The notes under the pieces were generated by a model that did no database searches, was not told where the DNA came from, and was given only the letters and a program-made list of their open reading frames with translations. The position numbers and the translations under genes are program-made. A stretch of DNA of 64,000 nt from an uncultured Armatimonadota bacterium (GTDB taxonomy: Bacteria; Armatimonadota; Fimbriimonadia; Fimbriimonadales; Fimbriimonadaceae), in assembly GCA_903833215.1 (NCBI GenBank), contig CAILEM010000058.1, forward strand, positions 1-64,000, in the 5' to 3' direction. How positions within the stretch are numbered: position 1 is the first letter of the stretch; each line of letters begins with the position of its first letter. Below are positions 1-64,000 of the stretch, piece after piece.

Positions 1-293
1 AATTCCCCGCAGGGTTCCGGAAAGGGAAAGTCCAACTCGTCTCTCCTCAACGTCCCTAAGCGTCGCCGTTCGCTCGTCGATGGGCAGTCAGCGCGCCACT
101 GTTCGACGCGCGAAGGCGCTAGTTTGGCGCGCGCCCAGCGATGACGAACGACAAAGCGACGGTTCGGGACGTGGAGGAGAGACAGCACCCAGCGGTGCAA
201 GCGTCGAGACCAGATCCCGAGCAGGACCAAACGAAGGAAGGAATAAGCGCCGACCGAGGGATGAACTCGGACAAGTGGCGCCCCAAGGATCCC
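1..293. other. Left-edge region without a confident gene
   Basis: No reading frame here looks convincingly coding. On the plus strand, frame 3 is open from the edge and stops with TAA at 57-59, ending in GKVQLVSPQRP, which could be the C-terminus of a gene cut by the window edge. Frame 2 is open from the edge to 304, but its translation is Ser/Arg-rich and low in hydrophobic residues, so I do not call it. No terminator with a T-run or RNA gene was recognised. Confidence 0.3.
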
Positions 294-449
294 TTACTTA
301 TTGATCGGCATCAAAACGTCTTTCGGCTTTTGCCCAGGTGGCAACGTCCTCTTGGGCTGGTCGGTGGGATCTGCCTGTACGGAGTTGTTTTGGCAGCCAA
401 CGGCGAGAATGGAGGAGAGGACAAGCGCTAAAGCGAGAATCTTTTTCAT
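294..449 (-). CDS. Tiny lipoprotein downstream of a pseudopilin
   Basis: This 51-residue protein starts MKKILALALVLSS and carries a lipobox ending in AVGC, with Cys19 as the predicted lipidated residue. The mature part is only about 33 residues, polar, Pro/Lys-rich and without a recognisable domain. It should be exported by Sec and anchored in the membrane by lipid. It follows the H-X9-DG pseudopilin on the same strand, with a hairpin between them. Similar small lipoproteins follow two other pseudopilins in this window, so a shared role is likely but unknown. No good ribosome-binding site is visible before the ATG. A longer in-frame extension upstream would run through the hairpin and is unlikely. 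Confidence 0.6.
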   Translation of the reverse strand: MKKILALALVLSSILAVGCQNNSVQADPTDQPKRTLPPGQKPKDVLMPINK

Positions 450-462
450 GGTTTCATTAGAA

Positions 463-491
463 GAGCCCTGTTGCGGTAACGCACAGGGCTC
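463..491 (-). terminator. Hairpin between pseudopilin and lipoprotein genes
   Basis: On the minus strand an arm GAGCCCTG plus TGCG pairs with its complement around a short GTTA-type loop, with one bulged base. The hairpin ends 13 nt before the lipoprotein ATG at 449. It could be a partial terminator that lowers lipoprotein expression, or an RNA processing or stability element. The following T-run is weak (TTCT). Confidence 0.45.
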
Positions 492-513
492 CTTGATTTT
501 AGTCGATGAGTGG

Positions 514-1479
514 TTAGTGAGTGATGTCAGGGCGGAAGATAGGCGTGTGGCAGTATTGATCCCAAACTGCTTCGTGGCCTTCGTAGCCTGCAACGTTGTC
601 AGGAACACCGTTGGCATCATAGCCGCCGATTGGCCATGGATCAAGCTTCTGGTCGCCGGTACCCATCGGTCGGTTCTTTGCGTGACCATCGGAGAATGCC
701 CAGTTCTCGCGCTTGCCGAAGCAGAACGAGGTGGCGTGGATGTTGCCCATACCGGACTGGCTTCCGTTAGTATTTCCTGACTGAAGGCTGGCGCTACTCA
801 CGGAGTCGTTGTGGCACTTGTTGGCGTCGTTGATCAAAATGCCATTGCCGTTGAAAGTGCAAGCCTGGTTCGGATCTGGGCAGATCAAGAATGGCTCGGC
901 ATAGGTGTCACCGACGCGTGCGAGAGCACCGAAAGCTGGCCACCAGGTTGGCGTTCCCGAAGGATCGACAACGGAAGTCTGGCTTAGCGAACTCACGAGG
1001 CCGTTCATGTTGTAGGAAACCAAAGCTGGAGCTTTGTCGCCAGGTGCTGGGTTGACGAATCCAGCCTGTAACTGAGCGCCTGGCATCTGCATCAGTGCCC
1101 AGCTCTTGTTGTAGGGATAAAGCGTGTTGGGAGCAGAAACCAAGGACGATTTGACTCGCTTGCCGTTTCCGCTGCAACCGTCGGTTGCTGGGTTGTAAAG
1201 AGCGTAAGTAGCAGCAGACCAGTCGGCTGGTTCGGCCATTCGCGAGTCGATGTTCCAGTTGCCGCCGCAGTCGCGACCGTAAGCAGATGGGAAAAGGTCG
1301 TCGTTGTCAGCACTATACATGACGGTGCCGAGAGCAAGCTGCTTGACGTTGCTGAGGTCTGCGCTCGATTTGGCGGCAACCTTAGCTTGTGCGAAAACTG
1401 GGAATAGGATCGCGGCGAGGATGGCGATGATCGCGATGACCACCAACAATTCAATAAGTGTAAATCCGTGTCTCTTCAT
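514..1479 (-). CDS. Type II secretion-like pseudopilin, H-X9-DG (DUF1559) family
   Basis: This 321-residue protein has a class III (type IV pilin-like) leader, MKRHG before FTLIELL, so prepilin peptidase should cut after Gly5 and methylate Phe6. A hydrophobic helix covers residues 6-28 and is followed by PVFAQAK. The C-terminal part has the family signature around residue 265 (AFSDGHAK), the H-X9-DG region of DUF1559 proteins. Such proteins are abundant in Planctomycetota and Armatimonadota. They are thought to be envelope or filament proteins, but their exact role is unknown. The ATG is preceded by AAGGGG. A tiny lipoprotein gene follows. The upstream 196 bp (1480-1675) contain only a small inverted repeat and presumably its promoter. 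Confidence 0.88.
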
Positions 1480-1490
1480 GAGGCCCCTTC

Positions 1491-1507
1491 TTAGCCACCA
1501 AGGCTAA
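1491..1507 (-). promoter_or_regulatory. Small dyad in the 5' leader of the pseudopilin gene
   Basis: TTAGCC and GGCTAA flank a 5-nt loop (ACCAA), 12 nt upstream of the ATG at 1479. The dyad overlaps the area of the Shine-Dalgarno sequence, so a small RNA hairpin that affects initiation is possible. An operator role cannot be excluded. Chance occurrence is also plausible for 6-bp arms. Confidence 0.25.
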
Positions 1508-1675
1508 ACTAGAAGAGACTACAGGCCGTGTGTTATGGAATTGTTAAGACGTGGTGAATGCCTTATGAACCATAACTTTAGCTCTAAACCTCTTCGAAAA
1601 CGGATGGAAGTAGATGGGATACCTTCGACTTCGAAAAGCTCTGCTCGAACCGATCACAAGCTGATCTCCTAGGAT

Positions 1676-2893
1676 TCAGCAAACTTGAGTCAGACTGACG
1701 AGCGACAGAGAGTGTTGTGTTATCCATCCTGATACCTGCTCCTTTGGCATGGGTCTTGCGATGAAATACCCTTGTGCAAAGTCGCAACCGATCGCTTTGA
1801 GGTAATCAAGCGTTGCCTGATCTTCAACCCCTTCAGCCACCGTTCGTAGTGCGAGTTCGTGACCCAGATCTACTGTGGACTTAATGAAGGCCCGTGACTC
1901 CTTAGATGTGGCTGCTGTCATTGAAAAGGACTTGTCTGATTTCATCTCAGTGAACGGCAAATTCGCTAGCATTGCTAACGTCGAAGAACTCATTCCAAAG
2001 TCGTCCAGTGATAGTTCAAACCCTTTTAGTCTGAGTCGGGTAAGGACATCGAGTGCCAAACTTGGGTTTTCGGCGACGGCCGTCTCCGTGAATTCCAGCG
2101 TCAACAATTCGGGAGAAACGCCAAATGAGCGACACTTCTGTTCGACCATATCGGGAAAACCCGGAACCCCTTGAGATTTTCCTGAGATATTGACTGACAG
2201 ACTGAGTTCGGTGAATTGGCTGAGTTGGGCTAACCAACTTAGAGCCTGATCCAGGACCACGTCAGTAACTGCATCGATGAGTCCGCAACCTTCGGCATGG
2301 GGGATGAACTGGTCCGGCATGATGGAGCCTCGGATGGGGTGCTGCCAACGAATCAGAGTCTCGAAGCCCTTTACGGCTAATGTCGAGCAGTGAACGATGG
2401 GCTGCAAGGCAATTTGAAACTGATTCTCGGAAATGGCGATCCGAATATCTTCTTCGGTGATGGGCAGATTGGCACTTTTCCGTGTCGGCGCCGTCTCTTT
2501 CGTGCTCCGGTCATCTTCGACCTCCAGATTTAGGAATGCGCTCAATGACGCCAAGCTTACTGGCTTGGGTAGTAGTTGGGCGCATTTTAGGCCGTGTGCG
2601 ATGATGGATCGCTGAACCCCAGCAACGAGTCGATCATCGGATCCACTTGATATCGCGATAGCCGCTTGGCAACCTCGATTTGCGAGTTCTCCTAGCACCT
2701 CAATGCCATCCATTTTGGGCATTCTGAGATCCAAGATGATGTGGGTTGGATTACGCTGGCTGACTTCTTGGAAAAACTCCTCATGGGTTGACACCGCCAT
2801 GGCATCCACCCCTAAATGGTTGGCGAATAGGACCAAACCTCTGCAGATTGCTGGTTCGTCATCAAGAATGAGTACAAAACGGCTTCCTGTCAT
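1676..2893 (-). CDS. Response regulator with EAL c-di-GMP phosphodiesterase domain
   Basis: The 405-residue protein has an N-terminal receiver (acidic DDE pocket near residues 10-12, phosphoacceptor Asp in LDLRMPKMDG, conserved Lys in LLPKPV). A C-terminal EAL domain covers about residues 150-400. The EAL signature is FETLIRW, so the Ala is replaced by Thr but the metal-binding Glu is kept. Other EAL residues are present: Asn in SVNIS, Glu in EFTET, the DDFG pair, Lys in MKSDKSF, Glu in AEGVE and Gln in QGYF. It is therefore probably able to hydrolyse cyclic di-GMP under phosphorylation control. I chose the ATG at 2893, preceded by CGGAG at suitable spacing, over an upstream TTG at 2929. It lies 56 nt downstream of the hybrid kinase, its likely partner. 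Confidence 0.88.
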   Translation of the reverse strand: MTGSRFVLILDDEPAICRGLVLFANHLGVDAMAVSTHEEFFQEVSQRNPTHIILDLRMPKMDGIEVLGELANRGCQAAIAISSGSDDRLVAGVQRSIIAHGLKCAQLLPKPVSLASLSAFLNLEVEDDRSTKETAPTRKSANLPITEEDIRIAISENQFQIALQPIVHCSTLAVKGFETLIRWQHPIRGSIMPDQFIPHAEGCGLIDAVTDVVLDQALSWLAQLSQFTELSLSVNISGKSQGVPGFPDMVEQKCRSFGVSPELLTLEFTETAVAENPSLALDVLTRLRLKGFELSLDDFGMSSSTLAMLANLPFTEMKSDKSFSMTAATSKESRAFIKSTVDLGHELALRTVAEGVEDQATLDYLKAIGCDFAQGYFIARPMPKEQVSGWITQHSLSLVSLTQVC

Positions 2894-2949
2894 CAACGAA
2901 GATCTCCGTCCGTGTCTGCGGTTCTCCAATATTGCTTTTTGACCAATCT

Positions 2950-4875
2950 TTACTCCTGCGTTTGACCGCCAATAAGGCTGGAAACGGCTGATTTCAAGAT
3001 CTTCACAGTGAAGGGTTTCTCAAGCAACGAATGCACACCCATTTCTAGCAGTTCAGCGACGACTTCCGGTTGGAAAAAACCGCTCATTGCGATAAGCCCC
3101 AAATTGGGCCATTGCTGTCTGATGGACCGAGCCAGAGCGATACCATCCATATTTGGCATCTGAAGATCTGTGATCACGCAGTTAAGCCTGTGATGTGATT
3201 CACTCAGAACCGTGAGAGCTTCAAGTCCGTCGTTCGCCGTTAAAACATCAAATTGGAGGGACGCAAGGACGTTCTTCACGAGAATCCGCACACCTCGATC
3301 GTCGTCGACGACCAATACAACTGCACCTGGTGCGATTGGCTCTTTCTCAGAAGACCCCTTATCCGGCTCTGTAGCCGGAACCGGGATGGCACATGGAAGA
3401 AACACCGTAAATGTTGCCCCCTCATCTGGGGAAGATAGGACCTCGACATATCCGTTGTGGCTTTTTACGATTCCCGCTACAATCGACAATCCAAGACCCG
3501 TGCCTTTCTCGTGCCCTTTTGTCGTGAAGAATGGTTCGAAGATTTTGTCGAGGTTTTCAGCGCCAATGCCATGTCCAGTATCAGTCACCGTAATTCGGAC
3601 GTAACAGCCCGACTCGATCATTGGGAACTCTTGGTGATTGGTTGAGTTGACTTCGATGTCCTCCACCGTCACGATGAGTGAACCCCCAACGGGCATTGCA
3701 TCCAAGGCGTTGTGTCCAAGATTCGTGAGCACCTGCATAATCTGGACAGGATCGCCCCAGATGTCGCTAATAGATGCGCCAAAAGCCATCGAGAAACGGA
3801 TTCCTTTAGGCACTATTGGTTCTATGACTCGGTTGAAGTTGCTCAGCAGGGCGCGAAGATCAATCCTCTCGGGCCGAAACGTGAAGCCCTTGGAATAACT
3901 GAGTAACTCGCGCAGCAGAGACTTTGCTCGGGTAGCCCCAATTTCGGCATTGTCGATCAAGTACAACTCCCCAGGACAACGAATCCTCAATAACTCCAAA
4001 GACATCATCACCGGTGCCAAAGCGTTGTTGAGGTCATGGGCAATGTTGCCCGCAAATCTGCCCAAGGCGTCAAATCTTTCTGTCCGTGAGAGTTGGACTT
4101 CAAGGCTTTTGCGATCCGAAATGTCGCGAATTCTGCCGATCGTGAGGTTGGCGTCAGGTTCGGGCATGGACCGAACAAAGACTTCAACGGGAAAGGCGGA
4201 GCCGTCTTTTCGGAGAGCTGAGAACTCACCTCGAAATGTGATGTCGCGGATGCCATCGCCTTCAAATGTCCTATCGAGCGAGCGTTGGTGTTCTTCGCTA
4301 AATTCCGGTGGGATGAGCTTTGAGAGAGCATGTCCCACCATCTCGGCTGCCGAGTATCCAAATTGGCGCAGAGCTTCGGCATTTGTTCGTAGAATCGTGC
4401 CGTGTTCGTCGATCAGGATGAGTCCATCCAGCACCTCATCAAACAGGTGGGAGTATTTCGCTTCAGCGCGAGATAGACGCTCTTGGAATCGGGCGATCTG
4501 CATCACGAATTTCCCCTTCCAGGGAAGAAATCCTGCCTCGTCGAGAACGACGTAGTCCCACGTGCCGAGGTCGAAGACTTTGTCGGCCTCTCCGGCTGTG
4601 GAGGTTTTGGTAATGACGAGTACCGGCGAAGTGTTGCCGAGACTGATCAGTCGGCTCAAGGGCTCTTCGATCGGGTAGCCGTCGATATTACAGCTACAGA
4701 CGATCAAGTCCCAGTGACGGGAAGTGGTGGCAGCCTCGAACTCTTCCCGATTACATGCCAATCCGTAGGTGTATTTGATCCCTAGTTTGTTGAGCTGACC
4801 CTCAACATTTTCGAAATCCGTGACCGTGGGGACGAGGAGAAGAATCTGGTAGAACGTTGACGCTTTTGAGTCCAT
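2950..4875 (-). CDS. PAS-containing hybrid sensor histidine kinase
   Basis: This 641-residue soluble kinase has a receiver-like N-terminal domain (about 10-130) whose phosphoacceptor site reads DLIVCSC, so it lacks the Asp and is a pseudo-receiver. A PAS domain follows (about 143-262), then HisKA with His near residue 280 in NIAHDLNNA. The ATPase domain has N-box NALDAM, G1 TDTGHGIG and G2 GTGLGLS. A C-terminal receiver (about 518-635) has Asp near 570 in ITDLQMPNMDG and Lys in LEKPF. No membrane segments are seen, so it senses a cytoplasmic signal. It should phosphorylate its own receiver and probably the downstream EAL response regulator. The divergently transcribed single-domain regulator at 5038 may be another partner. 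The 162-bp divergent gap must hold both promoters. Confidence 0.9.
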   Translation of the reverse strand: MDSKASTFYQILLLVPTVTDFENVEGQLNKLGIKYTYGLACNREEFEAATTSRHWDLIVCSCNIDGYPIEEPLSRLISLGNTSPVLVITKTSTAGEADKVFDLGTWDYVVLDEAGFLPWKGKFVMQIARFQERLSRAEAKYSHLFDEVLDGLILIDEHGTILRTNAEALRQFGYSAAEMVGHALSKLIPPEFSEEHQRSLDRTFEGDGIRDITFRGEFSALRKDGSAFPVEVFVRSMPEPDANLTIGRIRDISDRKSLEVQLSRTERFDALGRFAGNIAHDLNNALAPVMMSLELLRIRCPGELYLIDNAEIGATRAKSLLRELLSYSKGFTFRPERIDLRALLSNFNRVIEPIVPKGIRFSMAFGASISDIWGDPVQIMQVLTNLGHNALDAMPVGGSLIVTVEDIEVNSTNHQEFPMIESGCYVRITVTDTGHGIGAENLDKIFEPFFTTKGHEKGTGLGLSIVAGIVKSHNGYVEVLSSPDEGATFTVFLPCAIPVPATEPDKGSSEKEPIAPGAVVLVVDDDRGVRILVKNVLASLQFDVLTANDGLEALTVLSESHHRLNCVITDLQMPNMDGIALARSIRQQWPNLGLIAMSGFFQPEVVAELLEMGVHSLLEKPFTVKILKSAVSSLIGGQTQE

Positions 4876-5037
4876 GTTAGGATGCCTTAGGCGGCATTCC
4901 GTACATGCTCGTCGTTATATCAGGGTGGGTACACACTACTATCGCACATAACCGCAAGTCTTGTATGCCAGTCGTTCTGGTGACTTGTTCTTGGCACGCT
5001 CGGTTCCGCATGCTACGAAAAGTTAGGAACAAAATAG

Positions 5038-5421
5038 ATGGCACACATCCTGCTTGTGGAAGACAACGTCGAGCTAAGGAACGTATTGGAATCGATCCTG
5101 ATCGAAGAAGACCACTTTGTTTGCTGCGCGTCTGATGGGCTTGAGGCAACACACGCGTTCAGTCAGCGAGCCTGGGATCTCGTTGTGATGGATCTGCTCC
5201 TTCCCAATAAGGAGGGACTCCAAACGATCCAAGAAATCCTGACTGAAGACCCGGGCTTAGGAATTTTGGCGATTTCCGGCGGCGGTTGTGGCGATGCAGA
5301 TTCATATCTCGCCATCGCCAAGACTTTCGGGGCCAAGGATACATTGGTCAAGCCGTTCACAAGAACCCAGTTTTTGACAGCGATCAGTGGTGTCTTGGGT
5401 GCATCGTCTAGGGGCCCATAA
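5038..5421 (+). CDS. Single-domain response regulator (CheY-like)
   Basis: The 127-residue protein is a lone receiver: acidic residues in LLVEDN, phosphoacceptor Asp52 in VVMDLLLP, and Lys105 in TLVKPF. There is no output domain, so it acts by protein contact or as a phosphotransfer intermediate. It is transcribed away from the hybrid histidine kinase at 2950-4875, so it may receive phosphate from that kinase. The loop before Lys is unusual in having three Gly and a Cys (SGGGCGDAD). The next gene (SCO1 family) starts within 75 nt but looks functionally unrelated. Confidence 0.85.
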   Translation: MAHILLVEDNVELRNVLESILIEEDHFVCCASDGLEATHAFSQRAWDLVVMDLLLPNKEGLQTIQEILTEDPGLGILAISGGGCGDADSYLAIAKTFGAKDTLVKPFTRTQFLTAISGVLGASSRGP

Positions 5422-5494
5422 CTTGTAGGGTTGTTGGTGCCTGGGGTTGAGCTTCCATTGCCCTCAAGCGGTACGCAAAACGCTACAATCTTCT

Positions 5495-6373
5495 GTGATT
5501 CGTAAGTCTTCGTGGTTCCTTGTGATTTCCGGGTTGCTCTTGCTGATGAGTGCTCAAATCGCGTCCGCTCAAGGTGGAATTCAGCAGCCGACAGCCGTTC
5601 TGCCACGGAACATGGAGGTCGATAAGATAAAGATCATCCAGCGGATTGGGAATCAGATCCCCTTGGATGCGAAGTTCAAGGATCAGGACGGCAAGCCGGT
5701 CACCTTTGGCAGCCTGCTCCACAAGCGACCGGTGTTGGTACTGGCGATTTTCTACCGATGCATGGGCGTCTGCGGTGTTGAACTCGCGAACCTCGTTGAA
5801 GCCCTCGGCAAGATGAAGACGAAGACAGTCGGGAAGGATTTCGACATCATCGTCGTCGGTATTGATCCAGTTGAAACTCCCGATCTGGCAAAAGACAAGC
5901 TCAAAGAGACCATTGCCACATCGAAGAGCCTGAAGGGAACCGAAGCGGGATGGACCTTTCTGACCGGCGACATGGAGAACATCCGCGCCGTCACAAACAA
6001 ACTCGGGTTCTACTACACCTACGACAAGGCCAACGATATCGTGAATCACCCGGCTGGGTTGATGTTCGTTACACCCACTGGCATCATGTCAAGTTATATC
6101 CTTGGTGCCGAATTCTCTCCCAAGGCAATCGCTGCAGATCTAGACACGGCCGGACGAAATCAGCTTGGTATCAAGTCTCCAGATATTTTCTTCGGATGTA
6201 TCCACATCGATCCCATCACAGGCAAGACCAGCCTCGTGATTGAGAACGTCCTCAAAGTGCTTGCCTTCGTGACAGTGGTTTGCCTCCTGGTTACCGTCCT
6301 CACCCTATCCGGCAAAGCCAAGTGGAAAAAGAAGAAGGCCACTGGCGTTGACGAATGGGGTGATCCGATTTAG
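5495..6373 (+). CDS. SCO1/SenC family copper chaperone-like protein
   Basis: This thioredoxin-fold protein of about 292 residues carries the SCO copper-binding pair CMGVC (Cys89, Cys93) and the later His185 in NDIVNHPAG. A signal peptide precedes the domain, and a single C-terminal transmembrane helix (about 247-267, VLAFVTVVCLLV) is followed by a short Lys-rich tail. Family members deliver copper to the CuA site of cytochrome c oxidase or act as thiol reductases on the outer face of the membrane. No oxidase genes are in the window. Start choice is uncertain: the frame extends to a TTG at 5447, but the GTG at 5495 gives a cleaner signal peptide (IRKSSWFLVISGLLLL). Its stop lies one base from the polA stop on the other strand. 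Confidence 0.82.
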   Translation: MIRKSSWFLVISGLLLLMSAQIASAQGGIQQPTAVLPRNMEVDKIKIIQRIGNQIPLDAKFKDQDGKPVTFGSLLHKRPVLVLAIFYRCMGVCGVELANLVEALGKMKTKTVGKDFDIIVVGIDPVETPDLAKDKLKETIATSKSLKGTEAGWTFLTGDMENIRAVTNKLGFYYTYDKANDIVNHPAGLMFVTPTGIMSSYILGAEFSPKAIAADLDTAGRNQLGIKSPDIFFGCIHIDPITGKTSLVIENVLKVLAFVTVVCLLVTVLTLSGKAKWKKKKATGVDEWGDPI

Positions 6374-6374
6374 G

Positions 6375-8981
6375 TTAGGCGGGATGAAGGACCGGCGTCA
6401 TGTCGTTCCAATCAAAACCCACCTTGGCATCTACTTCGACCGGGATATTGAGCGGAAGTGCCTGCTCCATATCCAAACGAATGTTTTCGATCACTTGATC
6501 ACCTGGTTTCATCTCGAACACGAGTTCGTCGTGAACGTTCAGTAGCATTCGGGCCGAAGTACCTTTGATGTGCTTGTCGACGTGAATCATGGCAAGCTTC
6601 AGCATGTCGGCCGCGGTGCCTTGAATTGGCGCGTTGACGGCTTGCCGCTCGGCATACTTGCGCTCCATGATCTTGGGAGCGTGGATGTCGGGGAAGTACC
6701 GTCGGCGACCACACATCGTCGTTGTGAAGCCTTTGCTCTTGGCCTCCGCGATAATGCTCTTCGTGAAATCGAGGACGGTAGGGAACCGCTCGTTATAGAG
6801 GCGGATCAGTTCTTTTGCCTCTGAGATACTGAAGCCGCCACCCAGTTGCTGAGCCAAACCATATTCACTGACACCGTAGAGGACGGCATAGTTGAGCATC
6901 TTCGCCAGTCGGCGCTGTTCCTTTGTTACCGCTTCCGTCCCTAGTCCAAACATCTGTTGGGCGGTGACGGTATGAACATCGACATGTCGGTTGAAGGCAT
7001 CTACGAGAGCCGGTTCGCCACACATATGGGCCAAAACGCGAAGCTCAATTTGTGAATAGTCAAGCGAAGCGAATTGATATCCATCGGTTGCGACGAATGC
7101 TTTGCGAATCTCTCTTCCCAACTCAGTGCGAATAGGGATGTTCTGCAAGTTCGGATCGTTAGAAGACAAGCGTCCAGTCGCGGCGACGGCCTGACTGTAG
7201 GTCGTGTGAATTCGACCGTCGGCTTGGATTAGCTTCTCAAGCGAATCGGCATAAGTTGATTTCAGCTTCGTCAGTTCGCGCCAATTCAGCACCTCTTGGG
7301 CAATTTCATGCTCGGGTGCAATGAGGCTGAGAACTTCGACTCCAGTCGCGTACCCGGTCTTTGTCTTTTGGGCACCTGGAATGCCGAGTTTCTCGAACAG
7401 GATCTCGCCCAACTGCTTGGGAGACCCGATCGTGAATTGTTGACCGGCCAGTTCAAAAATCTTTCTCGACGTTTGGTCAATCGTAACCTCAAGCGACTTA
7501 CTGAACTCGCGCAATTGGTTTCGGTCGGTCCGGATGCCAATCTTCTCCATCTCAGAGAGAATCGGAACAAGGGGGAGTTCAATTTCTTGAAGCACCTTGG
7601 TTTGAGACTCTTTCTCCAGCCTCTCGGCAAGAGTCCCTTCGAGAAGGTACAGCGCAGACGCCATTTCAGCCGCATTTGCCGGTGGGGCAACATCGAGGTA
7701 GCCCTGAACCAGGTCACGAAGGGCGTAGGTTGACCTCTCGGATCGCAAAACATACGCGGCCAGAAATGTGTCGAAGCGCGGTGCCGCGATCCGACTTCCC
7801 AGCCTACGATAGGTGGGCTTTGAATCATGGAGGATCGCTAACTCAGGATGAGACTCCAGCAGCGTAATCGCGTCTCGTTCGGGGACCTCTCGAACTTGTG
7901 ATCCGATGGCGACATGTGCGGTTCGGTCGGCTTCTTCAAACAGATCTGTCCGAGTGGCGACCGCCTGAAAATAGATGGCATACGGCTTTCCATTTACGAA
8001 GCTCTGCAATTCCGGATAGCTTTGAAGAACTTCCAATTGGATTTCAAGTCGATCTTCCACAACCTCAACCTGCTCGGCGTCCTCGGCCGTATTGGATCCT
8101 TCAAGATATGGGCCGAAGACGGACGGCGCCCGTCGAGCGTGCGATCGAAATTCAAAGCTCTCCAGCATCGCGATCGTGGCGTCCAGTTGGGGTTGTGTTA
8201 TAAGGAAGGGCTGGAAGTCATAGCTCAGGGGGACGTCGCACACAATCGTGGCAAGACGCTTGCACATCAGCATCTGATCTTTGAAGTTGTCGATCTTCTT
8301 CTGGTATTTGGGTTCCAATTCGGAATAGCGTTCAAGCATCTGCTCCACCGCACCGAATTTCAGAATGATATCGGCGGCACCTTTGTCGCCAATGCCAGGC
8401 ACACCCGGAATATTGTCGCTTGTATCCCCTTTAAGGGCTTTCATGTCGGTGATGTGTTCGGGCCCAAAGCCATAACGCTCCACGACTTCTTTGGGGCCAT
8501 ATGTCACGGTCTCGCTGACTCCCTGTTTCATGGTCAGAACTGAAATGAATTCGTCAACAAGCTGAAGGGAGTCCAAGTCACCGGTGACGATGGTTGTGTA
8601 GTAACCGTTCTGTTCGGCCAGCTTGCTGATTGTGCCCACGACGTCATCCGCCTCATAGCCGGTGACTTCGACTGATGGAATACCCAATGCTTTGATGAAC
8701 TCCCTTGCATCGTTGAGCTGAACCTTGAGCTCATCCTGAGTCTCCTTACGGGTGCCTTTGTATTCAGAGAACTCGGCATGGCGGAAGGTCTTGCCTGGTG
8801 CGTCGAGAGCGACGACGATGGCGTTAGGTTTGACCTTCTCTAGCAAAGTGAACAGCATCGACGTAAACCCGAATAGAGCATTCGTCGGACGTCCATCCGC
8901 AGTGCTGAGATATCGCGTGGCAAAAAAGGCGCGATAGAGCAGTGAGTAGCCATCGATGACCACCAGTCGGCGGTTTTCCAT
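6375..8981 (-). CDS. polA: DNA polymerase I
   Basis: The 868-residue protein has an N-terminal 5' nuclease domain (VIDGYSLLYRAFFA, ALDAPGKTFRH, the helix-hairpin-helix around GVPGIGDKGA). A middle domain corresponds to the 3'-5' exonuclease, and the C-terminal half is a family A polymerase. Motif A is DYSQIELR and motif C is LLNVHDELVFE. The exonuclease region lacks the DEDD metal ligands (the usual FDTET motif is absent), so proofreading is probably lost. In the O-helix (RRLAKMLNYAVLYG) the residue equivalent to Phe762 of the E. coli enzyme is Tyr698. In other family A polymerases Tyr here is known to relax discrimination against dideoxynucleotides. The role is replication gap filling and repair. 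The gene is convergent with the SCO1 gene and divergent from the peptidase pair. Confidence 0.97.
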   Translation of the reverse strand: MENRRLVVIDGYSLLYRAFFATRYLSTADGRPTNALFGFTSMLFTLLEKVKPNAIVVALDAPGKTFRHAEFSEYKGTRKETQDELKVQLNDAREFIKALGIPSVEVTGYEADDVVGTISKLAEQNGYYTTIVTGDLDSLQLVDEFISVLTMKQGVSETVTYGPKEVVERYGFGPEHITDMKALKGDTSDNIPGVPGIGDKGAADIILKFGAVEQMLERYSELEPKYQKKIDNFKDQMLMCKRLATIVCDVPLSYDFQPFLITQPQLDATIAMLESFEFRSHARRAPSVFGPYLEGSNTAEDAEQVEVVEDRLEIQLEVLQSYPELQSFVNGKPYAIYFQAVATRTDLFEEADRTAHVAIGSQVREVPERDAITLLESHPELAILHDSKPTYRRLGSRIAAPRFDTFLAAYVLRSERSTYALRDLVQGYLDVAPPANAAEMASALYLLEGTLAERLEKESQTKVLQEIELPLVPILSEMEKIGIRTDRNQLREFSKSLEVTIDQTSRKIFELAGQQFTIGSPKQLGEILFEKLGIPGAQKTKTGYATGVEVLSLIAPEHEIAQEVLNWRELTKLKSTYADSLEKLIQADGRIHTTYSQAVAATGRLSSNDPNLQNIPIRTELGREIRKAFVATDGYQFASLDYSQIELRVLAHMCGEPALVDAFNRHVDVHTVTAQQMFGLGTEAVTKEQRRLAKMLNYAVLYGVSEYGLAQQLGGGFSISEAKELIRLYNERFPTVLDFTKSIIAEAKSKGFTTTMCGRRRYFPDIHAPKIMERKYAERQAVNAPIQGTAADMLKLAMIHVDKHIKGTSARMLLNVHDELVFEMKPGDQVIENIRLDMEQALPLNIPVEVDAKVGFDWNDMTPVLHPA

Positions 8982-9138
8982 TCGGATAAGTTACCGCCAA
9001 CTCACACCATTTTTTCGGACAGTTACTCAGATTGGAATGTTAAGGTGTGACCCATTTTTTGCCACAAGTGAAACGATTTGAATTTAGGTGCCGTCAGACA
9101 ATGATTAACTAAACATTAAGACTTAACGGAACCTTAAC

Positions 9139-9657
9139 ATGATTAGCCTGAATCCGATCACGACAATCACGATCAAGGCCGGAGCCACTTGTGCTTTGGC
9201 GGCCATCGCCTACGTTCAGCCGTATCGCCCAATGGTATTTGTGGGACGTTCGATGGAACCTACGTACAGCAGTCGTTCGATCGCCTTTACCGAGCCGATC
9301 CAACCTTCCCAAATCCGGAAGGGTGAGGTTGTAGTCATCGATATGGACAGCGGCCCAATTGTTAAGAGAATTGCCTTCGCGCCGGGCGATAAGATCCTTC
9401 AGGCACATTTGGAGGGGAAATGGGTTGATCTCATCTATGTTCGCCCAGAGCATGTGCACTCGTATGGAAAGCACCACTGGCGCGAATTTGTGGTGCCGAA
9501 AGATATGGTCTACGTTCTTGGAGACAATCAGGCGGTTTCTTTCGACTCGAAACAGTTCGGCTGCATATCGACAAGTCGTATCCATCGCGTCCTTGTTGAT
9601 CAACGGCCGTTTGACCTATTTTCTAACTTCAACCATCCGTCCGATGATAAGAGTTAG
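9139..9657 (+). CDS. Signal peptidase I-like protein, copy 1
   Basis: The 172-residue protein carries the S26 peptidase boxes: catalytic Ser38 in GRSMEPTY, catalytic Lys76 in IVKRIAF with the following PGD, and the GDN...S.DS..FG box near residues 128-141. A weakly hydrophobic N-terminal segment (about 12-27) is the only possible membrane anchor, so its attachment is less clear than in standard LepB proteins. It would cleave signal peptides on the outer face of the membrane. It is short for a LepB, lacking large insertions between the boxes. A paralogue of identical length follows 110 nt downstream. Confidence 0.82.
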   Translation: MISLNPITTITIKAGATCALAAIAYVQPYRPMVFVGRSMEPTYSSRSIAFTEPIQPSQIRKGEVVVIDMDSGPIVKRIAFAPGDKILQAHLEGKWVDLIYVRPEHVHSYGKHHWREFVVPKDMVYVLGDNQAVSFDSKQFGCISTSRIHRVLVDQRPFDLFSNFNHPSDDKS

Positions 9658-9767
9658 ACAATTCACACCGATCTTTTATTAATGCCGAGCAGCCGAACAT
9701 TGGGTTAGCCCAACGACGTCCTACAGATATACGGATGTTTTGTTTAACTGCTTAAAAGGAAGTTATA

Positions 9768-10286
9768 ATGATCGGCCTCCACACTCCGGTCGCAACGGCT
9801 ATAAAAGTTGCTGTGACCTGCGCCATTAGCGGCGCGATATGTATCCAGCCTTACCGGGCAATGATGTTCGACGGGAAGTCGATGGAACCCACGTACCAGA
9901 GCGGTTCGATACTCTTGACGGAGCCAGTGAGCCCCGCCGAATTGGAAGATGGCATGGTCGTGATCATCAATATGGACTCGGGTCCTATTGTTAAGAGGAT
10001 CGCGTTGATGCCAGGCGAAAAGCTTCTGCAGACGAACGCTGGCGGACAGTGGTACGACATGATCACCATTAAGCCGCTCAAGAACACGAGCATGCGAAAA
10101 ATGAAGTGGCGTGAGAAAATCATTCCAAACGATGCGGTGTATGTCTTAGGCGACAATGCATCCGTTTCCGAAGACTCTAGGGCCTTTGGGACTGTTCAAA
10201 TGTCGCAAATTACTCGCAAGGTTGTGGATCAAAGACCCTACGATCCCTTTGCACAGCACGGTTGGGGAGATTCTTCGATCCCCTAG
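9768..10286 (+). CDS. Signal peptidase I-like protein, copy 2
   Basis: This is a close paralogue of the preceding gene, also 172 residues, with Ser38 in GKSMEPTY, Lys76 in IVKRIAL and the LGDNASVSEDSRAFG box. It matches the family consensus slightly better than copy 1 (QSGS rather than SSRS after the Ser box, DSR rather than DSK). An AAAAGGA Shine-Dalgarno lies 7 nt before the ATG, clearer than in copy 1. The N-terminal segment (IKVAVTCAISGAICI) is a possible membrane anchor. Tandem duplication followed by divergence is the simplest explanation. The two copies may differ in substrate range. Confidence 0.84.
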   Translation: MIGLHTPVATAIKVAVTCAISGAICIQPYRAMMFDGKSMEPTYQSGSILLTEPVSPAELEDGMVVIINMDSGPIVKRIALMPGEKLLQTNAGGQWYDMITIKPLKNTSMRKMKWREKIIPNDAVYVLGDNASVSEDSRAFGTVQMSQITRKVVDQRPYDPFAQHGWGDSSIP

Positions 10287-10412
10287 ACGGTTAACGCGAT
10301 TCCAGAGATTCCCAAAAAACACTTCAAGGTGGTAAAATCTACAACATCGGAAAGGAGTTAGATCCCCCGACCTCGCAGAAGAGATTTCCCCAGGAGTGGC
10401 ACAGGAATCGAC

Positions 10413-10751
10413 ATGGTCTATCGCCCACTTCGGTATGAGCAAATGATGAGGGCCGCCGAGGCCTACGACGTAAGAGCACGTCGGATGTTTGGCGGCATGG
10501 GAGTCTACACCGGCGAAAAGATGTTTGCCTTTTTGGTAGGTGAGGACATTGGCTTAAAGCTATGTCCAGAAGACGTCGAAGAAGCCATGAAGCTGCCAGG
10601 TGCAGGTCCGATGCGCCCAGACAAAGATTCTGAGCCCATGCGCGAGTACGTGAAGATGCCACGCGAAGTGCTGGACAATCTTGAAGCGTTTACTTTGTGG
10701 GTAGATCGCAGCGCTGGATATGCCAGACGCAAACTCTCGAACACAGCGTAG
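10413..10751 (+). CDS. TfoX N-terminal domain protein
   Basis: The 112-residue protein matches the small TfoX-N family: MFGGMGVYTGEKMFAFL near residues 25-41, then LKLCPEDVEEAM and a C-terminal EYVKMPREVL helix. In gamma-proteobacteria the larger TfoX/Sxy proteins regulate competence. Stand-alone N-domains like this one are widespread and their role is mostly unknown. AGGA lies 7 nt before the ATG. The next gene begins 37 nt downstream on the same strand, and co-transcription is likely without an obvious functional link. Confidence 0.75.
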   Translation: MVYRPLRYEQMMRAAEAYDVRARRMFGGMGVYTGEKMFAFLVGEDIGLKLCPEDVEEAMKLPGAGPMRPDKDSEPMREYVKMPREVLDNLEAFTLWVDRSAGYARRKLSNTA

Positions 10752-10788
10752 AACCTTTACGGGACGCCAAGTAGTCTTGGCTAGTAGC

Positions 10789-12141
10789 ATGTCTGCCCCG
10801 ATTCCCAAACGCTCGAACACTCGCACCATTGTTATTCTCTCCGTCGTCGGAGTCGCTATTGTCGGCATTTGGATCGTTTGGAGCCTCTCCATGTTTGGGC
10901 AGGGACCTTCCGCACTCCAAACGGAACTGCGGTTGGCAAAAGCCGATGGATTGCCACTCAGCGCTGATGATGTACGCAAGTCGCGGGTAGTCCCACCCAC
11001 TGAAAATGCAGCACCACTGCTTCGAACTGCCTTTACCGAGCGCCAGTCTTCCGACCAAACGGTGGAAGGGAAAGCGATTGGCAAGTTCGTAGGGCGAAAC
11101 TCCTCCCTTCCCGAACTTACTGCTGACCAGATTGCACAGGTAGAGCCTTGGATCAGCAAGCAAGGGCATCTATTCGAGCTTTTGGGCCGAGCCGTATCGA
11201 GACCCTCGCTTGACTTCGACCGCAAGTGGGAATTGGGACCTGCCCTCCTCCTTCCAGAGTTTGCGGACGAGAAGGCATGCCTGACCCACTTATTGTTGAA
11301 GGCTAAGGTTGAAATGAGCCACGGAAATACTGCCGCCGCCATGGATACCCTTGAAGTTGGTTCAAAACTCTCCCGGTTAGTTGGTCAAGAACCGTTAATA
11401 ATAGGTGCGCTTGTTCAGGTTGCGATGCGATCCAGCATCTGCGAGGCACTTACCGAGATTATCAAAGCGCATCAGGCCGATGCTCTTGTGCTGAAGCGGT
11501 CACGACAAATTATTGACGAGATGGGCCCGATGCCAGACGTACGGCACGCGATCCAGTCGGAGTTTCTCATGGGACGGGTCGCCATTTCGATGTTGGCAAG
11601 CGCGGACTCTGTTCAACTTCTTGGCGGCGACGGCGGGAACACCGTCTTTCGCTTAGCCAGGATTGGGCCGGTTCGAACCATCTATGACCTTCGGTTTACT
11701 CAGCTCTACCGGACCCTGTATAAAGATTTGTGCCAAAACCCCAGTTCGGTGCTTTCTATGGAGCAAGCCTTTAAGCGCGCCCAAGCATTCATGGAGCAAA
11801 AGGGGAGCAAAGATTGGACATATGGCCTGGCCGATGTCCTTTCCCCCGTCTTCGTCGGTATGGCGGGCGCAGTCGGTGAGTCGGAGGCAAGACGGAACGT
11901 CATACGAACCGCCATTACTCAGTTGGACTGCAAACGGATGTATGGGACATGGTCACAGAAAATGGTCATCACGCCCCATTGCGATATCGATCCGTTTACG
12001 AACAAGGCGTTGCTTTTCAAACCAGCCGCCAATGGTTTTACGATCTACAGTGTGGGCAAAGATGAGCAGGACGATGGCGGAAAGCCGCGCCCGAAGAAAT
12101 ATTCGGGCGGTAACTACGACATCGTGTTTTCAATACCGTAA
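10789..12141 (+). CDS. Unknown membrane-anchored protein
   Basis: I do not recognise this 450-residue protein. A single transmembrane helix near residues 12-32 (TIVILSVVGVAIVGIWIVW) follows a short basic N-terminus. The remainder, about 415 residues, should lie outside the cytoplasm. It is mostly helical in character, with no conserved catalytic motif I can name. I chose the ATG at 10789, since an in-frame start at 10720 would overlap the upstream gene by 32 nt. The C-terminal region has a Gly/Lys-rich stretch and ends YDIVFSIP. The architecture resembles lineage-specific anchored proteins common in Planctomycetota and Armatimonadota. Confidence 0.65.
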   Translation: MSAPIPKRSNTRTIVILSVVGVAIVGIWIVWSLSMFGQGPSALQTELRLAKADGLPLSADDVRKSRVVPPTENAAPLLRTAFTERQSSDQTVEGKAIGKFVGRNSSLPELTADQIAQVEPWISKQGHLFELLGRAVSRPSLDFDRKWELGPALLLPEFADEKACLTHLLLKAKVEMSHGNTAAAMDTLEVGSKLSRLVGQEPLIIGALVQVAMRSSICEALTEIIKAHQADALVLKRSRQIIDEMGPMPDVRHAIQSEFLMGRVAISMLASADSVQLLGGDGGNTVFRLARIGPVRTIYDLRFTQLYRTLYKDLCQNPSSVLSMEQAFKRAQAFMEQKGSKDWTYGLADVLSPVFVGMAGAVGESEARRNVIRTAITQLDCKRMYGTWSQKMVITPHCDIDPFTNKALLFKPAANGFTIYSVGKDEQDDGGKPRPKKYSGGNYDIVFSIP

Positions 12142-12158
12142 TCCCGTCCGGTGTAGGG

Positions 12159-12210
12159 GCAGCGCGTGCGCTGCTTACTTGTTCTGCAGCCGCGCACCCA
12201 GATCGCGGCT
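12159..12210. terminator. Two consecutive hairpins between convergent genes
   Basis: The first hairpin is GCAGCGC-GT-GCGCTGC at 12159-12174. The second is AGCCGCG-N9-CGCGGCT at 12188-12210, followed by TAAACCCATTTTT. They lie between the unknown membrane protein gene and pdxS, which converge, so they probably stop transcription from the plus strand and perhaps both. Confidence 0.5.
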
Positions 12211-12307
12211 TAAACCCATTTTTGGTCTTGGCGAACGGTCCGAACGCCGGCACTAGCCATCCGGCGTGAAATGCCAAAACGGTTTGACATTAAGGCATGC
12301 CTCGTTC

Positions 12308-13219
12308 CTACCAGCCGCGACTGGCCATCAGCTCTTTCTCGCTGAGGGCGGCGACGTTGATTCCGACCATCGGTTCGCCGAGTCCAGCACTGATTTCAGC
12401 GAGCTTCTTGGCGTCGTTGAAGAACAGAACGGCTTCGACGATCGCTTTGGCGCGCTTGGTCGGATCGCCTGACTTGAAGATGCCCGATCCCACGAAGCAC
12501 GTCTCGGCACCTAGTTTCATCATGAGAGCAGCGTCTGCTGGGGTTGCGATACCGCCTGCTGAGAAGTTGGGGACAGGAAGTTTGCCGCGCTCTTTGACTT
12601 CTCGAATCAAATCGATGCTTGCCTGGTGCTTTTTGGCGAGTACGTACAGTTCGTCTTCACGTGCGTTCTGCACTTCGCGAATCTCGCTCATGATGGTTCG
12701 CATATGGCGAACGGCTTCCACGACGTCGCCGGTACCAGCCTCGCCTTTAGTGCGAATCATCGCAGCGCCTTCCGCACAGCGTCGAAGCGCTTCACCTAGA
12801 TTTCGAGCACCGCAAACGAATGGAACCGTGAACGGATGCTTGTCGACATGATTCTCTTCGTCGGCGGGAGTAAGAACTTCACTTTCGTCGATGAAGTCGA
12901 CCTCCAAAGCTTGCAGAATCTCGGCCTCGACGAAATGGCCAATTCGGCACTTCGCCATAACTGGAATCGACACGCAATCTTTGATCGCCAAGATCATCTC
13001 GGGGTCACTCATCCGGGAAACCCCGCCATCGCGGCGTATGTCCGCTGGCACCCGCTCAAGAGCCATTACTGCAACAGCACCTGCGTCTTCGGCGATTTTT
13101 GCCTGATCAGAATTGACGACGTCCATAATGACGCCGCCCTTTAGCATCTCAGCCAGTCCTACCTTTTCTCTCCAGGTCTTCTTGGCGACACCGATATTGT
13201 TATTTGAAATTGTGCTCAT
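12308..13219 (-). CDS. pdxS: Pyridoxal 5'-phosphate synthase lyase subunit
   Basis: The protein of about 303 residues is a typical PdxS TIM barrel that makes PLP from ribose 5-phosphate, glyceraldehyde 3-phosphate and ammonia supplied by PdxT. Family blocks are present: [50 protein letters not shown], and the phosphate-binding [14 protein letters not shown] and [10 protein letters not shown]. Transcription starts on the minus strand. I chose the ATG at 13219 over an in-frame TTG at 13240. The glutaminase partner pdxT is not adjacent, so it must lie elsewhere. No clear Shine-Dalgarno precedes the start. Confidence 0.96.
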
Positions 13220-13516
13220 AGCTGAAAATCTACGCCTCAACGTTCGGTTAGGCTTTGCGAAAAGTGGGGATGCAAAGTGTGGTTAGCATGAATCCCGATC
13301 GCTGCGTTGCGGGCATCAGTATACCGTTGCCACCTTCTCTGGTCCGAATTGCGACGACGCAGTCGGGCTGCTTCACTAGGAGAACAGTCCGCTTAAATGC
13401 CAGGTGAAACGGATGCAATTCCGTGCTAATACGATTTTCACTATACAAATTTAACTTTTACGTATTCTACATACTGATTTGGCTATACTTGAAAAGTCCC
13501 AAACAATAGTCCAGGG

Positions 13517-13522
13517 AAGGAG
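13517..13522 (+). promoter_or_regulatory. Ribosome-binding site that fixes the pntAA start
   Basis: AAGGAG lies 7 nt before the GTG at 13530. An in-frame TTG at 13479 has no such site, so initiation at GTG is much more likely and removes 17 N-terminal residues not typical of the family. Confidence 0.7.
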
Positions 13523-13529
13523 AATCGCA

Positions 13530-14660
13530 GTGCTCGTCGGGTTAATGCGCGAAGTGGCGTCGGGTGAGCGGAGGGTGGCATTAGTGCCAGCCGGTGTCTC
13601 TGCTCTCAAAAAAGCCAAATTAGAAGTCATTGTTGAAGAAGGTGCGGGTGTTGAATCCGGTTACACGGATCAAGCCTATCGCGACGCCGGTGCGGAGGTC
13701 GGCAAAGCACCAGATATATTGAAGAAAGCCGATCTAGTCGTCGGCATACGTCCCCCATCGGTCTTACGACCAGATCTGATTTCCATAGCGCTCTACGATC
13801 CGCTTAGCGCTCCAAAGGAAGTCCCGGCCGCATCAGGTGCGACCCTATTTTCTCTTGATCTCATTCCGAGAACGACCCGCGCCCAAGCAATGGACGTCCT
13901 GTCTTCTCAGTCCAACCTTGCCGGTTACCTCGGTGTGCTCATCGGTTCTACGGAACTCAGCAAAATTCTTCCAATGATGACCACCGCTGCTGGCACGCTG
14001 CCTCCAGCCAAAGTTCTTGTTCTTGGCGCAGGCGTTGCCGGTCTCCAAGCTATCGCTACCGCTCGCCGACTTGGCGCGGTTGTTAGTGCCTACGACGTAC
14101 GATCCGCAGTTAAAGAGCAGATTGAAAGTCTCGGTGCTCGTTTTGTTGAGTTGCCGATCGATGCCGGAGATTCTCAGACTTCCGGCGGATATGCCAAAGC
14201 AATGGGTGAAGAGTTTTATGCTCGCCAGCGCCAATTGCTTGGAGATGTTCTTGCCGAAATGGACATGGTCGTCACGACCGCACTTGTCCCCGGTATGAAA
14301 GCCCCGATCCTCGTCACCACGGCGATGGCCGAAAGGATGCACTCCGGTTCAGTCATTGTCGACTTGGCCGCCGAAAAGGGTGGGAACTGTGAACTGACGA
14401 AGCCGGGTGAGACTTACGTTCACAACGGCGTCAAAATCGTTGGCCCGTTGAACTTGGCTTCGAGCCTTTGCACCCACGCGAGTCTCCTGTTTAGCAAGAA
14501 CGTTACGACGTTCCTTCTGAACATGGTGAGCAAAGAGGGTGTGTTCGAAATGAAAATGGAAGACCCAATCGTCTCAGGTTCGCTTCTGGCGAAGGGTGGA
14601 GAGGTCGTTCATGCACAAGTGCGCGAACGCCTAGGACTGGAGGTCAAGGTCAATGAGTAG
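13530..14660 (+). CDS. pntAA: NAD(P) transhydrogenase subunit alpha, part 1
   Basis: The protein of about 376 residues is the soluble NAD(H)-binding dI domain of the proton-translocating transhydrogenase. The N-terminal alanine dehydrogenase/PNT domain begins VLVGLMREVASGERRVALVP. The Rossmann domain shows VLGAGVAGLQAIATARRLGA, and a block with RPGMKAP-type residues (VPGMKAPILVT) follows. It would accept hydride from NADH for transfer to NADP at the dIII domain of the next protein. It overlaps the next gene by 8 nt (ATGAGTAG), a clear sign of translational coupling. The stand-alone dI architecture is common in bacteria with split PntA. Confidence 0.93.
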   Translation: MLVGLMREVASGERRVALVPAGVSALKKAKLEVIVEEGAGVESGYTDQAYRDAGAEVGKAPDILKKADLVVGIRPPSVLRPDLISIALYDPLSAPKEVPAASGATLFSLDLIPRTTRAQAMDVLSSQSNLAGYLGVLIGSTELSKILPMMTTAAGTLPPAKVLVLGAGVAGLQAIATARRLGAVVSAYDVRSAVKEQIESLGARFVELPIDAGDSQTSGGYAKAMGEEFYARQRQLLGDVLAEMDMVVTTALVPGMKAPILVTTAMAERMHSGSVIVDLAAEKGGNCELTKPGETYVHNGVKIVGPLNLASSLCTHASLLFSKNVTTFLLNMVSKEGVFEMKMEDPIVSGSLLAKGGEVVHAQVRERLGLEVKVNE

Positions 14661-16407
14661 TCTTGTCTCTAATCTGTTTATCTTCGTCCTATCGACATTC
14701 CTCGGCCTTGAAGTTATTCGGCGAGTTTCGCCATTGCTTCACACGCCGCTGATGTCGTTGACAAACGCCATCTCTGCTATCTCACTCGTGGGTTCGCTTA
14801 CCATCTTGGGTCGAGCGGAGAACCCGTTGAGTATCACGCTAGGTGCCATTGCGGTTGTCGCTTCAAGCACTAACGTTGTCTCTGGCTTCCTCATTACCGA
14901 CCGAATGCTTCGGATGTTCAAAACACGAACACCAGGAGCGGCCCATGGGCTGTTCTTGCCCGTGTTCATCATAGGAGCGATTGCGACAGGGACGGTGGAC
15001 GTCAGCTCGCATTACGTCACAGACTTCAGTTATCTCATCGCTTCGGCGCTGTTCGTCATGTCGCTGCGATGGATGAACCATCCCAAGACGGCTCGACAGG
15101 GTTGCTGGGCGGGTGAAGTCGGTATGGGCCTGGCGATTGCTGGAACCATCATCGCTCTCTCTTCCGATCCTGAACTCGCAGGTCGACCACCTGCCTACGG
15201 GTACATCGTCGGAGCTCTCTTGCTCGGAACGATTGTTGGTATCCCCATCTCCCGCGTGGCGATGACGGCTGTTCCTCAGCGAACTGCTTTCTCCCATGCT
15301 TTTGGTGGTTTGGCTGCTGGTCTCGTCGGTACCTCGGAATACTTCCTGTCTCTGCCTAAAGGCGGACCAGGCGCATTCACGACCGCGATCATCACTTTCG
15401 AATGTCTCCTCGGCTTCATCACCTTCACCGGTTCGCTGATCGCCTTTGCCAAGTTGGCAGAGATCATGCCTGGCCGACCCATCACGTACAAGGGCCAGAA
15501 CGCGGTTAACGCCGTTCTGTTCTTTATCGCGATTTGTTTGGCCGTGGGTGTCGTTATTAACCCCGCAATGTGGGGCCTGTATCTCGGATTTGGCTTCTTA
15601 GCCATGCTGTTCGGCATCCTGTTGGTCATCCCGATCGGCGGCGCGGACATGCCGACAGTTATCTCCCTCTTGAACTCATATGCTGGTCTATCGGCCTGCG
15701 CTATGGGTTTTGTCTTGAACAGCCCGATGTTGATTATCGCAGGCGCCCTCGACGGCTCCAGCGGTTTGATCCTCAGTATCATCATGTGCAAGGCGATGAA
15801 CCGATCGTTCGCCAACGTTCTGTTCGGAGCGTTCGGTCAAGCGGTCGAAGCCAAAGCCTTGGGCGAGGCCAAACCGGTTCGATCGGCTGCTGCCGAAGAA
15901 GCGGCTGCGATCCTTGGATCGGCTCAGACGGTGGTTATCGTTCCTGGCTATGGAATGGCGGTTGCGCAAGCCCAGCACAAGGTTCGTGAACTATACGATG
16001 CCTTGACCAAGAAGGGCGTCAACGTTCTGTTCGCGATCCACCCAGTTGCTGGACGTATGCCAGGCCACATGAACGTGCTTCTCGCCGAAGCCGACATTCC
16101 CTACGACAAGCTCATTGAGATGGACGACATCAATGGTGAGTTCCCGCAGACGGATGTCGCACTCGTCATTGGTGCGAACGACGTTACGAACCCGGCGGCA
16201 AAGACCGATACGACAAGCCCGATTTACGGCATGCCGATCCTCGACGTCTACCGAGCCCGTACGGTCATGGTCATCAAGCGATCGATGTCATCCGGCTTTG
16301 CTGGAATCGACAACGAGTTGTACTTCATGGACAACACGCTCATGTTGTTCGGCGACGCGAAAGCGTTCGTTGGCGAACTCGTTAAAGAGCTCGCACACGC
16401 AGACTAA
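14653..16407 (+). CDS. Fused transhydrogenase membrane subunit (PntA part 2 + PntB)
   Basis: This 584-residue protein joins the small membrane subunit PntAB to PntB. Residues 1-100 match PntAB (FLGLEVIRRVSPLLHTPLMS, TNAISAIS). From about residue 120 the sequence is PntB: SYLIASALFVMSLRWMNHP, many transmembrane helices, then the NADP-binding dIII domain with VPGYGMAVAQAQ and GANDVTNPAAKTD near the end. In most bacteria these are separate genes or PntAB is fused to PntAA. An alpha2-beta fusion is unusual. The complex uses the proton gradient to make NADPH from NADH. Its start lies inside the end of pntAA, so the two subunits are co-translated. Confidence 0.92.
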   Translation: MSSLVSNLFIFVLSTFLGLEVIRRVSPLLHTPLMSLTNAISAISLVGSLTILGRAENPLSITLGAIAVVASSTNVVSGFLITDRMLRMFKTRTPGAAHGLFLPVFIIGAIATGTVDVSSHYVTDFSYLIASALFVMSLRWMNHPKTARQGCWAGEVGMGLAIAGTIIALSSDPELAGRPPAYGYIVGALLLGTIVGIPISRVAMTAVPQRTAFSHAFGGLAAGLVGTSEYFLSLPKGGPGAFTTAIITFECLLGFITFTGSLIAFAKLAEIMPGRPITYKGQNAVNAVLFFIAICLAVGVVINPAMWGLYLGFGFLAMLFGILLVIPIGGADMPTVISLLNSYAGLSACAMGFVLNSPMLIIAGALDGSSGLILSIIMCKAMNRSFANVLFGAFGQAVEAKALGEAKPVRSAAAEEAAAILGSAQTVVIVPGYGMAVAQAQHKVRELYDALTKKGVNVLFAIHPVAGRMPGHMNVLLAEADIPYDKLIEMDDINGEFPQTDVALVIGANDVTNPAAKTDTTSPIYGMPILDVYRARTVMVIKRSMSSGFAGIDNELYFMDNTLMLFGDAKAFVGELVKELAHAD

Positions 16408-16417
16408 TCCTCTGCAG

Positions 16418-16464
16418 AAAGCAGAACGCCTCCACACCTTAAAGGTGTGGAGGCGTTCTGCTTT
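16418..16464. terminator. Perfect 23-bp palindrome, bidirectional terminator
   Basis: Arms AAAGCAGAACGCCTCCACAC (continuing CTT) and their exact complement meet around a single base. A-tracts on the left and T-tracts on the right give a terminator in both directions, serving the convergent transhydrogenase and beta-glucosidase genes. Confidence 0.88.
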
Positions 16465-16477
16465 CTGATTTGACCGC

Positions 16478-19027
16478 TTACTGCGAACCTTGAGGATAAG
16501 CCAGTGTCTTCTTGAGGCGGATGTCTCGTGACGAGCTTCCAACTAAGATATCGAACTCGGATGTGTCAACCGTCCACTTATGGGTGTTTGGGTTGAAGTA
16601 TGCGAAGGCATTTCTATCGAGGGCGATTTGGATCGTCCTCGTTTGGCCAGGAGCCAGATTAACCTTCTGATAGCCCTTGAGTTCTTTTTCGGGTCGATCA
16701 ACCACGCAAGTTTGCTCGTGGACATAGAGTTGAGCGACCTCGGCACCCCTGCGATTTCCAATGTTGGTGACGTCAACACGCACGACCGGGGAATCACTAC
16801 TCTTCCAACTCACTCGTAGGTTGTCGTATTTGAAGCTGGTGTATGACAATCCGAAGCCAAAGGGGAACTGTGGCGCGACCTTCTTTGTGTCGAAATACCG
16901 ATACCCAACATAAATCCCTTCGTCATATTTCAGCTTGCCGTGGCTTCCAGGATAGTTTCCATTCGCATGGGCAGGAATGTCTGACAACTTGACGGGGAAT
17001 GTGACGGGCAGTTTGCCACTCGGATTGACGACCCCAAAGAGAACGTCTGCGATGGAATTTCCTCCTTCCATTCCAGGAAACCATGCTTCAACAACGGCCG
17101 GCACTTTGGTGATCCACGAGCCAACCTCGACGGGGCTTCCGTTTATGAGGACTACAACCGTTCTTGGGTTTGCCTTCGAAACTGCTTGAACGAGTTCCTC
17201 TTGGTCCCCCATCAGTTTCATAGAAGGTTTGTCCCAACCTTCAGAATCCCAGCTATGGTTCGTTCCTACGAATACGAGCGCAACTTCAGATCGTTTGGCG
17301 AGCTCGACCGCCTCTTGTACCATCGTCTTTTGCGCATCGAATGGAGCGAACCACCCGAGGGTCATCACGGAATCGCCGCCAGCCTGATAGAACTCAACGC
17401 GGATTTTATGTTTAACGCCTGCTTTGAGCTTAACCGTTGCGCTCTTGGTCTCAAGGCCATGGTCTCCCCAGTTGTCGACTAAGAGTTTGTCATCAAGAAA
17501 GATCCTTGAGCCATCGTCACTGGTGGTTCCCAGCTTGCACGTGCCGTCTTTGGGGGATACGAAAATCCCTGTCCAGCGCACCGAATAGCCGGTCTCGCTT
17601 AGGCCGGAAATCGGTGATTTTCCTGTCCAGTTGAAGCCAATCTTGGAATCGATCCTTGTGGCCTTAGGTGTGCCCTGAAGATTCACATTAGCGAAATACT
17701 CGCCCTTGAGACCCTGAATAGTGGAATTTGCGTCGGGATGCAGGGCCAGCGAAGGAATGGGTCGGAGTGGTTCATCGCCGAACGTGGAGCCCTGGGCTTC
17801 TTTGACCACGATGTTGCCATGAGCGTGCTTGCGAATGCCCTCCAGCGCAGTGACCTCATACGGGGGGAACACTGTTGAACTGCCTCCACCGCCACCGTGT
17901 TTTGCTGTTGCCCACGGCCCAATGACGGCAATCGACTTCAATCTCGATGGATCTAGAGGCAGAATCGCATGCTCGTTTTTGAGCAGTGTAATGGCTTCGT
18001 TAGCGATTTCGCGTGCAAGGGATTGATGGGCCGGCGAATTTGCTTCCTCAAGGCCCTCTATTTTGCGAGCATCCGTCATCAGGATCGCACGAAGAGTGCG
18101 GCGGACTTTATCATCAACGGTTGAAATCGGAACCTTGCCTTTCTCAACGGCATCTCGCAACGGATTGCCAAAGAAATCGTTTGGACCGGACCCAGGCATT
18201 TCGATGTCGAGTCCCCCGTTGGCGGCGGCGACGGTGTCGTGAGTTGCTCCCCAATCCGACATGACGGTGCCTTTGAATCCCCAATCCTGCTTCAAAATCT
18301 GATTCTGAAGATAAGAGCTGGCGGTGCAATAGGGGCTATTGAGTCGGTTGTAAGCGGACATCACAGAAAGAACGTGGCCCTCCATGACGCCTGCTTTAAA
18401 AGCAGGTAAGTAGATTTCCTGAAGGGCCCTTTCGCTTACGAGGGCATCAATGGTGCCTCGATCGATCTCTTGGCTGTTCGCAGCAAAGTGCTTGATACAC
18501 GCCGCCACTCCTTGGCTCTGGACGCCCTTGATATAAGGGACCGCGAGGCTCCCGGCGAGAAACGGATCCTCGCTCATGTACTCGAAGGTTCGACCTCCCA
18601 ATGGGGTCCGAATCATGTTTACGGCCGGTCCGAGGAGAACGTCCTTCTTGTAGAAGCGAGCTTCCTGACCCATCGCCTGACCCGTTCGGTAGATAAGATC
18701 TGGATCCCACGTGGAGGAGAGCGATATCCCGGTGGGAAAGTAGGTGGATTTCTCAACTCCGTTCGTTCGAACGCCGCCTGGCCCGTCCGTCATTTCCCAA
18801 GCCCGGATTCCAAGGCGAGGGATCGCTTTTGTCGCAAAGTCAGATCCTCCGTGACACATATCAACCTTCTCTTGAAGGCTCATCTGCTTCAATAGCGCTT
18901 CGACTTTGTCCTCGATAACCTTCTCGTCAATGGGCTTTTTGTGTGTCGGTGCCGAAGCAGTAGACACGGCCACCGTGCTTGACAGAAGTGCACAACAGAA
19001 CGAAGACTTAAGGGAACGCCAAGTCAT
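16478..19027 (-). CDS. Exported GH3 beta-glucosidase with PA14 insert
   Basis: The 849-residue protein begins with a signal peptide (MTWRSLKSSFCCALLSSTVA). The GH3 N-terminal barrel includes EMTDGPGGVRTNG and the nucleophile Asp near residue 258 in VMSDWGATHD. The GH3 C-terminal domain is interrupted by a PA14 carbohydrate-binding domain (about 438-570, LKGEYFANVNLQ to LLVDNWGDHG). It resumes and ends with a fibronectin III-like domain (VRVDVTNIGNRRGAEVAQLY). It should remove terminal beta-glucosyl residues from oligosaccharides outside the cytoplasm. The PA14 insert usually shapes the active site for longer or branched substrates. It shares the window with GH26, GH42 and DUF5060 hydrolases but not an operon. 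Confidence 0.93.
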   Translation of the reverse strand: MTWRSLKSSFCCALLSSTVAVSTASAPTHKKPIDEKVIEDKVEALLKQMSLQEKVDMCHGGSDFATKAIPRLGIRAWEMTDGPGGVRTNGVEKSTYFPTGISLSSTWDPDLIYRTGQAMGQEARFYKKDVLLGPAVNMIRTPLGGRTFEYMSEDPFLAGSLAVPYIKGVQSQGVAACIKHFAANSQEIDRGTIDALVSERALQEIYLPAFKAGVMEGHVLSVMSAYNRLNSPYCTASSYLQNQILKQDWGFKGTVMSDWGATHDTVAAANGGLDIEMPGSGPNDFFGNPLRDAVEKGKVPISTVDDKVRRTLRAILMTDARKIEGLEEANSPAHQSLAREIANEAITLLKNEHAILPLDPSRLKSIAVIGPWATAKHGGGGGSSTVFPPYEVTALEGIRKHAHGNIVVKEAQGSTFGDEPLRPIPSLALHPDANSTIQGLKGEYFANVNLQGTPKATRIDSKIGFNWTGKSPISGLSETGYSVRWTGIFVSPKDGTCKLGTTSDDGSRIFLDDKLLVDNWGDHGLETKSATVKLKAGVKHKIRVEFYQAGGDSVMTLGWFAPFDAQKTMVQEAVELAKRSEVALVFVGTNHSWDSEGWDKPSMKLMGDQEELVQAVSKANPRTVVVLINGSPVEVGSWITKVPAVVEAWFPGMEGGNSIADVLFGVVNPSGKLPVTFPVKLSDIPAHANGNYPGSHGKLKYDEGIYVGYRYFDTKKVAPQFPFGFGLSYTSFKYDNLRVSWKSSDSPVVRVDVTNIGNRRGAEVAQLYVHEQTCVVDRPEKELKGYQKVNLAPGQTRTIQIALDRNAFAYFNPNTHKWTVDTSEFDILVGSSSRDIRLKKTLAYPQGSQ

Positions 19028-19072
19028 ATTCCCATTCTGTCAGGCATTAAGGGGATGTAAAGGTTAAATACC

Positions 19073-20167
19073 ATGAAGATGCGCCCGATCCACACATCTA
19101 TTGTCAATTCACTAGTGGCGAGTACACCATTTGTTGGGCCTGAAGCCTTGGAACGACGTACTGGGCGACCCATCGAACTCCGCCTTGGTGCAAACGAGAG
19201 CCCATTTGGTGCCTCGCCTTTGGCCATCGCTGCAATGCGTGACCAGGCTCTGGTCACGCATAACTACGGCGACCCCGAAGCTCATGAATTGAGGCAAGCG
19301 CTAAGCCTCCAACTGGGGGTGCCAATGGCGTCGATTGTCTTAGGGGCTGGGATCGATGAATTACTTGGATTAAGTTGTCGGATCTTTCTGGAACCAAATG
19401 ATGCCGTCGTAACGACCTTTGGCTCCTATCCAACATTCGACTATGGTGCCTCAGCGTGTGGCCCCGTCTTTCATCGCGTGCCATACGCTAACCAAGCACC
19501 CGATCTGCCCGCATTACTCGATGCGGTTAAGGGGACAAGGGCCAAGGTCGTTTATCTGGCGAATCCAGACAATCCATCCGGTGCTTGGTGGACACCAGAT
19601 GAGATCGACGAATTTAGGCAGGCGCTCCCCTACGGCTGCGTTCTGCTTTTGGACGAGGCGTACTACGAATATGCCGCAGGATATCTTCCCCTAGATGCTG
19701 ATGATCCCCAAGTGATTAGGTTTCGCACCTTTTCCAAAGCACACGGAATGGCTGGAATGCGCATTGCGTATGTCGTGGCTCACAAGGATCACACAGATGC
19801 TCTTAATAAGATCCGATACCACTTTGGCGTGAACAGTATTGCTCAGGCAGGCGCGCTTGCTTCTCTGTCGGACCCGGCACATATTGCTCAAGTCGTAGCC
19901 CAAACGGATTTGGGCAGGATTGAATTGAGGGAGTTTATGGTTTCGATGGGTCTGAAGCCACTCCCAAGTCATACAAACTTCCTGACGGTGGATGTTGGAT
20001 CCAAGTCAAGGGCTGAATCGATTCTAGAAGCTTTGCTCCAACAAGGAGTGTTTATTCGCAAGCCAGGTCTACCGCCCTTGGATAGTTGCATAAGGATCAC
20101 CATCGGAAGACCCGAACAGCGAGCAAGGTTCGCCCAAATCCTCACCGATGTCCTGCGAACGCTTTAG
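19073..20167 (+). CDS. Histidinol-phosphate aminotransferase-like PLP enzyme
   Basis: The 364-residue class I/II aminotransferase resembles HisC: LRLGANESPFG near the N-terminus, VYLANPDNPSGAWW for the Asn/Pro region, LLLDEAYYEYA with the PLP-binding Asp, and RTFSKAHGMAGMRIAY with the Lys that forms the Schiff base. The C-terminal Arg that binds the substrate carboxylate or phosphate is in CIRITIGRPEQ. HisC transfers the amino group from glutamate to imidazole acetol phosphate. Some homologues act on aromatic amino acids, so the substrate is not certain. There are no other his genes nearby. A methyltransferase and a YjbR protein follow closely, probably in one operon. Confidence 0.85.
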   Translation: MKMRPIHTSIVNSLVASTPFVGPEALERRTGRPIELRLGANESPFGASPLAIAAMRDQALVTHNYGDPEAHELRQALSLQLGVPMASIVLGAGIDELLGLSCRIFLEPNDAVVTTFGSYPTFDYGASACGPVFHRVPYANQAPDLPALLDAVKGTRAKVVYLANPDNPSGAWWTPDEIDEFRQALPYGCVLLLDEAYYEYAAGYLPLDADDPQVIRFRTFSKAHGMAGMRIAYVVAHKDHTDALNKIRYHFGVNSIAQAGALASLSDPAHIAQVVAQTDLGRIELREFMVSMGLKPLPSHTNFLTVDVGSKSRAESILEALLQQGVFIRKPGLPPLDSCIRITIGRPEQRARFAQILTDVLRTL

Positions 20168-20188
20168 GATGGTCGGTAACCTCACGGA

Positions 20189-20983
20189 ATGTCCGACGCA
20201 AACTCTATTCATGATCTGGTCGCAGCGAATTTTGGACCGGTTGCAGCCAACTATGCGACGAGCCCCGATCACGCCAACCTCGTGGCCCTTGAGGCATTAG
20301 TTCATCTGGTTCAGCCACGGACTACCGATGAATTGCTGGATATTGCAACTGGGGCAGGAAACGTTGCGTTGGCCTTCGCGCCAAAGGTAGCTCGCGTGGT
20401 GGCGTTCGACCTGACCCCAGCCATGTTGGACCAGACCTTGAAGACTGCAAAATCGAAGGGACTCTCCAACGTTGAGGCAGTCCAGGGGCTTGCGGAGGAT
20501 CTGCCGTTCGAAGACAATAGCTTCGACATCGTAACAGTTCGGCTGGCACCTCATCATTACGCCGATATCCAACGGGCTGTCAATGAAATGGCGCGCGTTG
20601 TACGGCTTGGTGGCAAGGTGGTGGTTGTCGATACTACGGTTCCTGAGGATGATGAACTCGATCTTGAGATCAATGTGATCGAGAAATTACGGGACAACTC
20701 TCATGTCCGGAATTATCGTCCAAGCAAATGGAAATCGATGTTCGCTCAGGCGGGGCTGACCGTGATAAGTGAAAGCCTGGGTCGGGTGTCTGAAGGGTTC
20801 AAGATGGACTTTGACGAATGGGTTGAGCGCATCCGGACTCCGCAAGAGGAAGTTGTCGAGTTACGTCACCGACTGCAAAACGCATCTCCCGCCCTGGCCG
20901 AATCGATTCTGCTGGAGATCATAGGTGAAAAAATGCTCTTCGTGTGGGAGCAGGTCACCTTAGTCGGCATCAAATGCGAATGA
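20189..20983 (+). CDS. Class I SAM-dependent methyltransferase (UbiE-like)
   Basis: The 264-residue protein has the SAM-binding motif I LLDIATGAGNVALAFAP near residue 50, the acidic residue of motif II in VVAFDLTPAMLDQ, and motif III around VRLGGKVVVVD. It resembles UbiE/MenG-type methyltransferases but has no feature that identifies its substrate. It starts 21 nt after the aminotransferase and is followed 14 nt later by a YjbR-type gene, which suggests a three-gene operon. No membrane segments are seen. Confidence 0.85.
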   Translation: MSDANSIHDLVAANFGPVAANYATSPDHANLVALEALVHLVQPRTTDELLDIATGAGNVALAFAPKVARVVAFDLTPAMLDQTLKTAKSKGLSNVEAVQGLAEDLPFEDNSFDIVTVRLAPHHYADIQRAVNEMARVVRLGGKVVVVDTTVPEDDELDLEINVIEKLRDNSHVRNYRPSKWKSMFAQAGLTVISESLGRVSEGFKMDFDEWVERIRTPQEEVVELRHRLQNASPALAESILLEIIGEKMLFVWEQVTLVGIKCE

Positions 20984-20997
20984 GGAAATTAGGTTAA

Positions 20998-21345
20998 GTG
21001 GACATCCAAAACACGGTTCATGAGTTGGCGGAGTATTGCAGGGCGAAACCTGGTGCCTTTGAGGACCACCCTTGGGGTGATACCGTTTTCAAAGTCGGGG
21101 CCAAAGGAAAGATATTCTGTGGATTGGATTCCGCGAATGCACGAGTAACCGTCAAGAGCACGGTCGACAAGCAATCTGCGCTCATCCAGCATCCCGACAT
21201 TGAGGTTGCCGCCTACGTCGGTCGTTACGGTTGGGTCACCGTGACAGTGAACGACCTGGAAACCCTCGATCTTGTTCACGAATTGATTGACGAAAGTTTT
21301 TCGCTTGTCAATAACCCGCTTCGAAAGAGCAAAGGAACGCCATAA
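20998..21345 (+). CDS. MmcQ/YjbR family protein
   Basis: This 115-residue protein matches the YjbR/MmcQ family: an N-terminal helix with CRAKPGAFEDHPWGD, then KVGAKGKIFCGLD, and a C-terminal GWVTVTVND with LVHELIDESF. The family has a double-wing fold and has been suggested to bind DNA, but the function is poorly known. It starts with GTG, preceded by a partial AGG. It is the third gene of the operon with the aminotransferase and the methyltransferase. Confidence 0.85.
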   Translation: MDIQNTVHELAEYCRAKPGAFEDHPWGDTVFKVGAKGKIFCGLDSANARVTVKSTVDKQSALIQHPDIEVAAYVGRYGWVTVTVNDLETLDLVHELIDESFSLVNNPLRKSKGTP

Positions 21346-21410
21346 ACATCGTCAGTAGGTGCAACACGCACGCCCGGCACCGTGTTTATTGATGACGTGA
21401 GCGTTGCTTG

Positions 21411-21456
21411 ATTCCGAATTTGTTCGCTAGAATCAATCAACTTTGCGATTCGGAAT
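21411..21456. promoter_or_regulatory. Inverted repeat upstream of the SUMF1-domain gene
   Basis: ATTCCGAAT (21411-21419) and ATTCGGAAT (21448-21456) are exact inverted copies separated by 28 nt. Each half is itself nearly palindromic, as for two sites of one dimeric regulator. They lie 43-88 nt before the ATG at 21499, a usual position for an operator. Confidence 0.4.
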
Positions 21457-21498
21457 GGTAAATTTCTGGTCCGTCCGCTATTTGGAAGGTGAGATTAA

Positions 21499-22317
21499 AT
21501 GACGAAGCAACATGCAGTAGTAGTTTTGGGTTCGATCTTGGTAGTCGCCAGTGCTGGCGCTTCATCATCGTCGGCGCGATTGTCAAGTTCTTCGACTAAC
21601 CACAAGGCGGTCATGCCCTTGTTCCATCACCTCGCCAAAGTGAAGATGGTGAACGTGCCCGGAGGCGAGTTCCTGATGGGGCATAACCCTCCAACTCGAG
21701 ATTACGGTCCCATTCGCCGTGTGTATGTCGATTCATTCTGGATCAGTGAGAACGATGTCACCGTGGCTCAGTTCGGAGATTTCTGTGAGGCGACAGGCTT
21801 CAAGTTCGATTGGGATGGGCGCAAGCCCGCATGGGGGTGGGAAGGAAAAGATGACCGCCCCATGGTCAATGTGACTTACGACGAGGCTCGTGAATTCTGC
21901 AAGTGGTCAGGCGGAGACCTTCCGACCGAAGCTCAGTGGGAGAAGGCGGCTCGTGGCACCGATGGAAGGAACTATCCATGGGGTAACGATTGGGCACCCG
22001 GTAGGGCTTGGTATAAGGAAGGCAATGAAGGCGTTGCCGAGCCGTCACCAGTAGGAGCATTCCCGAAGGGCAAGAGCATTTATGACGTTTTGGATATGTC
22101 TGGAAATGTTGCCCAGTGGTGCAAGGACTGGTTTGGCCCTGTGGACGTCGCCGAAAAGGAGAATCCAACTGGTCCTGGCTTTGGAACCAAACGTGTTGTT
22201 CGAGGTGGCGCATTCGTCGACAAGAAGAACTCGCTTATCAGTTGGTTCCGGTCGTCTCAGGAACCAGACAAGAACGACGTTTGGATTGGATTCCGGGTCG
22301 CCAGCCGCAAACCCTGA
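21499..22317 (+). CDS. Exported SUMF1/formylglycine-generating-like domain protein
   Basis: The 272-residue protein has a signal peptide (MTKQHAVVVLGSILVVASAG) followed by a C-type-lectin-like SUMF1 domain: NVPGGEFLMG, the DVTVAQFGDFCEATG block, RPMVNVTYDEAREFCKWSGG, LPTEAQWEKAARGTDGRNY and C-terminal VVRGGAF with IGFRVAS. True formylglycine-generating enzymes have two Cys in the segment after VRGGS. Here that segment (VDKKNSLISWFRSS) has none. It is therefore unlikely to activate sulfatases in the known way, and may be a binding or structural variant. A perfect terminator follows. Confidence 0.85.
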   Translation: MTKQHAVVVLGSILVVASAGASSSSARLSSSSTNHKAVMPLFHHLAKVKMVNVPGGEFLMGHNPPTRDYGPIRRVYVDSFWISENDVTVAQFGDFCEATGFKFDWDGRKPAWGWEGKDDRPMVNVTYDEAREFCKWSGGDLPTEAQWEKAARGTDGRNYPWGNDWAPGRAWYKEGNEGVAEPSPVGAFPKGKSIYDVLDMSGNVAQWCKDWFGPVDVAEKENPTGPGFGTKRVVRGGAFVDKKNSLISWFRSSQEPDKNDVWIGFRVASRKP

Positions 22318-22337
22318 TCCTCAGATTATGTGATGAC

Positions 22338-22367
22338 AAAAAAGCAGGGAGCGCTCCCTGCTTTTTT
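22338..22367. terminator. 30-bp perfect palindrome terminator
   Basis: AAAAAAGCAGGGAGC is followed directly by its complement ending in six T. It works for the plus-strand SUMF1 gene, and the A-run makes it a likely terminator for the convergent gene at 22387-22803. Confidence 0.9.
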
Positions 22368-22386
22368 GTATTTTGAAGTACATGCC

Positions 22387-22803
22387 CTAAAGTGCGAAAC
22401 AGGAGATCTGGCGAGGCAGCGCTCGCTTCTCCTGAACTGCCACAGCTTGCTCGATGACCTGATTTTCCTTCTCCAACCGGGCGGATAGGCGTCCTTTACC
22501 TTCTTGGGGGACGATGAATGTGAAGCGTACTGTGGCCTGACCGGGAATTCCGAATACCTGCTTTGGAACGGTCACGGCTTTGGGCTGTGTGAGTCCAGTT
22601 CGGTCGGTGCAAGAGGTATCGCTAGGATCTTGACACTCTACCGTCACTTGTACTTCCACGTGATCAGCAAAATCAGTGTTCTGAAGCACGATATACACAT
22701 CCACCCTCATTCCGGGGCGCATCGATTGCGGGTTCACAATTTGTCGACTGTCGTGGTCCGCAAAAATGAACCGATTGTTTTGGGTGAGAAATCCCAGGGG
22801 CAT
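22387..22803 (-). CDS. Unknown beta-rich protein
   Basis: I do not recognise this 138-residue protein. It begins MPLGFLTQNNRFIFADHDSR and its centre (MRPGMRVDVYIVLQNT, VEVQVTVECQ, GQATVRFTFIVPQEGKGRLS) alternates polar and hydrophobic residues, like an immunoglobulin-like or CARDB-type beta sandwich. There are Cys near residues 57 and 64 and another near the C-terminus. No signal peptide is visible. I took the ATG at 22803, preceded by AAAGGA, rather than the in-frame GTG at 22821. The secretin gene is divergent, 225 nt away. Confidence 0.6.
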   Translation of the reverse strand: MPLGFLTQNNRFIFADHDSRQIVNPQSMRPGMRVDVYIVLQNTDFADHVEVQVTVECQDPSDTSCTDRTGLTQPKAVTVPKQVFGIPGQATVRFTFIVPQEGKGRLSARLEKENQVIEQAVAVQEKRALPRQISCFAL

Positions 22804-23028
22804 GATGTTCTTTCCTTTCACGCTCCAGTTGAGCGCAAGTGTCTGAACGAGCCCGGGACCAGATTTCTAACAGTGGCCGCGCGACTTTCCAAGAAATCTC
22901 TAGCGAACGGCAACGTAAGTCAAGTCTTATCGAATTTTCAGAGAATCCTAATATCTGTTGGTCATGATGCCAGCTAACCAATGCCCGGATTAGCCGTTCG
23001 AGTGATTGGAAGGAGTCGCACAAACCTC

Positions 23029-25500
23029 ATGGCACATTCCCGCTTTCGAATGAAGCACCTTGCCCTATCCTTCATTTTCCTGCCGACGATGTTGCTGGCT
23101 CAAACCGATTCCGTGTTCGGCACAAATGGCCTCAGTGACCCGTGGGATGACTTGAGCCTCAATGCCAAGACTCGGCTGAAGCTCAGCTTTCGCAATGCAA
23201 ACGTTGATAGCGTCATTGCGATGATCGAACTTGCATCTGGGATCACGATTGTCAAAGACCCTACTCTAACGGGATCGATTACCGTCACAACCTCCAAGCC
23301 GGTTTCAATTGCCGAGGCCTTCTATGTTTTTGATTCTGTCCTCAGGCTTCGTGGCTTCGAGATCAGTCGTCAGCGGAGAATTTTAGCTATCAAAGCGACT
23401 CCTAAGGCGACGATTCGAGGAGGGCCAGGCAGCAATGCGAATGGACAGAGCTTTGGCCCAATGCAGGGTGGACCCGGAGGCTCAACCATCGTGAAATTCT
23501 ATCCACTCCAATTTGCCAGTGCCGTTCAGGTAGCGAGGGCGATCAACGATGTGTTTCAGTCTTCGACCGCGAACACGAACCGTGGGGTTGGCGGTTTTGG
23601 ATTTCCTGGGCAGGGAGCTGGTGGCCCACAGGGTGGACCGGGAGGGCCAGGCGGACTAGGCGGTCCGGGAGGTCCAGGTGGGCCCGGAGCGTTCGGTGGC
23701 AGTGCGGACCCGTCTCAAGGTAACGGAATGGCTTCGGGAATGAGTGGTGGTACCGTTCGGGCCTCGTATGAGGAATTTAGCAACTCCGTTATTGTCAACG
23801 CGTCAGCTTCCATGCAAACACAAGTCGCCGCACTGATTAAGGATATCGATAAACAGCAAACTCAGGCTTTGCGATCGAAGACATATACTCTGTCCTATTC
23901 GAGTGCCTCCGATTTGGCGACCGTCATTCAGAACGTCCTTGTCGCAAATTCAAGTAAGGGAAGAAATACCCCTACGTCTTCAACGACCCAACAGGGCTTT
24001 ACAGGTTTTTCTCCTTTCGGCGGGTTTGGATCTTCGACATCATCTCAGACCTCAACGGTAGCCGTTGCCGATACGCGCACGAACTCTCTCATTGTTACGG
24101 GTACCGAAGATCTACTGAAGATTGCTGACAAAATCGTTGAGGATCTTGATCGGAAAATTCCGTTTTCGACGACGACGTTTGTTTTCCAACTTCAGAACGC
24201 GCGGGCCGATACGGTAGCGAACCTATTGACGGCGGCCTTTGGACAACGTCAAGGTTCAAATTCAAGATCAAACACAACGATAACGCCGACGAATAACTCA
24301 TTTAGTTCGACATCAAAATCCAGCGGCGCCACCTCAGGAGCTGACGTGACAACTGATCAGAACCTGGCGATCAAGTTACAAGATCCAAACGCCCAAAGTG
24401 GTGATCTGTTGACGTCAGTGGGTGTGACCCAAGGATTCGGCGGTGGCATGGGTGGTGGATTCGGAGGCGGACAGACGCAAGGCCGTTCAAGCTCTTCCAC
24501 CAGTTCAACAACGACCCAGTCGATGGGTTACGACAAGAATGGGAAGATCACGGGGGTGCATGATCTCACCGGACAAGTCACGGCAATTGCAGATCCGAAT
24601 ACGAACTCAGTGATCATTGTAACCTCGCCGGATAACGCTGACCTTGTCAAAAATGTTATGGATCAGTTGGACAAGATTCCTGAGCAAGTAATGATTCAGA
24701 CCGTCATTGTGGAAGCAACCCTTGAGAAATCCTCCCAGTTTGGGTTGGAATGGAATTTTGCCCAAGGCAAGGCATTTGGAAACAAAGGAGTTACGGGTAA
24801 AGCGGGAACTGGCTTTGGCCTGCAATCCGCGAGTCCATCGCTTCTGGGCATGAGCTACGTCCTAAGCGGAGGAGACTTAGCGGCTTTCTTTAATATGCTT
24901 CAGACCGACACGAAATATCAGGTCTTATCGACTCCGCGAATCTTCACTTCGAACAATATGCAAGCTCAGATTAACATCAGTCAGAGCATTCCGTATATCG
25001 TAAGCACTATTCAGAATACGAATGGAACGTACAGCTATAACTACGCCTTCCAAGATGTAGGCATTGTACTGACGGTAACGCCGCATATCACAAGCAACGG
25101 CTACGTGACGATGGATGTGACTCAGACGGCAAACGACCTTCAGAGCTACACATCGTTTAACGCGCCAATCGTTAACCAACGACAAGCAGAAACCACGGTT
25201 TCGGCAAAAGATGGCGAGACGATCGTTCTCGGTGGAATGATCCGCAACCAGGTGAGCGCGACGGTGAACAAAGTTCCCCTGCTTGGTGATTTGCCGCTGC
25301 TGGGTGCACTGTTCCAATCAAAGACGAATGACCGCCAGAAGACTGAATTGCTAGTCTTCTTGACCCCCAGAGTCGTTCGAGACCCGGCCGAGGCAAAGCG
25401 CTTGCGGGAAGAGAGCGAGCGTGAAGTCAGTCCAGACATCGTAAAGCAAATGAAATCTTCCGGGAAGGTGGGTTTGCCTGGTCAAAAGAAACAGGGTTAG
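23029..25500 (+). CDS. Secretin (GspD/PilQ-like) outer-membrane channel
   Basis: This protein of about 823 residues has a signal peptide (MKHLALSFIFLPTMLLAQ within the N-terminus). It has an N0 domain (LKLSFRNANVDSVIAMIELA), several N1-type repeats (VKFYPLQFASAVQVARAIND, SVIVNASASMQTQVAALIKD, TNSLIVTGTEDLLKIADKI), and a secretin domain ending LLVFLTPRVVRDP. It should form the multimeric gate of a type II secretion or type IV pilus system. A Gly/Pro-rich stretch interrupts the first N1 repeat, and two other Ser/Thr/Gly-rich linkers occur. No other secretion genes are adjacent. I preferred the ATG at 23029, with GGAAGGAG 13 nt upstream. The ATG at 23050 is an alternative. Confidence 0.9.
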   Translation: MAHSRFRMKHLALSFIFLPTMLLAQTDSVFGTNGLSDPWDDLSLNAKTRLKLSFRNANVDSVIAMIELASGITIVKDPTLTGSITVTTSKPVSIAEAFYVFDSVLRLRGFEISRQRRILAIKATPKATIRGGPGSNANGQSFGPMQGGPGGSTIVKFYPLQFASAVQVARAINDVFQSSTANTNRGVGGFGFPGQGAGGPQGGPGGPGGLGGPGGPGGPGAFGGSADPSQGNGMASGMSGGTVRASYEEFSNSVIVNASASMQTQVAALIKDIDKQQTQALRSKTYTLSYSSASDLATVIQNVLVANSSKGRNTPTSSTTQQGFTGFSPFGGFGSSTSSQTSTVAVADTRTNSLIVTGTEDLLKIADKIVEDLDRKIPFSTTTFVFQLQNARADTVANLLTAAFGQRQGSNSRSNTTITPTNNSFSSTSKSSGATSGADVTTDQNLAIKLQDPNAQSGDLLTSVGVTQGFGGGMGGGFGGGQTQGRSSSSTSSTTTQSMGYDKNGKITGVHDLTGQVTAIADPNTNSVIIVTSPDNADLVKNVMDQLDKIPEQVMIQTVIVEATLEKSSQFGLEWNFAQGKAFGNKGVTGKAGTGFGLQSASPSLLGMSYVLSGGDLAAFFNMLQTDTKYQVLSTPRIFTSNNMQAQINISQSIPYIVSTIQNTNGTYSYNYAFQDVGIVLTVTPHITSNGYVTMDVTQTANDLQSYTSFNAPIVNQRQAETTVSAKDGETIVLGGMIRNQVSATVNKVPLLGDLPLLGALFQSKTNDRQKTELLVFLTPRVVRDPAEAKRLREESEREVSPDIVKQMKSSGKVGLPGQKKQG
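23584..23700 (+). repeat. Gly/Pro-rich (GGP) repeat inside the secretin gene
   Basis: This stretch encodes about 39 residues dominated by GGP/GGF units, interrupting an N1-like repeat after IVKFYPLQFASA. Most likely it is a flexible loop in the periplasmic part of the channel, and its length may vary between strains. Confidence 0.7.
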
Positions 25501-25539
25501 GGTGTCGATGTGACTGTGCTTGACGGCTAAACTTTGTCC

Positions 25540-26961
25540 ATGGCAAAGCTGCTTGGAATTGACGTTGGCACATCTGGCTGCAAAGTCCTCCTAATTGACG
25601 AAACGGGCAAGGTGCTCAAACAGGCTTCGGCGGAGTATCCCTTGAGCGTTCCCCGTCCTCTATGGTCTGAGCAGAACCCTGAGGACTGGTGGGCTGGTGT
25701 TCAGCAGTGTCTTGCCGAGATTAATGAACCTGCTATTGATGGGATCGGGGTTACCGGGCAAATGCACGGGGCGGTCTTGCTCGATGCGAATGACGAGGTA
25801 ATCCGTCCGGCGATCCTTTGGAACGATCAGCGGACTACAGCGGAGTGCCGAGAGATTGACGACGTGATCGGCGCCGATCAGGTGAAGGCGATCACGTGCA
25901 ACCCGCCACTAACGGGATTTCAAGCTCCCAAGTTGCTGTGGCTCCGAAACAATGAGCTGAGCAACTACCAGAAGGTTCATTCGCTTTTACTTCCCAAGGA
26001 CTACATTCGATTCAAGCTCACAGGGGTCAAAGCTACTGAGGTCAGCGACGCCAGCGGCACGGGCTTGTTCGATGTCCCTAAGCGGGCATGGTCTGAGTCG
26101 ATGATGAATCAGCTTGAGCTATCCGCCGATCTCTTTCCGCCAGCTTTCGAGTCGAGCGTCGTCACAGGTCACACGCAGAGTGGAGTTCCTGTGGTTGGAG
26201 GCGGAGGCGATCAGGCAGCCGGTGCTGTCGGTACCGGAGCGGTAGTGGGTGGCGTCATTAGCGTTAGCTTGGGCACGAGTGGAGTTGTGTTCACAGCGAT
26301 TGACTCTCCTAAGTACGATCCGAGTGGTGCCGCACATACGTTCTGCCACGCGAATGGGGCTTGGCACGCAATGGGTGTGATGCTCTCGTGTGGAGGAGCC
26401 CTTCGTTGGTATCGCGACACCTTGTGCGCAGGCATGAACTATGATGCGATCGGTTCGGAGGCAGAAAGCGTGCCCCCCGGTTGTGACGGCTTGACCTTTT
26501 TGCCCTACCTAACGGGAGAGCGATGTCCGCATAACGACCCGTTCGCGCGGGCTGCTTTTGCTGGGATGACACTGGGCCATAGCCACGCCCATCTAAGCCG
26601 AGCTGTTTTCGAGGGAGTTAGTTTCGGCCTACTCGACGGTATGGACCTGCTAAAAGGGCTTGGAGCCACCGCTGAAGAGATTCGGGTGACCAGTGGCGGT
26701 GCGAAAAGTGACCTTTGGCTGCAAATTCTCGCTGACTTATTCGGCAAAAAGTGTGTGACCTTAGAGTGTGATGAAGGTCCCGCCTATGGCGCCGCCATCT
26801 TGGCTGGAGTTGGAGTCGGAATATGGCCAGATGTCGAATCGGCATGTAAAGCCACGGTTAAGGTTCGACACAGTGTAAGTCCTTCAGGAGTTGATTACTT
26901 GCCGTCTTATCGGCGATATAGGGAATTTTATTCTCAAACCCGTGACTGGAACCGGCATTAA
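25540..26961 (+). CDS. xylB: Xylulokinase (FGGY family)
   Basis: The 473-residue FGGY kinase starts MAKLLGIDVGTSGCK, with the first phosphate loop, then GVTGQMHGAVLLD and RPAILWNDQRT, typical of xylulokinases. The catalytic Asp lies in GGGGDQAAGAVGTGAV. The second signature region is EGVSFGLLDGMDLLKGLG, followed by RVTSGGAKSDLWLQILAD. It phosphorylates D-xylulose to xylulose 5-phosphate for the pentose phosphate pathway. No isomerase or transporter is adjacent, so the rest of the pathway must lie elsewhere. The ATG at 25540 is preferred over the in-frame TTG two codons earlier. Confidence 0.92.
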   Translation: MAKLLGIDVGTSGCKVLLIDETGKVLKQASAEYPLSVPRPLWSEQNPEDWWAGVQQCLAEINEPAIDGIGVTGQMHGAVLLDANDEVIRPAILWNDQRTTAECREIDDVIGADQVKAITCNPPLTGFQAPKLLWLRNNELSNYQKVHSLLLPKDYIRFKLTGVKATEVSDASGTGLFDVPKRAWSESMMNQLELSADLFPPAFESSVVTGHTQSGVPVVGGGGDQAAGAVGTGAVVGGVISVSLGTSGVVFTAIDSPKYDPSGAAHTFCHANGAWHAMGVMLSCGGALRWYRDTLCAGMNYDAIGSEAESVPPGCDGLTFLPYLTGERCPHNDPFARAAFAGMTLGHSHAHLSRAVFEGVSFGLLDGMDLLKGLGATAEEIRVTSGGAKSDLWLQILADLFGKKCVTLECDEGPAYGAAILAGVGVGIWPDVESACKATVKVRHSVSPSGVDYLPSYRRYREFYSQTRDWNRH

Positions 26962-27064
26962 CATGCGATAATGGACAGCTTTGTGCCTCCATGGTCAATC
27001 CGCGAATGCGGAAAGAATCAGGTAGCATAAAGTCCAATTCTTTGGAGCACTGTCCAACAAAAAT

Positions 27065-28936
27065 ATGACGATCGACCAAAACCAGACGCCTGTGGGTGAG
27101 GAAGAAGCCCAGCAGTCTGCAACCGCGGCTGCCCAAGCGTCCGACCCATCCTCGGTGGCCGAAACTGCCACTGAGACACCAACTGCCGAGAGCAATACCG
27201 CTCCAGGTACTACTGATGCTGCGGAACCCGCCGCTGAAGTAGCTACCCCTGAAGCTGCCGTTGAGCCTGAAGCCCAGCCAGTACATGTTGCTGCTGCGGC
27301 GGAAGCTGCTCACGAGCCTGTGATTCAACAGGTTCAGGTATTTGCAGAACCGGCGCCTTCCGTTGAGCCCGAGACACTTGCAGAGCCCGCCGCCGAAGCC
27401 ACCATCCCTGTGGAAGCTGAAGCATCGCCCGCTCCTGCCCCGACTGAAGCCGAGGTGGTTGCAGTTGAGCCCGAGGTAGAGGCTGCTCCAGTAGTTGCCG
27501 CACCTGCTGCTCCTGTCGCTCCTGCTGCACCAGTCCCGTCAGAGGCACCTGCTAGAGATGTCAAAGCGGATGCTGACCTCTTCGAAGCTGCCATGCGTGG
27601 TGACTTTGGCGAGGATATGAATCCGACTGAAGGCGGCTTTAAGCGGCTGCAGAAGGGCGAACGAATCGAGGCGACCATTATTCAGGTTGATCGAGACAAG
27701 GTGTTCGTCGATTTGGGTACGAAGGCCGAAGGAATTGTTCCTCTTGGCGAGTTGAGCGACGAGAACCTTGAGACAGCAAAGGGTCGATTCAATGTCGGTG
27801 ACAAGATTAGCGTCATCGTCATCCGACCAGAAGGTGCTGAAGGTAACCCAATCGTTTCGAAGCGACGCGCAGAGTTTGAAGAAGCTTGGGATCGTATCGA
27901 AAACGCATTCAAGACCCAAGAAATGATCACGGCTCAGGTCGTAGATCGTGTCAAGGGTGGCTTGGTGGTTGATGTAGGCGTCCGAGGATTCGTTCCGGCG
28001 ACTCACGTCGGCTCTGGCAAACTCCGAAACATTGAGAAGTATGTTGGTCAGCCCCTCCAGCTCAAGGTGATCGAAATTGATCGCGAGCGAAAGAAGGTTG
28101 TGCTTTCGAATCGACAAGCCGAAGAGGAGCGAAGAGCTTCTGCCAAGGAGAACATCTTCACGGCGGTTAAGCCAGGCGATGCTCTCGATGGAACGGTTCG
28201 CCGACTTACAGACTACGGTGCATTCGTTGACTTGGGTGGCGTTGATGGTTTGCTGCACATCTCTGAAATGAGCTGGGCAAGAATCAATCACCCCAAGGAA
28301 ATGTTCAAAGAAGGCCAAAAGATCAAGGTCATGGTTCTTCGATTGGATGCTTCCGCAGGGAAGATTTCGTTGGGTCACAGGCAGGTTCTGCCAGATCCTT
28401 GGAATTTGATCAAGCAGAACTACACCGTCGGTCAGAAGCTAACCATCACAATTGGGCGAATCGTCCAGAGCGGTGCGTTTATCAAGCTTCCTGAAGGCGC
28501 TGAAGCATTTATGCCGGTCAGCGAAATGTCCTTCCGTCGCATCAAGCGACCACAGGATGTTGTTGAAGAGAATCAAGAAGTAGAAGCTCAAATCATTGAT
28601 CTGCGGCCTGACGAGCGACGAATGGTCCTCAGCATGCGCGCAATCGGTGGTGGCGGCGAACTTCGACCGGGCGCAGACCGCAGCGGCGGTGCTCCAGCTC
28701 CTAGCTATGACGATGAAATGCGTCGCGGTGGTGGAGATCGATCCGGCAAGAAGAAAGGCAAGAAGGGTGGTCGAGGTCGAGACGAATTCGAAGACTTCGA
28801 TGAAGTTGGCGGACGCCGCGGCTTCGCAACTGGTGGTGCAACCATCGGTGAGCGACTTGGAATGCTCAAGGGCTTCTTGGGTCGAGACGAAGACGAAGAA
28901 GAGACAGAGGAGAAGACAGAAGCAACCGAAGAGTAA
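27065..28936 (+). CDS. rpsA: 30S ribosomal protein S1-like protein with long acidic N-terminus
   Basis: The 623-residue protein has four S1 RNA-binding domains starting near residues 198 (GERIEATIIQVDRDKVFVDLG), 289 (ITAQVVDRVKGGLVVDVG), 369 (GDALDGTVRRLTDYGAFVDL) and 456 (KLTITIGRIVQSGAFIKL). They are preceded by about 190 residues rich in Ala, Pro, Glu and Val, not part of standard S1. A C-terminal tail of about 80 residues has a Lys/Gly-rich patch followed by a strongly acidic end. S1 recruits mRNA to the 30S subunit. Four domains suit a non-proteobacterial S1. The extra termini are probably disordered. Confidence 0.9.
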   Translation: MTIDQNQTPVGEEEAQQSATAAAQASDPSSVAETATETPTAESNTAPGTTDAAEPAAEVATPEAAVEPEAQPVHVAAAAEAAHEPVIQQVQVFAEPAPSVEPETLAEPAAEATIPVEAEASPAPAPTEAEVVAVEPEVEAAPVVAAPAAPVAPAAPVPSEAPARDVKADADLFEAAMRGDFGEDMNPTEGGFKRLQKGERIEATIIQVDRDKVFVDLGTKAEGIVPLGELSDENLETAKGRFNVGDKISVIVIRPEGAEGNPIVSKRRAEFEEAWDRIENAFKTQEMITAQVVDRVKGGLVVDVGVRGFVPATHVGSGKLRNIEKYVGQPLQLKVIEIDRERKKVVLSNRQAEEERRASAKENIFTAVKPGDALDGTVRRLTDYGAFVDLGGVDGLLHISEMSWARINHPKEMFKEGQKIKVMVLRLDASAGKISLGHRQVLPDPWNLIKQNYTVGQKLTITIGRIVQSGAFIKLPEGAEAFMPVSEMSFRRIKRPQDVVEENQEVEAQIIDLRPDERRMVLSMRAIGGGGELRPGADRSGGAPAPSYDDEMRRGGGDRSGKKKGKKGGRGRDEFEDFDEVGGRRGFATGGATIGERLGMLKGFLGRDEDEEETEEKTEATEE

Positions 28937-28959
28937 ATCTTTGCTTCTCACACTTCGAG

Positions 28960-28997
28960 AAGTGGTTGAATGGGACTCAGGTCCCGTTCAACCACTT
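28960..28997 (+). terminator. Terminator after the S1 gene
   Basis: A 17-bp stem (AAGTGGTTGAA...GGGAC with one T-G wobble) closes on a TCAG loop and is followed by TTCTGTTT. It lies 23 nt after the S1 stop and about 45 nt before the coaE start. Confidence 0.85.
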
Positions 28998-29042
28998 TTC
29001 TGTTTATATATGTCGCATGTCCTTCTCAGGTAGTGTCCAGAC

Positions 29043-29585
29043 GTGTCGATCGCAATAACTGGCGGGATTGGGGAAGGGAAGTCCACTGTCCTCGCCCATA
29101 TCGCAAGTTTCGGATTTCGAACCGCATCTGCGGATTCGGTTGCGCGTGAGATCTTCTCGCAACCCGCAATCAACGAGTCACTGGCGCGATTGGTCGGGGT
29201 TTCAGGGCCAATCTCGTCTCAGAACCTACGGGCCGCGATTGTTCAAAGCCCTGGGATTCGTCGTGCGGTGAACAGAATCATGCATCCTGCTGTTATGGAG
29301 GCCATCCGGCAGTCCGGGGCTGAATTTGTGGAGGTCCCGCTTTTGGTCGAGGCTTGCCTCCAAGGCAGGTTTGCGTCGATTTGGGTTGTTACATGCGGCC
29401 CAGAGGCGCAAGTGGAGCGTCTGAGGGCCAGATATGGCCCCAATGTCGATGTCAGAATGGTGTTGAATACCCAATTGCCAACATCATCGAAAATTCCGTT
29501 TGCGGATGAAGTAATTCGAACGAATTGTTCAGATGAAGCCGTCAGGCGGGATATATCTATGGCTCTCGCACGCAGATTCGAATGA
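29043..29585 (+). CDS. coaE: Dephospho-CoA kinase
   Basis: The 180-residue P-loop kinase starts SIAITGGIGEGKSTVLAHIA. It shows the CoaE features ADSVAREIF after the P-loop, the RIMHPAVMEAI helix, and VEVPLLVEACLQGRFASIWVV. It catalyses the last step of coenzyme A synthesis, phosphorylating the 3' hydroxyl of dephospho-CoA. It begins with GTG. The LID region (RARYG) is shorter than in E. coli CoaE. It stands alone after the S1 terminator. Confidence 0.92.
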   Translation: MSIAITGGIGEGKSTVLAHIASFGFRTASADSVAREIFSQPAINESLARLVGVSGPISSQNLRAAIVQSPGIRRAVNRIMHPAVMEAIRQSGAEFVEVPLLVEACLQGRFASIWVVTCGPEAQVERLRARYGPNVDVRMVLNTQLPTSSKIPFADEVIRTNCSDEAVRRDISMALARRFE

Positions 29586-29591
29586 GGTTGA

Positions 29592-29620
29592 TTGCATCGA
29601 TTGAATGATCGTGCTATACT
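29592..29620 (+). promoter_or_regulatory. Strong sigma70-type promoter
   Basis: TTGCAT (29592-29597) and TATACT (29615-29620) are separated by 17 bp, close to the consensus. Transcription would begin near 29627, giving a leader of about 210 nt before the GTG at 29841. Confidence 0.7.
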
Positions 29621-29632
29621 CCACCCGATCTG

Positions 29633-29801
29633 CCTGCCCGGCGTATCACTTTGATTAGGGATAAATGCCGGTGGGGCCAAGGATTGGAAGGTTGTTTGAT
29701 CGGAGCGAAGTTACCAGCCGAGGCTATATGTCTGTGAGAGAGACGAGTGGACCCGGACAGGGGTGGTTTTCTGAAGCGCGTACGAATAACCGACGGGCAG
29801 G
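29633..29801 (+). ncRNA. Candidate structured leader RNA, class unknown
   Basis: CCTGCCCG (29633-29640) pairs perfectly with CGGGCAGG (29794-29801), and a further CG/CG pair lies one G-A mismatch inward. Smaller hairpins lie within: CCAA-GGA-TTGG, GTCT-GTGAGAG-AGAC and ACCC-GGACAG-GGGT. The element sits between a strong promoter and an exported-protein gene. It does not match the conserved segments of the riboswitch classes I can recall. It overlaps a possible 58-codon reading frame, so the pairing may be accidental. Confidence 0.35.
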
Positions 29802-29841
29802 GCGCCCAAAGCGAATGAGGATTAAGGAGGACGCGTCATAG
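29665..29841 (+). CDS. Possible 58-residue leader ORF coupled to the next gene
   Basis: An ATG at 29665, with AGGG 4-5 nt upstream, opens a frame of 58 codons. Its TAG shares its last base with the GTG of the next gene (TAGTG), a typical translational-coupling junction. The product (MPVGPRIGRLFDRSEVTSRG at the start) is basic, Arg/Gly-rich and lacks a signal peptide or known domain. A frame of this length can arise by chance, so the coupling junction is the main support. It competes with the structured-RNA reading of the same leader. Confidence 0.35.
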   Translation: MPVGPRIGRLFDRSEVTSRGYMSVRETSGPGQGWFSEARTNNRRAGRPKRMRIKEDAS

Positions 29842-31874
29842 TGAGGCGGTTCATCACATCGTTACCCGGAAAGGTCATCGGTCAGGTCGTAATAACGGCA
29901 CTGATATTGCCATCCATCACCCTGGCTCTATTCGCGAGGGCGAGCGCGCAGATCGCTACGCTTCCGAGTTGGGCCGTTACTGAGTTTGTCAACAGGAAGT
30001 CTCCAGGGACTACTTTTGGCTTGAAAGCATCCGAAGTGTTTGCCAGCGAGCTTGGCAAGACTGGCGATATTGACGTCGTTGCTGCCGACAGCGTCAAGCG
30101 AGCCATCGAAAACCTCGGTATTGCCACACCACCCGACAGCCTAGTGAACTTGCTTCGCTTGGCTCAAGAAGTTCATTGCACTTCTATCGTCCGTGGCGAA
30201 TTGGTGGACTACAAGGTCCTTCAAGTAGCTGGCGGTCGACAGGCTGCGGTTGCAATGAAAATTGAAGTTTTCGACGTTGCGTCTGGTCTCACCGTTAACG
30301 GTGCTGCAGTACGTGGCGTTTCATCCATTCGTGCAGGCAGCGTTACTGACGATACGCTGATCAACGACGCGATTGGTCAGGCGGCTGGTACATCCATTCG
30401 CCAGATCCAAATGCACAAGCTGCCGGTCGGCACAGTCCTTAACACTCAGGCCAACAAGGTCTTGATTAACAAGGGTGCTCGTGCAGGCTTTGCAGCAGGC
30501 CAGGAGCTTATTGTAAGCCGGGGCCGAGATCAGGTCGCCACCGCGAAAGTAGTGGAAGTTGAGCCTGACAGTGCGTACATCTTCGCAAGCAATGTTGACC
30601 GCGGTATCAAGCCCGGTGACAAGGTTCGCGTTGTTTACAAAGTTCCCGACATCGAAATGGATCCTAATGCTGGAACCCATATTCGATCCGTTCGAAACAC
30701 AGCGTTCCCATCCGGGCTCGTCTCTGTAGCGCTTGTCCTCGGATTGGTTGCTGCCCTCGTTGGCGCAGGTAATGGCGGAAGCCAGGATACCGTGTCAAAC
30801 GTCGAAGCTCGACCGTTGATGTATCTGAACTCGGTCCCTGCGGTTCTGATTACTTGGAGTCCAAATGCATTCGCAGGCGGAACTTCACAACGAGCTGCTT
30901 GGCAGATTTGGCGACATGACGTCCTCGACACGCCTGTTGGCGTAGCATCTGGTCTCGTCCAGGATTATGTTGATCAGGTAGGAACGGGCACGGCGGCTGG
31001 AGTTCTTCAGTACGCGCAGTTCACTGCTAACCAGGCTGGTTACAACCAGGTTTGCAACTACTCTTCGGCATGGGATACGACCAACACCAACGCAATTCCA
31101 AGCATCGTTGTTGGCACGCAGTACATGTACCAAGTTCAGGAAGTCTACGACCTGCTGTCGATTGATCTTCCAAACGGCGGAACAGGCGGTAGCGGATCTG
31201 GAAGCGGAACTGGAACAGGTACCACTGGTACCGGGACTGGAACGACAGGCACTGGAACTGGATCGACCGGTTCGACAGGTACTACAGGTTCTACTGGAAC
31301 TACGGGTTCCACCGGCTCAACCGGCTCGACTGGTTCGACTGGTTCGACTGGATCAACCGGTTCAACAGGAAGCACGGGTAGCGGCGGTCAGCTTTGCTAC
31401 TTCTTGACTTCCAAGGTCACGGCGATTGGTCTTGCGACTCCAATTAATGTTCCAACTCCGGTTTCCCCGGCAGAAGGACAGTCTTTGGGTCAAGCGACTC
31501 CGTTCTCTTGGAGCTCCGTCCAAGGTCCAACTTCGAAGATCTCTTGCGAGTACGTTCTAGAGCTTTCCACATCGCTTACATTTAATCGTGGAACCTATGT
31601 TCAGGTCGCACGCTTCTCGAACAACCTCGCTGGAACGGTCACGACACCGGGTGCGGGTATCAATCCCTTGTCGTTCTTCCCGAATGCGACCTCGGTTACT
31701 CCAATCTATTGGAGAGTTGGCGCTCGCAACCTCGCGGACGTACCTGGACCTGCTAAGGACTCGTTGACTGGCGAAAGATATATCTTCTGCCCGCCACGTA
31801 GCTTCAAGTTCACTGGTACGCCTCCTCCTCCGCCAAAGACTCATCATCGTCATATCGGCAAAGGTGGAATCTAA
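29841..31874 (+). CDS. Exported CsgG/FlgT-like protein with Thr-Gly-Ser repeat
   Basis: The 677-residue protein has a signal sequence (about residues 1-38, VVITALILPSITLALF). A domain of about 150 residues resembles the CsgG/TolB-like secretion-assembly fold (WAVTEFVNRKS, VVAADSVKRAIENLGI, CTSIVRGELVDYKV). Next comes a FlgT C-terminal-like beta domain (VLINKGARAGFAAGQELIV, GIKPGDKVRVVYKV). A hydrophobic helix near 292-310 follows, then a fibronectin-like section, a long Thr-Gly-Ser repeat (446-516) and a C-terminal beta domain ending in Pro- and His-rich residues. It is probably an envelope protein. The GTG start has AAGGAGG upstream. The combination is not one I recognise. Confidence 0.75.
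   Translation: MRRFITSLPGKVIGQVVITALILPSITLALFARASAQIATLPSWAVTEFVNRKSPGTTFGLKASEVFASELGKTGDIDVVAADSVKRAIENLGIATPPDSLVNLLRLAQEVHCTSIVRGELVDYKVLQVAGGRQAAVAMKIEVFDVASGLTVNGAAVRGVSSIRAGSVTDDTLINDAIGQAAGTSIRQIQMHKLPVGTVLNTQANKVLINKGARAGFAAGQELIVSRGRDQVATAKVVEVEPDSAYIFASNVDRGIKPGDKVRVVYKVPDIEMDPNAGTHIRSVRNTAFPSGLVSVALVLGLVAALVGAGNGGSQDTVSNVEARPLMYLNSVPAVLITWSPNAFAGGTSQRAAWQIWRHDVLDTPVGVASGLVQDYVDQVGTGTAAGVLQYAQFTANQAGYNQVCNYSSAWDTTNTNAIPSIVVGTQYMYQVQEVYDLLSIDLPNGGTGGSGSGSGTGTGTTGTGTGTTGTGTGSTGSTGTTGSTGTTGSTGSTGSTGSTGSTGSTGSTGSTGSGGQLCYFLTSKVTAIGLATPINVPTPVSPAEGQSLGQATPFSWSSVQGPTSKISCEYVLELSTSLTFNRGTYVQVARFSNNLAGTVTTPGAGINPLSFFPNATSVTPIYWRVGARNLADVPGPAKDSLTGERYIFCPPRSFKFTGTPPPPPKTHHRHIGKGGI
31176..31388 (+). 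repeat. Thr-Gly-Ser coding repeat
   Basis: About 71 codons encode GTG, TTG and STG units in varying order with different synonymous codons. The variable codon use suggests the protein repeat is selected rather than freshly expanded DNA. It likely makes a long flexible linker, and Ser/Thr could carry O-glycans. Confidence 0.85.
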
Positions 31875-31901
31875 AAACAAAACTGCGACCTAAATGGAAG
31901 C

Positions 31902-31931
31902 CTGCCCCCGTCTAATACAAGCCGGGGGCAG
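31902..31931 (+). terminator. Hairpin between the first two surface-protein genes
   Basis: CTGCCCCCG pairs with CGGGGGCAG around a 12-nt loop, 27 nt after the upstream stop. The T-run is short (TTTCTCCC), so it may terminate only part of the transcripts and set the ratio of the two products. Confidence 0.55.
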
Positions 31932-31958
31932 TTTCTCCCAAAAACCGAAGGAATAACG

Positions 31959-34859
31959 ATGAACCGCAATCTCTTAAAGGCGCTCCTACTATCCGCTGTT
32001 GCCGGTGGTTTCGCGGCAACTGGCGCGGCACAGAAGAACCCGCTAATTTTTCCGCCACCCACCCAGCAAAATCAGGACTGGGTTCTCGTCTGTCTAGACC
32101 CGAAGTCAACCACAAGCCCATATTCCACGGACTACGGTCTTGAGTATCAATACAACGCGCTTTTTGGCGCAGTCATGGGTGTTAGTGGCACTGTCAGATA
32201 TGACTTCTGCTATCCAGCCGTTGTAACGATGCAAATGTCTGGTCGACTTGGTTTCTTCCAAGGCGCAGATCAGAACGCAGCTTTGCCGAACGGTGGTTCT
32301 ACACAAGATAATCTCGCTGGGACACCCATCGATGATGCACTTGGTCTCACTTGGGGAACCTATACCGGCGTCAGCGGCAACTGTGCTGTCGCAAAACTTC
32401 AAGTTGGAACTGCAACCACTGCCGCAAAAGGCGCAAACTATTTTGGTCAAGGCGGACTTGACACTGCATATTGGGGTGCCAGCGACAGATACTTCATCGG
32501 TGAGTGCACTGAATCCAATTTTAGAATGCAGCTTCGAGTCGACGTAATCGGTGACGCTGCTCGCTGTCAATGGACTTTAACCAATACACAGGCGACTGCG
32601 GCTACTGTAGGTCTGTGGTTTGGTCAGTGGGTCTATATGTTTGGTCCTCAAGGACCTCACTCCGCCGACTATGTCACAGCACCAGGCATCAAGCCACTTA
32701 GCACGGACACGCGATTTGTGCGAAACGCAAATGCGGCGGCTACAAATCCGGCTGAGCTGGAAATGCCACCTTATATGAATTTTGGGATGTATCAGTCTTG
32801 GGCTCACGGGCTCCAAGTTGTTTTGCAACCTAATTCCCAGATTCCTGACCAGACAACTTGCGACGGAATCGACATTGGTAAGAATGGCCGACTGATCGGT
32901 GATCCGACCGCCAGTGACGGTGCAATGCAAGACGTATTGATGCCAGATACCTTCTTTGACAACATGCACTACGAAACGACCGGTGGAGAGATTACTGCTT
33001 CAACCGCGTACGTTCAAAAGTGGAATGCAACTCCCGTTGGTCCTGCTGGTGGTGGAGCTGATAGCAGAACCATCGTTGCTTACTATCGAACTACCTGGGG
33101 TAAGTCGGATTACGCAAAACCATACTCTGTCGTCCTTGATGGTCCACAGGTTATCTCCACAACTCCTGGTAATCCAGCAAGCTTCCAGAATGCACCGTTC
33201 TTTTTGACGGTCGACATTGATGACACACGCGGCTTTACAAATAACGACAAGTCGTTTGCTTTGCAGGACATTGAAGTTGATCTGGATCTTCCGCCTGGAA
33301 TGACGGATGCAAGCAATCCTCTGAGCAATCACATGGTTCAGTATTTGAACTCTGTGCAGCCTCAGACTGTTGGAAAGGTGACATTCAAGGTTGCCGTCGA
33401 CCCGACAGTCTTTGGAACTCAGCAGTACACCGTAACAGTCAAGCCAAATCCTGGACAAGTGAAAACGATTCAGGGATCGGTTGTTGTTGCCTCGCAACCC
33501 TACCTTCAGTTGTCGGGTACCGCAAACTTGGTTACTGCTCCTTGGCAGTTCGGTTCTACAGACTGGGCAACAATCGTTGGTGCCAATACGAACCTGGTGC
33601 TTGACCAAGACTTCCAGGTATTCGGCTGGGATGCTCAGGCCCAGTCGTACATTCTGCAAACGGGTCCACAAAGAGGCTTCGGTTCGTTCATTGTTTCGAA
33701 TCAGAATGTAGGGTACGTTCCTCTCGGTGGTAATCCTCAGCAGCCAGCAGACTTGCAGACGGGCTCACCAAACATCATCATTCAGCCAGGCTGGAACCTT
33801 ATCGCGAATCCGTATAACTATGCGATTTCGCTTGGTCAGCTAGTTGGAGTTCCGATGGCGGATAACCAGAACTCCTACACGTTCACTGAGTTGGTCAACA
33901 ACAACGTCCTGAACGGCTTCCTTGCCTATTGGGATCCTCAGACTCAAGGATACGGATATACAACGAGCTACTCTGACCCTATCCAACCCAATACGGGCTA
34001 TTGGATCTTCGTCGAGAGCAGCCAACCGGTTGTCATCTCGTTCCCACCAGTCTTCCAGCCGTTCATTCCAAACCTCGTTGACGGACACCATACTCCGGTC
34101 AAGAAGATTACTGAAAAGCTGGCGAAAGGTGCGGCTCCAATCTGGTCGCTGCAACTCTCCGCTCGGTCTAATGGAGTGGTTGATGCTTCGACTTCTATCG
34201 GACAGACGACAACTCCGCAGCTAGCTGCGTCGTTCAAGCGATACAAGGCTCCCACCGCTCCCGTGAAGAACGCAGTTCGAAGTTCGATCTTTGTTCCTGA
34301 TGGAAAGAAGCCAGCGTTCCTGTCTCAAGCCCTCGTACCACAGTCGGTCACAACTCAAACGTGGACATGGCAGGTCTACACCCAGAATGCTGGGCAGGTG
34401 ACCCTGACTTGGCCAAATATGAGCACACTGCCAAGCAACGTAACAGTGAAGCTGGTTGATCCTCACACAGGCGCATCAAGGCTCCTTCGTCAAACTCCAA
34501 GCGTCACCTTTAACGGTGGTGCACAAAGCACGAAGACATATAACCTAGTTGTTACGACTGGACCAGCTCTGCCTGTCATCCAAAGCGTAACGGGTTCGGT
34601 ATCCAAGACGTCCGGCACGTTTGCCTACAACCTCTCGGTAAATGCGACGTCGACAGTTACGGTTACACAAAACAACCAGGTCATCGCAACGTTGGTTAAC
34701 AACCGAGCGGACAAATCTGGCATCTCCCAGGCTAAGTGGGACTTGCTCGATGCGGCGAACCGACCGGTTAAGAACGGCACCTATCAGGTGGTCGTATCAG
34801 CGACACCTTCCGGTGGCGCAACGGCGACTAAGTCGCTAACAATTACCGTCAGACGGTAA
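31959..34859 (+). CDS. Large exported surface protein with FlgD-like C-terminus
   Basis: This 966-residue protein has a signal peptide (NLLKALLLSAVAGGFAATGAAQ), then a long Thr/Gln/Asn-rich beta-type region. Around residues 610-690 is a GWNLIANPYNY segment followed by GYWIFVESSQPV, a motif often seen in bacterial surface-layer or cell-surface proteins. The last 80 residues resemble the FlgD Ig-like domain (VTVTQNNQVIATLVNN, KNGTYQVVVSATPSGG). The N-terminal third has several Cys, probably disulfide-bonded. AAGGA precedes the ATG by 6 nt. I cannot assign a function, and a surface or matrix role is inferred. A terminator follows. Confidence 0.75.
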   Translation: MNRNLLKALLLSAVAGGFAATGAAQKNPLIFPPPTQQNQDWVLVCLDPKSTTSPYSTDYGLEYQYNALFGAVMGVSGTVRYDFCYPAVVTMQMSGRLGFFQGADQNAALPNGGSTQDNLAGTPIDDALGLTWGTYTGVSGNCAVAKLQVGTATTAAKGANYFGQGGLDTAYWGASDRYFIGECTESNFRMQLRVDVIGDAARCQWTLTNTQATAATVGLWFGQWVYMFGPQGPHSADYVTAPGIKPLSTDTRFVRNANAAATNPAELEMPPYMNFGMYQSWAHGLQVVLQPNSQIPDQTTCDGIDIGKNGRLIGDPTASDGAMQDVLMPDTFFDNMHYETTGGEITASTAYVQKWNATPVGPAGGGADSRTIVAYYRTTWGKSDYAKPYSVVLDGPQVISTTPGNPASFQNAPFFLTVDIDDTRGFTNNDKSFALQDIEVDLDLPPGMTDASNPLSNHMVQYLNSVQPQTVGKVTFKVAVDPTVFGTQQYTVTVKPNPGQVKTIQGSVVVASQPYLQLSGTANLVTAPWQFGSTDWATIVGANTNLVLDQDFQVFGWDAQAQSYILQTGPQRGFGSFIVSNQNVGYVPLGGNPQQPADLQTGSPNIIIQPGWNLIANPYNYAISLGQLVGVPMADNQNSYTFTELVNNNVLNGFLAYWDPQTQGYGYTTSYSDPIQPNTGYWIFVESSQPVVISFPPVFQPFIPNLVDGHHTPVKKITEKLAKGAAPIWSLQLSARSNGVVDASTSIGQTTTPQLAASFKRYKAPTAPVKNAVRSSIFVPDGKKPAFLSQALVPQSVTTQTWTWQVYTQNAGQVTLTWPNMSTLPSNVTVKLVDPHTGASRLLRQTPSVTFNGGAQSTKTYNLVVTTGPALPVIQSVTGSVSKTSGTFAYNLSVNATSTVTVTQNNQVIATLVNNRADKSGISQAKWDLLDAANRPVKNGTYQVVVSATPSGGATATKSLTITVRR

Positions 34860-34871
34860 TTGAACTTGATT

Positions 34872-34899
34872 AAGGGAGCGAGCCTTCGCTCGCTCCCTT
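34872..34899 (+). terminator. Terminator after the 966-residue surface protein gene
   Basis: A 12-bp perfect stem (AAGGGAGCGAGC and its complement) closes on CTTC and is followed by TCTTG. The next gene begins 40 nt further, so it needs its own promoter or read-through. Confidence 0.85.
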
Positions 34900-34939
34900 T
34901 CTTGTATCTCGCACAGCTGCTTCGTGCCTGGGATTCACT

Positions 34940-36973
34940 ATGCGTAATGCTCACAGACTGTTCCTTCTCCTGGTCTTGAGTCTCGCCTGTGCGATTGCTT
35001 TTGCAGATTCATCCATTCGCCTTTCGACGTTTCCCGCCGTAATGGCGGTTGCCGACGGTAGGAGCACAATCCGAGTCAAAGCAGAGATCCGAGACCAGAA
35101 CGGTCGAAACGTCCCAGACGGCACCAGAGTTCTCTTTTCCTCCACCCTTGGCGCAACCTTCCGAGAGGCAACCGTCTTGACGATGGGAGGCACCGCTTTT
35201 GGCACGTTGATTGCCGGTACCCAAGCTGGTATTGCAACGATTACGGTCTCAGCTCTCAGTGGAGAAGTTAGCCCAGCAACGATCAATTTCGAATTTGTCA
35301 GTGATCGCAGCCAACTGTCCTCCGCCAACGAGTACGTTGAAGTCGTGTCTCCCGTTCACCTCCAGTACGCGGCAGACTCTCAAATAGTAGAGGCATCGGG
35401 CATTAACGGTGGAGTGTCGTTACGCTATCGAGATCTCTCTTTGACTGCTGACGATCTGCAATATTCGATTCAAACTTACGAATTGCGCGCGAGAAAGGTG
35501 AAGCTCAAGATGGGCAAATTCACCAAGGACTTTGACGAGCTCTACTTGCGTCTTAAGGACCGTATTGGCTTTGGCACAACAACATTTAAGGCGAAGCGCG
35601 CTGACTCCATTGTTACCCAGGGTAGTGGCTTGGCATTCGTCAGGAAGGGAGACAAGGAATTTGTAAGCTTGCCCCCGGACGAAGATCGTTATGGTCTTGT
35701 CGAAGTGAGTCGAACAGGGATCGCCCAACCCATCGCGCATGGCGGGCAGGCGGGTTTGTTTGGATTCCAAACGCTGGTCCACTCGCCTTCAACAATTTCT
35801 GCCCGTAAGGTCATTATCTTCCCACATCGTAAGGTGCAGTTCCAAAAGGCATCGATTTATGTTGCTGGTGAGAAGGTCATGTCGATACCGCTGTATGAAT
35901 ACAGCCTTTCGAATGCGACACCGTTGGTCACTGAGCAGATGCTGGCTATCAACAATAGCCAAATTGAAGCCAACTATCCTTACTTCCTCTCACTTCGTCC
36001 TGGTGAGACTTCGCTATTACGCCTTCGAACGGGCAACCAGTACGGTAGAGCAAATACGACCAACACTGGCGTGTTCTTGGACTACGAACTCAACTGGGAC
36101 CACGGAGATGACCTCCAGGGTAGTTTCATTTTCTCGGGCATTGGTAGAGATGACTGGACGGCCGGTGTGAACCAATACTGGCGGATAGATGATCGGACTT
36201 CCATGTCCGCTCAGCTCTTCACTCCCACTGGCCGTTCCTACTTTGGATCGGCAAGTGCGAGCCACCAGTTCAATGGCTTCTCCATGAGCGCAAATGCCGA
36301 TGTCTCGCGAACCATTGAAGGGATTCAATATACGGCGAGTAACTATTCGATGACTCTCGCCAAGGATCCCATCAAGGTGGGCAAGCAACCGTTTCGAATC
36401 TATCTCGAACTCACAGAAACAAGCTCTTACAATCAGCTGATTGGCCAAACTCAATCTGGTGTGGGTGCTAGAGCCCGTATCCAGTCGTTGCCGCTACCTA
36501 TCGATAAACGAACAAATGTTGTTACGAGCTTAACGACGAGTTATCTTGTTGGACGCAATGAACTTCATGGCCTTCAGTACCAGGCCTCTACTGCGTTGAA
36601 CCACCGATTCAGCAATTCTCTCAATTCGACTCTGACGTACAACTACACTCGAGACGGTTTCAACGAGTATGCAATCGGCCAGCACGAAATGGTGCTTCAA
36701 TCGAACTTCAATTCGGGCCATACGACGATGTCTCTCGTGGGGAGCAAGAGTTTAGATCTGGACCGATCAACTCTTTTCGCAGACCTTGGTTACCGGTTCA
36801 GCAAGCTCTGGCGCATCAAAGCGGGATATACCTATGATCGCTACCTAAACACCAAATACATCGATTACGACTATGGCTTTACTTACCGCATGGGTTGGCG
36901 AGAAGTTGGATTGATCTGGGCAGAGCAAACAAAACGTATAGGATTCCAATTTCTTGGCACAACGGTTTTTTAG
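34940..36973 (+). CDS. Ig-like/OstA-like/beta-barrel outer-membrane protein
   Basis: This 677-residue exported protein starts with a signal peptide (LFLLLVLSLACAIAFA). Residues about 30-125 form a Big_1/invasin-type Ig-like domain (AVADGRSTIRVKAEIRDQNG, VLFSSTLGATF, TQAGIATITVSAL). Residues about 130-260 resemble the OstA/LptA beta-jellyroll seen at the front of LptD (YRDLSLTADDLQYSIQTYEL). The rest has alternating beta strands rich in aromatic and polar residues and ends in Phe, as expected for an outer-membrane barrel. This could make it an LptD-like or related envelope transporter. An Ig-like domain in front of OstA-like sequence is not the standard LptD layout. It overlaps the next gene by 20 nt. 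Confidence 0.72.
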   Translation: MRNAHRLFLLLVLSLACAIAFADSSIRLSTFPAVMAVADGRSTIRVKAEIRDQNGRNVPDGTRVLFSSTLGATFREATVLTMGGTAFGTLIAGTQAGIATITVSALSGEVSPATINFEFVSDRSQLSSANEYVEVVSPVHLQYAADSQIVEASGINGGVSLRYRDLSLTADDLQYSIQTYELRARKVKLKMGKFTKDFDELYLRLKDRIGFGTTTFKAKRADSIVTQGSGLAFVRKGDKEFVSLPPDEDRYGLVEVSRTGIAQPIAHGGQAGLFGFQTLVHSPSTISARKVIIFPHRKVQFQKASIYVAGEKVMSIPLYEYSLSNATPLVTEQMLAINNSQIEANYPYFLSLRPGETSLLRLRTGNQYGRANTTNTGVFLDYELNWDHGDDLQGSFIFSGIGRDDWTAGVNQYWRIDDRTSMSAQLFTPTGRSYFGSASASHQFNGFSMSANADVSRTIEGIQYTASNYSMTLAKDPIKVGKQPFRIYLELTETSSYNQLIGQTQSGVGARARIQSLPLPIDKRTNVVTSLTTSYLVGRNELHGLQYQASTALNHRFSNSLNSTLTYNYTRDGFNEYAIGQHEMVLQSNFNSGHTTMSLVGSKSLDLDRSTLFADLGYRFSKLWRIKAGYTYDRYLNTKYIDYDYGFTYRMGWREVGLIWAEQTKRIGFQFLGTTVF

Positions 36974-38762
36974 CGTTCTTGGGTTGATGCTGGTGGCATC
37001 CGTGGGCTTTGCTCAAGCGTTTGGACGCTTCGGGTACGAACAAGCGGTAGACCTCCCTGGCCTGAAAGTCGACAAAGAAGGTTTTGTTGCTGCCGATCCA
37101 TCAGCTGACAAAATTAGGTTCTCGACTCCGTCGTCAGATTGGAAGCCGACAGAGACGAATGCGATTGAGCAGGCGGTCCATCTCACTCCCCGAACGGGCT
37201 GTCCGTCAGAAGCTCTGTTCAGTTTGCTAGGGGTTGGATTTGGGCTCTATTTCAGTTCTGGAATCGATCTGAAAGTCTCTTCGGTTGGAGCGCCTTACCT
37301 TAGCTGGGGACAGGGAACCGTTGCGAATGGCGTTGCCACTCCCGAGTCTCACTGGCTCGTTCTCTCCTTTAGAAATCGGCAGCCCGCAATCGTGTTCGGA
37401 TTCCCAAATGCAAAGGCGAGCCTGATCGTCACGGGTAAATCAGGCGCTTGGTCCATTCGAAGTGAGTCGAACTTTCATGGGTGGGTAAAGATCGCCCTTC
37501 CACAGGGCCTTGATGCGCCGCTCGCGACCACAGCCAGTTCACTAGGCAAGCTTGCGAAGATTGCCACCGCTCACGAAAAGCTTTGGACGAGTGATCCTCC
37601 CAAGCTTCTTAAGACCAGCATCACTTCCGACCTGCAGTCCGTTACTGCGACGTGGCAATTTGATCGCCCCGGTGCAATCGTTCCCCCGTGTGCACAATTG
37701 GCGAACCTTGGTGGTTATCCACTGAGCGTCAACTCTCCCACTGTACGATTACCAGGGTGGAGTACCACCGGACCCGTGGACATCCTCACAGGAAATTCTC
37801 TCACCATTCGATTCCCAGTGCGAAGAATTCCCACGGGGCGTAGTCTGGCTTCTGGTACGCAGATCACGAATCCGCTTAGCTCGGCATCGCCAGATGATGC
37901 CGCCACAGTAACGGAACTCGCCCTAGAGTCACTTGTCGGGCAACGTGACGTCCTCACCAAGAAGACAGCCGAGGCGACAACGAGTGAGTTCATCAGTGAG
38001 GCTGTCTACTCGACTGAGCCGTGGACAAAGCAGCAACTTCCGTTTGACAAGAAAGGGAAGGGCATCGATTTGGCGGCTGCCCACGCCTTCTTGATGCAAG
38101 CGGTAACCTCAACCGCCCAAGCTACTTCGGAATCAAATTCCCTTCTGACATCGGTTAGGTGGCGGCAAGATTGGCTCACATGGCGAGTTTGGATACCCGA
38201 GGAAAAGGTGAGCTTGCGAGCAGGTGCACTGGCTGCGTTAGCGGGCTCATTATGCCCAGAACCTGAGAGGCGATTGACGGCGGCAATGTTTCAAGCGGGA
38301 ATCAGTGGCCTTCGGGGACTGGATGTGTGGAAGCGACGAAAGGGACTCATCTCGGTTGAACCAAAGCGCATCGAACCACTCTTTGGCATCCGCAAAGTGC
38401 TTTTTGGCTTAGAGGGCCCTCAATCCGAGGGCGAGGCATTTGCGAAGTCCCTCTTTAGTCCCCTTCGTATTTATAGTGATGCGGGAATGAGGTTAGTGAA
38501 GGCCAACGGAGGATATACACTCCAATGCGATACGGTCGAAGCCAAGCAATATATCGTTACCCTTGCTAGTGCCTACCCTATCGAGGTTAGCGGTCTAACC
38601 AATGTCTCGTATTTCAAGCTGGCTTCGACTCTGGGATTTACGGAGTTGCATTTCATTCCGGAAATCGCGGGCGTGTGTGTCTTCAAATTGACCGTTCCAG
38701 AGTATGGTCCGGCACCGCCAGCCGCAGCGGTCGCCCCGAGATACTCCGAGAACGAGTGGTAA
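36954..38762 (+). CDS. Unknown exported protein coupled to the barrel protein
   Basis: I do not recognise this 602-residue protein. It begins with a signal peptide (FFSVLGLMLVASVGFAQ) and is mostly a mixed alpha/beta secreted sequence, with blocks such as HWLVLSFRNRQPAIVFGFPN and LIVTGKSGAWSIRS. The start is a TTG inside the last 20 nt of the barrel gene, with AGGA 10 nt upstream. An ATG at 36987 is possible but would shorten the signal peptide too much. Overlap indicates co-translation and a partner role for the upstream outer-membrane protein. Confidence 0.7.
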   Translation: MAQRFFSVLGLMLVASVGFAQAFGRFGYEQAVDLPGLKVDKEGFVAADPSADKIRFSTPSSDWKPTETNAIEQAVHLTPRTGCPSEALFSLLGVGFGLYFSSGIDLKVSSVGAPYLSWGQGTVANGVATPESHWLVLSFRNRQPAIVFGFPNAKASLIVTGKSGAWSIRSESNFHGWVKIALPQGLDAPLATTASSLGKLAKIATAHEKLWTSDPPKLLKTSITSDLQSVTATWQFDRPGAIVPPCAQLANLGGYPLSVNSPTVRLPGWSTTGPVDILTGNSLTIRFPVRRIPTGRSLASGTQITNPLSSASPDDAATVTELALESLVGQRDVLTKKTAEATTSEFISEAVYSTEPWTKQQLPFDKKGKGIDLAAAHAFLMQAVTSTAQATSESNSLLTSVRWRQDWLTWRVWIPEEKVSLRAGALAALAGSLCPEPERRLTAAMFQAGISGLRGLDVWKRRKGLISVEPKRIEPLFGIRKVLFGLEGPQSEGEAFAKSLFSPLRIYSDAGMRLVKANGGYTLQCDTVEAKQYIVTLASAYPIEVSGLTNVSYFKLASTLGFTELHFIPEIAGVCVFKLTVPEYGPAPPAAAVAPRYSENEW

Positions 38763-38771
38763 TACTCGGAG
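38744..38771. terminator. Hairpin over the stop of the unknown exported protein
   Basis: CTCCGAG (38744-38750) and CTCGGAG (38765-38771) flank the stop codon at 38760-38762. It may end the plus-strand transcript in the short gap before the convergent nadB gene, but no T-run follows and the stem is modest. Confidence 0.35.
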
Positions 38772-38784
38772 CCGGCTTCTTAGT

Positions 38785-40275
38785 TTAGTGATCCGAATTG
38801 AAGTGCAGCCCGATGTTTTCGCGCCTTTGGATAGCACTGGTGACGACACTCCTTGCAGCGAGCAATAGGTTGTGCGTCTCTAGAGGATGTTGCGAGTAGG
38901 GACTCTCCGGCAGGGAACGATACTCATCAAGCAGCGAATCGATCTCTTGAAGTGCGAGCCCGAGCCCGCCATCCGTTCGAACAATTCCGACATGGTTGGT
39001 CATGGTTCGTTGCAGGGCTCGCCGGAGCCTCACTGACTCCGCTTCCGTAATGCAATGCACTGGTAGTGTAGAGACCCCATGCTTATCGGGAAGAGTGTCG
39101 TGCTTCGATGCTTCTGCTGCCGCCGCAGCGAACACAATCGCTTCCAATAGGCTGTTGCTGGCAAGTCGATTCGCGCCATGAACGCCCGTTGAGGCAACTT
39201 CACCGGCCGCATACAAGCCTGGGATACTTGTCTTTCCATCGAGATCTGTTGAGACGCCCCCACACGAATAGTGCTGGGCGGGAACCACTGGTATCCAGTC
39301 TTTCTCCATCTCCAAGCCGATTTGCTTCAACTTGTCGTAGATGGTCGGAAATTCATGCAAGAGGCGATCTGGCGGGAGATGCGTGGTGTCGAGGTAGACG
39401 CACCATGTACCGTGCTTCTTCATTTCTGCCTCAATCGCACGAGCGACAACATCGCGTGGTGCAAGTTCAAGCCGAGGATCGTAGTCGTACATAAACCTAC
39501 GACCAAGGTGATTTCGGAGATTTCCACCTGCGCCCCGAACGGCCTCCGAGATCAGGAAACTGCGCATCTGTGGGTGAAAGAGGGTGGTCGGATGAAATTG
39601 CATGAACTCCATGTTCTCAACCTTGGCTCCTAGATCAAGAGCAAGCGCTATTCCATCTGCTGTGGCGACCTTAGGATTGGTCGTGTGCTGGTACATACGA
39701 CCACAGCCGCCTGTCGAAAGCAAGACTGCTCGCGCGGTAAAGCGCTTTGGCCCAAGTCCCTCAATTTCGGCCGAGGCTCCGACACACCTTCCTTGGGACA
39801 GCAAGAGCTTCGTCACGAACGCGTGCCGAAACAGCACGATATTTGGGTTCTTTTTGGCGGCAGCAACCATCGCACGCTCAATTTCCCAGCCAGTCTTGTC
39901 AGCGTGGTGAACAATTCTGTTCCGGCTGTGACCACCTTCGCGGCCAAGTGCGAGGTCATCCCCCGCCACATCGAATCTGGCTCCCAGACTGATGAGCCAC
40001 TGAATCGACTCTGGAGCATTTTGGACGAGAAATCGAACAGCTTCCTCATCGCAGAGGCCAGCTCCTGCAATCAGAGTATCTTGCTCGTGGAGTTCCCACG
40101 AATCCGCTTCTCCAACCGCCGCTGCAATCCCACCCTGGGCAGCACTGGTATTTGAGTCGGAGACCTCACCTTTTGTCAGTACACAAACGCGCCCGTGTTC
40201 TGCCGCTCGGAGTGCGAAGGTTAGCCCTGCGAGTCCACTTCCAATGACGAGAAAATCGAATTGTTCGGAATTCAC
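38785..40275 (-). CDS. nadB: L-aspartate oxidase
   Basis: The 496-residue flavoprotein has the N-terminal FAD-binding GSGLAGLTFALRAAEHG, then SNTSAAQGGIAAAVGE, typical of the succinate dehydrogenase/aspartate oxidase family, and HxxxTRxR-type substrate residues in the middle. The later block AAGEVASTGVHGANRLASNS is characteristic of NadB. It oxidises aspartate to iminoaspartate, the first step of de novo NAD synthesis. It starts with GTG overlapping the upstream glycoside hydrolase stop (GTGA). nadA and nadC are not adjacent. Confidence 0.94.
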   Translation of the reverse strand: MNSEQFDFLVIGSGLAGLTFALRAAEHGRVCVLTKGEVSDSNTSAAQGGIAAAVGEADSWELHEQDTLIAGAGLCDEEAVRFLVQNAPESIQWLISLGARFDVAGDDLALGREGGHSRNRIVHHADKTGWEIERAMVAAAKKNPNIVLFRHAFVTKLLLSQGRCVGASAEIEGLGPKRFTARAVLLSTGGCGRMYQHTTNPKVATADGIALALDLGAKVENMEFMQFHPTTLFHPQMRSFLISEAVRGAGGNLRNHLGRRFMYDYDPRLELAPRDVVARAIEAEMKKHGTWCVYLDTTHLPPDRLLHEFPTIYDKLKQIGLEMEKDWIPVVPAQHYSCGGVSTDLDGKTSIPGLYAAGEVASTGVHGANRLASNSLLEAIVFAAAAAEASKHDTLPDKHGVSTLPVHCITEAESVRLRRALQRTMTNHVGIVRTDGGLGLALQEIDSLLDEYRSLPESPYSQHPLETHNLLLAARSVVTSAIQRRENIGLHFNSDH

Positions 40276-42536
40276 TTCTGCCCCTTCTGCTCGGCATGGT
40301 TCATCTTGATCAGCTTTACTGCAAGGTCTTTAGCCACCACGGGTATCGACAGTCGAACCTTGCCACTTATTCCTACGTGAGTAGTTGTCGTTGAGATAAC
40401 CGATCCTGTCCAAGTGTCCCAAATCTCCGTTTTCCAGTCGCCAGCCGATAGGCCATCCATCAAAACGAAACTCGCTGCGACAGGTGGGATTGTCAGCTTA
40501 TCGACCACGATTTTTCGCCAGGTTCTGCCTTCGGGCCTCACCCACAATAGCGACGTGTTGTTTCCCTCAATTCCCCATCCCTGTAGGGCGGGACCAGATC
40601 GCGTGAGGAGATTCACAAAGCGGTAGCTGACCATGAACCAGTCTGGACCAATATTCTCAACTACCACCGAGTGTTCTCCCTTCGGAACGACAAAGCCGTA
40701 TCGACCTGCAAATTTCGTAGAACTGTGGCCTTGAATTCCGTTCTCACCAGTGGCAAATTCACGTGTCATGACGGGGTCGCCATCCAGGGATATTTGGAGG
40801 GTTGCTCCACCGTATCCAGAAACCTCGCCCACAAGGACCTCGAATTTCGTTGGACGATCCAAATTCAGTCGGAACCGAACTGGGTTGTGCCAGGACGGAT
40901 GAGCACGCGTACCGTGCTGTATTCCAGGTAACGGCGTGTCGCCATCAACCTTGCCGTGGATAACACTAACGATATGCGGACGGTTTGAGTCTCCATCGGC
41001 CCATTGAATGGGGCCATTTTCAAAGGTTAGGTCCTTCCTTTCCGGAGTTTTTGGGGATTGACCGTAGCCAAATTCGATATTAGCTCTCCGGAAGTCCTCA
41101 CCGGGCCAATCAATACCCTTGGTGAATCTGGCTGCCGCACCGAACAGGGGATAGAGGTTGTTGGGTGCTATCAGGTTGTCCCACCACCATGGCATGGCTG
41201 TACCTGAACACCCGGTGGCGATACTCATCCACAACGGGTCGTGCACCTGCAGACCCTGTGGATCGTCAGTGGCTCGCGGCCCATTCGCGTCTGCGCCTAT
41301 CTCTGCCACGATATGCGGCTTTCCCCATTCCGCCTTTCGCGACTGTTGGTAAACAACTCCGCCCGCGACATCAGGGTTGTTGTATAGGTGGGTTTGCGCG
41401 TAGTCCAGCTGGGGTAATAGGTCAAGGTTGCGGCTGCCCATGCTGTCGGCAATACTCGTCGTCACCAGATGGTGATAAGGATCAAGTTGCCGCAGATATT
41501 CCCCCATCCTCTGGTGCCATGCCTGGACGACATCTGCAGGGTAATCCTCGGTGAGGTCGACCTCATTCCAGAATTCCCAAGACATAACATTTGTGAAGGC
41601 AGAATATCTCGCGACCAAGTAGCGAAGCTTATCCTTATAGAATTTCTCAATTTTTGAGTTGGTCCAGAAATCAGTCCAGATTCGGATTGGGCCGCCATTG
41701 TCGCGGTTCTGAGGAGCCTTGTCCCATGCTGGATAGCCGTTGTGAGCCCTTAACGTGTTGAAAGAATCGATCGTGAGCATGACGGCCATGCCGTTATCGC
41801 CAGCCTTTTTTAGAATTTGCTCAAGTCGCCATGAGTTGGCGAGATCAATCAGCCCCATTCCCTTTCCGTCTTCTGGCTTTCCGGTCTGCTCCAGTCCGCA
41901 AGTCACCCAGGTCGGACCCAAAAATAGGCGAGTGTAGTTGGCGCCTTGCTTTGAAAATGCAGGGAGCCACTGGTCATAGCTGAAAGTTCCGGCGTCATTT
42001 CCCCAGCAGATGTTGGACCCGATCGGATAATACGAGGATCCGTCCGAGTATTCGAAATACTGGCGATTGCGGGGGCTGACCCGAACAAACCCGTGGGCGT
42101 CTGTAGCTTTAACCTTGAACAGCACCGGAGCGGAACTGGTCGATCCATTTCGATCTTTTGCCGTAATCGAGACCGAATATTCGCCCACCTCCGTAGCACA
42201 AACCCGAATTCTCCATTCTGGGTCCCCGCTTTTCGTGAGCAATTCCTTGCCTTCCTTAAGAGCGCGGTCAAACCCACCGATGAGAAACCCAGGAATCGAA
42301 TAGGTGGCCCCTTTGGGATCGGTCACTTTGGCATCAAGGCTGATGTCCGTCGGATCAAACGGGTTGTCGTACGTCGCCGAAAGGTCAACCGAAATCTCTT
42401 CCACCTGGTATCGCCCGATTTCAGCCTGTGAAGGCTTTACCGACCGTATCGCCAGAGGGTCCTTCTTGAAGTAAGGCGTGATGATCGGCTCTGCCTGACT
42501 TTGGGCCGCGATACAAAAGGCCAGCAATGTGAGCAT
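40272..42536 (-). CDS. Exported glycoside hydrolase with DUF5060 domain
   Basis: The 754-residue enzyme has a short signal peptide (MLTLLAFCIAAQSQA) and an N-terminal DUF5060 beta domain (YQVEEISVDLSATYDNPFDP). A clan GH-A barrel follows, with acid/base Glu325 in WEFWNEVDLT and probable nucleophile Glu412 in IVAEIGAD. The region PWWWDNLI and the C-terminal beta domain (KFEVLVGEVSGYGGATLQIS) suggest carbohydrate binding. It resembles GH5/DUF4038-type enzymes, but the substrate is unclear. Its stop overlaps nadB's start by 4 nt, so it is the first gene of that transcript. A GH26 gene is divergent 72 nt away. Confidence 0.85.
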   Translation of the reverse strand: MLTLLAFCIAAQSQAEPIITPYFKKDPLAIRSVKPSQAEIGRYQVEEISVDLSATYDNPFDPTDISLDAKVTDPKGATYSIPGFLIGGFDRALKEGKELLTKSGDPEWRIRVCATEVGEYSVSITAKDRNGSTSSAPVLFKVKATDAHGFVRVSPRNRQYFEYSDGSSYYPIGSNICWGNDAGTFSYDQWLPAFSKQGANYTRLFLGPTWVTCGLEQTGKPEDGKGMGLIDLANSWRLEQILKKAGDNGMAVMLTIDSFNTLRAHNGYPAWDKAPQNRDNGGPIRIWTDFWTNSKIEKFYKDKLRYLVARYSAFTNVMSWEFWNEVDLTEDYPADVVQAWHQRMGEYLRQLDPYHHLVTTSIADSMGSRNLDLLPQLDYAQTHLYNNPDVAGGVVYQQSRKAEWGKPHIVAEIGADANGPRATDDPQGLQVHDPLWMSIATGCSGTAMPWWWDNLIAPNNLYPLFGAAARFTKGIDWPGEDFRRANIEFGYGQSPKTPERKDLTFENGPIQWADGDSNRPHIVSVIHGKVDGDTPLPGIQHGTRAHPSWHNPVRFRLNLDRPTKFEVLVGEVSGYGGATLQISLDGDPVMTREFATGENGIQGHSSTKFAGRYGFVVPKGEHSVVVENIGPDWFMVSYRFVNLLTRSGPALQGWGIEGNNTSLLWVRPEGRTWRKIVVDKLTIPPVAASFVLMDGLSAGDWKTEIWDTWTGSVISTTTTHVGISGKVRLSIPVVAKDLAVKLIKMNHAEQKGQK

Positions 42537-42608
42537 GGGTGCCTGGCAGTTTACTAGCTTCGCTCGCTGGTCGCGTAACGCTCTACCATCGGTAGACTAT
42601 CCGCCTAC

Positions 42609-43538
42609 ATGCCGCAGCCAATCAATCCGAACGCGACCCCTGAAGCACGAGACCTCCTTGAAACCATTTACTCAATGTATCGGCGGTTCACCCTTTCGGG
42701 GGAACACAACCAGATGTGGAAAATGTCGCAACCCTCGGAGAAGCTTTTTGAGATTACGGGGCGCTACCCGCTCATCTGGGGCGGCGAATGGGGGTTCTCC
42801 GATGAGCGACACGATGTAGATAACATCAAATACCGACCCCGCTTACTGGATGAGATTCGGCGACAACATGCGGCGGGAAGGATCATTGTGATGTCTCATC
42901 ACCAAGCGAGTCCGGTTGTCGGTGAACCGTGTGGGTTTTCAGACGGGGTTCAGAAGAAGCTTAGCGCAAATGAGTGGGACGAGATCCTGACCGAAGGTAC
43001 CGACTTGCATCGAAGCTGGCTCAACTGTGTTGACCTCCTTGGCGATGCGATCGAAACACTCCAACGTGAAGGAATTCCGATCATTTTTCGGCCTTACCAC
43101 GAGATGAATGGTGATTGGTTCTGGTGGGGTGGACACCCTGAGAAGTTTCTGAGGCTCTGGCGGATGATTTACGACCGCTTTACTCGAAGGCGGCAACTCA
43201 ACAACCTTCTATGGGCTTGGAATCCGGATAAGCCACTTCCCGGAGTCGAGCAGTATTTCCCTGGCGCAGATGAAGTCGATTTCCTTGGAACGGATATTTA
43301 CCCGAATGTCGATCGCGAGGAAACCTACCCCCAGGAGTGGTATGACCGAATGGCGAAACTAGCGATTGACAAACCGCTTGCGCTTTCGGAAATGTCGGTT
43401 TTGCCGGACCCGAGCCGATTCGACGCTCAACCTTGGGCTTGGTTCATGGGATGGGATAATTTGATTTTCTCGGCAAACACAGCTGAGCAACTTCATTCTG
43501 CGTTCAACCATCCACGTATCATTTCCGAGCGTAGGTGA
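42609..43538 (+). CDS. GH26-family glycoside hydrolase (mannanase-like)
   Basis: The 309-residue protein has the GH26 catalytic pair: acid/base Glu165 in FRPYHEMNGDWFWWG and nucleophile Glu261 in ALSEMSVLP. Further GH26 features include the early SGEHNQ and VDFLGTDIYPN. GH26 enzymes cleave beta-1,4-mannan or related polymers. No signal peptide is visible, so this one probably acts on imported oligosaccharides in the cytoplasm, or uses a start I have missed. It is divergent from the DUF5060 hydrolase and is followed by a strong terminator. Confidence 0.88.
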   Translation: MPQPINPNATPEARDLLETIYSMYRRFTLSGEHNQMWKMSQPSEKLFEITGRYPLIWGGEWGFSDERHDVDNIKYRPRLLDEIRRQHAAGRIIVMSHHQASPVVGEPCGFSDGVQKKLSANEWDEILTEGTDLHRSWLNCVDLLGDAIETLQREGIPIIFRPYHEMNGDWFWWGGHPEKFLRLWRMIYDRFTRRRQLNNLLWAWNPDKPLPGVEQYFPGADEVDFLGTDIYPNVDREETYPQEWYDRMAKLAIDKPLALSEMSVLPDPSRFDAQPWAWFMGWDNLIFSANTAEQLHSAFNHPRIISERR

Positions 43539-43550
43539 TCGATGTTCAGA

Positions 43551-43595
43551 CAAAGAAAGAGCTGCCGAAGCAAGACTTCGGCAGCTCTTTCTTTG
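43551..43595. terminator. 20-bp bidirectional terminator
   Basis: CAAAGAAAGAGCTGCCGAAG and its exact complement flank the 5-nt loop CAAGA. It separates the convergent GH26 and phosphofructokinase genes, with A- and T-rich flanks serving both strands. Confidence 0.9.
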
Positions 43596-43606
43596 TTTGG
43601 GTGCAA

Positions 43607-44770
43607 CTAGTAGAGGAACATTGGCATGCCCAACATGTCGGCGACCTTGGGTCGATATTCTTCAGCATCGTAAAGCCGGCTAACGTCGACTCGACGGACA
43701 CCACCGAGGATGTCCTTGATGGGCACAACGGCGTAACGACCATCATGGAGAGCAGTCATGTATCCTGACTTTCCAGAGAGGATCATTTGCGTCGCGAGCT
43801 TCGCATAGCTCATTGCGACCATGCGGTCAAGCGCATCGGGCTCGCCGCTGCGCATGAGGTATGCAACCTGCTGATAGATGATGTTCTGGCCGGTTCGGCT
43901 CTTAACGGCATCACCCGTAAGGGAACCGATTCCACCGAGTTTCTTGTGGCCGTATGCATCTGCAGTGCCTGTCTCGATGATATCACCACCGATCATTTGA
44001 GCTCCTTCGGAGATCGTCATGATCGCATAGTGGCTTGGATTATCTTTCTTGTCCTTCACGAGCATTTCGGAGAGTCGATCGATATCGAACGGTACTTCGG
44101 AAATGATTGCTCGATCGACACCGGCCAGATAAGCCGCGATTAGCGAAGTTTCACCCGAATTTCGACCGAATAGCTCAACGATGCAGAGTCTCTCGTGGGA
44201 GCCTGCAGCCGTTCTCAGACTCGTAATGAAGTTCACGCTTCGAGATACGGCGGTCGAAAAGCCGATGCAGTAGTCCGTGCCGAAGACGTCGTTATCCATC
44301 GTCTTCGGAATCGCAACGACAGGAAATCCTTCCTTGTCTAGGCGATGTGTGTAGCTGAGAGTGTCATCACCACCGATTGTAATCAGTGCATCGAGTCCGA
44401 TTGCTTCCAAGTTCTTCAGCACGTGAGGTGTGAAATCAAGGATTGCAGCGGTTGGGTCGATGGAACCAGCTCGATCGGCAAGGAACTCGGGGACCTTATC
44501 AGCCTTAACCTTGCTCGGGTTTGTTCGAGAAGTGTGTAGAAAAGTTCCGCCGAATCGATCGATGGTTCTTGTGTTGATGCGATCGAGGGGAAGTGTCCAC
44601 TCGGCAGCCGCTCCAGGGTCGTTTCGATTGTAGTTGAGAAGTCCTCCCCATCCACGTCGAATGCCAACCATTTCATGACCCGCCTCGGTCACATGATGCA
44701 CAGCGGCTTTAATGCATGCGTTCAGGCCGGGGACATCGCCGCCCCCTGTGAGAATTCCAATTCGTTTCAC
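43607..44770 (-). CDS. pfp: Pyrophosphate-type 6-phosphofructokinase
   Basis: The protein of about 387 residues is a group A phosphofructokinase: [14 protein letters not shown] near the N-terminus, IGGDDTLSY, and PKTMDND. The two residues that decide the phosphoryl donor are Asp136 (GGDD instead of GGDG) and Lys156 (PKT instead of PGT), both typical of PPi-dependent enzymes. It should therefore interconvert fructose 6-phosphate and the 1,6-bisphosphate reversibly using PPi. The frame extends upstream, but I chose the GTG at 44770 with GGAG 8 nt before it, since the extra residues ([13 protein letters not shown]...) are atypical. Confidence 0.88.
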
Positions 44771-44930
44771 TGCGTAATCTCCATCTTTCTCCATTCTTTG
44801 GAGAGCTATAAAATCTGCGGCCAGACACACATGCGCGAATCGGAACTACGCTGTTCTGTCCAATATGTGAGACGAGTGCCGCTGCCTTTCTAAGTGATTC
44901 TATCCCGCAAAAGGCATCTAACAGCCTAGT

Positions 44931-44943
44931 TTGGTCAGACCAA
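44931..44943. promoter_or_regulatory. Candidate GntR/FadR-family operator
   Basis: TTGGTCAGACCAA is a perfect 13-bp dyad with the TTGGT-N3-ACCAA form known for PdhR/LldR-type and FadR-type GntR regulators. It lies in the 247-bp divergent gap between pfp (160 nt away) and the acetyltransferase gene (75 nt away). A GntR regulator is not in the window, so this is by motif similarity only. Confidence 0.45.
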
Positions 44944-44975
44944 TTGAATGAATTATCCAGAATAGAGTCGAATTG

Positions 44976-44999
44976 TCAGAGAATGCGCACATTCTCTGA
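44976..44999. promoter_or_regulatory. Second dyad before the acetyltransferase gene
   Basis: TCAGAGAATG and CATTCTCTGA are exact inverted copies around CGCA, 18 nt before the ATG at 45018. It is either an operator overlapping the promoter or an RNA hairpin in the leader. No clear T-run follows. Confidence 0.45.
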
Positions 45000-45017
45000 T
45001 TCCGCCATACTAGAGAG

Positions 45018-46091
45018 ATGCTGAGGGCGAACGTGCTGACTGGCGCGGGCCTCTTCGAGGAATTGAAGGGTCCTTGGCAAGATCTAGTGAACCATTCCCC
45101 GAATGTCACTCCATTTCAGACCTGGGAGTGGCAGCAAACGTGGTGGCAAAACTATGGGGGTGTTCGGGAACCTCAAGCATTTGCCGTATATGAGGGAGAT
45201 GACCTCGTTGGACTGATGCCGCTGATGCGGACACGGGGGCCATGGCGGACGTTGCGCGCCATGGGGATGGGCCCTTCCGACTATCTCCATCCACTAGCTA
45301 GAGACGGCTATGAAGAGGTCGTGACAGATCGCCTTGTTGAGTCCATCACAGGCGCTAAAGGTGTAGATCTGATTGACCTGCACCAAATTCGAGAGAGTCG
45401 GAGCCTGGCATCAAAGCTGGATGGAATCGTCATCGAGCAGGCAACTTGCCTCGTGCTCGATTTGCCCGGGTCGTACGATGCCTATTTAGCTACGATCGGA
45501 AAGAGCTTGCGGTATGACGTTCGAAAACTCGACAAGACTCTCTTTAGCACCGGACGGGCATCGATTGAGTTGGTAAACGCCGATGGGATTGACCGGGGCA
45601 TGGACATTTTGTTTGAGCAGCACAAACTTCGCTGGCGCAAACGTGGACTTCCAGGAGCATTCCTTGGGAAAGGCATTCGCTTCCACAAACAGTGGGCAAA
45701 TCAGGCAGTGCGCAACGGTTGGCTCAGGTTGAGCGTTTTAAGGCTGGATGGAGAACCGATTGGTGCAATCTACGCGATGACGGTTGCCAAAACGACTTAT
45801 TACTATCAGGCGGGCTTTGATCCTGCCAAGGGATCGGTTTCGCCGGGTACTTTACTGGTAGCGCATACGATTCGTCAATCTATTGAAGAGGGTGATCAAC
45901 ATTTCGACTTCATGCGTGGCGACGAACCGTATAAGCGACGGTGGAAACCGAACCACGTATATCGCAATCTGAGGATTATCTCCTCCGCGAGTGGCATACT
46001 TGGAAGTGTTGGTTCCTCTTGGAACCGAGTTGGAAGTCAAGTTGAGAGCCGAGTTCGCGCACGTTTGGAAGGTCGGGGTTTGATCGGATGA
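45018..46091 (+). CDS. FemAB/BioF2-like acetyltransferase (CelD type)
   Basis: The 357-residue protein has the two GNAT-like folds of Acetyltransf_6: FQTWEWQQTWWQNYGG, then DDLVGLMPLMR, and in the second half GEPIGAIYAMTVAKTTYYYQAGFDPAKG-type strands, HTIRQSIEEGDQHFDFMRGD and KRRWKPNH. Family members are found in capsule, cellulose or exopolysaccharide gene sets, where they acylate or add amino acids to a polymer or lipid intermediate. The acceptor here is unknown. The glycosyltransferase 22 nt downstream is probably in the same operon. Confidence 0.82.
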   Translation: MLRANVLTGAGLFEELKGPWQDLVNHSPNVTPFQTWEWQQTWWQNYGGVREPQAFAVYEGDDLVGLMPLMRTRGPWRTLRAMGMGPSDYLHPLARDGYEEVVTDRLVESITGAKGVDLIDLHQIRESRSLASKLDGIVIEQATCLVLDLPGSYDAYLATIGKSLRYDVRKLDKTLFSTGRASIELVNADGIDRGMDILFEQHKLRWRKRGLPGAFLGKGIRFHKQWANQAVRNGWLRLSVLRLDGEPIGAIYAMTVAKTTYYYQAGFDPAKGSVSPGTLLVAHTIRQSIEEGDQHFDFMRGDEPYKRRWKPNHVYRNLRIISSASGILGSVGSSWNRVGSQVESRVRARLEGRGLIG

Positions 46092-46113
46092 GGTCCACAA
46101 AGCATCTGAGCTG

Positions 46114-46818
46114 ATGGGAGAATTACCACGAAAAGAGGTAGCGGTCATCATTCCTGCGTACAACGAGGAGCAGAGAATCCTGACGGTACTCAATGCCGCC
46201 AAGGCGTCCAAGTTGGCGACCGAAATCATCGTCGTGGACGATGGCAGCCAAGATCGTACGTCAGAAGTCGCTCGAACGGTTGAAGGCGTGCGAGTGATTC
46301 GCTTGAAAGCGAATTTGGGCAAAGGCGGCGCCATGGTCAAGGGCGTGCAGTCGACGAGAGCAAGGCTGCTGGCATTCATTGATGCTGACCTATCGGGCTT
46401 GCAGGGGTCCCACATTGACGACATCATTCGCCCACTGCTACAAGACCAATGCGATATGTGCGTCGGAATTTTCCGGGGCGGAAAAGTCTGGAGTGACATG
46501 GCCCAGCGCGTTGCTCCCTATCTCAGCGGTCAGCGCGCCATTAAGCGAGATCTTTTCGAAGCAGTTCCAATCATGTCGGAGTTGCGAATGGGTGTTGAGT
46601 GGGCGCTGGAAAATGCCGCTGACCGCCGTAAGTCTCGAGTCGTACGGGTCCTCATTCGGGGCGTGAGCAACTGTGCGAAAGAAGAAAAATTGGGTGTTCT
46701 CAAGGGTCTGAAAGCACGTGGTCTTATGTACAAAGAGATCACCGAGGCGATGGTTAAGACTCGACGCCGACGTCCACCGCTAGGTGGGCCTCGTCCCAAA
46801 CATAAGCGGCGACGATAG
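46114..46818 (+). CDS. Glycosyltransferase family 2
   Basis: The 234-residue GT-A fold starts VAVIIPAYNEEQRI, with the sugar-nucleotide site IIVVDDGSQDRT and the DxD-type metal site LAFIDADLSG. It is short and has no membrane helices, so it acts at the cytoplasmic face. Its last 20 residues are strongly basic and may contact lipid or partners. The acetyltransferase just upstream suggests a joint role in surface polymer or lipid-linked sugar synthesis. Donor and acceptor cannot be told from sequence. Confidence 0.85.
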   Translation: MGELPRKEVAVIIPAYNEEQRILTVLNAAKASKLATEIIVVDDGSQDRTSEVARTVEGVRVIRLKANLGKGGAMVKGVQSTRARLLAFIDADLSGLQGSHIDDIIRPLLQDQCDMCVGIFRGGKVWSDMAQRVAPYLSGQRAIKRDLFEAVPIMSELRMGVEWALENAADRRKSRVVRVLIRGVSNCAKEEKLGVLKGLKARGLMYKEITEAMVKTRRRRPPLGGPRPKHKRRR

Positions 46819-46843
46819 ACCCATCGGATTGCCCGGGATGGGT
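46819..46843 (+). terminator. Weak hairpin after the glycosyltransferase gene
   Basis: ACCCATC (46819-46825) and GATGGGT (46837-46843) pair around an 11-nt loop right after the stop, followed by AAACTTTT. It may end the operon before pckA, but the T-run is poor. Confidence 0.35.
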
Positions 46844-46893
46844 AAACTTTTCGCCTCCTGACCAGTTCCATACTGATCGGGTGGGAAGCGCCA

Positions 46894-48435
46894 ATGATGC
46901 CGTCTACCGAACCTTGCCCTAGCCCGTTCATGTCCCTTGATCTCGCCAGTGAACTTGTGTTCAATCCCGAGGTAGATCAACTCGCCGCAGACTGTTTGAC
47001 TCACGATGCGTGTGAGCAAATTCCTTCTGGCGCGATCGTCGCCTACTCCGGAAAGTACACCGGCAGAACCCCAAAGGACAAATATATCGTCCGGGAGCCC
47101 TCCACTGACTCGAGAATATGGTGGGGTAATAACAATGCCCTTACGCCGGAAGCGTTTGCGGACATTCGGTCCAAGCTGATCGATTCTGCCAGCGGCAAGA
47201 AGCTCTACGTAATTGACTGCATTGCCGGAGCGGACCCATCTCACCAAATTTGTGTGCGATTCATCTTGGAGAGGCCGTATCACGCGCTCTTCATCAGGCA
47301 GCTTTTGATCCGACCGACGGACGCCCAGTTACGCAATTTCAAACCGGATTGGACGGTGCTCGATCTCGGTAAGCATGCCATGGACCCGGCCGACGATGGC
47401 GTTGCCGGAGATGCCCTCATCGCCCTTAATTTTGCCGATCGCGAGGTCCTGATTGCAGGAACGGAGTATGCGGGCGAGATCAAGAAGTCGATCTTCACGA
47501 TCATGAATTACCTCTTGCCGGTCAAAGGGGTCCTCAGCATGCACTGCTCCGCCAATATCGGTGCCGAAGGCGATACTGCGCTGTTCTTTGGCCTTAGCGG
47601 GACTGGAAAGACGACTTTGTCGGCAGATCCTGATCGGCGATTGATCGGCGACGATGAGCACGGATGGACCGATTCTGGGGTGTTCAATATTGAAGGCGGA
47701 TGCTACGCCAAGTGTATCAACCTGAGCGAAGATCGCGAACCAGAAATCTGGAATGCCATCCGCACTGGTTCCATTTTGGAGAACGTCGTCCTAAAAGCAG
47801 ATGGGACACCGGATTTTGATGACCGGAGCATTACGGAGAACACACGTGCGGCCTATCCGTTGGACTTTATTCCAAACGCTGCGATCCCGAGTGTTGGAGG
47901 GCACCCTAAGAACATCGTCTTCTTGACATGCGATGCTCTAGGTGTCTTGCCCCCAATCTCGCGGCTCACCTCGCAGCAGGCCATGCTCCATTACTTGAAT
48001 GGCTATACGGCGAAGGTGGCGGGGACCGAAAAGGGAGTTACCGAGCCTACACTCACATTTTCTGCTTGTTTCGGACAGCCGTTCTTGCCGTTGCCGCCCC
48101 CTGACTATGCGAACGTCCTTCGGCTCAAGATTGAACAGCACGATGTCAAAGTTTGGCTCGTCAACACCGGTTGGACGGGCGGTCCGTACGGTGTCGGCAG
48201 CCGCATGAAGCTTGGACATACTCGCGCGATGCTGAAGGCTGCGTTTGAGGGGAGTCTTGACGAGGTCGATATGGTCACCGAGCCGGTTTTCGGGCTCCAC
48301 GTGCCCACGTCGTGCCCCGACGTTCCATCGGAGCTTCTGTTACCTCGAAGTACTTGGGCGGATCCGGAGCAATACGACATTAGAGCGGCCGAGCTGAAAG
48401 CCAAATTCGACGCGAATTCCGCTAAATTCGTTTGA
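46894..48435 (+). CDS. pckA: Phosphoenolpyruvate carboxykinase (ATP)
   Basis: The 513-residue enzyme has the ATP-type kinase signature: oxaloacetate-binding YSGKYTGRTPKDK, the loop AFAD, P-loop GLSGTGKTTLS followed by ADPDRRLIGDDEHGW with the metal-binding Asp residues, and EGGCYAKCINL. It converts oxaloacetate and ATP to phosphoenolpyruvate, the entry step of gluconeogenesis. ATG codons at 46894 and 46897, with GGTGGGAAG upstream, are the likely start. Together with the reversible PPi phosphofructokinase 2 kb upstream it fits flexible carbon flux. Confidence 0.96.
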   Translation: MMPSTEPCPSPFMSLDLASELVFNPEVDQLAADCLTHDACEQIPSGAIVAYSGKYTGRTPKDKYIVREPSTDSRIWWGNNNALTPEAFADIRSKLIDSASGKKLYVIDCIAGADPSHQICVRFILERPYHALFIRQLLIRPTDAQLRNFKPDWTVLDLGKHAMDPADDGVAGDALIALNFADREVLIAGTEYAGEIKKSIFTIMNYLLPVKGVLSMHCSANIGAEGDTALFFGLSGTGKTTLSADPDRRLIGDDEHGWTDSGVFNIEGGCYAKCINLSEDREPEIWNAIRTGSILENVVLKADGTPDFDDRSITENTRAAYPLDFIPNAAIPSVGGHPKNIVFLTCDALGVLPPISRLTSQQAMLHYLNGYTAKVAGTEKGVTEPTLTFSACFGQPFLPLPPPDYANVLRLKIEQHDVKVWLVNTGWTGGPYGVGSRMKLGHTRAMLKAAFEGSLDEVDMVTEPVFGLHVPTSCPDVPSELLLPRSTWADPEQYDIRAAELKAKFDANSAKFV

Positions 48436-48462
48436 CGCGCCGATCCAATCCGTCCGCAGCCT

Positions 48463-48673
48463 CCGTAGTCGTCGGTGATCGTACCGACGTCCGAAACGAT
48501 GGATCACACCTTGCATACGTGAGAGGCGGAAACGATATCCGGTTCAATCCCTAATGCTGCTGCGACGCCACGGAGACGTCGACTACGGGGCTGGTCGGTG
48601 GTTTGGATTTTCGATAACTTTTCGTTGGCTGCTGCGTCGGTACGATCACCGCCGACTACGGGGCTGGTGGGTG
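48463..48673. repeat. Inverted and direct repeats in the gap after pckA
   Basis: A 27-nt arm (48463-48489, starting CCGTAGTCGTCGG) recurs inverted at 48635-48661 with one mismatch, enclosing about 145 nt. A direct repeat, CGACTACGGGGCTGGT then C/G then GGTG, occurs at 48580-48600 and 48653-48673. The 343-bp region (48436-48778) has no convincing gene. Possible sources are a decayed small mobile element or a family of intergenic repeats. I saw no transposase or target duplication. Confidence 0.6.
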
Positions 48674-48778
48674 ATTGGGGTTGGGTTCCTCAACCTGTGG
48701 GCGGTGCGATTGCTGAAATCAGCGGTCAACGCAATTTTAAGGGTTGTGGGGAACGGACTTCGTTCATACTGTTTCACC

Positions 48779-49297
48779 ATGGGCTATTACGTCTTGGGAG
48801 ACCAGGGGCAGAAATACGGACCTGCCGATATCGCGACGCTAAATGTTTGGGTTAGCGAGGGCAGAGTTTTGCCTGGAACCATGCTTGAGGAAGAGGTTTC
48901 CGGTGGAAAAATAGCTGCCGCCTCGGTTGCTGGACTGCAATTCCAGCCTGCTGCTCCACCTCAAGGCACTGTCTATCAGGCACCCGCTGCTAGCAACTAT
49001 CCAAGGTACGATCAAGCTCCCCAGTATCAGCCGAACCAATACAGTCCCACTTCAGACACGGCCGGAAAGTCAGATTTTACGCTTGCGCTGGTCCTCGCGA
49101 TTGTCTCCCCAATCCTGTCGTTCTTACTCCCCATCGGCGGTCTCATCAGCGCTGGCTATGGTATTCGAGCCGCGTTCCGAGCGAAGGATAATGGGCACCC
49201 AATGGCGATCTTGGTGATCGTTCTGAACATCCTCGCCATATGCGTCTGGTTGATTACTCGCGTGACCGGAATCGGAAGAGGCATGTTTCTGCGGTAA
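48779..49297 (+). CDS. GYF_2 domain membrane protein, copy 1
   Basis: The 172-residue protein starts with a bacterial GYF_2 domain (YYVLGDQGQKYGPADIATLN, WVSEGRVLPGTML), which is thought to bind proline-rich peptides. A Pro/Gln/Tyr-rich linker follows, then a DUF4190-like part with two transmembrane helices (TLALVLAIVSPILSFLLPIGG, AILVIVLNILAICVWLI). The frame continues upstream, but the sequence there falls in the repeat region and lacks family features, so I start at the ATG at 48779. A paralogue follows 54 nt later. Confidence 0.78.
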   Translation: MGYYVLGDQGQKYGPADIATLNVWVSEGRVLPGTMLEEEVSGGKIAAASVAGLQFQPAAPPQGTVYQAPAASNYPRYDQAPQYQPNQYSPTSDTAGKSDFTLALVLAIVSPILSFLLPIGGLISAGYGIRAAFRAKDNGHPMAILVIVLNILAICVWLITRVTGIGRGMFLR

Positions 49298-49351
49298 TTT
49301 TCGCGTAACTGAAGTTAGCCTAAAAGTGGCTGAATGCGCTAACCTTGTGTT

Positions 49352-49924
49352 GTGCGCTACTTTGTAATTGGTGACGACGGTCAAAAGTACGGACCGGCAG
49401 ATGTTCTAACTCTCCAGGCGTGGGTTGGCGAAGGCAGGCTCCTACCCAATCAGCAGGTCGAGGAAGAGGGCTCAGGCATTCGAATGGCGGCTGCGGCTGT
49501 CAATGGGCTGAATTTTCCTGACCTCGCGCCTCCCGAACCCAGAATGGCCACTCCTGGTCCAGCCTATCGCGGTCCGGCCGGAGGCGCCCCGCTGCCTCCT
49601 GAAGGCAGTCCGTATGAGCAACCCCCAGCTGCTCGTTATAGCGGAGATAATGGAGCCAATGACGTGACCCTCGCTTGGGTGTTCGCCATTTTGGGACTCC
49701 TACTCTGCTGCGTATTTGATTTTCCCGGCTATTACTTCGCAAATCGTGCGATGTCCAAGGGGAACCCCGGTGGAAACGCGCCCCGGATCTTCTGCATCGT
49801 AGTGATGTGCTTGCAGGTGGTCGGCATTCTGGGATATATCCTCTTAGTCGTTATGGCCGTCAAACAGGGTGTCGTGCCCGGAAAGGGATTTGAGATCCGT
49901 AACTATAGGCTGACTCAATCGTAA
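49352..49924 (+). CDS. GYF_2 domain membrane protein, copy 2
   Basis: This 190-residue paralogue has the same layout: GYF_2 domain (YFVIGDDGQKYGPADVLTLQ, WVGEGRLLPNQQV), a Pro/Gly/Tyr-rich linker, then two transmembrane helices (LAWVFAILGLLLCCVFDFPG and VVMCLQVVGILGYILLVV). It begins with GTG. The proline-rich linker is a possible ligand for a GYF domain of its neighbour, so they may interact with each other. Function is not known. Confidence 0.78.
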   Translation: MRYFVIGDDGQKYGPADVLTLQAWVGEGRLLPNQQVEEEGSGIRMAAAAVNGLNFPDLAPPEPRMATPGPAYRGPAGGAPLPPEGSPYEQPPAARYSGDNGANDVTLAWVFAILGLLLCCVFDFPGYYFANRAMSKGNPGGNAPRIFCIVVMCLQVVGILGYILLVVMAVKQGVVPGKGFEIRNYRLTQS

Positions 49925-49993
49925 TTTTTACGCTCCTCGCAGTTGAGCACCTGCGGGGACGCTTTGACGCCTGCCGAAACCGTAGATAATTCG

Positions 49994-51055
49994 ATGAGCC
50001 TGTTCAGCCCTCTCACCATTCGCGAAGTACAGCTACGAAACCGGATTGCGGTGTCTCCGATGTGCCAGTACTCAAGTGAGGATGGCTTCGCTACCGATTG
50101 GCACCTCGTGAACATGGGCAGTCGTGCTGTTGGCGGGGCAGGGCTGGTGATGCTTGAGGCTTCGGCGGTGGTGCCAGAGGGAAGGATTTCTCCCCAAGAC
50201 CTGGGAATTTGGAAGGACGAACATATTGCTGAGCTGTCGCGAATCGCTCGGTTCATCAAAGAAAATGGCGCTTCTCCTGCCATCCAGTTGGGTCATGCCG
50301 GACGGAAGGCGTCGATGCGACGCCCATGGGAACCCTCAGGTGCGGTGCCTGAATCGGAAGGCGGTTGGTCGAGAGTGGTTGCGCCCAGCCCCATCGCATT
50401 TGGCCCCGGCTATCTTGTTCCAGAAGAGTTAAGCCAAGCAGAGATCGAAGGTGTCATCGAGGCATTTGCCGCAGCTGCGAAACGCTCTTTGGATGCTGGG
50501 TATGAGATCATCGAACTTCATGCAGCTCACGGCTACCTCGTCCACCAATTCCTCTCACCCATCAGCAACCATCGAACCGATGAATACGGCGGATCCTACG
50601 AGAACCGAACTCGACTCGTCCACCAAGTCGTCGCGCGCCTGCGAGAGGTTTGGCCAGACAACCTGCCTCTCTTCGTTCGTCTTTCCTGTACCGACTACGT
50701 AGACGGGGGCTGGGACCTGGATCAGACCGTACAGCTTTCCAAAGAACTGCATGCGGCTGGTGTCGATGTCGTCGACTGCTCCAGCGGGGGAAATGTTTCT
50801 CATGCGAAATATCCGATTGGCCCAAGTTATCAGGTGCCGTTTGCCGAAGCCGTACGCCAGGCCGGCGTCCCTTCCGTCGCGGTCGGCTTGATCACCGAAC
50901 CGCAGCAGGCAAATGAGATTATTACGAGTGGGAAGGCCGACCTTGTCATGCTTGCGCGTGAGTTGCTAAGAGACCCGTACTGGCCCCTCCATGCCGCCAA
51001 GGTCTTGGGTGTCGACATCGAATGGCCGATCCAGTACGCAAGAGCCAAGAACTAG
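49994..51055 (+). CDS. namA: NADPH dehydrogenase, old yellow enzyme family (YqjM type)
   Basis: The 353-residue flavoenzyme begins MSLFSPLTIREVQLRNRIAV with SPMCQYS, where the Cys is the residue that tunes FMN in YqjM-type enzymes. It contains PAIQLGHAGRKAS, the catalytic region HAAHGYLVHQFLSP and the phosphate-binding ARELLRDPYW. It reduces activated C=C bonds of enones and related electrophiles with NADPH. I chose the ATG at 49994, since an in-frame ATG at 49943 adds a tail with no family match. Its TAG overlaps the TAG of the PP2C gene on the opposite strand. Confidence 0.92.
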   Translation: MSLFSPLTIREVQLRNRIAVSPMCQYSSEDGFATDWHLVNMGSRAVGGAGLVMLEASAVVPEGRISPQDLGIWKDEHIAELSRIARFIKENGASPAIQLGHAGRKASMRRPWEPSGAVPESEGGWSRVVAPSPIAFGPGYLVPEELSQAEIEGVIEAFAAAAKRSLDAGYEIIELHAAHGYLVHQFLSPISNHRTDEYGGSYENRTRLVHQVVARLREVWPDNLPLFVRLSCTDYVDGGWDLDQTVQLSKELHAAGVDVVDCSSGGNVSHAKYPIGPSYQVPFAEAVRQAGVPSVAVGLITEPQQANEIITSGKADLVMLARELLRDPYWPLHAAKVLGVDIEWPIQYARAKN

Positions 51056-51873
51056 ACGGGATTGACGGCATCAACACGGACGATCATCACCGTCGTGTTG
51101 TCGCTGCCACCACCTAAGAGCGCTTGGCCAACGAGGGTCCATGCTGCTTCGGAGGGGGCTTTGGCTCGGAGGACTTCGCCTATTGCGTCGTCCGGTACGT
51201 GGTTAACGAGGCCATCGCTGCAGAGCATGAAGACATCTCCTGCTTTAAGATCGAAGAGTTCGACATCGGGCCTCACGTCTCCCTCCGTACCAATCGCACG
51301 GGTCAATACGTGCTTGTAAGGATGGGTTTCCGCTTCTTCGGGCCGGATCATACCGGCGCGGATAGCTTCATCGACCCAAGTGTGATCATGAGTGAGCATG
51401 AGTAGCTCGCCATTCCGCAGGCGGTAAATGCGGCTGTCTCCGATTTGGACCACGAACGCTTGGTCTTGAATCAGCACGAGGCCACTAAGGGTGGTTCCCA
51501 TGCCTTTGCGGCTCGGAACAGCTCGACCGACATCGAGTACAAACCGATTTGCGGCTTGTACGCCAGAGATCATCGCTACGGCAGGATCGGTGGATGGGTG
51601 ATGTAGGTAAACGTCGATAAACGTCTTGCAGGCCAACTCACTTGCGATTTGCCCAGCAGCATGACCGCCCATTCCGTCGCAGACTAGGAAGACTTGGCCC
51701 CGACTGGCGAGCGTCGCTTCGTCTTCCGACTGAAAGAACTCGTATTTGTCTTCGTTGTTCTCGCGCACGCGACCGAGGTCTGTTTTGGCTGCTACGGTAA
51801 CTTTGGGCACAAACCGAAGCTCGACGCTTGGTACTAGTTGTTCGGTCGTGTATTCCGCCGTGATTTCATCCAT
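51052..51873 (-). CDS. PP2C-type Ser/Thr protein phosphatase (Stp-like)
   Basis: The 273-residue protein shows the PP2C motifs: DLGRVRENNEDKYEF, VCDGMGGHAAGQIASELA, FVVQIGDSRIYRLRNGEL, LCSDGLVNHV and GGSDNTTVM, with the Asp residues for the two metal ions. It removes phosphate from Ser/Thr of protein targets of eukaryote-like kinases. An N-terminal extension of about 25 residues precedes the domain. The FHA protein gene is 29 nt upstream on the same strand, so both are probably co-transcribed. No kinase is present nearby. Confidence 0.94.
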   Translation of the reverse strand: MDEITAEYTTEQLVPSVELRFVPKVTVAAKTDLGRVRENNEDKYEFFQSEDEATLASRGQVFLVCDGMGGHAAGQIASELACKTFIDVYLHHPSTDPAVAMISGVQAANRFVLDVGRAVPSRKGMGTTLSGLVLIQDQAFVVQIGDSRIYRLRNGELLMLTHDHTWVDEAIRAGMIRPEEAETHPYKHVLTRAIGTEGDVRPDVELFDLKAGDVFMLCSDGLVNHVPDDAIGEVLRAKAPSEAAWTLVGQALLGGGSDNTTVMIVRVDAVNPV

Positions 51874-51902
51874 GGTGTGCTGGGCTCGGTTTTTGTTGGC
51901 GC

Positions 51903-52817
51903 TTAGCCACTCGTTTTCGGTGCGTTGATGCGGATTTGGAACTCCATGCTTCCGAACCGAATCACGTCCTCAGGGGTCACGTTCGTCCGCATATTCGGAA
52001 CTAGTTTGGCATCGTTGAGCATGGTTCCGTTGCTGCTTCCGGTATCGGTGATGAACACGCCTTGCTCGGTTACCTCAATCTGGCCGTGCTTACCGCTGAT
52101 ATATGGGTCTGCAATCTGCACATCGTTGTCCGTCTTGCGGCCAAACGAATTGGCACCGGCGCGAAGTGGGAATTCTTTGCCTTCGCCAATCAACATGGCG
52201 GGGGCAACTTCTTTCTGGGGTGCGGCTGCGATGGCTGCAGTTTTGTTAGAGCCGAATACTTGGGTTGTGTTGCCACCTTTTGCACCGGGCATCGATACTT
52301 GCAGTTCGATTCCGCCAAAACTCAACTTCTCATTGCCGTTAAGGGTGAGCTTGTTGCCTGGTTCTAGTTTCGCCCCTGCGACCTTGGTTCCGTTCGTGCT
52401 TCCTAAATCTTCTATGACCAAGACGTTATCGGTATTCGTGATCTGGGCATGACGTCGACTCGCTCGTGCGTCAGACAGCATCACGTCACCTTCGCGACCG
52501 ACCGTGTTGATTCCAGGTCGAAGGGGATGCTCCCGACCACTTTGATCAACGAGCATCGGAAGTTGAACAGCAGGAGCACCAAAGGCGTCGCCGGGAAGGG
52601 CGCGATCAAAGATCAAGCCGCAGTCCACGCAGAACATCACCCCTGCCGGGTTGAAGGTCTTGCAGACGGGACATTGGATTGGCTTAACCGTCTGGGTGGC
52701 ATTCAGGCTTGGCGCCGTGCCCATGATGGTCTTGTTCGGATCCAGAGTCGGGGCGGTGCCCATCCTCGTCTTGTTTGGATCCGCAGAAAGCAGTTGCGTC
52801 TTGTTTGGGTCGTTCAT
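51903..52817 (-). CDS. Zinc-ribbon protein with two FHA domains and DPNKT repeats
   Basis: The 304-residue protein has three DPNKT repeats (residues 3-7, 13-17, 26-30), each with a Thr followed by a TAP-type segment. A zinc ribbon has Cys49/52 and Cys63/66 (CPVCKTFNPAGVMFCVDC). Two FHA domains follow: GREGDVMLSDARASRRHAQI with STNGT, and GRKTDNDVQIADPYISGKHG with SSNGT. FHA domains bind phospho-Thr peptides, so the N-terminal Thr repeats look like phosphorylation sites for self or partner recognition, by analogy with GarA-type proteins. The PP2C gene follows and could reverse this. Confidence 0.88.
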   Translation of the reverse strand: MNDPNKTQLLSADPNKTRMGTAPTLDPNKTIMGTAPSLNATQTVKPIQCPVCKTFNPAGVMFCVDCGLIFDRALPGDAFGAPAVQLPMLVDQSGREHPLRPGINTVGREGDVMLSDARASRRHAQITNTDNVLVIEDLGSTNGTKVAGAKLEPGNKLTLNGNEKLSFGGIELQVSMPGAKGGNTTQVFGSNKTAAIAAAPQKEVAPAMLIGEGKEFPLRAGANSFGRKTDNDVQIADPYISGKHGQIEVTEQGVFITDTGSSNGTMLNDAKLVPNMRTNVTPEDVIRFGSMEFQIRINAPKTSG

Positions 52818-52987
52818 GGCTTCGGCTCTTCTTTGACGGTTCGCTTGTCGCCTTTAGTTTGAACAGATTTATTTCATCTCGTACGGATTTCGGGTCCACC
52901 GCATGAAGAATGGCATGGATTCGACCCCACTCCTAGTGCTAATTGCCTGTTAGACTATCGACATTACCGCTGGTTTAAGCCATCACT

Positions 52988-55162
52988 ATGAAAAGAACCT
53001 ACATCTATGCTGCTCTCCTCACCAGTTTGGTTGGCGTATCAACTGCTGACGCCCAAAGAGGCGGAGGAAACCCGTTTGCTCCGCCGAACGCATCGATTCA
53101 CTATGCATTGGATCGTGACTACGACCTACAGGACCTATCCGTCGATCTGAACGTCGACTATGCGAACCTGACTTTCTCTGGCTTTTGCGTAAACACCCTG
53201 GCACCGCTGAGAGACGGATTAAAGGTCATCCAAATGATGGCCGCGCAGGATCTGCACATCACCAGCGTGAGCATAGACGGGTTGAATGCGACGTTCACTA
53301 GGTCAGGCAAGATGCTGTCGATCTCATCTCCGATGCCACTGACTAAAGGCAAAAAGGTCGCGGTCAAGATTGTTTACAACGCAGTAAATACCAAAGCTCA
53401 ACCCTTTGGAGGCGGTGGTGGCGGCTGGCATTGGATCAAACCGACGACATCAAATCCCAAGCGCGTTGGTTTCTGGACTCAAGGTGAATCCGATTCAAAC
53501 AGCAACTGGGTCCCGATGTGGGACTATCCGAACGACTTCACAACGAGCCAAACCCGCGTTACCGTTCCCGCCGATTGGAACGTGGTGGGCAATGGCAACC
53601 TGATCTCAGACTCGAAATCGAGCGACGGTAAGTCTCGCACTTTCGTGTGGAAGATGCCGCTTCCTCATGCGACCTACCTCCTATCGCTATGTGCTGGCCC
53701 GTTTGATATCAAAACCGATAACTGGGAAGGCGTGAAATTGATGTATGTCGTGCCAAAGGGCGATGGATATCTCATCGATGGCTCGTTCGGTGACACCAAG
53801 GACATGCTGTCCTACTACTCGAAGATCACCGGCGTCAAATACGCATGGCCGAAGTATGCACAGGATGCGATGTACGACTTCGGTGGTGGCATGGAAAACG
53901 TTAGTGCCACGACGCTTGGGGCGGGAAGCCTAACGGAGCCAAGAGAAGGCTTCCGTCGTATGGCGAGTTTGAATTCACACGAGCTTGGCCACCAATGGTT
54001 TGGTGACCTTGTGACCTGCAAAGACTGGGGCCAGGTTTGGTTGAACGAGAGCTTCGCGACGTTCATGCAGATGATGTACTTCGAGCACAGCCTTGGCAAG
54101 AATGGCTACGACGAAGAAGTTGAGAACAACACTCAGGCCTATCTTGGGGAGTCTCGAAACTACAAGCGCCCGATCATGACTCGGATGTATCCCAATGCGG
54201 ATAGCATGTTCGATTCGCACACCTATCCAAAAGGTGGTGTCGTACTTCACACCCTTCGAAAGCGACTTGGTGATGACCTCTTTTGGGCGGGAATCAAGTT
54301 GTATCTGACAACCAATGCTCACACACCGGTTGAAAGTTGGCAGCTTTGCAAGGCGTTTACCGACGTGAGCGGTATCAACTGCGAGCCCTTCTTCCAACAA
54401 TGGTTGTACTCCCCCGGACATCCTGTCATCGATTCGACATGGAAATGGGATGAGGCGAAGAAGCAAGTAGTTGTCGCTGTGAAGCAGACCCAAGACACTA
54501 CCAATGGAACCCCTATCTACGACATCGAGACATCGGTCGGAGTCATCAACGGTGGAATCGTCACTCGCACGCCGATGCACTTGAAAGCCGCCTCTGAGGA
54601 ACTGAGGATTTCATGTAATTCCAAGCCAGACGCGGTCTTGTTTGATCCGGATCATGTATTTCTTCGAGAGATTCCTCAATCTCATTGGGCGGAGAGCGAG
54701 CTGCCCTCGATCCTTAAATATGCTCCAAACTGTGTGGACCGCTCGAAGGCAATGCAGTTGCTTCTCACGGGAACACCAAGTGACGCCGTGGTCAAATTGG
54801 TTAGTGAGGCAGTCTTAGAAGATTCCGGTGCAGTACCTGCCCTTCGAACGATCCGCCCTCTCGCGAATCTCAAGCGATCAGATCTCCGCCACCTATTCGA
54901 GATGTTGTTGACCCATCCGAACTTCGACCGTCGCGCCGAAGCGGTCAGTGCTCTCGGCGATCTGCCTGCCGACCCAGGCACGACATCAAAGTTGCGCGCG
55001 CTGATCACTGAAAAGGACCCGATTCCCGTCGTGCGAAATGCAATACGTGCTCTCGCTGCCTGGGACAAGAAAGGGAATCGCGACGTGTTTGAGAAGGCGC
55101 TCAAGATTCCGTCTCATCGTGACGCCATCAAGTCGGCTGCCCAAGCCGCGCTTGATGAATAG
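52988..55162 (+). CDS. Exported M1-family aminopeptidase
   Basis: The 724-residue metallopeptidase has a signal peptide (MKRTYIYAALLTSLVGVSTADA). The M1 N-terminal beta domain is followed by the exopeptidase GGGMENVS motif and the zinc site HELGH (His331, His335) with Glu354 in NESFATF. The C-terminal 150 residues are helical, HEAT-like. It cleaves N-terminal residues from peptides outside the cytoplasm. A Gly-rich stretch (GGGGGGW near 140) separates N-terminal strands. It is transcribed away from the FHA gene. No operon partner is seen. Confidence 0.92.
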   Translation: MKRTYIYAALLTSLVGVSTADAQRGGGNPFAPPNASIHYALDRDYDLQDLSVDLNVDYANLTFSGFCVNTLAPLRDGLKVIQMMAAQDLHITSVSIDGLNATFTRSGKMLSISSPMPLTKGKKVAVKIVYNAVNTKAQPFGGGGGGWHWIKPTTSNPKRVGFWTQGESDSNSNWVPMWDYPNDFTTSQTRVTVPADWNVVGNGNLISDSKSSDGKSRTFVWKMPLPHATYLLSLCAGPFDIKTDNWEGVKLMYVVPKGDGYLIDGSFGDTKDMLSYYSKITGVKYAWPKYAQDAMYDFGGGMENVSATTLGAGSLTEPREGFRRMASLNSHELGHQWFGDLVTCKDWGQVWLNESFATFMQMMYFEHSLGKNGYDEEVENNTQAYLGESRNYKRPIMTRMYPNADSMFDSHTYPKGGVVLHTLRKRLGDDLFWAGIKLYLTTNAHTPVESWQLCKAFTDVSGINCEPFFQQWLYSPGHPVIDSTWKWDEAKKQVVVAVKQTQDTTNGTPIYDIETSVGVINGGIVTRTPMHLKAASEELRISCNSKPDAVLFDPDHVFLREIPQSHWAESELPSILKYAPNCVDRSKAMQLLLTGTPSDAVVKLVSEAVLEDSGAVPALRTIRPLANLKRSDLRHLFEMLLTHPNFDRRAEAVSALGDLPADPGTTSKLRALITEKDPIPVVRNAIRALAAWDKKGNRDVFEKALKIPSHRDAIKSAAQAALDE

Positions 55163-55193
55163 CAGATAGCAGATCCTCGCATCCTGAAGAAAT

Positions 55194-55538
55194 TTAGGGG
55201 GCGAGGATGTTTTTGTGGTGCCGGATTCCGTTTGAGTCCATTGCAATTAGGTCTAGTCGGAATTCATTTGGCCGGATCTCCATTTCGGCAAGGTAGAGCT
55301 GAATAGCTGTGTTTAGAGCCCGAATCTTGGCGTCACTCATGGATTCCTCGGGAACATAGCCTGGTGCTCGGCGTGCTTTTACTTCTACGAAGACCAAGAC
55401 ATCGCCGTCAAGTGCAACGATATCGAGTTCCCCTCGACGAGTCTTGTGACGGCGCGTGACGATCGTGAATCCCTGACCGATCAGGAATTCCGCGGCCCGA
55501 TCTTCGGCTTCCCGTCCTACTCCTCGAAGGTTAGGCAT
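55194..55538 (-). CDS. yraN: UPF0102/YraN family protein
   Basis: The 114-residue protein has the YraN endonuclease-like fold: GREAEDRAAEFLIGQGFTIV, RRGELDIVALDGDVLVFVEVKAR with the PD-(D/E)xK-type Asp, Glu and Lys. The family is found widely beside rnhB, and its function is not established. Its start overlaps the end of rnhB by 22 nt, so translation is coupled. Confidence 0.9.
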   Translation of the reverse strand: MPNLRGVGREAEDRAAEFLIGQGFTIVTRRHKTRRGELDIVALDGDVLVFVEVKARRAPGYVPEESMSDAKIRALNTAIQLYLAEMEIRPNEFRLDLIAMDSNGIRHHKNILAP

Positions 55539-56122
55539 GGCTGTTCATAGTTCCGAATGGGCGCGAAAGAGCGACGATGGATGGGGCAGGGGCCGTGCTT
55601 TTCGATGGCAAGAAAGTGCTCAGGGGTCGGATATCCAAAATGTCGGTCAAATCCGTACTCAGGGTAGCTTTCGGCATACGCCACCATGATATGGTCGCGT
55701 TCGACTTTTGCGAGGATCGATGCCGCCGCGATGCATGCGTACTTTCCGTCGCCTTTGATCACCCATTCGCCAGAGCACGGCAATCTCTTCGGTAGTCGGT
55801 TGCCGTCGATAAAGGCGTGATCGGGCGTGGGATTCAGGTGAAACAATGCGCGTTCCATTGCCGCCATACTCGCCCACAGGATATTGATTCGATCGATTTC
55901 GGCTGGTTCTGAACGCTCAATCCACCAGGCAGCAGACTCCTTGATGCGGTCAGCCAAAGTCTCTCGTTGGTGTGCGTCAAGCTTTTTGGAGTCATCGATC
56001 CCACGGATGTCAAAGCCTTCTGGTAATACCACTGCGGCGGCAACCACCGGCCCCGCCAAGGGTCCTCGGCCAGCTTCATCGGCACCGGCAGCTCCTGGAA
56101 TATGAATGAGTTCGCGTGCCAT
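55517..56122 (-). CDS. rnhB: Ribonuclease HII
   Basis: The 201-residue protein has GADEAGRGPLAGPVVAAAVV with the first two catalytic acidic residues, DDSKKLDAHQRE, HAFIDGNRLPKRL and the later Asp in ILAKVERDHIM. It cuts RNA in RNA-DNA hybrids and removes single ribonucleotides from DNA. The serine hydrolase gene lies 8 nt upstream and yraN overlaps downstream, making a three-gene operon. Confidence 0.94.
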   Translation of the reverse strand: MARELIHIPGAAGADEAGRGPLAGPVVAAAVVLPEGFDIRGIDDSKKLDAHQRETLADRIKESAAWWIERSEPAEIDRINILWASMAAMERALFHLNPTPDHAFIDGNRLPKRLPCSGEWVIKGDGKYACIAAASILAKVERDHIMVAYAESYPEYGFDRHFGYPTPEHFLAIEKHGPCPIHRRSFAPIRNYEQPCLTFEE

Positions 56123-56130
56123 AGGGGCCT

Positions 56131-56955
56131 TTAGTTGACCTCCGCGTTGAATCTGAAAATCAACCGTGAAATGTCAGCAATGAGCTCCTGGGCGAGCGAT
56201 CGGTCTGCAATACCGCTCGTCAGGACGGTGAGAACGTAGGGAGAATCTACCTTTGGGTAGACGATGGCGGTGTCGTGACAGATGCCATCGTACCAACCCG
56301 TCTTGTTCGCACACGGTGTGTCTAGAGGCAAACCGGCAGGAATACAGTCTCGATGAGTCTGGGCAAAAAGGATTTCTAGCATCGCCTTCGATGCCGTTTC
56401 GGAAACGACGTCAAAGCGAGCCAATGCTGTGAGAATCGTAGTTAGTCCCTCCGCGCTGACGCTGTTGTTCAGCCCCAGTTCAAAGGCTCTCAGATCGACG
56501 ACACCACGCAGTATTTTCAGGCTTGGAGCTCCTAAATCGCTCATGAATGTCGTTACCTTGCTTGCACCGATGCGTTCGAGGATGAGATTTGTCGCGAGAT
56601 TGCTGCTGACGGTGATCATCGGCTTTGCTAGATTGAGCAAAGACTCTGACTCACCGATTCGGTCGTAAAGTGATTTCTCTGAGTCGTCTTCGGCGCTAAG
56701 GCGAAACGGGGTGCCGTCAGCGAGGCTCCGGAAATCAAGGTGTATGGGAATCGTATCCTCAAGGGATAACTCACATGAGTTGGCTTGGCGGAACAGCTCC
56801 ATCAAAACACAAACTTTCATCGTGCTTGCCGAGGGGAGCTCTGTAGATGCATTGAGCTGAAACGTCTGGTCATCGGCCAAGCGTCGGTATGCAACGGACA
56901 CGATGTCAGCCGTAGCGCTCGCAACAAGCTGTTCCAACTCAAGTTGCATCAGCAT
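56131..56955 (-). CDS. Class A beta-lactamase-like serine hydrolase
   Basis: The protein of about 274 residues carries the class A set: Ser44-x-x-Lys47 (PSASTMKV), SSN (the SDN motif with Asp changed to Ser), ELGLN matching the ExxLN of the omega loop, and NKTGWYDG for KTG. It should therefore have the acyl-serine mechanism. No signal peptide is visible, unlike most beta-lactamases, so it may be cytoplasmic and act on another ester or amide. I chose the ATG at 56955 instead of the in-frame TTG at 56985. It begins the rnhB-yraN operon. Confidence 0.82.
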   Translation of the reverse strand: MLMQLELEQLVASATADIVSVAYRRLADDQTFQLNASTELPSASTMKVCVLMELFRQANSCELSLEDTIPIHLDFRSLADGTPFRLSAEDDSEKSLYDRIGESESLLNLAKPMITVSSNLATNLILERIGASKVTTFMSDLGAPSLKILRGVVDLRAFELGLNNSVSAEGLTTILTALARFDVVSETASKAMLEILFAQTHRDCIPAGLPLDTPCANKTGWYDGICHDTAIVYPKVDSPYVLTVLTSGIADRSLAQELIADISRLIFRFNAEVN

Positions 56956-57364
56956 CGGTTCACAGTACCCGCCTCGAAATGGCAATCACCAACCCAAATG
57001 ACCACATTCATCCTGCTGTTGCCCGAGTTTTGGGATGAAGATTTTCTGTGGATTCTCGAAATCTTTGACAAAATTCAACGATGTGGCCCGCCAAATGCGT
57101 CTGACTCACTAAAGAACTCGGAGAGATGCCCGGTTTTTATTCGCCGTTAACTAGTGAAAGCTCTCAGCAATCGCTGAACTGCCTATAGCTGAATTGGGCA
57201 ACTACTCAGCTATTTAGTTGGTGGCGAGATATCCAGAAGGAACCTTAAACTATGCAAAACCCTTCCTGCTTTTCCAATATTTGTTGGTAATGCGGAGCAG
57301 GGTCCGCGACATTCGTCCATGGGACAGGGCTGTCTCCAATCTTCCAATTAAAAGGAAATCAACT
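56956..57364. other. Gap before pseudopilin gene with an inverted repeat
   Basis: This 409-bp stretch lies between divergent genes. ATAGCTGA and TCAGCTAT (57185-57192, 57206-57213) are exact inverted copies around a 13-nt loop. A 50-codon frame from ATG 56998 to 57150 (MTTFILLLPEFWDEDFLWIL at its start) has no ribosome-binding site and is doubtful. The 57150-57364 part presumably holds the pseudopilin promoter. Confidence 0.4.
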
Positions 57365-58234
57365 ATGTCACTCAAATCCAGGGCCTTTACGCTCATCGAA
57401 CTTTTGGTTGTCATCGCGATCATCGCGATCTTGGCTGCCATCCTTTTCCCTGTCTTCGCCCAAGCAAAGCTTGCTGCAAAGAAGACAGCCGATTTGAGCA
57501 ACATTAAGCAGATCGGTACGGCCGTCGTTCTCTACATCAACGATTCTGACGATGTATATCCAATGGCGTCGTATTTCTCCCAGGGAGTTGCCTATGGGAA
57601 TATGTATCGGTGGAGTAGCCAGCTTTGTCTTGGCCCCTACATCAAGAACACACAGATCTTTCAGGCTCCCGTAGATAGCTACAAGGTCGATTTGACGACA
57701 TATCCATTGGAGGTGCCTATCCCGTCAACTCGGCAGGTCGCCCCCATTTCGTATATGGCGAATTCGCTCTCAACACAGTTGTTGGCGGGCAGTGGCGGCC
57801 AATGTAAATACTTCCCATCCGTGCCCGCGGCTGTCACGAGCTGCAATGGCCCGATTGGCCCCGGAGGTTGGTATGTCACCAATCCGTCCGCTCAGACCTC
57901 AACCTCAGCGGATTCTCCAAGTGAACTGATCATGTTCACGGAAGGTAGCCCAGAAAATAATGCTTGGTGGGGCTGCCCCAATACGGCCAACACGGAGACG
58001 TTTGCTTGCGATGGATCTGACGTCGTTTATGGCTACGATGCCTTGAATATGGCGCTTGGCAACAGCTTTGGAACTGCCGACGCAAATATGGCAAAGGCTT
58101 GGCGCAAGTATGCGAACCAGAGCAACTACGCCTTCTCTGACACACATGCCAAGACGCTTCCGCCCGGAAAGCTGACGCTCGGCCTTTTGTTGAATCCTAG
58201 GTATTGGCTCGTCAATATTCCAGCAGGCTACTAA
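57365..58234 (+). CDS. Type II secretion-like pseudopilin, H-X9-DG (DUF1559) family
   Basis: This 289-residue pseudopilin starts [16 protein letters not shown], with leader cut predicted after Ala7, then the hydrophobic helix and PVFAQAK. The C-terminal signature here reads AFSDTHAK, with Thr instead of Gly. AAAGGA lies 9 nt before the ATG. Frames that begin further upstream at 57218 do not give a normal leader. The next gene, a lipoprotein, starts 3 nt after the stop, so the two are clearly co-transcribed. The role in an envelope structure is inferred from the family. Confidence 0.88.
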   Translation: MSLKSRAFTLIELLVVIAIIAILAAILFPVFAQAKLAAKKTADLSNIKQIGTAVVLYINDSDDVYPMASYFSQGVAYGNMYRWSSQLCLGPYIKNTQIFQAPVDSYKVDLTTYPLEVPIPSTRQVAPISYMANSLSTQLLAGSGGQCKYFPSVPAAVTSCNGPIGPGGWYVTNPSAQTSTSADSPSELIMFTEGSPENNAWWGCPNTANTETFACDGSDVVYGYDALNMALGNSFGTADANMAKAWRKYANQSNYAFSDTHAKTLPPGKLTLGLLLNPRYWLVNIPAGY

Positions 58235-58237
58235 GAA

Positions 58238-58528
58238 ATGAAGCGAACCTTCTTTGCGATAGTCCTTCTGTCAGCATTGAGCTTGATCACGGCAGGATGC
58301 GGTTGCGGTCGTTCGTCGGAACCTGGAGATGGTGTGAAATCGTCCGTCACGAACTCCCAATCCGACGCCCGCGAGATAGCCATTCGTGTTGGTGGGGATT
58401 GGAAGAAGCTGACCAAGGCCGAAAAGGACAAGCTCAAAGAGCAATTTGGAAGTACTGCCACCGCCAAAGAAATGCTCAAGAACATGGCGCATCCGCCTAA
58501 CGAGAAGTATTTGAAGAAATCAAACTGA
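58238..58528 (+). CDS. Small lipoprotein paired with a pseudopilin
   Basis: The 96-residue protein has a lipoprotein signal (MKRTFFAIVLLSALSLITAG) with lipidated Cys21. The remainder is charged and has a Lys-rich helix (KKLTKAEKDKLKEQFG). It is the largest of the three lipoproteins that follow H-X9-DG pseudopilins here. It overlaps none but starts only 3 nt after the pseudopilin stop. A terminator follows, so the pair forms a two-gene operon. No known domain. Confidence 0.78.
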   Translation: MKRTFFAIVLLSALSLITAGCGCGRSSEPGDGVKSSVTNSQSDAREIAIRVGGDWKKLTKAEKDKLKEQFGSTATAKEMLKNMAHPPNEKYLKKSN

Positions 58529-58542
58529 TCTCCTCGCGACAC

Positions 58543-58574
58543 CTAAGAAGCCACCTTTTGAGGTGGCTTCTTAG
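58543..58574 (+). terminator. Terminator after the pseudopilin-lipoprotein operon
   Basis: CTAAGAAGCCACC and its exact complement form a 13-bp stem with loop TTTTGA, 15 nt after the stop. Only a mixed sequence follows, so efficiency is uncertain. Confidence 0.75.
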
Positions 58575-58647
58575 CGTTAGGGATAGGACTGTTGGTCCGC
58601 TGGGCTCAATTGGATCGGAAAAATGAGGGTATTGCCTTGGCCGTGAG

Positions 58648-58803
58648 ATGTTTCGCCCAAGAGTTGTCAAAAAGAATGCGGCATTTGGGACTGGATTAGA
58701 AATCGTTTGGCTCAAAATGGGTGAGAGGATCACGGCTGGCATCAATTTGCCTGAGGTACCCATCGAGCATAAGGAGTGGGTGTTTCCGGACAAAATCAGG
58801 TGA
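58648..58803 (+). CDS. Possible small protein, 51 residues
   Basis: An ATG at 58648 opens a frame of 51 codons ending at TGA 58801-58803. Its product begins MFRPRVVKKNAAFGTGLEIV and has mixed hydrophobic and charged residues with plausible codon use. No signal peptide, domain or good ribosome-binding site is seen. It lies in the 306-bp gap before the GH42 gene. A remnant of a decayed gene is equally likely. Confidence 0.25.
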   Translation: MFRPRVVKKNAAFGTGLEIVWLKMGERITAGINLPEVPIEHKEWVFPDKIR

Positions 58804-58880
58804 GAGCGCGTGCTCCATTGGCGAATCCAAACGCACACGATGGAGTGGAGCGTAACGTTGACACTTTTATCTGAAGTCCT

Positions 58881-60935
58881 ATGAAACCGTTCTCTCCGAT
58901 CAATTCAAAGTATCCCGAGCTGTGGCACGGCGGCGACTACAACCCAGAGCAATGGTCTCCCGCCATTTGGCAGGAGGACATGCGGCTGATGGACCTTTCG
59001 AGATTCAAAGTCGCGACAGTCGGAGTCTTCTCCTGGGTTTCACTGGAACCGGAGGAAGGCGTCTACACCTTCGAATGGCTGGACGAGATCATGGACTTGC
59101 TTCATGCGAACGGAAAATTCGCGGTGATGGCAACTCCAAGCGCTGCCCCCCCGGCTTGGATGTCGAAGAAATACCCTGAGATTCTGAAGGTCGGTTCTGA
59201 CAGAGTCCGAAAGCTGCACGGTAACCGTGTCAATTTCGACTGGTCCTCGCCGGTTTATCGAGAAAAGGTTCGCGCAATGGCTACCAAGCTCGCTGAACGC
59301 TATGGTGATCATCCTGCGCTACTCATGTGGCATGTGAGTAACGAATACGGCGGCCCATCCTATTCTGAGTACAACCGAAAAGCCTTCATTGGTTGGCTTC
59401 AGAAGAAGTTCGATAACGATCTTGCGAAGTTGAACGCCGCTTATTGGACGCCTTTCTGGGGGCACACCTTTACGGATTGGGACCAGATTGAAATACCTGG
59501 TCATCCGCTCAGTGAAACCGCGATACAAGGCCTTACTCTGGACTGGAATCGCTTTAACACGGATGAGATCGTCGATTTCTTCCTCAATGAATCTCAGCCG
59601 CTTCGAGAGATTTCGCCAGATGTCCCCATCACCACAAACCTGATGGGCTTCTACGGTGGGCTTAACGCTTGGAAGATCGCGCCACACGTCGATGTCGTTG
59701 CCTGGGACAGTTACCCGCAATTCAGCCAAGAGCCGATGAGTCTTCGATCCTGGGCAAAGATCGCGATCGTACACGACACTTACCGATGCCTGAAAGGTGG
59801 ACAGCCATTCATGTTGATTGAATGCACACCAAGCTCTTCGAACTGGTACCCAGTGATGAGTTTGAAACCCCCTGGAATGCACCGACTTGAGGCGATCCAA
59901 GCGATTGCCCATGGTTCAGACAGCGTGATGTACTTCCAGTGGAGACAGTCACGTGGTAGCCAAGAGAAGCTGCATGGTGCGGTGGTGAGTCACGGTCGCG
60001 GTGAGAATTCTCGTGTGTTCAGGGATGTGGCCACCGTTGGATATGACCTTGAGCTCCTTCGTGACGTCGTTGGTGGTGCCTCGAAGTCCGAAGTAGCCCT
60101 TATCTATGATTGGGAAGTCGCTTGGGCAATCGAAGGATCTTGCGGACCCATCCAAAAGGACAAAGGCTACTACGACACCGTTCTTGATCATTACATCCCG
60201 CTTTGGGAGGCTGGCATTGGTGTTGACGTCCTCAGCTCTGATTGTGATCTGGACGGCTACAAGTTGGTGATCGCGCCGATGCTCCATTTGGTGAAACCAG
60301 GAGTCGCCGAGAGGCTTACTCAGTTCGTGGAGAGTGGTGGCACCCTTGTCGCGACGTATATGACGGGTTACGTAGATGAGAATGACTTGGTGTTTGAGAA
60401 TGGACTGCTTGGGCCACTCCAAGACCTATTTGGAATACAAGTTGAAGAGCTTGACGCACGATTCCCGAGCGACACCGCCCAGGTTGTCGTTGGATACAAC
60501 GAACTCGGGTTGGACGGGATCTTCCAAGCTTCGACATTTTGCGAGCGGATTCAAGCCACGACCGCAGAGGTCATCGCCCAGTATTCAGGCGTTTGGTATT
60601 CCAGCGAACCCGCGGTAACGATCAATCGTGTCGGAATGGGACAGGCGATTTACGTCGCCTCGCGCAACGATAACTTGTTTACCGATGGGCTCGTCCATTC
60701 GCTCGTATCGAAACTCGACATTGAATCTGCGGTACCTTTTCAGCTTCCGGATGGGGTTTCGGCAACGAAGCGAACAACCGAGGCTGGTGAGTTCTTGTTC
60801 ATATTGAACATGACTCAGGAAACCCACTGGGTTCCACTCCCAGATTCCTTCCACGAAGTTTTGAGCGGTCAAGATTTGGAAGGGAGCCTCGAGATTGGGC
60901 CGTACTGCGTAGCTGTGCTAAAGCCTCTTGGCTAG
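58881..60935 (+). CDS. Beta-galactosidase, GH42 family
   Basis: The 684-residue enzyme has the GH42 pattern: LWHGGDYNPEQW, then FSWVSLEPEEGVYTFEWLD, acid/base Glu155 in WHVSNEYGG and nucleophile Glu314 in MLIECTPSSSNW. The trimerisation domain follows (LIYDWEVAWAIEG), then a C-terminal beta domain. It hydrolyses terminal beta-galactosides. No signal peptide is visible, so it is likely cytoplasmic and acts on imported galacto-oligosaccharides. It stands alone, with no transporter adjacent, and the pilin gene on the other strand converges with it. Confidence 0.94.
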   Translation: MKPFSPINSKYPELWHGGDYNPEQWSPAIWQEDMRLMDLSRFKVATVGVFSWVSLEPEEGVYTFEWLDEIMDLLHANGKFAVMATPSAAPPAWMSKKYPEILKVGSDRVRKLHGNRVNFDWSSPVYREKVRAMATKLAERYGDHPALLMWHVSNEYGGPSYSEYNRKAFIGWLQKKFDNDLAKLNAAYWTPFWGHTFTDWDQIEIPGHPLSETAIQGLTLDWNRFNTDEIVDFFLNESQPLREISPDVPITTNLMGFYGGLNAWKIAPHVDVVAWDSYPQFSQEPMSLRSWAKIAIVHDTYRCLKGGQPFMLIECTPSSSNWYPVMSLKPPGMHRLEAIQAIAHGSDSVMYFQWRQSRGSQEKLHGAVVSHGRGENSRVFRDVATVGYDLELLRDVVGGASKSEVALIYDWEVAWAIEGSCGPIQKDKGYYDTVLDHYIPLWEAGIGVDVLSSDCDLDGYKLVIAPMLHLVKPGVAERLTQFVESGGTLVATYMTGYVDENDLVFENGLLGPLQDLFGIQVEELDARFPSDTAQVVVGYNELGLDGIFQASTFCERIQATTAEVIAQYSGVWYSSEPAVTINRVGMGQAIYVASRNDNLFTDGLVHSLVSKLDIESAVPFQLPDGVSATKRTTEAGEFLFILNMTQETHWVPLPDSFHEVLSGQDLEGSLEIGPYCVAVLKPLG

Positions 60936-60986
60936 GTGATGTTGACCTTCGCTTGTGAGCTTGGTGTCCAAGCTCATGAGCCGGTC

Positions 60987-61370
60987 TTAGAGTGCGATTG
61001 GGTAAGTCTGTGGCGTCCACGTACCGCAGCCCGTACCAGGCAATGCGACTACGCTCGCTGCGAGTCCCGAAGCGGTAATGGTGTATCCAGTCGTAGTACC
61101 TGTGCAAGGGTTGACTGGCAGTGCACCACCAAGATCTGCCGCGAAATCGGAAAGAGTCGTGTCATACGATCCCACTCGGACAGCTTGAGCCTGTACGGAG
61201 ATCGAAATGGCTCTTGCATTCGCATTTGCGGTGCCTTGACGCGACGTATTCACGGAATTCAAATAGGATGGGAGTGCGACTGCCGTGAGGATTCCCAAAA
61301 TCAATACTACAACCAGGAGTTCAATCAATGTGAACGCCTTCTGGCTGCGGCGGGTTGTTTGTTTCTTCAT
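60987..61370 (-). CDS. Type IV pilin (PilA-like)
   Basis: The 127-residue protein has a class III leader (MKKQTTRRSQKA then FTLIELL) cut after Ala12, a hydrophobic helix (VVVLILGILTAVALPSYL), and a short globular part with a Cys pair in NPCTGTTTG and GTGCGTW that may form the pilin disulfide loop. It is much smaller than the H-X9-DG proteins and looks like a true major or minor pilin. No pilus assembly genes are adjacent. It converges with the GH42 gene. Confidence 0.86.
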   Translation of the reverse strand: MKKQTTRRSQKAFTLIELLVVVLILGILTAVALPSYLNSVNTSRQGTANANARAISISVQAQAVRVGSYDTTLSDFAADLGGALPVNPCTGTTTGYTITASGLAASVVALPGTGCGTWTPQTYPIAL

Positions 61371-61651
61371 GATGACGCCGTCTTTACAAGTAGTGTCGGT
61401 AGGCTAACTAAGATATTAATATCCCATAAATCGGACATATTTGCTTGTCAGGATTCCTGGGTCGCATGGACTGGGTAGCGCTTTCGTGTTACGCCAGGTT
61501 TGCATAGACCAAATCCTCACGAACCCGGTAACTGTACTAGAAATAATATTTGGTCTTAATATTTCCAGGTTCAGATTCCTAAGGCTTTCGGGCGTTAATC
61601 GCTCCTTAATGCAGTGCCTGCGACAATGCTCGGTGTCCAGGGATTCCACTT

Positions 61652-62545
61652 ATGCGTAAAGCTTTTACACTCATCGAACTCCTCGTTGTTATCGCCATCA
61701 TCGCGATTCTCGCCGCCATCCTCTTCCCAGTTTTCGCACAAGCAAAGCTTGCTGCAAAGAAAACCCAGGTCCTCAGCAATTGTAAGCAGATTGCGACAGG
61801 TCAGTTGCTATACGTCAACGACTCAGATGACGTAAGCCCATCACTCGGCCAGGGAGACTGGACCGACCATATCTACCCTTATGTCAAGAGCGAAGACCTA
61901 TTTATGAACCCCCTTCGAAACGACTTCGATGGCGGTTGTCTACAGGCTGTGGCTGCTGGTGCAACACCTCCTGGTGCAGGTAGCAGTGAGCCTGGTTGCA
62001 AGTACGTTGGCTTTGGTTACAACTGGGGCCCAATCAAGCGACGCGGCGGCGGAATGCTCGGCCGACAGCAGAAGAATGCTAACGGGCAGTTCTTTATTCC
62101 AGGTATTTCTGAAACTTCGATCGTCAGCCCTGCTGAAATGTTCAACTACACCATCACTTACGATACACCTCGTATCACGATGGGTATTCAGTTCTTGATG
62201 TGCACCTTCACGGGTAAATCCACCAGCGACATGTTCTTCGGTGGCCAATATCCGGTGGCTTTCGCTGATGGCCATGCAAAGGGCGTAAAGTTCATGGGTG
62301 GCTTCGGAGACCCTGCGGCTGAGAACCATGAGTTTGCAACCCCAGCAAACCTCGCCATGATTGTGGATTACTGCTCCGATCCTAACATCCTGGTTGACCT
62401 GTCCGGTGATACCGGTGGTAATGATGGTGAAGAGTCACACTTCCCAACGGGTACGGCCTGTAAGGATCTTCCTGGCATCTTCGCTCAATACCCACACGCT
62501 GCCTACAGCGCCGGTGTATCGACCCCAACCTACTTCTCGAACTAG
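61652..62545 (+). CDS. Type II secretion-like pseudopilin, H-X9-DG (DUF1559) family
   Basis: The 297-residue pseudopilin starts [13 protein letters not shown], with predicted cleavage after Ala4, followed by PVFAQAK. The family signature is near residue 204 (AFADGHAKGVKF). AGGG lies about 10 nt before the ATG. A hairpin follows, then a lipoprotein, a CXXCH protein and a TPR-sulfotransferase. The region is probably one transcription unit, so this pseudopilin may share a job with them. Its function is not known. Confidence 0.88.
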   Translation: MRKAFTLIELLVVIAIIAILAAILFPVFAQAKLAAKKTQVLSNCKQIATGQLLYVNDSDDVSPSLGQGDWTDHIYPYVKSEDLFMNPLRNDFDGGCLQAVAAGATPPGAGSSEPGCKYVGFGYNWGPIKRRGGGMLGRQQKNANGQFFIPGISETSIVSPAEMFNYTITYDTPRITMGIQFLMCTFTGKSTSDMFFGGQYPVAFADGHAKGVKFMGGFGDPAAENHEFATPANLAMIVDYCSDPNILVDLSGDTGGNDGEESHFPTGTACKDLPGIFAQYPHAAYSAGVSTPTYFSN

Positions 62546-62560
62546 TCGAGAAACCCTGAT

Positions 62561-62591
62561 AAAGACACTCCGGCCCTGCAGGAGTGTCTTT
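62561..62591 (+). terminator. Hairpin between pseudopilin and lipoprotein genes
   Basis: AAAGACACTCC and its complement form an 11-bp stem around a 9-nt loop, followed by GGATTTT. It ends 13 nt before the lipoprotein ATG at 62605, the same distance as at 450-462. It may be a partial terminator that reduces expression of the downstream genes. Confidence 0.55.
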
Positions 62592-62604
62592 GGATTTTAA
62601 TAAC

Positions 62605-62748
62605 ATGCAAAAGAAGAACCTATTTTCGCTCGCCCTGCTCGCTCTATTTGTGTTTACTGCCGTTGGATGTGCAGAAAAGAATGTCGTCCAACCCAATCAA
62701 AAGGTTGGACTCACAGCTCAAGAGCGAAAAGAAAAGCGAGGCGAGTAA
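62605..62748 (+). CDS. Tiny lipoprotein paired with a pseudopilin
   Basis: This 47-residue protein has a lipoprotein signal (MQKKNLFSLALLALFVF) and lipobox ending in AVGC, with Cys22 lipidated. The mature part is 26 residues, ending KEKRGE. It lacks a clear Shine-Dalgarno and starts 13 nt after the hairpin. The next gene starts one base after its stop. It resembles the lipoprotein at 294-449 in leader, size and position. Confidence 0.65.
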   Translation: MQKKNLFSLALLALFVFTAVGCAEKNVVQPNQKVGLTAQERKEKRGE

Positions 62749-62749
62749 C

Positions 62750-63031
62750 GTGCTGAAGAGGAAGATTCCAGTTTGGTTGGCACTTCCGGCTGTCTTCATG
62801 GTTGCTGCTACCTTCTACAAGCTGGACACAAATGCTGCCGACACTGTCGGAAGTAGAAAGCCAAAGGTCTGGTCCAACGAAGACTGCCTTGCTTGTCACG
62901 CAAATAAGCGTGTCCTTCTGAACATGCAATCGAAAAGGGGAGACCCAACATACTGCCAAGCGGCTTTCGATGCCATCGTGGCAAAGGGTGGCCAGCAAAC
63001 CGACAGTAGTTATACTCCCGTAAAGAAATGA
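62750..63031 (+). CDS. Small membrane protein with CXXCH motif
   Basis: This protein of about 93 residues has an N-terminal signal-anchor (KRKIPVWLALPAVFMVAATF) and then CLACH (Cys46, Cys49, His50), the haem c attachment signature, with a third Cys near residue 71. If a haem is attached it would be a small membrane-bound c-type cytochrome, but a CXXCH may also bind zinc or arise by chance. The start is GTG, one base after the lipoprotein stop. A longer frame from 62648 would overlap the lipoprotein gene. The ATGA overlap with the next gene shows translational coupling. Confidence 0.6.
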   Translation: MLKRKIPVWLALPAVFMVAATFYKLDTNAADTVGSRKPKVWSNEDCLACHANKRVLLNMQSKRGDPTYCQAAFDAIVAKGGQQTDSSYTPVKK

Positions 63032-64000
63032 CTGAGCTACCCGCTTCAATCTCGGCCAGGATTCGCAATGCGAAGATCTTGATTGAGCAGGGGCGGGATG
63101 CTGACGCTGTTACCGTTCTACGCATGGCCTTGGCGCTTGCACCAGCTCTCGGTGAACCTCGGTTGCTCATGGCACAGGCACTGGCCGCGATTAACCGCGC
63201 TGATGAAGCGGAGTCTCACCTTCGGATCGCTCTCGAAGATCCCGTCACCGCAGGCGATGCGAATGGCATGCTTGGTTACTGGTTTCAAGCTCGCGGCCGT
63301 TTTGCGGATGCGAAGTCTTGCTTCGAGAAAGCAATCGAACTAAAACCACTGCAAGCTGTAAGTTACTACGGATGGACGCAGAGCCAACGTGTGACGCTAG
63401 AATCCCCTTGGATCGTTGAGAATGCGTCAAAGGCACTGCAAAGTCCGTTAACCCTGCCCGAAGACCGCATGGCCTTTCATTACGTTTTGGGAAAGGCATA
63501 CGCAGACCTGGGTGATTTTGAACGCTCGATGACTCACTTTGATCATGCGAATAGGGAAGCATTCGAGCTTAATCTGGAAGGAAAGCCCTTTTTACGCAGT
63601 CGGTATGCAGAGCTTTTCGACAGAACCATTTCTACTTTTAGTCGGGATCTGTTCGAACGACATCGCCGTCTTGGCCCGAATAGCCAAATGCCAATCTTCA
63701 TCGTTGGCATGATGCGTTCGGGGACCACCCTTGTGGAGCAGATTGTCTCAAGTCATCCCGACGTAGGTGCGGCCGGTGAGGTTGAGTTTTGGCTTGATGA
63801 GGGGCCGTCGGCACTCGATCTGCAAAAGAAAGCCGTTCATCCCAAACGCGTGGTATCTCTTGCCGAGGAGTATTTGCGTGTTCTGCAAAGCCTAGCTCCC
63901 GGCCACTCGCGAATCACTGACAAGATGCCGCAGAATTTTCAAATGTTGGGACTTATTCACTTGGCATTTCCCAAAGCCCCAATCATCCACATCCGACGAA
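63028..64000 (+). CDS. TPR-containing sulfotransferase, cut by window end
   Basis: An open frame of 324 codons starts at ATG 63028, sharing ATGA with the CXXCH gene, and is cut at the right edge. The first half has TPR-like helices (LRMALALAPALGEPRLLMAQ, ESHLRIALEDP, AKSCFEKAIELKP). The second half has the sulfotransferase PAPS-binding loop IVGMMRSGTTLVEQIVSSHP near residue 222, followed by TDKMPQN and later HLAFPKAPIIHIRR with the 3'-phosphate-binding region. It should transfer sulfate from PAPS to a hydroxyl or amine of an unknown acceptor. The TPR part may bind the protein target. Confidence 0.85.
   Translation, partial: MTELPASISARIRNAKILIEQGRDADAVTVLRMALALAPALGEPRLLMAQALAAINRADEAESHLRIALEDPVTAGDANGMLGYWFQARGRFADAKSCFEKAIELKPLQAVSYYGWTQSQRVTLESPWIVENASKALQSPLTLPEDRMAFHYVLGKAYADLGDFERSMTHFDHANREAFELNLEGKPFLRSRYAELFDRTISTFSRDLFERHRRLGPNSQMPIFIVGMMRSGTTLVEQIVSSHPDVGAAGEVEFWLDEGPSALDLQKKAVHPKRVVSLAEEYLRVLQSLAPGHSRITDKMPQNFQMLGLIHLAFPKAPIIHIRR

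Follow-up and report, generated by a model that had tools for sequence, protein, structure and literature searches.

The window analysed here, a stretch of DNA of 64,000 nucleotides, contains a long leader with a strong promoter and an open reading frame (ORF) of 58 codons whose stop codon overlaps the start codon of the next gene. What this leader does is the question raised by the locus. The best reading is that a conserved gene for an envelope protein in Fimbriimonas-type Armatimonadota has here its long 5' leader and the region where its translation is initiated. Judged by comparison with relatives, it looks like an ordinary kind of gene leader whose ends are unusually conserved.

The leader and its two flanking genes are all on the + strand. 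The gene 5' of the promoter is coaE, encoding dephospho-CoA kinase (29043..29585; PF01121, E 4.1e-25), and the 58-codon ORF sits between it and the gene for an exported protein of 677 aa (29841..31874). Orthologs of this protein occur in 143 of 151 relatives, and no Pfam family matches it, though almost all of the relatives searched have it. In a Foldseek search with a low-confidence structure model of residues 1-330 (pLDDT 51), the N-terminal half matched FlgT (8.1e-12), CsgG (1.4e-6), PelC and LpoB; the order of the secondary-structure elements and a weak NCBIfam match to LpoB in one ortholog agree with these results. At about residues 447-517, before its C-terminal part, the protein has a repeat stretch rich in Gly, Ser and Thr. 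The product is probably a FlgT/CsgG-like envelope protein, which resembles the FlgT/CsgG/LpoB/PelC family in these Foldseek matches but differs in having no Pfam match, the model reaching a pLDDT of only 51. A few genes 5' of coaE there is a secretin of the GspD/PilQ kind (22981-25500), and the downstream neighbours of the locus carry FlgD-like and invasin/Big_1-like domains; because of these neighbours, the region may represent a cluster of envelope or surface genes.

Next, we examined leaders gathered from about 80 Armatimonadota genomes via orthologs of the downstream protein. The promoter (29592..29620) has a -35 TTGCAT (29592-29597), a 17-nt spacer and an extended -10, TGCTATACT, in which TGC (29612-29614) precedes TATACT (29615-29620). 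The promoter sequence TGNTATACT is conserved among the orthologous leaders, and TGNTATANT is found 142-301 nt 5' of the start codon in most of them. Transcription would start at about 29627, some 215 nt 5' of the GTG, giving a leader of about 210-215 nt. Since both the promoter and the leader length recur in orthologs, the long leader and strong promoter proposed by the first-pass annotation hold. The interior of the leader has no alignable sequence beyond the nearest species.

The RNA structure of these leaders is concentrated at the inferred 5' end. Folding of whole leaders gave a mean z of -1.39 (32 leaders). Locally, the signal was strongest at the inferred transcription start, where 50-nt windows averaged z -1.42 +/- 0.20 (32 leaders) and 60-nt windows -1.19 +/- 0.20. 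Windows 20-40 nt 5' of the start had z of about 0, and the coding control about -0.4 to -0.6. The structure excess lies mostly in the first 50-60 nt. In the window a 5'-terminal hairpin of -28.4 kcal/mol is predicted (29625..29687), its stem starting 4 nt after the -10 hexamer, and in many congeners a predicted stem starts 4-8 nt after that hexamer, with quite different sequences. In four independent close pairs (L089-L090, L027-L067, L032-L033 and L021-L022), our tally of changed base pairs gave 14 of 26 still paired within the first 70 nt and 10 of 32 elsewhere in the leader. These results are suggestive of a 5'-end hairpin conserved in position, not in sequence, although the signal is modest. 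Note that a small candidate hairpin, GGGC-N5-GCCC (29795..29807), precedes the ribosome-binding site; by visual inspection it was also spotted in several congeners, where its sequence is either similar or changed.

The other end of the leader is conserved in sequence. The initiation block GGAGGACGCGTCATAGTGA (29826..29844) consists of the Shine-Dalgarno (SD) sequence GGAGG, N10, the GTG and an A, with the consensus GGAGGA-NN-CGTCA-NN-RTGA among orthologs. GGAGG-N10-start is kept in 49 of 55 near and 21 of 28 far orthologs; among the near ones, 43 of 55 keep CGTCA and 54 of 55 have NTGA at the start codon. The part of the block beyond the SD, CGTCA, is conserved as well. The block is also gene-specific: GGAGGANNCGTCANNRTGA was matched in 27 of 61 genomes, once in each and always at the start of this gene, and a reversed control pattern matched in none of the 61. 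A genome-wide motif was rejected, since the one other match of a shorter pattern in the window's own genome lies inside a coding-like stretch and has no start codon at the required spacing. Sequestration of the SD by RNA was likewise rejected: its mean unpaired probability was 0.449, compared to 0.445 with shuffled upstream leaders, so the upstream leader is predicted neither to hide nor to expose it.

Between these two ends lies the ORF (29665..29841), in the +1 frame relative to the main gene. It runs from an ATG at 29665 to a TAG at 29839-29841, the G of which is shared with the GTG at 29841. An alternative start, TTG at 29692 (49 codons), lies 8 nt after AAGGA (29679-29683), and the ATG at 29665 is not kept in the closest relative, which has CTT there. 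The overlap of stop and start, already proposed from the single sequence, is confirmed and recurs: TAGTG is found in 14 of 55 orthologs, and NTGA, present in 54 of 55, closes the upstream ORF (uORF) frame on the start codon even where the TAG has been lost. By itself the ORF is not unexpected. Of dinucleotide-shuffled leaders, 10.9% contain an ORF of 58 codons or more in some frame, and in 9.4% the uORF's own frame is open for at least 58 codons; in this one sequence the ORF, like the 8-bp stem discussed below, is at chance level.

Only comparison with relatives appears to put the frame above chance. In orthologs, the +1 frame runs without a stop over a median of 58 codons 5' of the start codon, while the other two frames have a median of 14 each, a gap due in part to stops within the conserved last 25 nt. 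That region was excluded, and with the 25-40 nt next to the start left out the medians were 46-50 codons versus 16-24. Among 44 leaders less than 75% alike, the uORF frame had 33 stops from -160 to -25, and the other two frames had 66 and 75 (p 3.6e-5). The +1 frame was the longest open frame in 28-31 of these 44 at every edge tested, including 40 nt 5' of the start (p about 1e-6 to 4e-5; 28-30 of 44 with 25-40 nt excluded, p 3e-6 to 4e-5). Note that the frame tested was the one already named by the first-pass annotation, and that these p-values are somewhat optimistic since the leaders are not fully independent. The scarcity of stops is a feature of the genus and family. The uORF frame was longest in 12 of 14 leaders within the genus, in 16 of 30 for the remainder of this first leader set, and in only 8 of 22 of a separately gathered, more distant set, which has no frame bias; with all sets pooled, the count was 36 of 66 (p 3e-4).

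The best single reading, to which we give about an even chance of being right, is a coupled uORF (termination-reinitiation) in an ordinary long leader with a 5' hairpin. Transcription would begin at the extended -10 promoter about 215 nt before the GTG, and the transcript would start with the positionally conserved hairpin, which may protect its 5' end. The central part of the leader, which most congeners keep open in the +1 frame, would end exactly on the start codon (TAGTG or GTGA), beside a very strong, gene-specific SD block. Ribosomes crossing the uORF would terminate at the overlap and initiate anew on the main gene. The peptide would be a by-product, and the frame a ribosome track leading to the start codon. 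The frame bias of the 44 leaders and of the genus, the promoter at -142 to -301, NTGA in 54/55, GGAGG-N10-start in 49/55, the once-per-genome block and the 5'-end structure count for this reading. Against it are the lack of third-position bias, the in-frame stops that break the uORF in two of the closest relatives (L023 and L045), the 8/22 of the distant set and the modest hairpin signal, the window's own whole-leader z being -0.5 to -0.8. Moreover, start codons in the uORF frame do not pair with SDs better than those in other frames, so the idea that uORF starts are favoured by better SDs was rejected. Finally, coupling is not obviously needed, because the main gene has a strong SD for which no sequestration is predicted.

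The main rival is a plain untranslated leader, for which the 5' hairpin and the strong ribosome-binding site suffice and the open frame is incidental. Here the frame bias would be a fluctuation in related genomes and NTGA the usual preference for an A after the start codon. We regard this as possible, though we would not expect it to be right. In its favour are the chance-level ORF and stem of the window, the absence of codon constraint, the missing SD advantage of uORF starts, the interruptions in L023 and L045 and the unbiased distant set. Against it stands the frame bias, with p of about 1e-6 to 4e-5 over the 44 dissimilar leaders and 12 of 14 within the genus. This bias persists with the conserved 40 nt left out, and RNA structure alone cannot produce a frame-specific lack of stops.

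Another possibility could be that a uORF selected for openness alone acts with the gene-specific element GGAGGA-NN-CGTCA-NN-RTGA, of which genomes of Fimbriimonas-type Armatimonadota have at most one copy, to control the envelope gene, perhaps via a dedicated RNA-binding regulator; this proposal is tentative and, in our view, unlikely. A regulator such as CsrA or the gene's own product could control initiation by binding purine boxes and CGTCA near the start codon, in which case the block would be gene-specific and conserved beyond the SD because the regulator binds it. In support of this, an upstream purine box, GAGGA (29817..29821), belongs to a conserved pattern: [ACG]AGGA is found within -45..-17 in 38 of 55 orthologs versus 9 of 55 in a control stretch, at variable distances from the SD that are not multiples of three. 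Moreover, in 42 of the 49 leaders that have CGTCA, codons 2-3 (GRCG) offer a pairing partner for CGTC, and this pairing would place the start codon in a loop; the once-per-genome block with its CGTCA (43/55) points the same way. The genome also encodes two CsrA genes (L142, C77:109049-109204; L143, C29:47776-47925). CsrA sites have an ANGGA core, however, and the upstream GAGGA box mostly lacks it. The CGUC/GRCG start-codon hairpin is possible in near relatives only (42/55): distant relatives keep CGTCA without its GRCG partner, and re-pairing is never seen where a leader has lost CGTCA. Control of this kind is improbable.

The ORF could instead encode a functional microprotein or an attenuation-type leader peptide; the first-pass annotation had suggested a leader peptide. 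The frame is indeed kept open in near relatives, but the third-position bias that a selected peptide would leave was not found in close pairs. Substitutions were spread evenly over codon positions (8/8/10 in L021-L022; 1/9/1 in L027-L067), uORF dN/dS ranged from about 0.45 to above 1, and uORF base composition had no codon periodicity, unlike the main gene. Because the open frame lacks third-position bias, the peptide sequence does not appear to be selected. A C-terminus of KEDAS or EDSS does recur among the translations, but this is the SD block GGAGGACNCGTCA read in the uORF frame; it is dictated by that block, and the CGTCA there does not vary at third positions. Apart from this C-terminus the sequences cannot be aligned, and the ORF product has no Pfam match. 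A conserved leader peptide was rejected for want of third-position bias; a functional peptide is very improbable and, on the even substitutions over codon positions, largely refuted.

The same annotation had noted an 8-base pairing between 29633 and 29794 and had proposed a new structured regulatory RNA. The arms, CCTGCCCG (29633..29640) and CGGGCAGG (29794..29801), are perfectly complementary and the sole such 8-mer pair within the leader, so the pairing stands as an observation; as a conserved stem it does not. Dinucleotide shuffling of the leader yields one or more perfect 8-bp pairs in 16.5% of cases, and the window's own whole leader does not fold better than its shuffles (z -0.79; second estimate -0.47). 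In the nearest species (L022, L045 and L023) the leader contains no perfect 8-bp pair whatever, and in the closest, L022 (80% identical DNA), both arms have drifted and the pairing shrinks without compensation. The long-range stem was rejected as a chance match. A covariance search of Rfam gave no match to the leader at the gathering score, and the best E in a permissive search was 1.1. The excess of structure is a local one, found mainly near the 5' end, with the look of a generic hairpin, not of an aptamer. A ligand-binding riboswitch built on this stem, for which the long leader with predicted structure speaks, is hardly credible and is rejected on present evidence, being already refuted for the 29633/29794 stem, since Rfam gave no match, the stem is lost in relatives and within the chance rate, the interior of the leader is poorly conserved in sequence, unlike aptamers, and exposure of the SD is predicted to be independent of the upstream leader. 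Note that the RNA and ORF views, which had been presented as mutually exclusive, turned out not to be so here.

The literature searched contained no studies of leaders of this kind in the phylum Armatimonadota. If the coupled-uORF reading is right, the leader would be a clear example from nature of a frame maintained for the passage of ribosomes, not for its peptide, and the once-per-genome initiation block offers a concrete handle on gene-specific translational control of an envelope protein.

The proposed parts resemble known systems. In mRNAs of the Escherichia coli ompA type, a 5'-terminal stem-loop acts as a stabiliser far upstream of an accessible SD in an envelope-protein gene. The hairpin here would have the same arrangement, at a 5' end placed from sequence alone, and has no sequence relation to that stabiliser; it may have a stabilising role. 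In the E. coli iraD leader, uORF-coupled translation and CsrA control were demonstrated experimentally (PMC5574718). It shares with the leader here the length, the short ORF and a stop overlapping the start codon of the downstream gene, but the iraD SD is sequestered (PMC5574718), whereas the SD here is not predicted to be, and coupling and CsrA control are here hypothetical. Analogous coupling was demonstrated for uPPE2/ppe2 of Mycobacterium tuberculosis (PMC11260477). There, ppe2 lacks an SD and lies behind a B12 riboswitch (PMC11260477), whereas the gene here has a strong SD and its leader no riboswitch match; both have an out-of-frame uORF, and the 4-nt stop/start overlap (NUGA) of ppe2 is also that of most orthologs of the gene studied here.
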